Shown: positions 1 to 37,700 of the stretch, piece after piece
Position numbering within the stretch: the first letter of the stretch is position 1
Layout: each line of letters begins with the position of its first letter
Source: Cryomorphaceae bacterium BACL29 MAG-121220-bin8
GTDB lineage: Bacteria; Bacteroidota; Bacteroidia; Flavobacteriales; Flavobacteriaceae
Reading direction: 5' to 3'
Assembly: GCA_905182765.1 (NCBI GenBank)
Contig: CAJJCV010000013.1
Coordinates: forward strand, 1 to 37,700
DNA: 37,700 nt
Program-made: the position numbers and the translations under genes
Notes under the pieces: model-generated
What the model saw: the letters and a program-made list of their open reading frames with translations, nothing else
Databases searched by the model: none
What the model was told of the DNA's origin: nothing

Positions 1-959
1 CCTTTTATTAATTTTATTGCATCATCTATTCTCATTCCAATAACATTAATAGGATCTTTTCCAGGTTCACCGACTTTAATTATTTCATCTCCGGCCTCAA
101 TTTTTTTATCTTTCCAAAGTGGACCGCCTAAAATAATTTGAACAATTTCAATTCCTCCGTCTCGCTTTTGTAATCTTGCACCAATTCCATCAAATCTTCC
201 AGATATGTTAACATCGAAACGATCTTTATCTTCAGGCTTGAAATAAGTTGTATGGGGATCATATTGAGAAACAAATGAATTAACATAATTTGAAAACCAA
301 TCTTTTCTTTGAAGGTCATTCATTAGATCAAAAATATCATTGATATTATCATTAACTATTTTAAGTGACTCCTTTAAAAGTTGAGGTTCTGATTTTACAA
401 CATAATCCTTTTTTGATTTAATAGATTTTTCTTGATCTAAAATTTTTATATCATATAGGTCTAACATTGAAAATTTTAATTGTTTTCTCCATCTTTCTTT
501 ACGCTCTTTGTTGTTTTTTGAAAAGGTTAAATTTTCGAAATCAACATTTATATTTTCATCAGTATCAAATTCAAATGTTGAATTAAATAAAGAAGGTAAA
601 AACAGTTCAACCTCGTTTATTCTTTGAATTAATCTAGTATGGGTTAAATTAAAGAAAGCTAAATCATAGCTGAGCCATTGATCATCAATTAATTTTTCGA
701 ATTTTTTAAATTCTCTTAAATCTGAACTCAAAAAATATTTCTTTTGAGGATCTATCATGTCAAGGTAACTATTGTATACTTTTTTAGATAATTCATCATT
801 TATATCAAGAGATTGATAGTGTCCTTTATCTAGAACATATTTAAGTAGCTCTATTAGAAGCTTGTCCTTATTTGGATCATCAAACTTGACTTCACTAAAT
901 TTCCAACTTACTAAAAGAAGAGAAAATATTAAAAAAGATGTAATAAATATTTTTTTCAT
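1..959 (-). CDS. prc: Tail-specific (C-terminal processing) protease, S41 family, N-terminal part only
   Basis: Partial gene: the window edge cuts off the 3' part. The 319 readable residues start with MKKIFITSFL, a signal peptide or membrane anchor of about 18 residues. A long helical region (about 30-225) matches the N-terminal domain of Prc-type proteases. A conserved DPHTTYF motif lies at 234-240. The start of a PDZ-like domain follows (about 245-319, with GAR and AGDEIIKVGEPGKD). The catalytic Ser/Lys dyad of S41 proteases would lie outside the window, so activity cannot be judged. Prc proteases degrade or trim periplasmic and membrane proteins from the C-terminus; complete Bacteroidota members have about 700 residues. 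The ATG at 959 directly precedes the signal sequence. The upstream tRNA-Leu is on the same strand but separated by a terminator, so prc probably has its own promoter. No clear TAnnTTTG box was found for it. Confidence 0.88.
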   Translation of the reverse strand, partial: MKKIFITSFLIFSLLLVSWKFSEVKFDDPNKDKLLIELLKYVLDKGHYQSLDINDELSKKVYNSYLDMIDPQKKYFLSSDLREFKKFEKLIDDQWLSYDLAFFNLTHTRLIQRINEVELFLPSLFNSTFEFDTDENINVDFENLTFSKNNKERKERWRKQLKFSMLDLYDIKILDQEKSIKSKKDYVVKSEPQLLKESLKIVNDNINDIFDLMNDLQRKDWFSNYVNSFVSQYDPHTTYFKPEDKDRFDVNISGRFDGIGARLQKRDGGIEIVQIILGGPLWKDKKIEAGDEIIKVGEPGKDPINVIGMRIDDAIKLIK

Positions 960-1049
960 TGAGACTATAATATAACCATCTTTATTTCAAAAATCATGCA
1001 ATTAATCAATTTAGTATTAAAACTTAGTTAATTAGTGTCTCTACAAAAC

Positions 1050-1080
1050 AAAAAAACCCTTACAACGTAAAGGTTTTTTT
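1050..1080 (-). terminator. Intrinsic terminator downstream of tRNA-Leu
   Basis: A-run, imperfect stem and T-run: seven A (1050-1056), CC then TTAC paired with GTAA then GG, one C/A mismatch, a 3-nt loop (1064-1066), and seven T (1074-1080). It lies 4 bases past the tRNA 3' end on the minus strand. The flanking A and T runs make it potentially active in both directions. Confidence 0.75.
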
Positions 1081-1084
1081 AAAG

Positions 1085-1166
1085 TGCGGGTGAAGGGACT
1101 CGAACCCCCAAGCCGTTAAGCACTAGATCCTAAGTCTAGCGTGTCTACCAATTTCACCACACCCGC
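1085..1166 (-). tRNA. tRNA-Leu (anticodon UAG)
   Basis: On the minus strand the acceptor arm GCGGGTG (1166-1160) pairs with CACCCGC (1092-1086), followed by discriminator A at 1085. The anticodon loop reads CTTAGGA, giving anticodon TAG, which reads CUA/CUN leucine codons. A long variable arm typical of tRNA-Leu and a GGTTCGAGTCC T arm are visible. CCA is not encoded. A TATATTTG promoter element lies 9-16 bases upstream, and a terminator follows directly. Confidence 0.96.
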
Positions 1167-1174
1167 AAGGCAGG

Positions 1175-1182
1175 CAAATATA
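1175..1182 (-). promoter_or_regulatory. -7 promoter element of tRNA-Leu
   Basis: On the minus strand this reads TATATTTG, an exact match to the Bacteroidota -7 consensus TAnnTTTG, ending 9 bases before the mature tRNA 5' end. No good TTTG -33 element was found 19-21 bases upstream, so this is a half-match supported by position. Confidence 0.6.
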
Positions 1183-1262
1183 AGCAAGATTGCAATAAAT
1201 ATCACTATGAAATTTACTATGTTAAAAAACTAGATTTAATTACATTTACAAAAACATTAAAA

Positions 1263-2654
1263 GTGAAAAATTTCAAAAATTATATTGAAGAAAACAAAAA
1301 TCGATTTATTAATGAATTGTTTGAATTATTAAGAATTCCATCGGTTAGTGCAAAACCTGAGCATGATCTTGATGTTAGATCAGCTGCAGAATTACTGAAA
1401 AAACATTTTATCAAACTAGATCTAGATAATTGTGAAATTTGTGAAACTGAAGGACATCCGATTGTATACGGAGAAAAAATTATCAACAAAGACCTGCCTA
1501 CAATATTAGTTTATGGCCACTATGATGTTCAGCCAGTAGACCCTATAAATCTTTGGGATCAAGATCCTTTCAATCCTTACATAAAAAAAACAAAAATTCA
1601 TCCTGAAGGAGCAATTTTCGCAAGGGGAGCATGTGATGATAAAGGACAAATGTTTATGCACCTTAAAGCACTTGAAGTCATGTTAGAAAATGGTGAGTTG
1701 CCTTGTAATGTAAAATTTATGATAGAGGGAGAAGAAGAAGTTGGAAGTGATAATCTTGAATTATTTGTCAAAGAAAATAAAGAAAAACTGTCCAATGATA
1801 TTATATTAGTTTCTGATACCGGAATGATTAGTAAAACCATCCCTTCGATAACAACAGGATTAAGAGGGTTATCTTACATGGAAATTGAATTAACTGGTCC
1901 AAATAGAGATTTACACTCAGGGCATTATGGTGGAACTGTAGCTAATCCAATAAATGTTTTATCCAAAATGATTAATTCTCTTCACGATTCAAACAACAAA
2001 ATTACTATTCCTGGTTTTTATGACAACGTAATTGAAGTTTCAGAAAACGAAAGGAAAGAAATGAATTTAACTCCTTTTAATATTGATGAATTTAAAGACT
2101 CAATAGGACTTAACAAAGAACATGGTGAAGTTGGCTTTTCAACAATAGAGAGACAATCTATAAGACCAGCATTAGATGTAAATGGAATATGGGGAGGATA
2201 TACTGAAGAAGGTGCTAAAACTGTTTTACCAAGTAAGGCTTTTGCAAAAATTTCTATGAGGTTAGTTCCTGGTCAAAATTGGAAAAGAATAAACGAACTT
2301 TTTACAAAACACATAAAGGATATTACGCCTGAAACAGTGAATGTTAATATAATTGAACATCACGGTGGACAACCATATGTTGCTCCTACTGATACAATTG
2401 GTTTTGAAGCAGCAAGTAAAGCCTATGAAGATGTATTTAATAAAAAACCAATTGCTACAAGAGATGGAGGAAGCATTCCAATTATAGCTCTTTTTGAACA
2501 AGAATTGGAAAGTAAAACTATTTTGATGGGATTTGGATTAGATAGTGATGCAATTCATTCGCCAAACGAACACTACGGAGTTTCAAATTTTTTAAAAGGA
2601 ATCGAAACGATTTCTAAATTCTATTACCATTTCACAAATTTATCTAACGATTAA
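1263..2654 (+). CDS. M20 family metallo-dipeptidase
   Basis: 463 residues, the usual length for the CNDP/PepV-like M20 dipeptidase group. The di-zinc site is visible in order: GHYDVQ with H86 and D88, RGACDDKGQ with the bridging D125, EGEEEVGS (155-162) with the general base and metal Glu pair, SDTG with D185, and a C-terminal His in AIHSPNEHYG. The dimerisation domain insertion (about 200-380) contains GLRGLSYMEIELTGP and DLHSGHYGG. It probably hydrolyses dipeptides or N-acyl amino acids in the cytoplasm, since no signal peptide is seen. The start is GTG at 1263; no in-frame ATG lies nearby and the N-terminus aligns with the family. The gene is monocistronic and its 3' end overlaps hemW on the opposite strand by 11 bases. 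A weak -7-like TACATTTA lies at 1241-1248. The exact substrate cannot be read from sequence. Confidence 0.92.
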   Translation: MKNFKNYIEENKNRFINELFELLRIPSVSAKPEHDLDVRSAAELLKKHFIKLDLDNCEICETEGHPIVYGEKIINKDLPTILVYGHYDVQPVDPINLWDQDPFNPYIKKTKIHPEGAIFARGACDDKGQMFMHLKALEVMLENGELPCNVKFMIEGEEEVGSDNLELFVKENKEKLSNDIILVSDTGMISKTIPSITTGLRGLSYMEIELTGPNRDLHSGHYGGTVANPINVLSKMINSLHDSNNKITIPGFYDNVIEVSENERKEMNLTPFNIDEFKDSIGLNKEHGEVGFSTIERQSIRPALDVNGIWGGYTEEGAKTVLPSKAFAKISMRLVPGQNWKRINELFTKHIKDITPETVNVNIIEHHGGQPYVAPTDTIGFEAASKAYEDVFNKKPIATRDGGSIPIIALFEQELESKTILMGFGLDSDAIHSPNEHYGVSNFLKGIETISKFYYHFTNLSND

Positions 2655-3771
2655 TTAGAAACAGTTCAGATGCTATTCCGTCGGCAATAAATTTACCTTT
2701 TATTGTTGTAGTAAAAACATCACCCTTAATTATCACAAGTGATGAATCTACATATTTTATAACTTTTTTTTCAAAATGGTTTCTGTAGGACAATCCAAAA
2801 TTAGTCTCTAAATATGTAAGTGAAATACCCCAATATGTTCTTAAACCAGTCATAACATACTCATTATATTGATCAATTACAGAAAGTTTTTCCTTCTCAG
2901 AAAACATTTTATTATTTGTTATATCCTTGACATATAATGCATTATTAGAAACATTCCAGCTTCTAAAAATACCATCGAAGCTATGAGCTGATGGTCCTAT
3001 TCCAACATATTTTTTTCTCAACCAGTATGCCGAGTTATTTTTTGAGAAATATCCTTTTTTTGCAAAACTTGATAATTCATAATTTATATATTCGTGTGTC
3101 GACATTTTTTCACACATAAATTCATGTTGTTCAAATACCAAATCTTCATCCAATGGCTTAATAATATTTTTTTTTACTAATGATTCAAGGACCGTTTTAG
3201 GTTCAATAGTTAAAGCATATGCAGACATATGATTTAAGTCCAAACTCGTTACATAATTCAAATTTGAATTCCATATTTTTAAATTACTATTAGGCATGCC
3301 AAAGATTAAATCAATAGAAATATTCTCATAATATTTTAAGGCATTATCAATACAGTTTTTTGCTTCCTTGGAATTATGTGACCTATTCATAAGTTTAAGT
3401 TCTTTGTCATTAAATGACTGAACTCCTATACTTAATCTATTTATAAAACTATTAGATAATTCTTTAAGTTTAACCTTAGATAAATCATCAGGGTTTGCTT
3501 CTAGAGTTATTTCAGGATTTGAAGATATTTTAAATTTTGAAAAAATCGAATTGATTATTTTATTTATTTCAATTGTATCAAAAAAAGATGGAGTTCCTCC
3601 TCCAAAATAAATTGTTTCAATTAAATCATCGTATCCCTTAGATTTAATTTCAATTTCTTTTATCATTGAACTAATTACATTTTCCTTGTTTTTTAAAGAG
3701 GTTGAAAAATGATAATTACAATAATGACAAGCCTGTTTACAAAAAGGTACATGAATATATATTCCGGACAC
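2644..3771 (-). CDS. hemW: HemW-type radical SAM protein (coproporphyrinogen III oxidase-like)
   Basis: 375 residues. The radical-SAM cluster motif C11-x3-C15-x2-C18 (FCKQACHYCNYHF) follows the start directly. SAM-binding GGGTPSFF (about 57-64) and the SIGVQSF strand come next, with the HemN C-terminal domain in the last third. Short length, a Tyr/His-rich sequence after the CX3CX2C motif and lack of the N-terminal HemN extension favour HemW, a haem chaperone, over true HemN. Annotations as coproporphyrinogen oxidase are common but probably wrong for this subgroup. The start is GTG at 3771, since the homologous N-terminus MSGIYIHVPFC begins exactly there. It is the last gene of a lipoprotein - ruvC - hemW run; the gap from ruvC is 42 bases. 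Confidence 0.88.
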   Translation of the reverse strand: MSGIYIHVPFCKQACHYCNYHFSTSLKNKENVISSMIKEIEIKSKGYDDLIETIYFGGGTPSFFDTIEINKIINSIFSKFKISSNPEITLEANPDDLSKVKLKELSNSFINRLSIGVQSFNDKELKLMNRSHNSKEAKNCIDNALKYYENISIDLIFGMPNSNLKIWNSNLNYVTSLDLNHMSAYALTIEPKTVLESLVKKNIIKPLDEDLVFEQHEFMCEKMSTHEYINYELSSFAKKGYFSKNNSAYWLRKKYVGIGPSAHSFDGIFRSWNVSNNALYVKDITNNKMFSEKEKLSVIDQYNEYVMTGLRTYWGISLTYLETNFGLSYRNHFEKKVIKYVDSSLVIIKGDVFTTTIKGKFIADGIASELFLINR

Positions 3772-3813
3772 AAAAATTATTTTTAATGAAATTTTACAGA
3801 TTAATTATTTATA

Positions 3814-4377
3814 CTACTTCTTAATTCTTTTTTCATTTTGCTTAACGAAAGCACCCCAACCTGAGTAATTTTTTTCAGAGCTTAACTTATTGTTTTGATT
3901 ATAAAAGTGGCATACAGCTGCAGCTAAGCCATCTGTTGAATCTAAATTTTTTGGTAATGTTTTGATATGGAGTAAACTTTGAAGCATCTTAGCAACTTGT
4001 TCTTTAGATGCATTTCCGCTTCCAGTAATAGACATCTTAATTTTTTTAGGAGAATATTCTGTGATTGGGATTTCTTTAGACAAACCTGCAGCCATTGCAA
4101 CTCCTTGTGCTCTTCCCAACTTAAGCATAGATTGTACGTTTTTACCAAAAAAAGGAGCTTCAATTGAAATCTCATCTGGATGATACTTTTCAATTAAATC
4201 AATAGTTCTTTCGAAAATATGTTTTAACCTTAAGTAATGGTCATCGTTCTTATTTAAAACTAGCTCGTTTAATAATAATAAGCTCATTTTATTACCAACA
4301 ACTTTAATCAATCCAAAACCCATAATTGTTGTCCCTGGATCAATACCTAAAATTATTTGTTCCTTATGAATGTTCAA
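3814..4377 (-). CDS. ruvC: Holliday junction resolvase RuvC
   Basis: 187 residues. RuvC is a homodimeric endonuclease that resolves Holliday junctions with RuvAB. The four acidic active-site positions are all present: D13 in LGIDPGTT, E73 in SIEAPFFGKN, and D146 and D149 in LDSTDGLAAAVCH. The family signature GKNVQSMLKLGRAQG is intact, so the enzyme should be active. The start is TTG at 4377; no in-frame ATG precedes the catalytic D13 and the length fits the family. Eight bases separate it from the upstream lipoprotein stop, suggesting cotranscription. ruvA and ruvB are not in the window. Confidence 0.95.
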   Translation of the reverse strand: MNIHKEQIILGIDPGTTIMGFGLIKVVGNKMSLLLLNELVLNKNDDHYLRLKHIFERTIDLIEKYHPDEISIEAPFFGKNVQSMLKLGRAQGVAMAAGLSKEIPITEYSPKKIKMSITGSGNASKEQVAKMLQSLLHIKTLPKNLDSTDGLAAAVCHFYNQNNKLSSEKNYSGWGAFVKQNEKRIKK

Positions 4378-4385
4378 TTTTTAAA

Positions 4386-4847
4386 TTAATTTGATTTTAA
4401 TATTAAAGGTAATTTAAATTTAGTGCTAACTGGAATACCAAAATTTGTTTTAGTAGCTGGATATAAATAAGGTATATTTTTTAGTGAATTCCTTATAATT
4501 AACTCAATGTCAGGTATTTCAATTAGCACTAAATTTAAATTATCAATATTCAATAATGAAATCTTACCCTGGTTATCAATTAATAATGAAAGTAAAATGG
4601 TATCATTGAGCTTTTTAGAAACCAAATTAACTCCTAAATCAATATTAGAATAAATCAGTTTAGTAATTTTAGAATTAAAACAATTTTTTCTTGCAATTTC
4701 AGTATCATATTCATCACAATCTTCAATTGAAGGATACTCATCATTATTTGTCCACTTTACCTCTGGGGTTATAAAAGTAGAATTTTTTGGATTGTAACTA
4801 CATCCTATAATTAAAATCAATAAAAATAAAACTTGTTTTAATTTCAT
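4386..4847 (-). CDS. Lipoprotein with a TonB C-terminal-like domain
   Basis: 153 residues. The N-terminus is a lipoprotein signal with lipobox I13-I14-G15-C16, so the mature protein should be acylated at C16. The remainder resembles the C-terminal domain of flavobacterial TonB-like proteins: a PSIEDC...NCF segment (two or three Cys around 39-57), a central LLSLLIDNQGKISLLNI strand pair, and a final VSTKFKLPLILK strand like the VxVxFxLP end of TonB domains. This is pattern recognition and remains tentative. Unlike true TonB it has no membrane-spanning anchor or Pro-rich spacer, so it could not couple to ExbB/ExbD in the usual way. It is first in the run leading to ruvC and hemW. A TTG-N18-TAATTTTA promoter-like sequence lies upstream. 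Confidence 0.7.
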   Translation of the reverse strand: MKLKQVLFLLILIIGCSYNPKNSTFITPEVKWTNNDEYPSIEDCDEYDTEIARKNCFNSKITKLIYSNIDLGVNLVSKKLNDTILLSLLIDNQGKISLLNIDNLNLVLIEIPDIELIIRNSLKNIPYLYPATKTNFGIPVSTKFKLPLILKSN

Positions 4848-4909
4848 GTTTGATTTATTTATTCTAAAATTAAGTATAATTTTAAATAAACAATCTATTA
4901 TAAAAAAAT

Positions 4910-5401
4910 ATGGATATTTTTCTATTGATATTAGGATTAATTCTTTGCTTAACTGGATTAATTGGAAGTTTCACTCCAATAATACCAGGTCCTTTATCTA
5001 GTTGGTTAGGTTTATTGGTAATTCACTTCACTTCATTAATTCCTTTTAGTAATAAGCTATTAATTATAACATTTCTAATTTCTTTTACTGTTTTTTTATT
5101 AGATATTTTTATACCTATAATAGGATTAAAAAAACTAGGAGGTTCTAAAAACGGATTAATCGGAGCAACTATAGGTTTGTTTGTAGGTCTTTTTATTGGA
5201 GGGCCATTTGGTCTAATTTTAGGCGCATTTTTAGGAGCGTTTACCGGAGAGTTTATTGAAAAAACAAACTTCAAAAAGTCATTGAAACCTGCTTTAGGAA
5301 CATTTATTGGCCTTGCAATTGGTACAGGATTAAAATTTATTATCTCAACTGTATTCTTGGGCATATACTTTTACAAAGTATATGCAGAGATTTTAGTTTA
5401 A
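4910..5401 (+). CDS. DUF456 family membrane protein
   Basis: 163 residues, very hydrophobic, with four to five predicted membrane segments (about 1-25, 30-60, 78-110, 125-160) and many glycines. The FTPIIPGPLSSWLGL motif near residues 26-40 and the GlxxGxxxGxxxGgPfGlilG repeats are typical of DUF456 (PF04306). The function of the family is unknown; it sits in the inner membrane. ATG at 4910 gives the first membrane helix directly. It is divergent from the TonB-like lipoprotein (62 bases apart), and its stop codon shares TTAA with the stop of the convergent PpiD gene. Confidence 0.82.
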   Translation: MDIFLLILGLILCLTGLIGSFTPIIPGPLSSWLGLLVIHFTSLIPFSNKLLIITFLISFTVFLLDIFIPIIGLKKLGGSKNGLIGATIGLFVGLFIGGPFGLILGAFLGAFTGEFIEKTNFKKSLKPALGTFIGLAIGTGLKFIISTVFLGIYFYKVYAEILV

Positions 5402-7524
5402 TAATAAACAGATCTATTATCCTTTATCTCTGTATTATTTTTTAGCGATTCATAAACACCTCCAAAAACAGATGATCTATTTAAATTAAGTAGTTGGTTT
5501 TTATATGATATAATAAAGTTTGGATCAATTGAATCGTCTTTAGAATTTATCTCCTTTCTTTGGACTACTTTTAATTTATAAACACCATTTTCTCCTATAA
5601 TAAAATTTGAAGTTTCATTTAATGGGGTTCCAAACGAAGTTCCAATAACAAGAGGTTCAAGTCCTGCCCCACTGATAGTAGCATTTTTTTGATTCAGTGC
5701 CAATGCTTTTTTAACTTCAACACCATTAATTTTAGCAATCTCATCAATGCTTAAAGAATTATCATTTTGTTTAATAATCAAATCTGCTTTCTTTGATTTT
5801 AAAACCATAGGAAGAACTTTATAAGAAACATCCTGAACATCTGAAACACCTGCTTCTTTCATTCCTGTAACTTGAGCAATTAAATACCCTCCCTTAGGTA
5901 AATCAAATCTTTTAAAATCAGAAATATTAGTTGACTCATTAAACAACCATTGAACAATTCTTCTTTGATCTTTTAAACCAGGAAAATCATTGTCCAATAT
6001 TTGAATACCATTAACTGTCTTAACAGTATAGTTTTCATTTTTAGCTAAAGCGTTTATATCACCTTCTTTTGATAAATTCATTTCTAGTTTTGTAGCAGAA
6101 TTAAAAGCTTGATCACTTGTTTCGTCAGAGGGGACATTTTTTTCAGTAATTGAAGCAAGTAAAACTAAATCATCTTTTGCAACCACTTTGATTACATGAA
6201 AACCAAAGTCAGTTTCAACAACGCCTGTTGAACCTACTCTTTTGGAGAAAATAAAATCGTTAAATGGCTTAACCATATTACCGTCTTGAACAAACCCCAA
6301 ATCTCCACCTCTAGATTTAGAAGGACCATCTGAAAATTCAAAAGCTAATTCCGTAAAGCTTTTAGGTGATTTTCTTATTTTTCTTAAAATACTATTAGCT
6401 TCTTTTTTTGCATCTTTTTCAGATCTAGTAACATTTGGATTAGCATTTTGAGCTCCTTTGTATGCAATAAGTATATGACTAGGTCTAACAGATCCACCAA
6501 TTTTTTTATCCAGCATCCTAGATATTTTAAAATAATCTCCATCAAGATATGGACCATAAGTTTGATTATTGTTTAAATTAAATAACAAGTTTGCATGATC
6601 AGCTGGAAGTGATCCTTTAGGTAAATAAATAGAATCAAAACTTGTTTCAGAGTATTCGTTAATAAATTCTTTAATATTCTTAGCTGTAGTCAAGCTTGGG
6701 GTAATTTCGTCTAGTTTTGAAACATTATTAAACACTTTGGATTCCTTTAAGTATTCACTTAATCTATTTTTAATTGCATTCTCATCATCTAATGATGGTT
6801 TTTCTTCAAAAACAACATACTCAATATCTCGAGATGATTCAACTTTAAATTGATCCTTATTATTGTCAATATATTTTTTTAAATCAGATTTAGAAGGCGA
6901 AACTAAAGAGTCCTCCACAGATGAATATGGGATTTGAACATATTCTATATCTACATTGCTATTTTGCAAAGTATATTCGAATTTACCATCACTTTGAGTG
7001 TAATTAATACCAGCAGTAACTAAATTAAAATAAATTTGTTCGTTAGATTGAGATTCGAAAATTTTCTCTTGATTTTTCCAGTTTTCATAAGCTTCTGGAT
7101 TAGTTGTCTTTAACTCTATAATTAATGCTTTAAACTTATCTATATCAAAAATTCCTGCTTCATTCAAAAATTGCTGATCAGAATTAAATGTAGGATTATT
7201 TTTTAAAATATTTTGCAAATGATCTTTTCCAGATTGTATTCCAGTAATTTCAAATTGTTGATTCAAAATTTCTGATCTTAATCTTTGATTCCAGACATTA
7301 TTTACAGCAACCATACCTTTTTGATTATAGTTTCTTTCTAAGAAATCAACTTGTCCTCTAAAATCTTCAATTAAAATGTCTTCACCATTAATAATACCAA
7401 CGGGTTGTTGGGCTTGGTAACCTTTACCATCGAAAACACCAGAAATTACAAATGCAAAAAGTGCTAAACCTATAACTATAATTAAAAAAATAGATTTAGA
7501 TCGAATTTGTCCTAGAATAGCCAT
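5398..7524 (-). CDS. PpiD/SurA-like periplasmic peptidyl-prolyl isomerase
   Basis: 708 residues. One membrane helix near the N-terminus (about 12-31) anchors the protein with the bulk in the periplasm. A SurA-N-like chaperone region (about 35-330) is followed by a parvulin (PpiC) domain at about 345-450, with RPSHILI, FSDGPSKSRGGDLGFV and FGFHVIKV motifs. The C-terminal part is a divergent second parvulin-like or chaperone region. The protein likely assists folding of secreted and outer-membrane proteins. ATG at 7524 starts immediately before the anchor. It lies 69 bases after the CNNM/CorC gene and closes the envelope operon; its stop overlaps DUF456 by 4 bases. The name ppiD is applied to Bacteroidota homologues by architecture only. 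Confidence 0.88.
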   Translation of the reverse strand: MAILGQIRSKSIFLIIVIGLALFAFVISGVFDGKGYQAQQPVGIINGEDILIEDFRGQVDFLERNYNQKGMVAVNNVWNQRLRSEILNQQFEITGIQSGKDHLQNILKNNPTFNSDQQFLNEAGIFDIDKFKALIIELKTTNPEAYENWKNQEKIFESQSNEQIYFNLVTAGINYTQSDGKFEYTLQNSNVDIEYVQIPYSSVEDSLVSPSKSDLKKYIDNNKDQFKVESSRDIEYVVFEEKPSLDDENAIKNRLSEYLKESKVFNNVSKLDEITPSLTTAKNIKEFINEYSETSFDSIYLPKGSLPADHANLLFNLNNNQTYGPYLDGDYFKISRMLDKKIGGSVRPSHILIAYKGAQNANPNVTRSEKDAKKEANSILRKIRKSPKSFTELAFEFSDGPSKSRGGDLGFVQDGNMVKPFNDFIFSKRVGSTGVVETDFGFHVIKVVAKDDLVLLASITEKNVPSDETSDQAFNSATKLEMNLSKEGDINALAKNENYTVKTVNGIQILDNDFPGLKDQRRIVQWLFNESTNISDFKRFDLPKGGYLIAQVTGMKEAGVSDVQDVSYKVLPMVLKSKKADLIIKQNDNSLSIDEIAKINGVEVKKALALNQKNATISGAGLEPLVIGTSFGTPLNETSNFIIGENGVYKLKVVQRKEINSKDDSIDPNFIISYKNQLLNLNRSSVFGGVYESLKNNTEIKDNRSVYY

Positions 7525-7593
7525 AATATTTTTTTTTGTAGCAAACGAAAATACAATTTCCTCGGGAATAAAAAAAAGTTAAACTCTTATAAA

Positions 7594-8859
7594 TTAATCT
7601 TCTATAACTAATTCAATTAATTCAATTTTGGAACTTGATACATCTATAATTTTAAACTTTAGATTATCATGAAAGATCTCATCCCCTTTATCTGGAATTT
7701 TTTCATTTAAACTTATAATAAATCCGCCTAAAGTTTCATATTGCTCATTAATTGGAAGATTTAATTTAAATTTTTCATTTAAATAATCAATTTCTAATCT
7801 TGCAGAAAATTTATAATGAGCATCATTAATCTTTTTTTCTAAAAACTTTGGAGAATCATGTTCATCTTCAATTTCACCAACTAATTCTTCAATAATATCT
7901 TCGATAGTAATAATTCCTGATGTTCCTCCATATTCATCAACAACAACAGCAATACTCTTTCTCTTTTTAGTTAGAAGGGTTAGTAAGTCATTAATAAACA
8001 TCGATTCAGGAATAAATTCAATAGAAATAATTATAGATTTAAAATTTTTATAATCATTAAACATATGTTGAACACTAATGTAACCAACAATATTATCAAT
8101 ATTTTCCTGATGAATTAGTATTTTAGAAAGGCCTGTTTTAATGAAAATTTCTTTAAGTCTAGATGGATTAACATATCTGTCTATCGAAACAATTTCAGCT
8201 CTTGGAATCATAATTTCACGAGCCCTAACCTTTGAAAACTCTAAAGCATTTTGAAATATTTGAATTTCAGGATCTAAATGTTGTTCATTATCAGTTCCTA
8301 TCTCTTGGTTTATATAATCCCCCAATTCATCTTTACTAAAAACCATTCTTAATTCATCTTTCTTGGTTTTAAAATATTTATTTAAAACGCTATCTGAAAT
8401 CCAATTAAAAACAAATGTTAGTGGTGAGAATAAATAATAAAAAATAAAAGCTGGAAAAGAAAATAATTTAAAAAGTCTGTTTGCATAAATTTGAAAAAAA
8501 ACTTTAGGCAAAAATTCTGCAGTTATTAAAATAACAAGTGTAGAAATTAATGTTTGATAAAAGATATATCTAAAATCAATTGAAGATTCATTAATAAGTT
8601 CAGGAAACAAAACATTTATAATTAGTCTTCCTGAGTATATTCCATAAATAACTAAAGCTATATTATTACCAAGCAACATTGTTGCTATGAATTTTGAGGA
8701 GTTTTTTGTGATTTTTTTTATAAAAAAAGAAACTAAACCTTTTTGTTTTTTTTCAATTTCTAAAAAAATTTTATTTAAAGAAACAAAAGCTATTTCCATA
8801 CCGGAGAAAAAAGCTGAAAAAATTATTGAAATAAGAATAACTAGAACTTGATTATCCAT
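7594..8859 (-). CDS. CNNM/CBS/CorC-HlyC domain membrane protein
   Basis: 421 residues. A CNNM (DUF21) membrane domain with about four helices (1-160; [13 protein letters not shown] near the start) is followed by a tandem CBS pair (about 215-335, with [12 protein letters not shown] and [26 protein letters not shown]), then a CorC_HlyC domain (about 345-420, with YETLGGFI and GDEI). Family members are usually annotated as hemolysin or magnesium/cobalt efflux proteins; Mg2+ transport is the best supported role for CNNM proteins. I do not call it GldE, which shares this architecture but usually sits near gldD, mutY and ssb. Here it lies in the coaX-to-PpiD operon, 5 bases after a small membrane protein. 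Confidence 0.88.
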
Positions 8860-8864
8860 TAAAT

Positions 8865-9053
8865 CTATTTGTTCCTATTTTTAAATTTAATTCTGAAATG
8901 TCTTCTAAAAAGAAACATCCCAAAAGAAAATACAGCCATTATTAAAAAAATATTGCTTTTAGCATCAGGATTATTTCCGAAAAAATATTCTAAAAAAGAT
9001 ATAATAGATATTATTAAATAAATAAATTCTGAAAATTTCCTATAATTAGTCAT
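8865..9053 (-). CDS. Small two-helix membrane protein, unknown
   Basis: 62 residues with two predicted membrane helices (about 9-24 and 35-49) and a strongly basic C-terminus (RRHFRIKFKNRNK), which suggests that end faces the cytoplasm. I do not recognise a named family. It fits between lptC (7-base gap) and the CNNM/CorC gene (5-base gap), so the ORF is probably real and cotranslated with them. ATG at 9053. Confidence 0.7.
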   Translation of the reverse strand: MTNYRKFSEFIYLIISIISFLEYFFGNNPDAKSNIFLIMAVFSFGMFLFRRHFRIKFKNRNK

Positions 9054-9060
9054 ACTTTAA

Positions 9061-9591
9061 TTATTTGTCATCAACCAAAACTTTGCCATCAAGTTTTCCT
9101 GTATTAAATATAGTAAATGATCTATTAGCATCTAATCTTGTAGCTACAATATCATAATCAACATTTATAAATGAAAATTTTTCTTCTGTAAACAACCATT
9201 CTTGTTCTGGATCCCAGTACAATTGACTTGTTTTAAGTTCAGAACCATCATGATTATTAATAATTACGTTTCCTTTCATATCAACAATATTAGTTTTGTT
9301 ATACATTATTGCATATTGTGACGTAACTATTGTTTCATTATTTTCATTATCAAAAAAAGAGATTTTAATACCATTAGGGAACTCAGAATATGGAAAAATT
9401 TTATTAGAATAATCTTTATTTAAACTCGAATAAAGAATCGCTTTTACTTTTGCAGAATCAGTATATACTAATTTTAAGTTTTCTGTAACACCAACTGGTA
9501 GGATGTTTTTATTATTTATATTTTGAATTTCCTGAAAATTATCTTCACATGAAAAAATAAAAAATAATACTAAAAATCTTAAAAAATTCAT
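9061..9591 (-). CDS. lptC: LptC-like LPS export lipoprotein
   Basis: 176 residues from the ATG at 9591. A longer reading frame from 9633 exists, but the 9591 start is preferred because it overlaps the upstream TGA in a TGATG junction and begins a clean lipoprotein signal, MNFLRFLVLFFIFSC, with the acylated Cys at residue 15. The body matches the LptC fold: GVTENLKLVYTDSAKVKAIL, FPNGIKISFFD, and the YAIMYNKTNIVDMKGNVIINNHDGSELKTSQLYWD pattern seen across positions about 95-140. LptC sits in the inner membrane and passes LPS from LptBFG to LptA; Bacteroidota members are often lipoproteins instead of single-pass proteins. It is in the envelope operon, consistent with this role. Confidence 0.85.
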   Translation of the reverse strand: MNFLRFLVLFFIFSCEDNFQEIQNINNKNILPVGVTENLKLVYTDSAKVKAILYSSLNKDYSNKIFPYSEFPNGIKISFFDNENNETIVTSQYAIMYNKTNIVDMKGNVIINNHDGSELKTSQLYWDPEQEWLFTEEKFSFINVDYDIVATRLDANRSFTIFNTGKLDGKVLVDDK

Positions 9592-10979
9592 CAGTTTAAT
9601 GAAGGTACAGTAACTGATTTTCCTATCCAACATTTAAAGGAAATAGTTTTACCACTCATAGCTTCACTAAAGATATCTGTTTTTGAAGGAGCTCTTCCCT
9701 CATAACTTAAAGCTGTTTTATTTGCTAGTTTTCTTATAGAAGCATCAACAGAAGCAGCTTTTTTCGCTTGTTTTAAAGCCAACCAATAAATAGATCTTTT
9801 TTCAAATTGTGTTTTTCCGCAATTATTTGCGCTACTGGCATATAGATTAGCTATAAGTAAATAAGCTCTGCCCATTGAAGGTTGAAATCCTAAAGCTTTA
9901 TTGGCATATGTTCTAGATTTTGAAAATTGCCCAGACTTCTTAAACTTAAGTGCAATTTTGTATAGAGTTTTTGCTTTTTTTAAATTACTAGATTCTAACT
10001 CAATGGATTCATTGTAATATTGAATTGCTAAATTAGTTTCCCCTTTTTTATCATTTAATAAACCTAAATAATAAGCTGAGTTAGCTGAAGGATTTAGCGC
10101 GTGTAACGCTTCTACTAATTCTACAAACAACGGATCATCAGAGCAATCTTTACTATCCATCCTACTTGCTGCTCTATTAAGCCATACTGAATCTAATTTA
10201 AATTTATCAAAGTTTTTTCTATATAATGGGATTAAGTTTTCACAAGTAGATTCTTTGGCAATTATAGTATTTAGATTATTTAAATAAGTATTACATGCTA
10301 CCATATTAACTTCATAAACTCTTTTATTTTTTATTTCTCTAGAAGAAAGTGGATCACCATTAGTTTCTTTTTCTAAAAGTTTGTCCAACTTTAATGTATA
10401 GGCGCCCATCTCAAACTCAAACTTTTCAGTTAATTCTTCATATTTTTCAAATACTTTCTCTAAGGTTACATCTTCCATTCCAGTCTTGTATAATCTAAAA
10501 TAAATTTTAAAATAATTATACAATCCTTTAGGAGATTTGAAACTTTTTGAATCTTTTTTAAATGCTTGATCGTATATTTCAAATATCTCAGAGTCCTCAG
10601 CTAATTTGTAATCAATCAAAGTTTGAGCTTTTATTGCTAATATCTTACCGACCTCACTAACTCCTCTTTTAGATTTCGGAAAATAAGTTAACCACTCATC
10701 GTATAAATCCACTAAATCTTCTTGAAACTCATCTTTAGCGTTACCTTCAGAATTTTTAATAAAAGACTTTAACATTCTTTCGCCAAGTACATATACTGCA
10801 GAATTTATATCTGGGCATTCACTCTTTAAATCCAACCATGGTTGGTATGCTTCTTTATAATTTTTAACTTTTGCATACTCAGCAAAAATTGAAAGATTTG
10901 AAAAACATTCTTCATTTGATTGAGAGAATAAAGTAATTGAAAACAAAAATGTTAAGCTACAAATGATGATTTTTTTCAT
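9591..10979 (-). CDS. Periplasmic TPR-repeat protein
   Basis: 462 residues from ATG at 10979. A TTG nine bases further upstream would add three residues before the same signal peptide and is less likely. A Sec signal peptide ends around LFSQ (residue 20). The rest is mostly helical, with recognisable TPR units in the second half, e.g. SAYYLGLLNDKKGETNLAIQ and ALKFKKSGQFSKSRTYANKA followed by YLLIANLYASSA (about residues 295-400). Several Cys residues are present, fitting an oxidising periplasm. It lies between the FadL-like barrel gene (51-base gap) and lptC (1-base overlap). It may be a scaffold for envelope assembly, but that is inferred from context only. Confidence 0.82.
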   Translation of the reverse strand: MKKIIICSLTFLFSITLFSQSNEECFSNLSIFAEYAKVKNYKEAYQPWLDLKSECPDINSAVYVLGERMLKSFIKNSEGNAKDEFQEDLVDLYDEWLTYFPKSKRGVSEVGKILAIKAQTLIDYKLAEDSEIFEIYDQAFKKDSKSFKSPKGLYNYFKIYFRLYKTGMEDVTLEKVFEKYEELTEKFEFEMGAYTLKLDKLLEKETNGDPLSSREIKNKRVYEVNMVACNTYLNNLNTIIAKESTCENLIPLYRKNFDKFKLDSVWLNRAASRMDSKDCSDDPLFVELVEALHALNPSANSAYYLGLLNDKKGETNLAIQYYNESIELESSNLKKAKTLYKIALKFKKSGQFSKSRTYANKALGFQPSMGRAYLLIANLYASSANNCGKTQFEKRSIYWLALKQAKKAASVDASIRKLANKTALSYEGRAPSKTDIFSEAMSGKTISFKCWIGKSVTVPSLN

Positions 10980-11030
10980 AATAATCAATTCTATATTTTT
11001 TTTAAGAAATCAAAAACGATGCCTAATTTA

Positions 11031-12287
11031 TTAATTGTATTTATTTTTCACAAACCAAAGATCACTTAATGACATTCCTAGTCTAACACTAAAAAAATTT
11101 TCTTGTATTAGGCCAGCGTTAGTAGTTCCTCTTTTTCCAACTTCAAAACCTAAATTAACATTAGAAAACCCTTGAAAAGGAATTCCAAATCCAAAGTTTA
11201 AACCAACCTCTTTAATTGCTTGATCCTCTATGTAAAGTCCTGTGTTTTCTATTCTTAAACCTCCCCTGTAAACGAGTCTACTAAAAAAACTAGTAAAAGA
11301 GTCAAATTTTGGAATATAAAATCCTCCAAGAGAAAATTTAGATCCTTTTTTAAAATCAACGTTATTTAGATTAAATAACTTGTTGTTTAATCCTCCACCG
11401 TCGACTAATTTATACTCTGCTCCAACAAACCATTTAGTATCGACTCCTAGCCCTAACCCTAAAGTTTGAGATTTCGGGACTGTAATTTCAGTTTTATCTA
11501 AACTCATTGCACCTAAATCAATTACTTCTTCATCGCCACCATATTGATTAGTAAGGGAGTAGGTTGATAATGTTTGGGTGTTAGTAGAGCCTAAATTATA
11601 TTTTTGACTTGTAATATAAGTAGCATGTAATGTTAATTTTTCTGAAATTTTTTCTCTAAACAATAAAGAATACACATAATTCAATCCACTCAAGGAGGAA
11701 TTACTTTCAAGTCTTGTAGCTAACTCAATGTCCTCTAAAAAACGAGTTGTAATATGGTTTAAATTTCCAAATTCATAATTCGTTGTTAATCCTAAACTTA
11801 TTTTATTAAAAAGCTTAAATCCAAAAGTTAAAAAAGCAGTATTAACACCTCCTTCTCCTCTGTATCTGTCTATAACATTTGGAGTTACTGTCTCATCGTT
11901 ACTTTCTAAAAGATAACCTACAGATGTTTGTGGAACTACACCAAAAGCAAAAGTAAAGTGCTTTGTTGGAATTCCAACAGCTAAATAATTAACATTAGAA
12001 CTGTTTGAATTCTCATTAGCATTTTCAGATTTAAATGTTAAATTATCATATGTTATTCCAAGAGAGTAATTAACTCTTTTAAGTTCAGATAAAGACGCAG
12101 GATTTGTTAAACTTAAATGTATACTGTCTGAATAAACACTTAATCCACCCATAGATCTATTGTCAATCGAACCTTTAAAAGTACTTGTACCCACCCCATA
12201 AAAAGAATAAGGTGATGAAGTTCCTGATTGTGAAAAATTATAAAAAGAAACTATAGAAAATAAAACAGTAAATAAAAATTTTTTCAT
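11031..12287 (-). CDS. FadL/OmpP1-like outer-membrane beta-barrel protein
   Basis: 418 residues. A Sec signal peptide ends at about residue 20 (YNFSQS). The mature start SGTSSPYSFYGVGTSTF and the MGGLSVYSDS...LSLTNPASL pattern (about 45-70) resemble the N-terminal plug region of FadL-family barrels. Amphipathic beta strands continue to the end, which closes with FFSVRLGMSLSDLWFVKNKYN-like strands. It is probably a porin or transporter for hydrophobic compounds, but the substrate is unknown. The ATG at 12287 overlaps the coaX stop as ATGA, indicating translational coupling. This coaX-barrel linkage is one I recognise from Flavobacteriia. Confidence 0.8.
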   Translation of the reverse strand: MKKFLFTVLFSIVSFYNFSQSGTSSPYSFYGVGTSTFKGSIDNRSMGGLSVYSDSIHLSLTNPASLSELKRVNYSLGITYDNLTFKSENANENSNSSNVNYLAVGIPTKHFTFAFGVVPQTSVGYLLESNDETVTPNVIDRYRGEGGVNTAFLTFGFKLFNKISLGLTTNYEFGNLNHITTRFLEDIELATRLESNSSLSGLNYVYSLLFREKISEKLTLHATYITSQKYNLGSTNTQTLSTYSLTNQYGGDEEVIDLGAMSLDKTEITVPKSQTLGLGLGVDTKWFVGAEYKLVDGGGLNNKLFNLNNVDFKKGSKFSLGGFYIPKFDSFTSFFSRLVYRGGLRIENTGLYIEDQAIKEVGLNFGFGIPFQGFSNVNLGFEVGKRGTTNAGLIQENFFSVRLGMSLSDLWFVKNKYN

Positions 12288-13009
12288 TTTTTGATATTAT
12301 CCTCTATAAGATTATTTAAACCTTTAAGTAGGAAATTTTGATCAGCAAAGATGGTATTTTTTATCTTCTTGAGCAAAAAATTAGAATCACCACCTGTTAA
12401 AATTATCTTAATGTTTTTAAACCTATCATTGTATTGGTTAATAACACCTTCTATTTCAAAAACAACTCCATTAATAACACCTGAATTAATTGAACTTAAA
12501 GTGTCATTTCCAATCAACTTATGATCAAAAACAGTGGTGGATAAAGGTAAATTGGCAGTTTCTTTATTTAAAGATTTAAATCTCATTTTAATTCCAGGGG
12601 ATATACCACCACCTAAATACTCGTTTTTATTGTTTTTAAAATCATATGTAATACAGGTTCCTGCATCAATAATCAATACATTTTCATTTGAAAAATCAAG
12701 TGATGCAGCACTGACAAGTGCTACTCTATCACTACCTAATGAGGTTTTAGTTTTATACAAATTAGTAAATAACAAATTTGTAGTTTGGTTAATAGAAATT
12801 AAATTAGAATTACTTTTCAGGAAATTTATAATATTTTCATCCAAATTCGAAACATTTGAAATAATCGAATTTTGAATACTGTTTCTTTTAAAAATATTTG
12901 AGATATCGGAAAACTTATAATTAGTAAAAATAAATTTCTCAACTAATTTTTTTTTTTCAAAAAGAGCAACTTTCAAAGAAGAATTGCCTAAATCTATTAC
13001 TATATTCAA
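12284..13009 (-). CDS. coaX: Type III pantothenate kinase
   Basis: 241 residues from TTG at 13009. CoaX phosphorylates pantothenate, the first step of CoA synthesis. Visible motifs: N-terminal phosphate loop IDLGNSSLKVALFE (about 5-18), SLGSDRVALVSAA with the GxDR pattern, the catalytic IIDAGTCITYDF region, and GGGISPGIKMRFKSL. The open frame extends to 13108, but the extra residues match nothing in the family. A TATTTTTG -7 element at 13028-13035 would put transcription start near 13024, inside that extension. TTG at 13009 gives MNIVIDLGN, the expected N-terminus. The stop overlaps the barrel gene start by 4 bases, so coaX leads the envelope operon. Confidence 0.9.
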   Translation of the reverse strand: MNIVIDLGNSSLKVALFEKKKLVEKFIFTNYKFSDISNIFKRNSIQNSIISNVSNLDENIINFLKSNSNLISINQTTNLLFTNLYKTKTSLGSDRVALVSAASLDFSNENVLIIDAGTCITYDFKNNKNEYLGGGISPGIKMRFKSLNKETANLPLSTTVFDHKLIGNDTLSSINSGVINGVVFEIEGVINQYNDRFKNIKIILTGGDSNFLLKKIKNTIFADQNFLLKGLNNLIEDNIKK

Positions 13010-13027
13010 ATTATTTCTATTTAAGTT

Positions 13028-13035
13028 CAAAAATA
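13028..13035 (-). promoter_or_regulatory. -7 promoter element of coaX operon
   Basis: Minus-strand TATTTTTG matches TAnnTTTG and ends 19 bases before the TTG start at 13009. It supports the shorter coaX start. No convincing -33 TTTG is placed 19-21 bases upstream. Confidence 0.5.
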
Positions 13036-13057
13036 AGGAAGATTTATTAAATGATTT

Positions 13058-13088
13058 TTTGCTTCTCTCATAAAAGAATATATATTTG
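13058..13088 (+). promoter_or_regulatory. Promoter of tRNA-Phe
   Basis: TTTG at 13058-13061, a 19-base spacer, then TATATTTG at 13081-13088: an exact match to the Bacteroidota primary sigma factor consensus TTTG-N19-TAnnTTTG. Transcription should begin near 13092, about 18 bases before the mature tRNA. Confidence 0.82.
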
Positions 13089-13109
13089 CTCTTGCAAAAA
13101 AAAAGCAAT

Positions 13110-13182
13110 GGTACCTTAGCTCAGTTGGTAGAGCAAAGGACTGAAAATCCTTGTGTCCCTGGTTCGATTCCTGGAGGTACCA
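13110..13182 (+). tRNA. tRNA-Phe (anticodon GAA)
   Basis: 73 bases. Acceptor GGTACCT pairs with AGGTACC, then discriminator A at 13182. The D arm is AGCTCAGTTGGTAGAGC, the anticodon loop CTGAAAA with GAA, and the T arm has GGTTCGATTCC. CCA is not encoded. A consensus promoter precedes it and a hairpin terminator follows at once. Confidence 0.97.
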
Positions 13183-13183
13183 C

Positions 13184-13210
13184 AAAAGTCTCTATTTATA
13201 GAGGCTTTTT
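13184..13210 (+). terminator. Intrinsic terminator of tRNA-Phe, possibly bidirectional
   Basis: Stem AAAAGTCTCTA (13184-13194), loop TTTA, and TAGAGGCTTTT (13199-13209) with one G-T pair, followed by T. The A-run on the other side means it may also stop leftward transcription from the sugar-oxidation operon ending at 13226. Confidence 0.85.
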
Positions 13211-13225
13211 GCTTTTGTACTATTC

Positions 13226-13933
13226 TCAAGTAATTAAATTACCTTCTTTATCCCACTCAGCTACATCGTTTCTTTTGGTTTGATCTACACACTTATCCAG
13301 CCATTCTTTATCATAAGATAATCCATACTGATCCAAAACATCCTGAGGAACACCGTCCCAAACATTTGGAGTATTTCCTTTATATCCAAGTTCTTCAATT
13401 CCAACTTTAGAGGTATAATAGCCAGTCATTGTTAAATTTCTAAATAAAGAAAACCACTTAACATCTTTACTTTGCTCTGAACTTGATAAATCAGGATCTG
13501 GATAAGCCATTTGATCTAATATTGATTTTTGCTGACTCATATCACAATCAATAAATATTTTTTTAAACTTTGTATTAGATTGTTGATTTAAAGCGGTTAA
13601 GCCTTCTTTTAAGGGGGTCTCATAACTAGGAATATCCTTTGCCATAAATTCAATTAACTCAGGTACTTCAGCGTCGTTAATAGACCCAAACTCGTTTGGA
13701 GGAAGTATCAAATTACTAATTTCAGAAATTAGTTTCATTTGATTATTAGTAAAACACTTTTTTGAAAAAAGTAATTTATCATACTCTTTTTCTTTTGGAG
13801 TCCTTCCATAGCTAAACTTTTTTAAAGAATTTGCAACTGTTTCACTGTCCACTCCTGAAACACAACCTTCTAACAAAACACCTAATCCTATCGAACCAAA
13901 TGCTAATGATTTTAAACTATCTCTTCTGTTCAT
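13226..13933 (-). CDS. Gluconate 2-dehydrogenase subunit 3-like Tat lipoprotein
   Basis: 235 residues. The N-terminus has a twin-arginine signal (R3-R4-D-S-L-K) followed by a hydrophobic stretch and a lipobox-like LLEGC with C24, so it is probably Tat-exported and lipid-anchored. The body matches the Gluconate_2-dh3 family (PF13618): FTNNQMKLISEISNLILPP (about 61-79), ...DAEVPELIEFMAKDI (about 87-101), and ...FRNLTMTGYYTSKVGIEELGYKG near 165-187. Such small subunits pair with a GMC-type FAD catalytic subunit and carry it out through the Tat pathway. The GMC gene lies just upstream with a 3-base gap, which supports that complex. It is the last gene of the minus-strand operon, ending just before the tRNA-Phe terminator. 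Confidence 0.9.
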   Translation of the reverse strand: MNRRDSLKSLAFGSIGLGVLLEGCVSGVDSETVANSLKKFSYGRTPKEKEYDKLLFSKKCFTNNQMKLISEISNLILPPNEFGSINDAEVPELIEFMAKDIPSYETPLKEGLTALNQQSNTKFKKIFIDCDMSQQKSILDQMAYPDPDLSSSEQSKDVKWFSLFRNLTMTGYYTSKVGIEELGYKGNTPNVWDGVPQDVLDQYGLSYDKEWLDKCVDQTKRNDVAEWDKEGNLIT

Positions 13934-13936
13934 ACA

Positions 13937-15655
13937 CTAAAAATTTTGTTTTTTAAATTGATCTACAATATGATCCGATGTTCTCCATGCTAAAGCCATA
14001 ATTGTCCAAGTTGGATTTTTATCTGCTTGAGAAACAAATGGACCTGCATCAACTACAAATACATTTGAAACATCATGCAGTCGTTCAAATTCATTAACAA
14101 CAGATGTTTTTGGGTCGCTTCCCATTCTAGTTGTTCCAACCTCGTGAATAATCTCACCAGGTTTTGTAAGTCCATAATTCTTGTCAATTCCAGCTTTATC
14201 ACCTAAAGCAATACCACCCATATTATGAATAATTTCTTCAAAAGTATCCTGCATATGCTTTGCTTGATTCACTTCATGATTAGACCATTTATAATTAAAT
14301 CTTAAAACTGGAACACCAAATTCATCAACTTTATCAGGATCGATTTCACAATAATTACTTTTCATAGCAATCGATTCTCCTCTTCCATCCATTCCAACAA
14401 CGGTACCATAATATTTCCTCATATCAGTCCTTAACATATCACCATAACCGCCTACTTTTATTCCAAAAAACTTATTTAAATCATTAACATTAAATCCTGA
14501 ACCATAAGATGGAGATCCCATACCGCCCCAAACTTCAATATGATACCCTCTTGGGAAATTCAAATTTTTATTATCTAACCACCAAGGTGAATAAACATGC
14601 ATTCCTCCAACTCCATCTTCATTATAAATTTTTCTATCAACAAGTTCAGGTAAAAAAGCCATTCTACCACCACCTGTTGAATCATGTAAATACTTACCAA
14701 CAACATCACTGCTATTTCCTAAGCCATTTGGATGTTGTTTACTTTTAGAATTTAATAAAATTCGAGCACTGCTACAGGCAGAAGCAGCTAATACGACTAC
14801 TTTAGCCTTTAATTTATACTCTGTTCTATCTTCTTTATTTATAAACGATACTCCTGTAGCTTTACCCTCCTCATTTGTTGTAACTGTTCTTACCATTGAA
14901 TTGACATATAAATCAATTTGTCCTCCATTATCTTGAGCTGGAAAAATCAAACATGAACCAGCTGAAAAATCTGCATATACTGAACAACTTCTAGCACACT
15001 GTCTACAATAAAAACACACACCTCTTTCATTATTTATTCTTTTAGTTAAAACAGATAGACGTGACGGCATTACTTTTACACTACTTTTTCTAGCTCCTTT
15101 AATATAAAATAACTCATGTAATCTAGGTTTTGGTGGTGGAAGAAAAAAACCATCGGGATCGTTATATAGATTTTCTTTACTTCCAAAAACTCCAATTAAT
15201 TTATCTACTTTATCATAATAAGGCTTGATGTCATCATACCCAATAGGCCAATCTTCTCCTAATCCATCGATTGATTTCTTTTTAAAATCTTTTGGTCCAA
15301 ATCTTAATGAAATTCTTCCCCAGTGATTTGTTCTTCCTCCTAACATTCTAGATCTAAACCATCTAAATTCTGAATCACCTTTTTGAGTATATGGTTCTCC
15401 TTCAATGTCCCATCCACCATATGCTTGATCAAAATCACCAAATGGTCTTGTTGTACCTGCTCCTCTTCTAGGTGAATCGTAAGCCCATTTCATTTGAGTC
15501 ATTTGATCTGGATTTGCCGGATCATAAAAAGGACCAGCTTCAACAACAGCTATTTTTAGTCCAGCTTCTGATAAAATTTTAGTAGCCATTCCTCCTCCAG
15601 CACCTGACCCAACGATTATAACGTCGTATTCTTTTGAGTTTTCTTTAATTTGCAT
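13937..15655 (-). CDS. GMC-family FAD sugar dehydrogenase, catalytic subunit
   Basis: 572 residues. The FAD-binding motif VGSGAGGG (15-22) is followed by VVEAG (about 37-41). The C-terminal GMC catalytic pair is visible as H504 (IIHEVGTTRMG) and N547 (NPTWTIMALAWR), with the FAD-contacting VFVVDAGPF between them. A cysteine group C214-x2-C217-x2-C220-x3-C224, plus C235, sits in the middle; related FAD-dependent glucose dehydrogenase alpha subunits bind an Fe-S cluster with such cysteines, so electron transfer by a cluster is possible here. There is no signal peptide; export is expected by piggyback on the Tat-tagged subunit encoded next. The expected role is oxidation of a sugar or glycoside hydroxyl, probably at C3. 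No cytochrome subunit is encoded nearby. Confidence 0.92.
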   Translation of the reverse strand: MQIKENSKEYDVIIVGSGAGGGMATKILSEAGLKIAVVEAGPFYDPANPDQMTQMKWAYDSPRRGAGTTRPFGDFDQAYGGWDIEGEPYTQKGDSEFRWFRSRMLGGRTNHWGRISLRFGPKDFKKKSIDGLGEDWPIGYDDIKPYYDKVDKLIGVFGSKENLYNDPDGFFLPPPKPRLHELFYIKGARKSSVKVMPSRLSVLTKRINNERGVCFYCRQCARSCSVYADFSAGSCLIFPAQDNGGQIDLYVNSMVRTVTTNEEGKATGVSFINKEDRTEYKLKAKVVVLAASACSSARILLNSKSKQHPNGLGNSSDVVGKYLHDSTGGGRMAFLPELVDRKIYNEDGVGGMHVYSPWWLDNKNLNFPRGYHIEVWGGMGSPSYGSGFNVNDLNKFFGIKVGGYGDMLRTDMRKYYGTVVGMDGRGESIAMKSNYCEIDPDKVDEFGVPVLRFNYKWSNHEVNQAKHMQDTFEEIIHNMGGIALGDKAGIDKNYGLTKPGEIIHEVGTTRMGSDPKTSVVNEFERLHDVSNVFVVDAGPFVSQADKNPTWTIMALAWRTSDHIVDQFKKQNF

Positions 15656-15665
15656 TATATATTTA

Positions 15666-16421
15666 TTATAGTTCTAAGATTTTTATATTTCTAAATGATA
15701 TTACTCCTGGATGATCTTGAATACTTATTTTTCCAGTTTTAAATTTACCAAAATCACAATTTTGCCAAGGTTCTTGATCACAATCATTAAATTTTGTAGG
15801 TTCAACCATTGCATCCCATTCTTTACCACTTAATGGAAACTTTACAATTTCTGTGCCATTGTGAACAACAATCCCTATGTTTTTGTTATGGTCAATTGTA
15901 ATATCATAAGTATTCCATTTTTCAGCAGGATTAGTAACCCACTCCGATGGAGCAATCATTCCGTACAATGCGCCAGCTTGAGTTAAAGGGCCATCGGGCA
16001 TTTCAGGATCTAAAATTTGAATCTCAGGACCAGTAACAAAAGGATACTCATATTTCATATCTTCTTTAACCCCCCAAAAAAAACCACTATTTGACATGCT
16101 ACTCACCTTCCATTCCAAATGAATTTTAAAACTTGTATATTCCTTGTCACTCACTAAACTTTTATCTCCCTTTCCAGATGCATTATCAGATGTGAATGTT
16201 AAAACACCATCTTTTATATCCCAGCCTGTTTTTTTACCATCGTCTTGAAAATAATGCCAACCATCCATTGTGTTTTGTTGAATTAAAGACACCCATTCAC
16301 CCTCAATTCCAGGATCATTAATGTGTGTCATTGGAATAGAGTCTATCGACTTTTTATTTTGATTACTATTATTGCAGGAAAAAATCAAAATTGATGTAAA
16401 TAATATTAGTATTTTTTTCAT
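15666..16421 (-). CDS. DUF1080 lipoprotein (3-keto-disaccharide hydrolase family)
   Basis: 251 residues. A lipoprotein signal ends in FSC with C16. The domain (about 38-250) is DUF1080/PF06439, a concanavalin-like fold: DGWHYFQDDGKKTGWDIKDGVLTF is spread over about 52-77, and DKSLVSDKEYTSFKIHLEWKVS and SNSGFFWGVKED follow. The end FRNIKILEL is typical of the family. Members have been linked to cleavage of 3-keto-glycosides. Ten bases separate it from the GMC gene and 20 from the Gfo gene, so these form one operon. It should act in the periplasm or at the outer membrane. Its exact chemistry and substrate are inferred from family and neighbours. Confidence 0.9.
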   Translation of the reverse strand: MKKILILFTSILIFSCNNSNQNKKSIDSIPMTHINDPGIEGEWVSLIQQNTMDGWHYFQDDGKKTGWDIKDGVLTFTSDNASGKGDKSLVSDKEYTSFKIHLEWKVSSMSNSGFFWGVKEDMKYEYPFVTGPEIQILDPEMPDGPLTQAGALYGMIAPSEWVTNPAEKWNTYDITIDHNKNIGIVVHNGTEIVKFPLSGKEWDAMVEPTKFNDCDQEPWQNCDFGKFKTGKISIQDHPGVISFRNIKILEL

Positions 16422-16441
16422 AATTTTTATTGTTTTAAAAT

Positions 16442-17866
16442 TTATAAGTCCCAGTCTTTTCTTCTTATTCTTCCAACAAATTGGTTAGCAGACTCGAAAT
16501 TAGTTATTCTGGTGTTTTCACCATCCCAAAGCAACTTCTTTCTTCCTATATATTTATTGCCTTTTTTCAACATGTAACTTCTTAATGCTAAATTCCCCAT
16601 TAATACAGTCTCAGTAAATGGACCGGCATATTCAATTGGTGAAGTAAGTTTTTTATAATCGTCACTACCATATCCTCCCTTACAAGCATTAATCCATTCC
16701 ATATGATGAATATGATCAAGACCTTCTTTTTGAACTAAATCTGTATTAAAATGTAATGTTTCTTCACCCTTTCTATATAGCTTAGGATTTAAACCATATA
16801 CTCCACATGAAATCACTCCTTTATCCCCAATTATAATAACTCCATTTCCATTTCCTTCTTCTCCTAAATAATCTTCTGCAGGAATTATTTCTGGTCTAGG
16901 AGGAATTATTCCTCCGTCCATCCATATCAATTCAACATTAGAATCGGTTTTACTAGTCTTGTCAAAGTGTAAGGTAATTAAAGAAGCTGCAGGCGGGCCT
17001 TCAGGGTAATAATTAGCACTCCACATTTTTTCATAAATATTTGCGACACTACATTCAACATCTTTAGGATATCCCAATTCCAGAACCTTGTAAGGAGCAT
17101 CTAAAACATGGCAACCCATATCACCTAATGCTCCAGTGCCATAATCCCACCATCCTCTCCAATTAAAAGGATGAAATTCTGGTCTATATCCTCTGTATTG
17201 GGCTGGACCTAACCACAAATCCCAATTTAAATTATCTGGTTTAGAAATTGATGGTTTTGGCATTTCAAAGCCCTGAGGCCAAACAGGTCTATTTGTCCAT
17301 GAGTAAACTTTACTAATTTTACCTATTAATTTATTATCAACCCATTCTTTTAATTTGTTAACTCCTAAACTTGAACCACCTTGGTTACCCATTTGTGTAA
17401 CTACTTTGTTTCGTTTCGCAGTTTTAGTTAAAATTCTAGCTTCTTCAATATTATGTGTTAAAGGCTTTTGAATATAGGCATGTAATCCTCTATTCATAGC
17501 ATTATTTCCAATAATACCATGTGTGTGATCAGGCGTACTAATAGTTACGGCGTCTAAATCTTTTTCTTTATCTAATAGCTCTCTAAAATCAAGGTAAAAA
17601 TTTGCATTCGGATATTTTTTTCTAGATTTTAATACTCCATGAGATCCATCAGGATGGACGTCGCAAAGAGCAATAACTCTTTCTTTACTGGCCCATTCAT
17701 CTCTAATATCTCCACCTTTTCCTCCAGAACCAATTGCAGCAATTAATAATTGATCACTTGGTGAAACATAACCGTTTCCTCCTAAAACATTTCTAGGAAC
17801 TATGAAAATACCTGATCCAATGATAGATGATTTTTTTATAAAGTTTCTTCTAGAGTTTTTTTTCAT
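16442..17866 (-). CDS. Gfo/Idh/MocA family oxidoreductase with Tat signal
   Basis: 474 residues. The Tat signal contains S-R6-R7-N-F-I-K and a hydrophobic stretch to about residue 27. The NAD(P)-binding fold follows (LLIAAIGSGGKGGDIRD-like region near 39-55; CDVHPDG near 68-74), then the family's lysine motif as QKPLTHN (about 133-139; the usual E before K is Q). The C-terminal alpha/beta domain has NLNWDLWLGPAQYRGYRPEFHPFNWRGWWD-like residues at about 212-242, a signature of the exported subgroup. It may reduce, oxidise or eliminate keto-sugars with a tightly bound nucleotide. It is first in the minus-strand operon and 42 bases from the divergent thuA-like gene. Confidence 0.92.
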   Translation of the reverse strand: MKKNSRRNFIKKSSIIGSGIFIVPRNVLGGNGYVSPSDQLLIAAIGSGGKGGDIRDEWASKERVIALCDVHPDGSHGVLKSRKKYPNANFYLDFRELLDKEKDLDAVTISTPDHTHGIIGNNAMNRGLHAYIQKPLTHNIEEARILTKTAKRNKVVTQMGNQGGSSLGVNKLKEWVDNKLIGKISKVYSWTNRPVWPQGFEMPKPSISKPDNLNWDLWLGPAQYRGYRPEFHPFNWRGWWDYGTGALGDMGCHVLDAPYKVLELGYPKDVECSVANIYEKMWSANYYPEGPPAASLITLHFDKTSKTDSNVELIWMDGGIIPPRPEIIPAEDYLGEEGNGNGVIIIGDKGVISCGVYGLNPKLYRKGEETLHFNTDLVQKEGLDHIHHMEWINACKGGYGSDDYKKLTSPIEYAGPFTETVLMGNLALRSYMLKKGNKYIGRKKLLWDGENTRITNFESANQFVGRIRRKDWDL

Positions 17867-17872
17867 TAAATT

Positions 17873-17894
17873 GATAACTTCAATTATGATAACT
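17873..17894. promoter_or_regulatory. Direct repeat GATAACT in the Gfo/ThuA divergent region
   Basis: GATAACT occurs at 17873-17879 and 17888-17894, with a 15-base period, in the 42-base gap between the two divergent genes. A TTG (17871-17873), N22, TAATCTTG (17896-17903) arrangement could be the rightward promoter. A regulator site is possible, but short AT-rich repeats can occur by chance. Confidence 0.35.
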
Positions 17895-17908
17895 ATAATC
17901 TTGAATTT

Positions 17909-18628
17909 ATGAAGAAATTTTTTATTTGTTTGACAATTGGTTTAATTTTTTCACAACAATTAGCCCAATCGCAGGAATTAAAAGATAAAAAGGTGTTAAT
18001 TGTATGGGGAGGCTGGGAAGGACATAATCCAAAGCTGTTTTCAAATATTGTTGAAAATTGGTTAATTAAAAATTCAGCCAAAGTAGAGGTCAAGAATAGT
18101 TTAGACATTTATTCAAATTTAGATCATCTTATGAAATTTGATTTAATAATACAATCAGTAACCAATGGAGAAATCACACCCCAACAAGAAAAAAATCTAA
18201 TTCAAGCGATAAGAAATGGCGTTGGATTTGCTGGAGCTCACGGCGGACTTATAGACTCTTTCAGATCTAATGCTGCTTATCATTTTATGACTGGAGGACA
18301 ATGGGTAGAACACCCCGGAGGAATGGTAAATTTTAAAGTAAAAATTATTGAAGATGAATTAACTAAGGGTATAAAGGATTTTGAAATATTTAGTGAACAA
18401 TATTATATTCACTTTGATCCAAATATTGAGGTTCTTGCTACAACAAAATTTGATGGAATAAATTATCCGTGGATTAAAGATGTGGAAATGCCTGTTGTTT
18501 GGAAAAAAAAATACGGAAAAGGAAAAATATTTTATATATCACTAGGACACGATCCAAACGAATTCAAAAGACATGTAGAAGCATGGAAACTGCTAACAAG
18601 AGGATTTATTTGGGCTAGCTCAAACTAA
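17909..18628 (+). CDS. ThuA-like domain protein, secreted
   Basis: 239 residues. A Sec signal peptide is cleaved near AQSQ (about 19-22). The ThuA fold (PF06283, a glutamine-amidotransferase-like domain) spans about 28-238, with KVLIVWGGWEGHNP, GVGFAGAHGGLIDSF (about 107-121), GGQWVEHPGG and GKIFYISLGHDPNEF near the end. ThuA proteins take part in trehalose and other disaccharide use through 3-keto intermediates, together with ThuB, a Gfo-type oxidoreductase. That matches the divergent Gfo gene. The stop shares CTAA with the stop of the convergent pseudouridine-synthase relative. Confidence 0.9.
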   Translation: MKKFFICLTIGLIFSQQLAQSQELKDKKVLIVWGGWEGHNPKLFSNIVENWLIKNSAKVEVKNSLDIYSNLDHLMKFDLIIQSVTNGEITPQQEKNLIQAIRNGVGFAGAHGGLIDSFRSNAAYHFMTGGQWVEHPGGMVNFKVKIIEDELTKGIKDFEIFSEQYYIHFDPNIEVLATTKFDGINYPWIKDVEMPVVWKKKYGKGKIFYISLGHDPNEFKRHVEAWKLLTRGFIWASSN

Positions 18629-19326
18629 AAAGAGTTTAGGTTTACAACCTCTTGTTTTTTCAATAATCTCCATTTCCCTCTAGGTAACTCTTTTTTTGAA
18701 AGTCCTGCAATTATTACTCTGTCAATGGATATAACTTTATGATTATATTTTTCAAATAAATTCACAATACTAGACATTCTACTAGCTCTAACTTCCAATC
18801 CTAATTCATTTTTTAGCCCATCATTTACATAATTGATAGAAATTATTTCAATATTATTACTATCTGAAGAATTTTTTATAGAATTCAAATCCTCGTTAGA
18901 AATGTTATCTCTAAGTTTAATTTCAAATAACTGTTTGAAAGAGCCAAACTTTTTAGAAATAATATTATTAAAATCATTGTCGTTTGAAATTAAAACTAAT
19001 CCAGAAAATTGTTTAATTGTAATTTGAGTTGGATTTAAGTTTACAGCTTTAAGTGAGGACAATAGATTTAAAACATTTTTTTTACCCGAAACATTGAAAT
19101 CAAAGTCTAAGGGTTTATTTAAAAGTAAATACTGAAAATCATAAGGGAAAATTATTTTCCCATCAACTTTAACTTCATCGTCTAAGGACACTTTTGATCC
19201 TAACTTAACAACTAATTCATTATTCACAGAAACTCTTCCGCTGCTAATATAATCGTCAGCTTCACGTCTTGTGCACAGCCCAGAATTAGAAACATATTTA
19301 TTTAATCTTACAAGTTTGATTTCCAT
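18625..19326 (-). CDS. RluB/RsuA-family pseudouridine synthase homologue, catalytically degenerate
   Basis: 233 residues. An S4 RNA-binding domain is well kept (about 5-56: RLNKYVSNSGLCTRREADDYI, GRVSVNNELV). It is followed by LLLNKP (67-72) and a catalytic-domain remnant. Where active enzymes have GRLDRxTTG with the catalytic Asp, this protein reads PTQITIKQFSG (99-109), with Ile104 at the Asp position. The conserved GRNRxVRRxFExxGY segment near the C-terminus is ASRMSSIVNLFEKYNH (181-196). The C-terminal DRVxxAGLxKKxLPRGxWRxLxKxEV signature remains, so homology is secure. It probably lacks synthase activity and may act as an RNA-binding protein. It is the last gene of the mevalonate operon, 6 bases after the UbiA gene. 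Confidence 0.85.
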   Translation of the reverse strand: MEIKLVRLNKYVSNSGLCTRREADDYISSGRVSVNNELVVKLGSKVSLDDEVKVDGKIIFPYDFQYLLLNKPLDFDFNVSGKKNVLNLLSSLKAVNLNPTQITIKQFSGLVLISNDNDFNNIISKKFGSFKQLFEIKLRDNISNEDLNSIKNSSDSNNIEIISINYVNDGLKNELGLEVRASRMSSIVNLFEKYNHKVISIDRVIIAGLSKKELPRGKWRLLKKQEVVNLNSF

Positions 19327-19332
19327 ATTCTT

Positions 19333-20217
19333 TTATATACCATGCAATATTATACTAAATAAACCCAAAACGATTAAAAGTTTTAATGAATTGTGTAAGT
19401 ATTGATAATTATCTTTTGAATCACTGTTCCAAATACGATAGTTAAAAAAAGCAAAGAAGATGTAATTGAAAAGATAAAAATATTTCATGTAAGATAATTC
19501 GTAAAAAACTAATATCAGATAAGTAACGATCAAGACTAAAATAGAACAAAACGAAATGTATGCTTTAGAAACTTGCTCACCATATTTGACAGGAATAGTA
19601 AAGTAATTTAAAGTGAAATCTCCAACAAAATTTTCTAGATCTTTAACAACCTCTCTAATTAAAACTATTAAAAACAAAAATAAAGCATGTGAGAAAATTT
19701 CAATCGAATAATTTTTGTAATAAAGAATAATAGCGAAAAAAGGAGTAATTGCTAGAATTACAGAAAATAGATTTCCTATAAAAGGATATTTACTAATTTT
19801 TATTGAATAAATAATAATTCCAATAATATAAATACTAAAAAAAAAGAATGCTTTTAAAGAAACTAAAAAAGCAAGAGTTAGGGTTATTATGTTCAAGAAA
19901 ACATAAACCAAAAGCTTAGTTCTTCCAGAAATTTCCTTTTCTAAAGTAGTTTTGAGTGGTCTATTAATTAAATCTTTTTCAGAATCGAATACATTATTTA
20001 TGATATAACCTGCTGAAATTGAAAAAGCCGATGAAAAAATAATTAACCATATATTAACATCATAAACAACACCTAGAATACTGCCGTTTTCAGACAGCAT
20101 ATAAATTGAAGAAATAAATTGAGCTATAATAATAAAAAGAATATTATATCCTCTAACAACTGAAAATAAACTTAAAATCTTAAATAAAAAACTTTTATTT
20201 ATTGGAAGAAAAGACAT
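19333..20217 (-). CDS. UbiA-family prenyltransferase
   Basis: 294 residues with about eight or nine membrane helices. The first Asp-rich motif is N75xxD78xxxD82 (YIINNVFDSEKDLINRP) and the second is DLENFVGDF with later IPVKYG (about 195-215), both needed for Mg-diphosphate binding. Flavobacterial homologues are often annotated as geranylgeranylglycerol-phosphate geranylgeranyltransferase, but the true acceptor is uncertain. Its start overlaps the mevalonate kinase stop by one base (TAATG), and it follows two mevalonate-pathway genes, which agrees with use of an isoprenoid donor in the inner membrane. Confidence 0.88.
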   Translation of the reverse strand: MSFLPINKSFLFKILSLFSVVRGYNILFIIIAQFISSIYMLSENGSILGVVYDVNIWLIIFSSAFSISAGYIINNVFDSEKDLINRPLKTTLEKEISGRTKLLVYVFLNIITLTLAFLVSLKAFFFFSIYIIGIIIYSIKISKYPFIGNLFSVILAITPFFAIILYYKNYSIEIFSHALFLFLIVLIREVVKDLENFVGDFTLNYFTIPVKYGEQVSKAYISFCSILVLIVTYLILVFYELSYMKYFYLFNYIFFAFFNYRIWNSDSKDNYQYLHNSLKLLIVLGLFSIILHGI

Positions 20218-21146
20218 TACAAATTATAAACCAATTCAAGTTTGTAATTGGAAAGAGACTTTTTTGCTTTTTCAAAATCCTTTGAGAAACCTAATATATA
20301 TCCACCACCTCCTGAACCACATAATTTTAAAAAATAATCATCAGATTCTATTCCTTTAGCCCAAAGAACATGAAAATCTTTAGGTATCATTGGCTTAAAG
20401 TTTTCTAAAACTACCTTAGATAAAATTTTCATATTCGTAAATAATGAATTAAAATTTCCTTTTAAAAAATCCTCAACACAATCATCAGTAGTTTTAATAA
20501 AATTTTCCTTAATAATTTTATTATAATTTTTATTTTTCATTGATTTAAAAAATAACTCAACCATTGGAGCGGTTTCACTAGACGTGCCACTGTCTAACAG
20601 AAAAACAGCACCCTTTCCATTAGAGGATTGTGAAGGAATTCCTGTTGTTTCAATTTCATTTTGTGAATGAATTAAGATTGGTAAACTTAAATAACTGTTT
20701 AAAGGATCTAAACCAGATGATTTTCCATGAAAAAAAGATTCCATTTTTGAAAAAACGTTTTTGAGATTTAAAATTTTAGGCTTTGTTAAGTTTTCTAAGA
20801 CAGTAATTTTATTTAAAGCATATCTATCGTAAAGCGCCGCAACAAGAGCCCCGCTACTTCCAACTCCATAACCTTGAGGAATAGAACTATCGAAGAACAT
20901 ACCGTCTTTTAAATCATTCTCGAGTTTAATAAAATCAAATTCTACAATAGAACTATCAATATTTTTTAAATAATTTTTAAAATTTATTAAATTTCTATTT
21001 GATTCTTTAACAATTTCATTTTTAAAATCTCCCAGCTTTAAGCCACCCTTAAAAAAATTATAAGGAATTGAGAGACCCTTGGAATTTTTAATTATTCCAT
21101 ATTCTCCAAACAATAAAATTTTAGAATAAAATAAAGGGGCTTTCAT
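20217..21146 (-). CDS. GHMP kinase, probable mevalonate kinase
   Basis: 309 residues. GHMP kinase features: KILLFGEYGII (about 9-19), the ATP loop PQGYGVGSSGALVAALYD (about 90-107), and C-terminal LCGSGGGGYILGFSKD (about 277-292). FFHGKSSGLDPLNSYL (138-153) carries the catalytic Asp. The sequence and the adjacent diphosphomevalonate decarboxylase gene indicate mevalonate kinase, which makes 5-phosphomevalonate from mevalonate and ATP. A phosphomevalonate kinase role cannot be excluded from sequence alone, and no second kinase is encoded in the window. The gap to the upstream gene is 9 bases. Confidence 0.85.
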   Translation of the reverse strand: MKAPLFYSKILLFGEYGIIKNSKGLSIPYNFFKGGLKLGDFKNEIVKESNRNLINFKNYLKNIDSSIVEFDFIKLENDLKDGMFFDSSIPQGYGVGSSGALVAALYDRYALNKITVLENLTKPKILNLKNVFSKMESFFHGKSSGLDPLNSYLSLPILIHSQNEIETTGIPSQSSNGKGAVFLLDSGTSSETAPMVELFFKSMKNKNYNKIIKENFIKTTDDCVEDFLKGNFNSLFTNMKILSKVVLENFKPMIPKDFHVLWAKGIESDDYFLKLCGSGGGGYILGFSKDFEKAKKSLSNYKLELVYNL

Positions 21147-21155
21147 ATTGTAAAA

Positions 21156-22235
21156 TTATAATTTATTTGGTCCATTACCTACATGATCATTTATAAACTC
21201 ACCGTTTTGACAAAATTTAGATAGATTTCCAGAGACAAACTCTTGAATCTCATTGAAGTTTTTCTTAGGATATAATAAATGAATATTTGCTCCAGCGTCG
21301 AGAGTAAAACAAACTTCAGAATTAGTATTTTTTCTGTAATTCCAAATTTCGTTAATTATGTTTAAAGTGTTTGGTTTAATTAAAACATAATAAGGATTAG
21401 AAGTCATCATCATAGCATGTAAAGTCAATGCTTCTAGTTCTACGATGTGAATAAAGGCTTCGAAATCTCCTGATATTAAAGCATTGTTTAATAGTTTTAA
21501 GTTTTGGTCGACTTGAACAAGCCTGTCTTTAGAAAAGGAATGGTTAATCATTAAGTCATGTCCCACAGTGCTAGAAATATGTTTCTTTCCTTTATCCACT
21601 AACAGGATCGTGTCTTGAATATTTTTAAAATTACTATGTAATTTTTCTTCATATTTAACAGCAAAAAAATTAGAACTGTGTTTGAAAATATTACTTTCTC
21701 CCCATATTGCTAAAGGACCTAAAACACTTCTGGAAGCACTACCTGATCCAAGTCTTGACAAGAAAGATGATTTATTAAAAAAATACTCAGAGCTAATCGT
21801 TGGGTTTATTTTTTTTTCAATATCCATTATACACAATGAAAGAGCGCTGTAAGCAGAAGCAGAAGAGGCTATCCCACTACTGTGTGGAAAAGAATTTTTG
21901 GTCTCAATAATTAATTTTAAATCGAGTAAATAAGGACAATAAAAAACAATTCTTTTGAAAAAAATATTTAATTTTTCCTCAAACAAAATCTCTCTTTTAC
22001 CTTCAAATAGTAATTCGAAATTACATTGATTATTAGGTTTTTTTAATGGCTCATATTTAATAATACATTCTGTATTACAATTAGACAAAGTGAAACTTAA
22101 AGATGGGTTTAAAGGAATTTGAGTTTCTTTTTTACCCCAGTATTTTATTAGTGCAATATTACTTGGCGATTTCCAACTTGATTGACCACTAACATTCTGA
22201 ATATTTGTTAAATTAAATTTAAATAAACTGTTCAT
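21156..22235 (-). CDS. mvaD: Diphosphomevalonate decarboxylase
   Basis: 359 residues. The enzyme uses ATP to turn mevalonate diphosphate into isopentenyl diphosphate. Substrate-binding SPSNIALIKYWGK (23-35, with K31), the ATP loop PHSSGIASSASAYSAL (117-132), and the catalytic Asp D313 in FTLDAGANIHLL are all present. An N-terminal stretch of about 20 residues precedes the usual start of the fold. The ATG at 22235 overlaps the upstream stop by one base (TAATG), so the two are translationally coupled. All key residues seem intact, so the classical decarboxylase reaction is expected. Confidence 0.92.
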   Translation of the reverse strand: MNSLFKFNLTNIQNVSGQSSWKSPSNIALIKYWGKKETQIPLNPSLSFTLSNCNTECIIKYEPLKKPNNQCNFELLFEGKREILFEEKLNIFFKRIVFYCPYLLDLKLIIETKNSFPHSSGIASSASAYSALSLCIMDIEKKINPTISSEYFFNKSSFLSRLGSGSASRSVLGPLAIWGESNIFKHSSNFFAVKYEEKLHSNFKNIQDTILLVDKGKKHISSTVGHDLMINHSFSKDRLVQVDQNLKLLNNALISGDFEAFIHIVELEALTLHAMMMTSNPYYVLIKPNTLNIINEIWNYRKNTNSEVCFTLDAGANIHLLYPKKNFNEIQEFVSGNLSKFCQNGEFINDHVGNGPNKL

Positions 22236-23293
22236 TAGTTAATTGTCTTTATAATTGAATTATCAGTTTTTTTTATTGAACCATCAAAACCCTGAACTCC
22301 GGAAACCGTAGTATATTTAAAAATATTTTTTTTATTTGGGTTAATGATTTTCAATGCAGAATGACACATTATTGTAGCTTCATGAAAACCACATAAAATT
22401 AATTTTAATTTACCTGGATATGAATTGATATCACCAATTGCAAAAACTCCAGGAATGTTAGTTTGATAATCCAAACTGTTATTGACAATTATTGAATTTT
22501 TATTTAATTCTAATCCCCAATTCGATATACTTCCTAATTTTGGAATCAAACCAAATAAAGGAATAAAATAATCTGTATCAATAGTTTTTTCAATATCTAG
22601 ATGTTTAACAACAATACTTTCTAGTTTTTTTTCTCCATTTAGTTTAATTACCTCGCTAGGTGTAATCACGTCAATAGCTAATTTATTTTTTAATTTCTGA
22701 ACCTTTTCAACGGAATCCACAGCACCTCTAAATTCATTTCTTCTATGTATCAGAGTAACTTTTTGTGCAATTTTTGATAATTCTATAGTCCAATCTAAAG
22801 CAGAATCTCCTCCACCAGAAATAACAATATTTTTATTAGCAAATATTACAGGGTTTTTAACCATGTATTCAACTCCCTTGCCCTCAAAACCAGATATATT
22901 TTGAATAGGTGGTTTTCTAGGCTCAAAACTACCTAATCCACCTGCTATCGCAACAACTTTTGATCTATGTACTTTCCCTGTATTTGTAATTACATCAAAC
23001 GAACCATCATCATTTTTTAGTAATTTTTCAGCTCTTTCTCCTAAAGTATATCCCGGGCTAAAAGGTTTAATTTGTTCTAACAGATTATTAACTAAATCTC
23101 CAGCTAAAACCTCCGGCATTCCTGGAATATCATAAATAGGTTTTTTCGGGTATAGTTCAGCACATTGCCCTCCTGGCTGAGCTAATGCGTCAATAATATG
23201 ACATTTCAAACCCAGTAATCCAGCTTCAAATACGGTGAATAGTCCAACCGGACCAGCTCCAATTATTAAAATATCCGTTTCTATTCTATTCAT
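22235..23293 (-). CDS. Ferredoxin/flavodoxin-NADP reductase, thioredoxin-reductase-like type
   Basis: 352 residues. FAD motif GAGPVGL (12-18), then QPGGQCAELYPKKPIYDIPG (about 40-59), the NADPH motif ISGGGDSALDW (about 157-167), HRRNEFRG, and VFAIGDI (about 286-292). The lack of a CxxC redox pair, which thioredoxin reductase would have, points to the YumC-like ferredoxin-NADP reductase class. It probably supplies or drains electrons for ferredoxin, which fits the Fe-S genes just upstream. The gap to the NifU-like gene is 3 bases. Confidence 0.9.
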   Translation of the reverse strand: MNRIETDILIIGAGPVGLFTVFEAGLLGLKCHIIDALAQPGGQCAELYPKKPIYDIPGMPEVLAGDLVNNLLEQIKPFSPGYTLGERAEKLLKNDDGSFDVITNTGKVHRSKVVAIAGGLGSFEPRKPPIQNISGFEGKGVEYMVKNPVIFANKNIVISGGGDSALDWTIELSKIAQKVTLIHRRNEFRGAVDSVEKVQKLKNKLAIDVITPSEVIKLNGEKKLESIVVKHLDIEKTIDTDYFIPLFGLIPKLGSISNWGLELNKNSIIVNNSLDYQTNIPGVFAIGDINSYPGKLKLILCGFHEATIMCHSALKIINPNKKNIFKYTTVSGVQGFDGSIKKTDNSIIKTIN

Positions 23294-23296
23294 TAA

Positions 23297-23533
23297 TTAA
23301 TCAATATTTATAACCTCTTCAATCTGAGGAGCAAATTTTTTAATAGTCATTTCAACACCGTTTTTAAGAGTCATTTGATTGACAGAGCAACTCACACAAT
23401 TTCCTAACAACTTAACTTTGACTACATTATTTTTAATAGAAATTAGTTCAATATTTCCTCCGTCAGATTCTAAAAAAGGTCTAATTTCATCTAAACCTTG
23501 TTCGACTTTTTCTTGTAATAAATCTTTTTTCAT
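23297..23533 (-). CDS. NifU C-terminal (Nfu-type) Fe-S scaffold domain protein
   Basis: 78 residues, a complete single NifU-like domain (PF01106): LDEIRPFLESDGGNIELISI (14-33) and GNCVSCSVNQMTLKNGVE with the cluster-binding pair C46-x2-C49. Such proteins carry and deliver Fe-S clusters. There is no N-terminal A-type domain, so it is the short Nfu form. It lies 6 bases after the mrp stop and 3 before the reductase start. This fits a small Fe-S delivery module with Mrp. Confidence 0.92.
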   Translation of the reverse strand: MKKDLLQEKVEQGLDEIRPFLESDGGNIELISIKNNVVKVKLLGNCVSCSVNQMTLKNGVEMTIKKFAPQIEEVINID

Positions 23534-23539
23534 ATGATT

Positions 23540-24667
23540 TTATTTTTGACTTAAACAACCAGACATCGTTGTAATTTTAATAATCTCGGTTTCTGGCAGT
23601 TCTTTATTACGAATTAATAATTGTGATAACATATTTTTAGAAATCCTATTAAATATATCCTCTGAAATAGTATTTTCTTGCATCGCAGCAGGTCTACCTA
23701 TATCACTAGCTTCTCTTACGCTTTGAATAATAGGGATTTCTCCTAAAAAAGGAATTCCTAAATCTGACGATAAATTTTTAGCACCCTCTTTTCCAAATAA
23801 GTAATACTTGTTGTCAGGAAGTTCCTCAGGTGTGAAATAAGCCATATTCTCAATTATACCCAAAACAGGAACATTGATATTTTCTTTTTTAAACATAGAC
23901 ACTCCCTTACGAGCATCATTTAATGCTATTTTTTGAGGAGTACTAATAACTACTGATCCTGAAATCGGTAAAGATTGCATTATACTTAAATGAATGTCTC
24001 CCGTTCCAGGTGGAAGGTCTACTAAAAGAAAATCTAAAACTCCCCAATCCGCATCAAAAATCATTTGATTTAATGCTTTTGAAGCCATTGGTCCACGCCA
24101 TATTACAGCCTGATCAATTTTAGTAAAAAACCCAATAGATAATATTTTTACACCATAGCTTTCAATGGGTTTCATTTTTGATTTTCCATTTACATCTACA
24201 GCTAATGGTTTTTGACCTGAAACATCAAACATCTCTGGAATTGAAGGACCATAAATATCAGCATCTAAAACTCCTACGTTAAATCCCATTTTGGATAAAG
24301 AAACTGCTAAATTAGCTGTCACTGTAGACTTTCCTACCCCACCTTTTCCTGATGAAATAGCAATTATATTAGAAATGTTTTCAATTTTTCTAGATGAATT
24401 AAAAATGGTGTTTTCTTTTTCAGAAATAACTACAAAATTAACTTTAACATCAATATTAAAATCAATATTATTTTTTAGGGAATCTATAATTTTTCTTTTT
24501 ATAGTATTCTTGGCTTGAAGAGTTGGTTTTAATATTTTTAAATCAATTACAATTTCATTATCAAAAACAACAATATTTTTAACAGATCCGTCACTAATAA
24601 TATCCGTTTTATTGTCTTCAAAGTGGATATTGCCTAGTAACTCAGAAATTTTATTTTTTGTTAACAT
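23540..24667 (-). CDS. Mrp/NBP35-type P-loop ATPase, Fe-S cluster carrier
   Basis: 375 residues. The N-terminal MIP18-like domain (about 1-80) is followed by the deviant Walker A SSGKGGVGKST (105-115), DADIYGPSIPEMF, DLPPGTGDIHLS (Walker B region) and IENMAYFTPEE. Mrp/ApbC proteins transfer Fe-S clusters. The CxxC commonly found after the VENM motif is absent here (FTPEELPDNKYYLFG); I believe this is usual in flavobacterial homologues. A single Cys lies at the end (MSGCLSQK). It is first in the seven-gene operon and has a TATATTTG promoter element 25-33 bases upstream. Confidence 0.92.
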   Translation of the reverse strand: MLTKNKISELLGNIHFEDNKTDIISDGSVKNIVVFDNEIVIDLKILKPTLQAKNTIKRKIIDSLKNNIDFNIDVKVNFVVISEKENTIFNSSRKIENISNIIAISSGKGGVGKSTVTANLAVSLSKMGFNVGVLDADIYGPSIPEMFDVSGQKPLAVDVNGKSKMKPIESYGVKILSIGFFTKIDQAVIWRGPMASKALNQMIFDADWGVLDFLLVDLPPGTGDIHLSIMQSLPISGSVVISTPQKIALNDARKGVSMFKKENINVPVLGIIENMAYFTPEELPDNKYYLFGKEGAKNLSSDLGIPFLGEIPIIQSVREASDIGRPAAMQENTISEDIFNRISKNMLSQLLIRNKELPETEIIKITTMSGCLSQK

Positions 24668-24692
24668 TTGTATTTAAAATCGTTCTAAATTG

Positions 24693-24700
24693 CAAATATA
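24693..24700 (-). promoter_or_regulatory. -7 promoter element of the mrp-mevalonate operon
   Basis: Minus-strand TATATTTG matches TAnnTTTG exactly and would give a leader of about 22 bases. It is in the 49-base gap between the ATL gene and mrp, the largest gap before this operon. No clear -33 element. Confidence 0.55.
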
Positions 24701-24716
24701 CTATTCTAGTTAAGAA

Positions 24717-25055
24717 TTATTCTAATTCTTTAATGGGATCCCAAAAAAATAATTCAAAATCCTTAATTTGATCATTTTCTATAATCAACCCTTCATTTTC
24801 TAACAGTTGTCTCATAAGGTTTATTCCAAAAAAATGTTTTTTCCCAGTCAATAATCCTATTCTATTAACAACTCTATGTGCGGGAATGTCTTTATTTAAG
24901 TGAGAAGCGTTCATTGCCCAGCCAACAACTCTTGCACTTTTAGAAGAGCCTAGATATTTTGCAATAGCTCCATAAGTAGTAACCTTCCCAAAAGGAATTT
25001 TTTTAACTACAGAATATACATTTTCAAAAAAATCTACTTTTTCTTTATTGCTCAT
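24717..25055 (-). CDS. Alkyltransferase-like (ATL) DNA-binding protein
   Basis: 112 residues, matching the DNA-binding domain of O6-alkylguanine-DNA alkyltransferases: IPFGKVTTYGAIAKYLG (20-36), ARVVGWAMNAS, and IPAHRVVNRIGLLTG (57-71). In the active-site PCHR motif Cys is replaced by Ala59 (PAHR), so it cannot transfer alkyl groups to itself. ATL proteins instead bind and flip alkylated guanine and hand the lesion to nucleotide excision repair. Its start overlaps trmB by 11 bases, indicating cotranscription. Confidence 0.92.
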   Translation of the reverse strand: MSNKEKVDFFENVYSVVKKIPFGKVTTYGAIAKYLGSSKSARVVGWAMNASHLNKDIPAHRVVNRIGLLTGKKHFFGINLMRQLLENEGLIIENDQIKDFELFFWDPIKELE

Positions 25056-25725
25056 TAAAATTGAAACTTAAATAAGATATTTTTTTATCATCTTTTAAAT
25101 AAATACTTTCATAATAAGTTTGAATATTAACAGCTTCATCTGGAGCATTTCTGTTTTTATAAATATCGTGATTAGAATTCAATGGCTTAATACACATACC
25201 CTCCAATAAACCCAAAGTATATCCGTGAAGAAACTCGCTATCTGTCTTTAGATGCACTATTCCATCTGACTTGAGAACGTTATTATAAAGCTTGAGAAAA
25301 TCTGGATTAGTCAATCTATGTTTTTGTCTTTGAAATTTTATTTGAGGGTCTGGAAAAGTTAACCAAATCTCATCAATTTCATTCGTTTGAAACACATGAT
25401 TTAAAAGTTCAATTTGGGTTCTAAGAAAATATACATTAGTTAGTTTTGATTCAACTGCAGTTTTAGCTCCTCTCCAAAATCTAGCTCCTTTGATGTCAAT
25501 TCCAATAAAATTTTTATCAGGATTAAGTTTAGCCAGATTGATAGTGTATTCTCCTTTTCCACATCCGAGTTCGACTATTATTGGGTTTGTATTTTTAAAA
25601 ACTAAATCTTTCCAATTTCCATAAAAATTAAAATTTTTTGAAATCAAATCTTCTCTAGATGGTTGAATGACATTTTGAAAACTCTCATTTTCAATAAATC
25701 TTTTTAGCTTGTTTTTACTTCCCAA
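25045..25725 (-). CDS. trmB: tRNA (guanine-N7-)-methyltransferase
   Basis: 226 residues. TrmB makes m7G46 in tRNA using S-adenosylmethionine. The SAM motif VELGCGKGEYTINLA (51-65), GIDIKGARFWRGAKTA (about 74-89), LTFPDPQIKFQRQKHRL (about 122-138) and HLKTDSEFLHGY (about 158-169) are all intact. The start is TTG at 25725, giving MGSKNKLKRF, the expected family N-terminus; no ATG alternative fits. The 35 bases upstream separate it from the histidine kinase gene on the same strand. Confidence 0.95.
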   Translation of the reverse strand: MGSKNKLKRFIENESFQNVIQPSREDLISKNFNFYGNWKDLVFKNTNPIIVELGCGKGEYTINLAKLNPDKNFIGIDIKGARFWRGAKTAVESKLTNVYFLRTQIELLNHVFQTNEIDEIWLTFPDPQIKFQRQKHRLTNPDFLKLYNNVLKSDGIVHLKTDSEFLHGYTLGLLEGMCIKPLNSNHDIYKNRNAPDEAVNIQTYYESIYLKDDKKISYLSFNFNEQ

Positions 25726-25760
25726 ATCTATAATATATTGAAAGGTAAATTTACTTATAA

Positions 25761-26792
25761 TTAATTAGATTTTTCTAGTGAAAAAGAAAATTCCGATCCT
25801 ACTCCAAAATCACTCTCAACGTAAATTTTTTCATTATGAGCATCAATAATATGCTTAACAATTGCCAGTCCTAAACCAGAACCACCTGTATTTCTATTTC
25901 CAGAATTTTCTATTCTATAAAATCTTTCAAATAATCTTTCAAAATGTTCTTTTTTTATGCCATTACCATTATCTGTAATTCTAATAATCAATTTATTATC
26001 AATAATTTTTTCAATTGACAATTCAGTCGTACCATCAACCTTGCCATATTTAATAGAATTTTCAATCAAATTAGTTAACACTTGATGTATCTTTTCTTGA
26101 TCTGCAAAAACATTAATTTGTTTAGTTTTATTTTCTAAAATCAAGCTAATATTTTTCTTTGAAGCTTGAATCTCTAACATTTCAAAAACATTATTAACAA
26201 TTGAAATAATATTGAAATCTGTGGATTCGATTTTTAAATCATCAGATTCTAACTTAGTAATTAAATCTAAATCTTTAACAATAAATATTAATCTTTCGAT
26301 TGCTTTTTCGGCAATTTTTAAATATTTTAAATTAACATTTTCATCTTTTAACGCACCATCAATTAGAGTCAATAAATAACTTTGAGAAGTAAATAATGGA
26401 GTTTTTAACTCATGCGCAAGGTTTCCAATAAAATTTCTTCTAAAATTTTCTTTCTCTTGCATTGATTTCATCTCTGTTTGACTTTCTTTAGAATAATTTT
26501 TTAATTGTTCAACTAAATCTTCCATGTTAGTCGAAATTAATGTTTGTCCACTAATTTTCTGTTCAGGAATTAGCTGTTCTAATATATCTTTAACTTTTTT
26601 TGAAACAAAGAATTTAAGATATAGAGTAATAAAAACAAAGGATATCAAAAGTGTTAAGGCAAAAAGAATAAAAAAACCTATATAATTCTCAAAGTATAAA
26701 ATTAAAAAGAAATAAACAGAACTGGTAATTATTAAACTCAGTAGAATCGAGAATAAAAATGGTCTAAATTTTATTTTATTAAATGATGACAT
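25761..26792 (-). CDS. Sensor histidine kinase, PhoR-like
   Basis: 343 residues. Two closely spaced membrane helices (about 12-33 and 38-62) leave only a few residues outside, so there is no periplasmic sensor domain. The HisKA box NLAHELKTPLF places the phosphorylated His at H127. The HATPase domain has NLIENSIKYG (N box), DNGNGI (G1), RLFERFYRIE (F box) and GGSGLGLAIV (G2). The three-base gap to the response regulator gene shows they form a pair. The minimal membrane part suggests it senses through another membrane protein, as PhoR does with the Pst system, but no pst genes are here. Confidence 0.93.
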   Translation of the reverse strand: MSSFNKIKFRPFLFSILLSLIITSSVYFFLILYFENYIGFFILFALTLLISFVFITLYLKFFVSKKVKDILEQLIPEQKISGQTLISTNMEDLVEQLKNYSKESQTEMKSMQEKENFRRNFIGNLAHELKTPLFTSQSYLLTLIDGALKDENVNLKYLKIAEKAIERLIFIVKDLDLITKLESDDLKIESTDFNIISIVNNVFEMLEIQASKKNISLILENKTKQINVFADQEKIHQVLTNLIENSIKYGKVDGTTELSIEKIIDNKLIIRITDNGNGIKKEHFERLFERFYRIENSGNRNTGGSGLGLAIVKHIIDAHNEKIYVESDFGVGSEFSFSLEKSN

Positions 26793-26795
26793 TAT

Positions 26796-27476
26796 CTATT
26801 GTATAAACTTATATCCCACACCCTTAATAGTCTTAAAACACAAATCTCCAATTTTTTCTCTTAATTTTCTAATATGCACGTCAATAGTTCTATCACCTAC
26901 TATAATTTCAGATCCCCAGACCTTATTCATTATTTGATCTCTTGTAAAAACATTACCTGGCTGAGATGCTAAAAGAAATAATAATTCAAATTCTTTTTTA
27001 GGAAGATATATTTCAACATCATTCTTAATAATTAAAAACTTATTTCTGTCAATTATAATATTATCCAGCTTAATAATGTCTTCATGTTTATTGACTGCAT
27101 TAATACGTTTAATTATTGAAGTAATTTTTTTAAGTAAAATTTTTGGCTTTACAGGTTTTGATATATAATCGTCTGCACCTGCATCAAAAGCTGATAATTG
27201 AGTATATTCTTCGTTTCTAGCACTTAGAAAAATAACACGAGTATTTACTAAAGAAGGGATTTTTTGTAAAAGCGAACAAGCTTCAATACCATCCATTTCT
27301 GGCATCATAACATCAAGCAATATAATTTGAGGAAGAAATAATTTTGCTTTTTTTATACATTCCTTTCCGTTTGAAGCACTCTTGACTTCATATCCAGCTA
27401 AAGACAAATTATATCTTAAAATTTCCACAATATCTGGATCATCATCAACAACTAAAATTTTAGGAATTTTTCGCAT
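26796..27476 (-). CDS. OmpR/PhoB-family response regulator
   Basis: 226 residues. The receiver domain (about 5-120) has the acidic pair D11-D12, the phosphoacceptor D55 in ILLDVMMPEMDG, and the conserved Lys in YISKPVKP. The C-terminal winged helix (about 130-226) contains the recognition region RTIDVHIRKLREKIG and the IKGVGYKF end. It acts as a DNA-binding regulator. PhoB-like by sequence style and by the PhoR-like partner; the true signal is unknown. It starts at ATG 27476, with 111 bases to the divergent LuxE-like gene, a region holding an inverted repeat that could be its own operator. Confidence 0.93.
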   Translation of the reverse strand: MRKIPKILVVDDDPDIVEILRYNLSLAGYEVKSASNGKECIKKAKLFLPQIILLDVMMPEMDGIEACSLLQKIPSLVNTRVIFLSARNEEYTQLSAFDAGADDYISKPVKPKILLKKITSIIKRINAVNKHEDIIKLDNIIIDRNKFLIIKNDVEIYLPKKEFELLFLLASQPGNVFTRDQIMNKVWGSEIIVGDRTIDVHIRKLREKIGDLCFKTIKGVGYKFIQ

Positions 27477-27528
27477 TTTTTATTTTTCTTTAAATTTAAA
27501 ATATTTCTGATTTTAAATTTCATTTATT

Positions 27529-27557
27529 AACAATTACTTAATCTTAATGTAATTGTT
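27529..27557. promoter_or_regulatory. 9-bp inverted repeat between response regulator and LuxE-like genes
   Basis: AACAATTAC (27529-27537) and GTAATTGTT (27549-27557) are perfect inverted repeats around an 11-base spacer that itself contains two tandem CTTAAT units (27537-27542 and 27543-27548). It lies 13-41 bases upstream of the rightward -7 element and 53-81 bases before the regulator start. The geometry fits a dimer-binding operator. Confidence 0.5.
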
Positions 27558-27569
27558 TTTTGATTTAAT

Positions 27570-27577
27570 TAAATTTG
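27570..27577 (+). promoter_or_regulatory. -7 promoter element of the LuxE-like gene
   Basis: TAAATTTG matches TAnnTTTG and ends 11 bases before the TTG start at 27588. A TTTG -33 element is not placed at the usual distance (the nearest TTG leaves a 14-base spacer), so the match may be partial or need an activator. Confidence 0.45.
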
Positions 27578-27587
27578 AAAAAAAAAA

Positions 27588-28541
27588 TTGTTCAAAATAG
27601 ATTCTAAATATAATTTTAATCAAAAAGCTATTGAAATTTTCAATTATCAATATAACAATAATAGTGTCTACTCTAAATATTGTAAGTTAATTAATGTTGA
27701 TGTTAAATCGATAAAAAAAATAGAAGATATTCCATTTCTACCAATTCAGTTTTTTAAAAATAACATAGTTTCATCATATAGAGAGCATACTCATTTGTTT
27801 AAAAGTAGTGGTACTGGGGGGGAGAGAAGTATCCATTATGTAAAAGATATTAATATTTACATTAAGAGCTTTACTGATTGTTTTGAAAAAAATTTTGGTT
27901 CTATAAATAATACTGTTTTCTTAGGGCTTCTTCCTTCATATTTAGAACAAGGCAATTCTTCTTTAATTTTCATGGTCGATCATTTTATAAAAAAATCAAA
28001 TCGAAAAGAAAGTGGTTTTTATTTGGATGATTATAAAAAATTACATGATTTAATTTTAAAGCTTGAAAAGACAGAAAAAAAAATAATCTTAATCGGAGTA
28101 AGTTATGCTTTACTAGATTTTATAGAAAAATTACCTTTAAAAACTAAAAATCTAACGATAATTGAAACTGGCGGAATGAAAGGAAGAAGAAAAGAAATTA
28201 CAAGAGAAGAACTTCATTATAAATTACAAAAAGGGTTTAATTCAAAAAATATTCGATCAGAATACGGAATGACAGAGCTTTTATCTCAAGCTTATTCAAA
28301 AAGAAATGGAGTTTTCAGAACTCCTTCTTGGCTAAAAGTGTTTGTAAGAGATACTAACAACCCCTTCTCAGTTAAGTCAAAAGGGAGAGGAGCCTTAAAT
28401 TTTATTGATTTAGCTAATATCAACTCTTGCTCATTTATAGCTAGTGATGATTTAGGTGAGATTTATCAAGATTCTTCCTTTAAGGTATTAGGACGATTAA
28501 GTGATTCTGAAATTAGGGGATGTAATTTGATGTTTAATTAA
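27588..28541 (+). CDS. LuxE-like acyl-protein synthetase/acyltransferase
   Basis: 317 residues. It resembles the LuxE acyl-protein synthetase family (PF04443), a branch of adenylate-forming enzymes: IPFLPIQFFK (about 46-55), the Ser/Thr/Gly-rich phosphate loop FKSSGTGGERS (about 68-78), ETGGMKGRRKEITREEL (about 202-218) and SEYGMTELLSQAY (about 223-235) which carries the adenylate-forming YGMTE core. The protein probably activates a carboxylic acid as an acyl-adenylate or moves an acyl group; the substrate is unknown and there are no lux genes near. The start is TTG at 27588 because an in-frame TGA lies at 27576. Its end overlaps tyrS by 8 bases on the other strand. Confidence 0.82.
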   Translation: MFKIDSKYNFNQKAIEIFNYQYNNNSVYSKYCKLINVDVKSIKKIEDIPFLPIQFFKNNIVSSYREHTHLFKSSGTGGERSIHYVKDINIYIKSFTDCFEKNFGSINNTVFLGLLPSYLEQGNSSLIFMVDHFIKKSNRKESGFYLDDYKKLHDLILKLEKTEKKIILIGVSYALLDFIEKLPLKTKNLTIIETGGMKGRRKEITREELHYKLQKGFNSKNIRSEYGMTELLSQAYSKRNGVFRTPSWLKVFVRDTNNPFSVKSKGRGALNFIDLANINSCSFIASDDLGEIYQDSSFKVLGRLSDSEIRGCNLMFN

Positions 28542-29826
28542 ATGAAATCAAATAATAATTTTTCTTTCCTTTTTGAGCTAAAATATATTTGTCGCAAATT
28601 AAATTTTCTTTTGAAATAATATATGAAGAATCTACTTTCTCTTTATTGATTGAAATTGAGTTTTGTTTTAAAGATCTGATAATTTCAGATTTTGAAGACA
28701 AAAAATCCGCCTTAAAAAGAAAATCTTGAACAAGAGGTCTTTCGTTAATTTGATCAAATGAAATAGTAATACTTGGAACTCCTTCAAAAATATCTAAAAA
28801 TGTTTTTTCATCAAGATTACTCAAATCTTCAGAGGTAGATTTTCCGAATAAAATATTTGATGCTATTATTGAATTCTCTAAATCTTCTTCAGAATGAACT
28901 AGTTTTGTCAGAAATTCTGCTATGGTTTTTTGAAGAAACCTTAAATGAGGTGCTTCATCGTGAGTATTTATGAAATTATCAATTTCATCCTTGCTATAAA
29001 AAGTAAAAATTTTAATATATTTTTTTGCATCAAGATCAGATATATTAAGCCAATATTGATAAAATTTATATGGAGATGTTTTATCTCTATCCAACCAAAC
29101 ATTACCATCTTCTGTTTTACCAAACTTAGTTCCGTCTGCTTTAGTAATTAAAGGGCAAGTTAGAGCATATGCTTTTTTTCCAGTCTTTTTTCTTATTAAC
29201 TCAACACCACTTGTTATGTTTCCCCATTGGTCACTTCCTCCCATTTGAATTGAACAGTTGTTTTTTGAAAACAAGTGATAAAAATCATAAGCCTGAATTA
29301 ATTGATAAGAAAATTCTGTAAAAGACATCCCTACTGTTGAGTCTTTACTTAGTCTTTTTTTTACGGATTCTTTAGCAATCATATAATTTACAGTTATATA
29401 CTTGCCAGTATCTCTAATGAAATCAATTAAATTAATATTTTTAAACCAATCGTTATTATTACATAAAACAGCTGAATTAATACTATCAGAATCAAAATCT
29501 AAAAATTTAGATAATTGATTGTGTATTCCTTTAATATTATTATCTAAATCTTCTTGACTTAATAAATTTCTTTCATTAGATTTTCCAGATGGGTCTCCAA
29601 TCATTCCTGTTGCTCCACCAACTAATACAATAGGCTTATGTCCATATTTTTGAAAATGCATTAAAATTAAAATTTGAACTAAACTTCCAATATGTAGAGA
29701 ATTAGCAGTTGGGTCAAAACCAATATATCCACTACAAGGTTTTTCTGTTAGCTTATCTTCAAAACCAGGAATAAAATCTTGAAGCATTCCTCTCCATTCT
29801 AATTCTTTAATAAAGTTTTTTGACAC
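28534..29826 (-). CDS. tyrS: Tyrosyl-tRNA synthetase
   Basis: 430 residues. Class I synthetase signatures are present: GFDPTANSLHIGSL with HIGS at 45-48, the tyrosine-binding YQLIQAYDF and GGSDQWGNI, and KFGKTEDGN for the KMSKS loop. A C-terminal S4-like domain (about 355-425) binds tRNA. The start is GTG at 29826, giving MSKNFIKELEWRG, which agrees with the family; a TATATTTG promoter element lies just upstream. It appears to be a single-gene transcript, divergent from the SDR gene. Confidence 0.96.
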   Translation of the reverse strand: MSKNFIKELEWRGMLQDFIPGFEDKLTEKPCSGYIGFDPTANSLHIGSLVQILILMHFQKYGHKPIVLVGGATGMIGDPSGKSNERNLLSQEDLDNNIKGIHNQLSKFLDFDSDSINSAVLCNNNDWFKNINLIDFIRDTGKYITVNYMIAKESVKKRLSKDSTVGMSFTEFSYQLIQAYDFYHLFSKNNCSIQMGGSDQWGNITSGVELIRKKTGKKAYALTCPLITKADGTKFGKTEDGNVWLDRDKTSPYKFYQYWLNISDLDAKKYIKIFTFYSKDEIDNFINTHDEAPHLRFLQKTIAEFLTKLVHSEEDLENSIIASNILFGKSTSEDLSNLDEKTFLDIFEGVPSITISFDQINERPLVQDFLFKADFLSSKSEIIRSLKQNSISINKEKVDSSYIISKENLICDKYILAQKGKKNYYLISFN

Positions 29827-29840
29827 AATTTAATTTTTAA

Positions 29841-29848
29841 CAAATATA
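29841..29848 (-). promoter_or_regulatory. -7 promoter element of tyrS
   Basis: Minus-strand TATATTTG, exact TAnnTTTG, ends 15 bases before the GTG start. The predicted leader is about 10 bases, so no T-box-like leader could fit. Confidence 0.55.
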
Positions 29849-29899
29849 TATCTCTTGACTCTAAGAAAAAAGTAAACCAAAAAATAGTATTTTTACATT

Positions 29900-30895
29900 A
29901 TGATATTAGTAACTGGAGGAACAGGACTTGTAGGCTGTCATTTACTTTATTCTCTTGTAAAAGAAAATAAAAAAGTTAGAGCTTTACACAGAAAAAATAG
30001 TAATACAGATAGTGTGAGAAAAGTTTTTTCTTATTATTCAAAGGATTCTCAAAATTTATTTGACAAAATTGAATGGACAGAAGGAAATATTAATGACGTA
30101 TCTAGCCTTGAAATTGCCTTTAAAGATATTACTGAAATTTATCATTGTGCAGCCTTTATTTCGTTTAGCAATCAAGATTTAAATGCAATGAAGAAAATCA
30201 ATGTTGAAGGAACTGCAAACATGGTTAATTGTGCAATTGATAAAAAAATTAATAAATTTTGTTATGTAAGTACAATTGCCGCTGTTGGTGAAAGAAATAA
30301 TTTGCCAATTGATGAAGAATGTGAGTGGAAAGAAAACAACAATCCTTATTCTAAAACAAAATTTGATGCGGAATTAGAAGTTTGGAGAGGGATATCAGAG
30401 GGTTTAAACGCGGTTATAGTTAATCCTGGAGTCATAGTTGGAAGTGGGTTTTGGAAAAGAGGAAGCGGAGCTTTTATTACTCAAATAAGTAGAGGAATGA
30501 ATTACTATCCCTCTGGAAAAACTGGCTTTATTTGTGTTAAGGATGTTGTGAAAATCATGAAGGAATTAATGAATAAAAATATTTTTTCTGAAAGATTTAT
30601 TCTTGTTGCTGAAAATTGGACTCAAAAAGATTTTATTTTTTCCGTATGTAATCATTTAAATTTAAAATTTCCCGCCAAAAAGGCAAGTATAAGCTTAATG
30701 AAAGTTGGACTTGTTTTAGATGCTTTAAGAAGTTTTTTTCTAAACAAAAGAAGAAGATTAAGTAGTGCAATTATTAAATCTAGTCACACTAAAAATGAAT
30801 ACTCGAACAAGAAAATAGTTTCTGCTCTTGATTACAAATTTATAAATGTTGAAAATTCAATTGAAGAAACTTGTAAGAACTTCAAGATCAATTAA
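29900..30895 (+). CDS. NAD-dependent epimerase/dehydratase (extended SDR)
   Basis: 331 residues. The NAD motif TGGTGLVG (5-12) starts a Rossmann fold. The catalytic Tyr-Lys pair is YSKTK (about 149-153) with an upstream Ser/Thr in YVSTIAAVG. HCAAFISF and NPGVIVGSG are typical of the dihydroflavonol-4-reductase-like branch. The substrate cannot be named; a sugar nucleotide or a hydroxyketone is plausible. ATG at 29900 is only 5 bases after a weak TATTTTTA element. The gene ends 8 bases inside the convergent DUF4296 gene. It stands beside DUF4296 and pyrC as I have seen in other Flavobacteriia. Confidence 0.88.
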   Translation: MILVTGGTGLVGCHLLYSLVKENKKVRALHRKNSNTDSVRKVFSYYSKDSQNLFDKIEWTEGNINDVSSLEIAFKDITEIYHCAAFISFSNQDLNAMKKINVEGTANMVNCAIDKKINKFCYVSTIAAVGERNNLPIDEECEWKENNNPYSKTKFDAELEVWRGISEGLNAVIVNPGVIVGSGFWKRGSGAFITQISRGMNYYPSGKTGFICVKDVVKIMKELMNKNIFSERFILVAENWTQKDFIFSVCNHLNLKFPAKKASISLMKVGLVLDALRSFFLNKRRRLSSAIIKSSHTKNEYSNKKIVSALDYKFINVENSIEETCKNFKIN

Positions 30896-31259
30896 CTAGT
30901 GATAAAGAATCCATAATCTTTTTTGTTTCTTTATTCAACTCGATTTCAATAGAATCTTTAATAAATCTCATTTTTTTTTGAAGATTTGAATAAATTCTTA
31001 AATATTGTTTTGGATTTGAAGAATAATACTTGTTACTATTAACAAATTGTAAGCTATCTATATTATGCTTTTTGTATAAAAATGTATCTTTTATATTATA
31101 ATAATTTAAATCTGAATTATTTCTATATGCCCTACTTGAGTTAATGATATTAATATCTAAAAGAAAATTTACCATTTGTTCCTCTGACATTAAATCAGAC
31201 GGACCATCTTGATTAGAGCAAGACATAATTAATATTAATAAAATAAATAATTTCCTCAT
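30888..31259 (-). CDS. DUF4296 lipoprotein
   Basis: 123 residues. A lipoprotein signal ends with LIMSC (C14). The following SEEQMVNFLLDINIINSSRAY (about 25-45) and a helical, Lys-rich C-terminal half (YLRIYSNLQKKMRFIKDSIEIEL, about 84-106) match DUF4296, a Bacteroidota family of unknown role. The ATG overlaps the pyrC stop as ATGA, so it is probably translated together with PyrC. Confidence 0.85.
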   Translation of the reverse strand: MRKLFILLILIMSCSNQDGPSDLMSEEQMVNFLLDINIINSSRAYRNNSDLNYYNIKDTFLYKKHNIDSLQFVNSNKYYSSNPKQYLRIYSNLQKKMRFIKDSIEIELNKETKKIMDSLSLVN

Positions 31260-32593
31260 CTGTTAAAAGTTAATTTTTTACCATATAAAGTTGAATTAAA
31301 TAAACCGTTTTCATAGATTAATTTTCCATTAACAATAGTATGAGTTATTTGAGAATCAAATTGTAAGCCCTCAAAAGGAGACCATTTACATTTATACAAT
31401 ATATTATCTTTTTTAACCGTCCATGATTTATTCATGTCGATTAAAACTAAATCTGCAAAATAGCCTTTTCTTATATAGCCTCTTTTGTTGATTTGAAATA
31501 GAATTGCTGGGTTATGACACATTTTAGTCACAATTTTTTCTAAAGATATTTTATTATTTAAGTGATGTTGTAACATTGAGACAAGTGCATGTTGTACTAA
31601 TGGACCACCAGACGGACAATCTAAATATGGTTTAGATTTTTCTTCAAATGTATGAGGAGCATGATCTGTTGCTATTACATCAATTCTATCATTAAGTAAT
31701 GAATCCCAAAGTCCATTCCTGTCTTCTTTAGTTTTAATAGCTGGATTCCACTTAATAAAAGATTGTTTTTCCTTGTAATCCTCATCACTAAACCACAGGT
31801 GATGAACACAAACTTCTGATGTTATTTTTTTTTCTTTCAGAGGAATATCATTTTGAAACAATAACGATTCGTTTTTTGTAGATAAATGAAATACATGTAG
31901 TCTTGCATTAGTTTCTTTTGCAAGTTTTATTATTTTTTTGGTTGACTTTAAACAGGCTTCTTCAGATCTTATTTTAGAATGACAGTCAAAAGGAATATTA
32001 GAATTATATTTTAATTTATATTTTTCTAAATTTTGATTAATTATCTGTTCATCTTCACTGTGAACAACAATAATTAAATCGGTATTTAGAAAAATTTCTC
32101 TTAAGATTTCTTGGTCATCTACCAACATATCTCCAGTTGAAGAACCTAAAAATATTTTTAAAGCTGCCACTTCATTTTTATTTACTTTTTTTATCTCATC
32201 TAAGTTGGAATTGGTCGCACCAAACATAAAAGAATAATTTGCATATGAGCTTTTATCAGCAATTTCAAACTTTTTATTTAATTGATCAATAGTGGTTGTT
32301 TGGGGAACAGTATTTGGCATTTCAATAAAAGAGGTAATGCCTCCAGCGACCGCAGCTTTTGATTCAGAGCGTATTGTTCCTTTATGAGTTAATCCTGGTT
32401 CTCTAAAATGAACTTGATCATCTATCAAGCCTGGGATAAGAATTTTTCCAGATGCATTAATAACTTTACAATCTTTGGGCTCAGAAATATTTTGTTGGAT
32501 TTCACTAATAACATCATCTACAATTAATAAATCTGATTGAAAAATTTTTTCTTCATTTACAATAGTTGCATTTTTTATAAGGATTTTTTTCAT
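31256..32593 (-). CDS. pyrC: Dihydroorotase
   Basis: 445 residues of the class I amidohydrolase type. PyrC closes carbamoyl-aspartate to dihydroorotate in pyrimidine synthesis. The motif GLIDDQVHFREPGLTHKG holds the metal-binding region; the first His of the usual DxHxHxR reads Gln here (DDQVHFREPG), which I believe is typical of the Bacteroidota enzyme group. The carboxylated Lys is in AALKIFLGSSTG (about 145), metal His residues lie in VVHSEDE and VFHLST, and the catalytic Asp is in IATDHAPHT. It follows the mannosyltransferase gene by 12 bases and overlaps DUF4296 by 4. Confidence 0.92.
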   Translation of the reverse strand: MKKILIKNATIVNEEKIFQSDLLIVDDVISEIQQNISEPKDCKVINASGKILIPGLIDDQVHFREPGLTHKGTIRSESKAAVAGGITSFIEMPNTVPQTTTIDQLNKKFEIADKSSYANYSFMFGATNSNLDEIKKVNKNEVAALKIFLGSSTGDMLVDDQEILREIFLNTDLIIVVHSEDEQIINQNLEKYKLKYNSNIPFDCHSKIRSEEACLKSTKKIIKLAKETNARLHVFHLSTKNESLLFQNDIPLKEKKITSEVCVHHLWFSDEDYKEKQSFIKWNPAIKTKEDRNGLWDSLLNDRIDVIATDHAPHTFEEKSKPYLDCPSGGPLVQHALVSMLQHHLNNKISLEKIVTKMCHNPAILFQINKRGYIRKGYFADLVLIDMNKSWTVKKDNILYKCKWSPFEGLQFDSQITHTIVNGKLIYENGLFNSTLYGKKLTFNR

Positions 32594-32605
32594 TCTTTAT
32601 TTCAA

Positions 32606-33328
32606 TTATTTATTAAAAAAACTTTTAATTCTCATTGCAATTAAACCAAAAATTGCTTCAAAAATAATATTTCCATTCATTTTCGATTCACCGTGAACTC
32701 TGTCTTTAAATATAATTGGTATTTCTTGTATTTTAAATTCTTTCTTGAAAGCTTTGAACTTTAATTCAATTTGAAAAGCATACCCATTAAACATAATAGA
32801 ATCTAAATTTATATCTTTTAAAACCTTGGCTTTATATCCAACAAACCCAGAGGTCGCATCTTTTACTGGCATTCCTGTGATAATTCTAGAATAAAATGAA
32901 GCAAAATAGGATAAAACAATTCTACTTAATGGCCAATTAACTACATTAATTCCGTTAATGTATCTTGAACCAATAACTAAATCAAAATTAGCAATACTTA
33001 GTTCATTGTAGATTCTTATCAAATCATTAGGATCATGAGAAAAGTCAGCATCCATTTCAAAAATATAATCATATCCATTATTCAAAGCCCAAATAAATCC
33101 AGCTGTATAAGCTTTCCCTAATCCTTCTTTACTATGTCTAGAAAGTAAAAAAACACGTTCAGAACTACTTAAAGCAAATGTACTTACAAGACTTCCTGTA
33201 TTATCTGGTGAATTATCGTCAACTACCAATATATTAAAGGTCACAGAAAGTGACAAAACTCTTTCAATTAAATTGATAATATTATCAGCTTCATTATATG
33301 TCGGTACAATTACTAGAGCTTTTGACAT
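32606..33328 (-). CDS. Polyprenol monophosphomannose synthase (DPM1-like GT2)
   Basis: 240 residues. A GT-A glycosyltransferase family 2 protein: IVPTYNEADNIINLIERVL (8-26), LVVDDNSPDNTG (about 33-44), and the metal-binding EMDADFSHDP (about 91-100). VIGSRYI and DATSGFVGYKA also match the DPM1 group. It transfers mannose (or a similar sugar) from GDP to polyprenyl phosphate at the cytoplasmic face of the inner membrane. There is no C-terminal membrane region, so it is the short form. It begins the DPM-pyrC-DUF4296 operon. Confidence 0.9.
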   Translation of the reverse strand: MSKALVIVPTYNEADNIINLIERVLSLSVTFNILVVDDNSPDNTGSLVSTFALSSSERVFLLSRHSKEGLGKAYTAGFIWALNNGYDYIFEMDADFSHDPNDLIRIYNELSIANFDLVIGSRYINGINVVNWPLSRIVLSYFASFYSRIITGMPVKDATSGFVGYKAKVLKDINLDSIMFNGYAFQIELKFKAFKKEFKIQEIPIIFKDRVHGESKMNGNIIFEAIFGLIAMRIKSFFNK

Positions 33329-33339
33329 TTTATTTTTTA

Positions 33340-33347
33340 CAAAAATA
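33340..33347 (-). promoter_or_regulatory. -7 promoter element of the mannosyltransferase operon
   Basis: Minus-strand TATTTTTG matches TAnnTTTG and ends 12 bases before the ATG at 33328. No clear -33 element. Confidence 0.45.
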
Positions 33348-33388
33348 CAGATTTAAGAAGTAAATTTAATAAAGGATTAAAATATTAT

Positions 33389-33396
33389 TAATTTTG
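33389..33396 (+). promoter_or_regulatory. -7 promoter element of DUF4271-hemD
   Basis: TAATTTTG matches TAnnTTTG and ends 4 bases before the ATG at 33401. A TTTA (33365-33368) lies 20 bases upstream, one base off the -33 TTTG. Transcription would begin at or next to the ATG, so the mRNA may be leaderless. Confidence 0.55.
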
Positions 33397-33400
33397 AAAG

Positions 33401-34051
33401 ATGAATGAACTAGAAATTATAGCTTTTCCAATACAAAATTGGGTTAAAACAATTATAATTCTAGGAACAGTTCTAATTTTATTTTCAAGATTATATATCG
33501 GCGAAAGGTTTCAGTATTTATTTTCTTTTTGGAACATTCACCGTTACTTTCATTATAAATCAGGTGAAACTATATCATTATTAACACCCAACAACGTAAT
33601 AATATTTTTTCTAAGAATATTGACTACTTCATTATTTATATTAATATTATTCAAAGACAAATACCAAACAGAACAAGAAGAGTTTTATTTTAAGCTTATT
33701 GTTGGATTAAGCCTTGTAATATTATTAAAATTTTTGATCGAAAAGACATTTTCAATTGTATTTGGTTTTAAAAATAAATTAAGAGAAGTTAACAGATATA
33801 GAATAGGTATTAAAAATTTATTTGCAGTTCATTTATATTTTTACTTATTAATAATAATTTTTAGCGACATTCCATTTAACAAAATTTATAATATATCCTT
33901 CGTATTATTAATCTTGTATAATGTGTTTTATTTTAAATTTATTTTAAATAAATATTTAATCCATGGGTTAAAAGCTCTAGTATATTTTATTTTGTACATT
34001 TGCACCTTCGAAATTATACCTATAGCAGGTGTTCTTTACTTAGTAAAATAA
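33401..34051 (+). CDS. DUF4271 membrane protein
   Basis: 216 residues with about six membrane helices (roughly 15-32, 65-83, 98-118, 145-160, 165-183, 190-212). It matches DUF4271, a Bacteroidota family of unknown function found beside hemD. The start ATG at 33401 is followed by MNELEIIAFPIQNWVKTII. The gap to hemD is 11 bases, so they are cotranscribed. Confidence 0.82.
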   Translation: MNELEIIAFPIQNWVKTIIILGTVLILFSRLYIGERFQYLFSFWNIHRYFHYKSGETISLLTPNNVIIFFLRILTTSLFILILFKDKYQTEQEEFYFKLIVGLSLVILLKFLIEKTFSIVFGFKNKLREVNRYRIGIKNLFAVHLYFYLLIIIFSDIPFNKIYNISFVLLILYNVFYFKFILNKYLIHGLKALVYFILYICTFEIIPIAGVLYLVK

Positions 34052-34062
34052 AAATAGTATTT

Positions 34063-34809
34063 ATGAAAGTTAAATCAATTTTAGTTTCACAACCTGCGCC
34101 AACTATTGAAAACTCACCTTACATAACGTTAAAGAAAAAAAGAAAAGTTAAAATAGATTTCGTTCCTTTTATACATGTAGAGGGTATGACTGCAAGAGAA
34201 GTTAGACATCAAAAAATTGATTTATCAAAATTTTCAGCTATTATACTGACTAGTAGAAATGCAATAGATCATTTTTTTAGAGTTGCTGAAGAAATGAGAT
34301 TTCCAATCCCAAATGCATTAAAGTATTTTTGCCTTTCAGAAGCGGTTGCATTTTATCTTCAAAAATACGTTGTATACAGAAAGAGAAAAATATACGTAGG
34401 CGGTAGAACTTTTGAAGAACTATCTGAACAAATAGAAAAATATAATGAAGAAAGCTATTTAATACCAAGTGCAGATGTTTTATCACCAGCTATTCCAAAA
34501 AAACTTGATGAACTTGGGGTTAAATGGACACAAGGAACATTTTACAAAACGGTTATTAGCGATTTATCTAGCCTAAAAAATGTTTATTATGACATCTTAG
34601 TGTTTTTTAGTCCCTCAGGAATAGAATCCTTATTATCCAATTTTCCAGACTTCAAACAAAATGACACCAGAATTGCGGTATTTGGCAAAACAACTGAAAA
34701 GGCTGCTGAAAAAGCAGGATTGAGAATTGATGTTTTTGCTCCAACTCCAAAAGTTCCATCTATGTCTAAAGCTTTAGATATATACATAGAAGAAGCAAAT
34801 AAGAAATAA
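34063..34809 (+). CDS. hemD: Uroporphyrinogen-III synthase
   Basis: 248 residues from ATG at 34063. HemD closes and rearranges hydroxymethylbilane to uroporphyrinogen III in haem synthesis. KSILVSQPAP at the start, KVDFVPF-like IDFVPFIHVEGMT (about 31-43), AIILTSRNAIDHFF (about 60-73), and the second-domain DILVFFSPSGIESLL and VFGKTTEKAAEKAGL are typical. The frame is open from 34000, but that would start at TTG within DUF4271 and adds residues foreign to the family. The stop at 34809 is one base from the convergent thioredoxin gene. Together with hemW this is one of two haem-related genes in the window. Confidence 0.92.
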   Translation: MKVKSILVSQPAPTIENSPYITLKKKRKVKIDFVPFIHVEGMTAREVRHQKIDLSKFSAIILTSRNAIDHFFRVAEEMRFPIPNALKYFCLSEAVAFYLQKYVVYRKRKIYVGGRTFEELSEQIEKYNEESYLIPSADVLSPAIPKKLDELGVKWTQGTFYKTVISDLSSLKNVYYDILVFFSPSGIESLLSNFPDFKQNDTRIAVFGKTTEKAAEKAGLRIDVFAPTPKVPSMSKALDIYIEEANKK

Positions 34810-34810
34810 A

Positions 34811-35380
34811 CTATATCTTAACTATACTTTTAAAATTTTTAACAAACTCATCAAAATCTGACTGAGATTTGATGTTTTTATATTTATCATCTTTAAATAA
34901 AGAAAGATAAATTTCAATTTGTTTAGGATTTAAATAACCCTTCACAGGACTTATATAATTCATCTGAGTATCAAAAAAAAGAGTTGACGGATAGGCATTG
35001 ATTCCAAGGAATTTAGTGAATTCGTGAGAAGAATTTCTCTTTTGAGACCTGCTGCTGTCATAATTTGGATTAGTAAACGTTTTATCCATGAAGTTTACCG
35101 TATCATCTCCTTCTGCATTAAACTTAACGGCGTAATAATTTTTATTTATATAACTAACAATTTCTGGATTACTAAAGGTGTTTTTATCCATTAACTTACA
35201 AGGACCACACCAATTAGTGTATACATCAATAATAACATTCTTTGGTTCAGTTTTCTGAAACTCAACAACTTCTTCTAAACTAATCCAGTTTATTTCTTGA
35301 GACTGAGCTTTAAAAAAGAATAAAATAAAAAATGTGATTAAATAAAACTTATTTAACCTTAAATTACTATCATTCTGCAT
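34811..35380 (-). CDS. Periplasmic thioredoxin-like protein
   Basis: 189 residues. A signal peptide (about 1-28, ending KAQSQ) exports it. The thioredoxin fold has the active site W57-C58-G-P-C61 in DVYTNWCGPCKLMD, and a cis-Pro in AYPSTLFF. It is probably a periplasmic disulfide oxidoreductase or thiol reductant. Its start overlaps the peptide transporter stop by 11 bases, so it belongs to that operon. Confidence 0.9.
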   Translation of the reverse strand: MQNDSNLRLNKFYLITFFILFFFKAQSQEINWISLEEVVEFQKTEPKNVIIDVYTNWCGPCKLMDKNTFSNPEIVSYINKNYYAVKFNAEGDDTVNFMDKTFTNPNYDSSRSQKRNSSHEFTKFLGINAYPSTLFFDTQMNYISPVKGYLNPKQIEIYLSLFKDDKYKNIKSQSDFDEFVKNFKSIVKI

Positions 35381-36869
35381 TATGTACTAATCTTTTAAGT
35401 GGCTTAATAATTAATATTACTAATACACCAAAAATTGTGCAAAAAATTGTAATTCCTGTGAAAGTCCAAAAATCTCCTGCTTGTGAAGCATTTTCACCAA
35501 TTAAACCAGCGACTTTATTTCCTAAACCTGTAGCTGCAAAATATGCACCCATCATAAAAGCACCCCATCTTGCGGGAGCTAATTTTGTAATAAATGAAAG
35601 TGCTACGGGAGATGCGCATAATTCTCCTATAGTATGAAACAAATAAGCTAACATTAGCCAGTACATAGCTGATTTTTGAGTTATCTCACCAGCGTCATTA
35701 TATGCAACTTCATTCGATGCTAACGACATAAATGAAAATCCTAATCCCATTATAATTACTCCTACAGCCATCTTAAAAATTGAAGAGTGTTCATAACCTC
35801 TTTTTTTCCACCAAATCCAAAAAGATCCTACCATTGTGGCAAAAATCAAGATATAAGTAGCGTTTGCAGATTGAAACCAACTAGCTGGAACCATAAAGTC
35901 TCCTAAAGCTAAATCTGTTTTTTGAGATGCATAAAGATTCATAAGGCCTCCAGCCTGTTCAAAAGCTCCCCAGAACACTATAACTATTAAAAAAGCTAAA
36001 TATGTAACTAATATTCTGTCTTTTTCAATTTTATTTCCATCATTATAAACTACAATTGCAAACCCAACAGCAAAAGCAATTCCTATTAATAAAAGTCCAT
36101 AACTCCAATCTCCACCGTATCCTAAATAAAGTCCTAACAAAGCTGTTAAACTAAATCCTGTCATTGAATTTTTTGTTTTAAAAATTTGCAAAAATAAATT
36201 AGATGACTGCACATTAGTATTCTCTAGTTCAATTTTATTTCCAACATGAATTAAGTATTTTTGACCTTTCCAGTACACAAATTGACCAATAGCCATTCCA
36301 ATTCCTGCAAGACCAAAACCATAATGCCAACTGTAAACTTCACCTATATAGCCAACTACAATTGCTGAAACAGCTGCTCCTACATTGATTCCCATATAAA
36401 AAATATAAAAACCCATGTCTCTTTTGTCAATATCTTCGTTACCATACAAGCCTCCAACCATAGTTGAAATATTACCCTTTAGACATCCTACTCCCAAAAC
36501 GATAAACGTAAGTCCAGTATAAAAAGCCCATAATGCTTCAACAGCTAAAATTCCATGACCAAAACATAATAAAAGACCTCCAACCATAACAGATTTTCTT
36601 TGACCTAGAAACCTGTCAGCTAGAATTCCTCCTGGAATTGTTGCTAAATAAACAAACATTGTATACCAACCATATAATGCGATGGCATCGCCATCACTCC
36701 AACCCATTCCTGGGTTAGACCCTGATGTCTCTGAAACAAGATATAAAACAAGAATTGCTCTCATACCATAGTAACTAAAACGCTCCCATAATTCGGTAAA
36801 AAACAATACGAAAAGCCCAATTGGGTGTCCAAAAAGTGTTTTTTGATGTAATTCGATTTGATTGCTCAT
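35370..36869 (-). CDS. POT-family proton-coupled di/tripeptide transporter
   Basis: 499 residues with about 14 membrane helices. The POT/PTR2 motifs E-x2-E-R-F (ELWERFSYYGMR, about 25-36) and FYIFYMGINVGA (about 154-165) are intact, and the proton-coupling ExxER is complete. It imports di- and tripeptides with protons across the inner membrane. It lies 4 bases after cutC and leads into the thioredoxin-like gene. Confidence 0.93.
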   Translation of the reverse strand: MSNQIELHQKTLFGHPIGLFVLFFTELWERFSYYGMRAILVLYLVSETSGSNPGMGWSDGDAIALYGWYTMFVYLATIPGGILADRFLGQRKSVMVGGLLLCFGHGILAVEALWAFYTGLTFIVLGVGCLKGNISTMVGGLYGNEDIDKRDMGFYIFYMGINVGAAVSAIVVGYIGEVYSWHYGFGLAGIGMAIGQFVYWKGQKYLIHVGNKIELENTNVQSSNLFLQIFKTKNSMTGFSLTALLGLYLGYGGDWSYGLLLIGIAFAVGFAIVVYNDGNKIEKDRILVTYLAFLIVIVFWGAFEQAGGLMNLYASQKTDLALGDFMVPASWFQSANATYILIFATMVGSFWIWWKKRGYEHSSIFKMAVGVIIMGLGFSFMSLASNEVAYNDAGEITQKSAMYWLMLAYLFHTIGELCASPVALSFITKLAPARWGAFMMGAYFAATGLGNKVAGLIGENASQAGDFWTFTGITIFCTIFGVLVILIIKPLKRLVHNAE

Positions 36870-36873
36870 AAGT

Positions 36874-37500
36874 TTATTTGGTATTAATTATTTTTTTTCC
36901 ATGATAAAATTTTCCATTTGTAATGGAATGTAACTTATCGAAATTCTCAAAAGTTATTCCTCCAGCCATAATAATTTCAAATCTATCAGGTACTAAAACT
37001 AACATTTTTTTTAGAGTTTCAACGGCATTTATCGCAAAACGCTCACCGCCAGATGTTAAAACTCCATTTATGTTGGAATTGTTAGAAATTAGAGATAAAG
37101 AATCTATAACTGAATTAGTAGAATCTATTGCTTTATGTATGATTACATTTAATGGCTTTGCAATTTCTGAAAGTCTATTTATCTGTTCCATTTTAAAGTT
37201 ATGGTTTTCATCCAAACATCCAAACACAACCCCGTCTAACCCTAAACTTTTACAAAATTCAATATCATTAATCATTATATTAATTTCATCTTCTGAATAC
37301 TCAAAAGACGGATGTTTTGGTCTTATCATCACTCTAATGGGAATATTTAAAACAGAAAAAGCTTTTTTAATTAAGTCTCTAGAGGGAGTCAAGCCATCCA
37401 AATCTAGTCGGCCACAGAGCTCAATTCTATTGGCTCCATTTTTTTCAGCTTTTATAGCGTCTTCTAATGAATCAACGCAGACTTCTTTAATGATTTGCAT
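36874..37500 (-). CDS. cutC: CutC family protein
   Basis: 208 residues. The TIM-barrel CutC family is clear: EVCVDSLEDAIKAEKNGANRIELC (6-29), IRVMIRPK (about 54-61), GVVFGCLDENHN, VIIHKAID (about 118-125) and GVLTSGGE (about 145-152). Historically linked to copper homeostasis, though its real role is unsettled. The protein ends about 35-40 residues earlier than E. coli CutC, losing the part after KFYHGKK. It stands 13 bases after the NagB/LmbE-type stop and 4 before the peptide transporter. Confidence 0.9.
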   Translation of the reverse strand: MQIIKEVCVDSLEDAIKAEKNGANRIELCGRLDLDGLTPSRDLIKKAFSVLNIPIRVMIRPKHPSFEYSEDEINIMINDIEFCKSLGLDGVVFGCLDENHNFKMEQINRLSEIAKPLNVIIHKAIDSTNSVIDSLSLISNNSNINGVLTSGGERFAINAVETLKKMLVLVPDRFEIIMAGGITFENFDKLHSITNGKFYHGKKIINTK

Positions 37501-37513
37501 TTAAGAAAGATAC

Positions 37514-37700
37514 CTAAAAATGATATCTTTTGAAAGTTTCGATTGCCGTGTAATCAGACATACCTATATCTCTAAATTTTTTAGCTATTGCTCTATTTCT
37601 ATCTTCAGTTCTAACCCAAAACTCTCTATTATCGTCTCCTTGAAACATAACATTATCTTTTTGAGTTTGATGAAAAAATATGGCTTTTCTTTTTCTTAGT
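37514..37700 (-). CDS. C-terminal tail of a NagB/LmbE-type fusion protein
   Basis: Only the last 61 residues are in the window, read on the minus strand to a TAG at 37514-37516; the window edge cuts off the rest. KAIFFHQTQKDNVMFQGDD and REFWVRTEDRNR followed by DYTAIETFKRYHF match the end of the large Bacteroidota proteins that join a glucosamine-6-phosphate deaminase (NagB) domain to a PIG-L/LmbE deacetylase domain. This is from memory of the family; the diagnostic domains themselves are outside the window. It precedes cutC by 13 bases and is likely cotranscribed with it. Confidence 0.6.
   Translation of the reverse strand, partial: LRKRKAIFFHQTQKDNVMFQGDDNREFWVRTEDRNRAIAKKFRDIGMSDYTAIETFKRYHF

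Follow-up and report, generated by a model that had tools for sequence, protein, structure and literature searches.

What does a relative of the pseudouridine synthases do once its catalytic residues have gone, and why is it kept? This question is raised by a gene in a window of 37,700 nucleotides (the whole stretch of DNA analysed here), which comes from a contig of Cryomorphaceae bacterium BACL29 MAG-121220-bin8, a member of the Flavobacteriaceae. A preliminary description, made from the letters of the window, had proposed that the encoded 233-aa protein aligns with the RluB/RsuA enzymes from its S4 domain through to its C-terminal signature, that Ile104 replaces the catalytic Asp in the motif PTQITIKQFSG, that a second signature is also gone, and that the gene is maintained and not a pseudogene; it had called for a count of the genomes sharing the loss, a search for a second intact rluB, and a comparison of a structure prediction with RluB. 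All of these proposals were borne out, and the loss reaches well beyond what could be seen from the window, to two thirds of a family-wide sample, in which it evolved several times.

Active-site residues and predicted fold

The gene and its landmarks, in window coordinates, are the following.

18625..19326, minus strand: putative RluB-type pseudo-pseudouridine synthase, 233 aa (intact ORF, profile and PDB matches, predicted fold)
19171..19311, minus strand: S4 RNA-binding domain, residues 6-52, with Arg20-Arg21, equivalent to E. coli RluB Arg17-Arg18 (Pfam S4, 1.8e-10)
19000..19032, minus strand: eroded motif II, PTQITIKQFSG, residues 99-109 (translation and alignment with relatives)
19015-19017, minus strand: codon of Ile104, at the catalytic Asp position, E. 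coli RluB Asp110 (alignment)
Within 19000..19032, minus strand: Ile102, at the E. coli RluB Arg108 position (alignment)
18925..18927, minus strand: codon of Phe134, at the E. coli RluB Tyr140 position (KQLFEIK aligned with RKLYHVS; codon from translation)
18754..18786, minus strand: eroded motif III, ASRMSSIVNLF, residues 181-191, with Ser and Val at the Arg194 and Arg197 positions (alignment)
18664..18708, minus strand: retained C-terminal signature, AGLSKKELPRGKWRL, residues 207-221 (translation)
19333..22235, minus strand: co-directional neighbours of the gene (ORF list)

The gene belongs to a co-directional run, the stop codon of the upstream gene lying 6 bases ahead of the start of its ORF. 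The neighbours at 19333..22235 are presumably genes for a UbiA-type prenyltransferase, a mevalonate-kinase-like protein and a diphosphomevalonate-decarboxylase-like protein.

Similarity to the RluB/RsuA enzymes extended over the full length of the protein, both in NCBIfam (RluF 2.6e-21, RsuA 2.5e-9, RluB 4.2e-6; all scores far below the family cut-offs) and in a phmmer search of the PDB, where the match to RluF (3dh3; 1.1e-17) covered residues 6-230. Among Pfam domains, S4 (1.8e-10) was the only one over its cut-off, S4_2 was sub-threshold, and PF00849 gave no match in this protein. The protein scored 28.7 bits against a cut-off of 109.3 for TIGR00093 (RsuA-family pseudouridine synthases), 75.9 bits against 318 for the RluF equivalog NF007784, and 26.1 against 290 for the RluB equivalog NF007976, for which an intact flavobacterial relative also stayed below the cut-off, at 137.2; RluF-type paralogues reached 317.3 (L003) and 328.9 (L336) on NF007784.

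An AlphaFold model built on 40 aligned sequences (pLDDT 90.1, pTM 0.80), which we assessed at the level of the fold, was matched by Foldseek to RluF 3dh3 (E = 6.5e-19, TM 0.70), RsuA 1ksk, RluB 4lgt and 9cl9 in the PDB, with TM-scores of 0.61-0.70 for RluF, RsuA and RluB. Entry 9cl9 bears the title 'WT 12C IM fraction, B-b3 with RluB bound', from which we take it to be a large-subunit ribosomal assembly intermediate. The predicted fold of the window protein is therefore of the RsuA/RluF/RluB type, with an S4 domain followed by a synthase fold as in members of the RsuA family; the other hallmarks of that family, namely the catalytic Asp, the conserved Tyr and the basic residues of motif III, are absent.

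With E. coli RluB numbering set through the PDB alignments, residues Arg108, Asp110, Tyr140, Arg194 and Arg197 correspond to Ile, Ile, Phe, Ser and Val in the window protein, so that none of the five key residues is kept (0/5) in a protein that retains its S4 domain. Arg197, which we take to be the basic residue of motif III, was added as the fifth. The motif III counterpart in an active relative (L083) reads SGRNRIVRRIF, as against ASRMSSIVNLF here. Misalignment of motif II was ruled out by a conserved Gly109 (RluB Gly115), by the predicted overall fold and by the complete lack of Asp and Glu at residues 92-115, which means that no small shift of the alignment can supply an acid at the Asp site. 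In the available text of the RluB structure paper (PMC3919597), Asp110 and Arg194 are catalytic, the Asp is called universally conserved, four other synthases are inactive once it is mutated, and the activity of E. coli RluB falls to 0.6% in Arg108Ala and to ~3% in Tyr140Phe. Judged from its sequence, the window protein very probably no longer makes pseudouridine.

Occurrence of the loss in the Flavobacteriaceae

A similarity search of 60 relatives yielded matches in 56. Within the window's genus (22 genomes, the window's own included), the catalytic Asp was missing from every orthologue examined (17/17), with ambiguous base calls near the motif in one of them, L023; the remaining five genomes showed a paralogue-level match only (2), no match (2) or a match split over two frames (1). 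Sequencing error as the cause of the Asp loss is ruled out by its presence in 17 of 17 orthologues. The split case (G013:C40), the sole match in its genome, consists of frames of 51 and 206 aa, and may represent a broken gene, a paralogue or an assembly error. Stop-to-stop frames, in which the start sites of the relatives are not fixed, measured 227-251 aa for the full-length members of the genus and mostly 270-340 aa elsewhere in the family; an N-terminal extension present in most other family members is apparently missing from the window genus.

The family sample comprised 199 genomes from 198 genera, evenly drawn and at least 90% complete except for the window's own. Matches were found in all 199 and an orthologue in 194, all of which were examined. 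The Asp was missing in 131 of the 194, the position being occupied by Asp in 63, Gly in 110, Glu in 10, His in 4, Asn in 2, and Ile, Lys, Ser, Gln and Ala in one each; the Asp-less motifs were mostly GRLGRN(S/A)xG. All five key residues were intact in 38/194, and 25 further orthologues had the Asp and lacked another of the five. Arg194 was kept in 0/131 Asp-less as compared with 43/63 Asp-bearing orthologues, and the raw counts for Tyr140Phe, with kinship ignored, were 105/131 and 4/63, respectively. Five genomes (G077, G083, G152, G203 and G229) gave only matches that score like the RluF paralogue and were counted as lacking the orthologue, absence being called by score; the one match of the five that was examined (L345) is RluF-type. 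In these genomes the orthologue was apparently lost altogether and an RluF-like match kept.

Two further observations concern other positions. Arg108 was missing in 18/63 Asp-bearing orthologues, with Lys in its place in named examples from Maribacter (L079), Salinimicrobium (L080) and Christiangramia (L097); since Lys or Met at this position inactivated RluA, and Ala inactivated RluB, among the mutants described in the accessible part of PMC3919597, inactivity may exceed the count of missing Asp residues. At the column of RluB Gly123 (residue 120 of L027), Asp or Glu was present in 100/131 Asp-less and 0/63 Asp-bearing orthologues, and Gly in 57/63 of the Asp-bearing ones; this new acid just past the eroded motif may point to a function gained in the GRLGRN lineage. 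The window protein carries Asn there.

Among named genomes we considered, of 581 confirmed matches, the 80 most similar to the window protein, a set that partly overlaps the family sample and is not independent of it. The Asp was missing in 18 of these 80. Named Asp-less proteins include those of Leeuwenhoekiella palythoae, Nonlabens ulvanivorans, Zobellia uliginosa, Luteirhabdus pelagi, Pontimicrobium aquaticum and Lacinutrix sp. C3R15, and intact proteins are found, among others, in Flagellimonas, Tenacibaculum, Polaribacter and Wenyingzhuangia; in records titled Flavobacterium the Asp is retained and the Arg194 position is occupied by Lys or, in one case, Gly. The nearest named records among the best 80 of 581 were two uncultured MAGs of the window genus (L075, L076).

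A similar upstream gene order in the relatives argues for orthology: of 66 named loci with full flanks, 60 have a UbiA-type homologue on the strand of the gene and no more than 4 kb upstream, and they include lineages with and without the Asp. In a quick maximum-likelihood tree of 44 rows (SH-aLRT support only; the window-genus rows are of unusual composition), E. coli RluF is joined by the RluF-type paralogue (100) and not by the window protein, and the 12 Asp-less rows included fall in a clade (93) to which partly eroded proteins of Flavobacterium and Salinimicrobium also belong. The tree and the UbiA neighbour together indicate that the RluB-type group shares common descent with active family members, as one clade apart from RluF. 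The window protein is the S4-bearing, RsuA-type member other than RluF, and its most likely name is RluB, though E. coli RluB and RsuA have no fixed place in the tree.

In a FastTree gene tree of 260 rows, from which five trait columns were left out, the Asp/no-Asp state changed 18 times. A loss-only model gave 19 Asp-losing lineages, or 16, 11 and 7 nodes after collapsing branches below 80, 90 and 95% support, and 7 independent Asp/no-Asp pairs were obtained across well-supported (starred) branches alone. As many as 102 Asp-less rows constitute a single lineage, so that the genome counts reflect far fewer independent events. The raw association with Tyr140Phe is mostly that of one large lineage, because it is not seen in the 7 independent pairs (on average 0.2 in the same direction, 1.5 opposite), where it disappears with relatedness allowed for; Arg194 differed in about 3 of the 7 pairs, all in the same direction, too few for significance, and the corresponding values for Arg108 were 1.7 and 1.1. 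Fisher p-values, which relatedness inflates, were left out of account. We infer that constraint relaxed early, at the expense of Arg194, and that the Asp was then lost repeatedly. That catalytic loss evolved repeatedly, and in most of the sampled genera of the family (131/194), is well supported by these alignments and trees.

Outside the family, the Asp was missing in 3/55 genomes examined. These were represented by 57 rows (two genomes were fetched twice), drawn from 18 of 21 matching order-level genomes and 39 of 105 matching phylum-sample genomes, the 39 consisting of the 19 best-scoring rows and 20 hand-picked lower down the list; the distant rows are the best match per genome, and some may be other RsuA-type members. 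L039 and L050 (G046, G058), both members examined of another family in the order, have Asn for the Asp, and L370 (G281), from elsewhere in the class, has Glu. The same loss may be under way outside the family too.

RluF-type paralogues kept the five key residues in 21/21 hand-picked family genomes, the window's own included and ten belonging to the window genus. In the window's genome (54 contigs, 80% complete), PF00849 identified three other synthases, of the RluD type (HRIDKDTSG), the RluA type (HRLDRPTSG) and the RluF type (L003, GRLDKTSEG), the last on another contig than the window gene. A second intact copy of the window protein was found neither there, at 80% completeness, nor among the TIGR00093 matches listed for Asp-less family genomes. 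The TIGR00093 search covered 51 family genomes, hand-picked from lists of every third genome, that were at least 98% complete (37 Asp-less, 14 Asp-bearing). For the 37 Asp-less genomes, the listed matches over the cut-off comprised the orthologue in 4, one match of RluF length, and often an open frame of ~190-240 aa, which by length alone we read as RluE-like. The four orthologues over the NCBIfam pseudouridine synthase cut-off (G072, G138, G126 and G230) have Glu or His for the Asp, and automatic annotation may therefore call some Asp-less orthologues pseudouridine synthases.

Constraint on the protein and its likely target, helix 93

Asp-less proteins, their former catalytic domain included, are under purifying selection. 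In 11 same-genus Asp-less pairs, non-independent through shared sequences, dN/dS (NG86) was 0.058-0.309 for the whole gene, 0.059-0.385 for the former catalytic domain and 0.05-0.28 for the S4 part; some of these ratios are rough, because several pairs approach synonymous saturation (dS > 1 in 3/11). Of two GRLGRN pairs, one gave 0.094 and the other was saturated; the value for one Asp-bearing pair was 0.013, so that, on this single pair, intact copies may face still stronger constraint. Together with the 17/17 losses in the genus, these ratios, none of them near 1, rule out a pseudogene, in line with the intact reading frame and with the maintenance proposed in the preliminary description.

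The constraint is distributed unevenly. Positions that are at least 95% conserved among the 38 intact proteins number 17 for the S4 part and 70 for the synthase part; in the presumably dead proteins the former are kept at 96% on average and the latter at 65%, with the losses in the synthase part falling mostly in motif II, motif III and the loops between them. The scaffold is retained, for example Asn70-Lys71-Pro72, Gly112, Asp119, Lys216-Lys217 and Arg221 (L027 numbering). Both S4 arginines (RluB Arg17 and Arg18), the first of which, in the crystal structure, fastens RluB to the loop of the rRNA (PMC3919597), are kept in 131/131 Asp-less and 63/63 Asp-bearing family orthologues. The Lys-Lys and Arg-Gly of the C-terminal signature are kept in 98-100% of the Asp-less orthologues.

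We searched the genomes for the helix-93 pattern that we take to hold U2604-U2605. The sequence was unchanged in the window's genome. Across the family it was matched in 86/199 genomes, all with 0 mismatches though one was allowed, and these comprised 55 Asp-less genomes, 28 Asp-bearing ones and 3 without the orthologue. The other 113 are uninformative, since, as far as checked, their assemblies lack the 23S or have it masked; allowing three mismatches in 13 unmatched genomes with few contigs still gave no match, and in three loci inspected the 23S was masked. Loss of the target as an explanation for the loss of catalysis is ruled out where the site was found (86/86 unchanged).

Possible roles and comparison with known systems

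Our preferred reading, which we consider probable, is a non-catalytic rRNA-binding role on the large-subunit precursor at helix 93, the stem-loop bound by both RluB and RluF in E. coli (accessible part of PMC3919597). The catalytic centre would have been dismantled by substitutions, with the fold, the S4 domain and the gene neighbourhood kept. While the 50S subunit is being assembled, the protein would still dock on 23S helix 93, which lies beside the peptidyl-transferase centre, and would grip the loop of the helix with its S4 domain and the stem with its former synthase domain; once bound, it would aid folding of the helix-93 region, or hold that region until a later step, and would no longer form pseudouridine. 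The binding, the assembly role and the absence of pseudouridine are what we infer here. Modification enzymes that act without catalysis are on record, as RlmB and RlmKL aid 50S assembly in this way in E. coli (available text of PMC11194073) and TruB is a tRNA chaperone (available text of PMC11301382). However, in the same portion of PMC11194073, RluB added to an E. coli strain devoid of ten modification enzymes produced no significant change in the ribosome profile, which leaves an assembly role putative even for active RluB, and a catalytic mutant of the pseudouridine synthase RluC was likewise no help. The residues of motifs II and III also touch RNA (PMC3919597, as available), so that the old binding mode could be weakened by their loss, and the five genomes of 199 without the orthologue by score suggest that the role is dispensable in some genomes.

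The S4 domain could instead have given the protein a different job on RNA or the ribosome, for example in ribosome-associated quality control or mRNA regulation, in the manner of Hsp15, RqcP or YlmH. S4 is its sole Pfam domain over the cut-off, and YlmH and RqcP do work on the 50S through their S4 domains (PMC11317155). We nevertheless hold this to be unlikely, given that purifying selection on the former synthase domain is about equal in strength to that on S4, that its fold is predicted to be intact, and that B. subtilis RluB, when overexpressed, was no substitute for RqcP (PMC11317155). If catalysis had simply become dispensable, for instance with RluF covering the site, the protein might be in the course of gradual loss. 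The motifs do vary among the dead proteins, 5/199 genomes are without the gene by score and the RluF-type paralogues are intact in 21/21, but dN/dS of 0.06-0.31 between uniformly Asp-less proteins, the keeping of the gene in 194/199 family genomes and the lack of internal stops in the listed family matches make such decay highly improbable. We give as little credence to a non-catalytic partner of another enzyme, for example of RluF acting on the neighbouring U2604 of the same helix: the shared stem-loop of RluF and RluB in E. coli (PMC3919597, as available) and the intact RluF in the same genomes would suit it, whereas the two genes lie on different contigs in the window's genome, a weak point in an assembly of 54 contigs. 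Least probable of all is continued pseudouridine synthesis by an unusual chemistry with another acid replacing the Asp, which could appeal to the Glu at the Asp position in ten family orthologues and to the acid in the Gly123 column (100/131 against 0/63), but is opposed by the lack of a nearby acid and the Asn at the Gly123 position in the window protein, by its changed Arg108, Tyr140, Arg194 and Arg197 positions, and by the inactivity of Asp mutants in several synthases and of RluB Arg108Ala (0.6%) and Tyr140Phe (~3%) in the available text of PMC3919597.

Extended to the family, the proposed docking of a catalytically dead RluB at helix 93 leads to a more tentative proposition, possible if short of probable, that in much of the Flavobacteriaceae RluB has been turned several times in parallel into a structural 50S assembly factor, the U2605 pseudouridine of the peptidyl-transferase centre being given up and the protein kept. 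If true, this would be natural evidence that selection preserves the binding of RluB and not the modification. Why cells retain rRNA modification enzymes whose single deletion has a minor effect is regarded as an open question (PMC11194073, as available), and evolution seems to have repeated a separation-of-function experiment on it, in which the chemistry was lost and the protein kept. The question is directly testable, as named strains are available on both sides (Asp-less Leeuwenhoekiella palythoae, Nonlabens ulvanivorans, Zobellia uliginosa and Lacinutrix sp. C3R15; Asp-bearing Flagellimonas and Polaribacter).

Dead relatives of active enzymes are a familiar phenomenon. The literature searched, whose scope left subscription papers and preprints outside, yielded no account of RluB-type proteins without the Asp, none of the mapping of pseudouridines in rRNA of flavobacteria, and none of a pseudouridine synthase orthologue group that is Asp-less across many genera. 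With E. coli RluB, the 23S pseudouridine 2605 synthase (4lgt/9cl9), the window protein shares the S4 domain and predicted synthase fold, the S4 arginines, the C-terminal LPRGxW and the target sequence in the genome; it differs in that Asp110, Arg108, Tyr140, Arg194 and Arg197 are all changed, with an NCBIfam score of 26.1 against 290. E. coli RluF, the 23S pseudouridine 2604 synthase (3dh3), is its best match in sequence and fold, yet a separate, intact RluF-type gene (L003) in the same genome groups with RluF and the window protein does not. The tRNA chaperones TruB and TrmA and the assembly helpers RlmB and RlmKL are likewise modification enzymes that aid RNA folding or assembly without catalysis (available text of PMC11301382 and PMC11194073), but they retain catalysis in nature, whereas the orthologue group of the window protein has lost its catalytic residues in many genera. 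The bovine mitochondrial Trm2 homologue offers a natural loss of a catalytic residue, with RNA binding proposed as the role that was kept (available text of PMC11301382); it is a methyltransferase and a single case, whereas here the loss affects one synthase orthologue group, in 131 Asp-less genomes.
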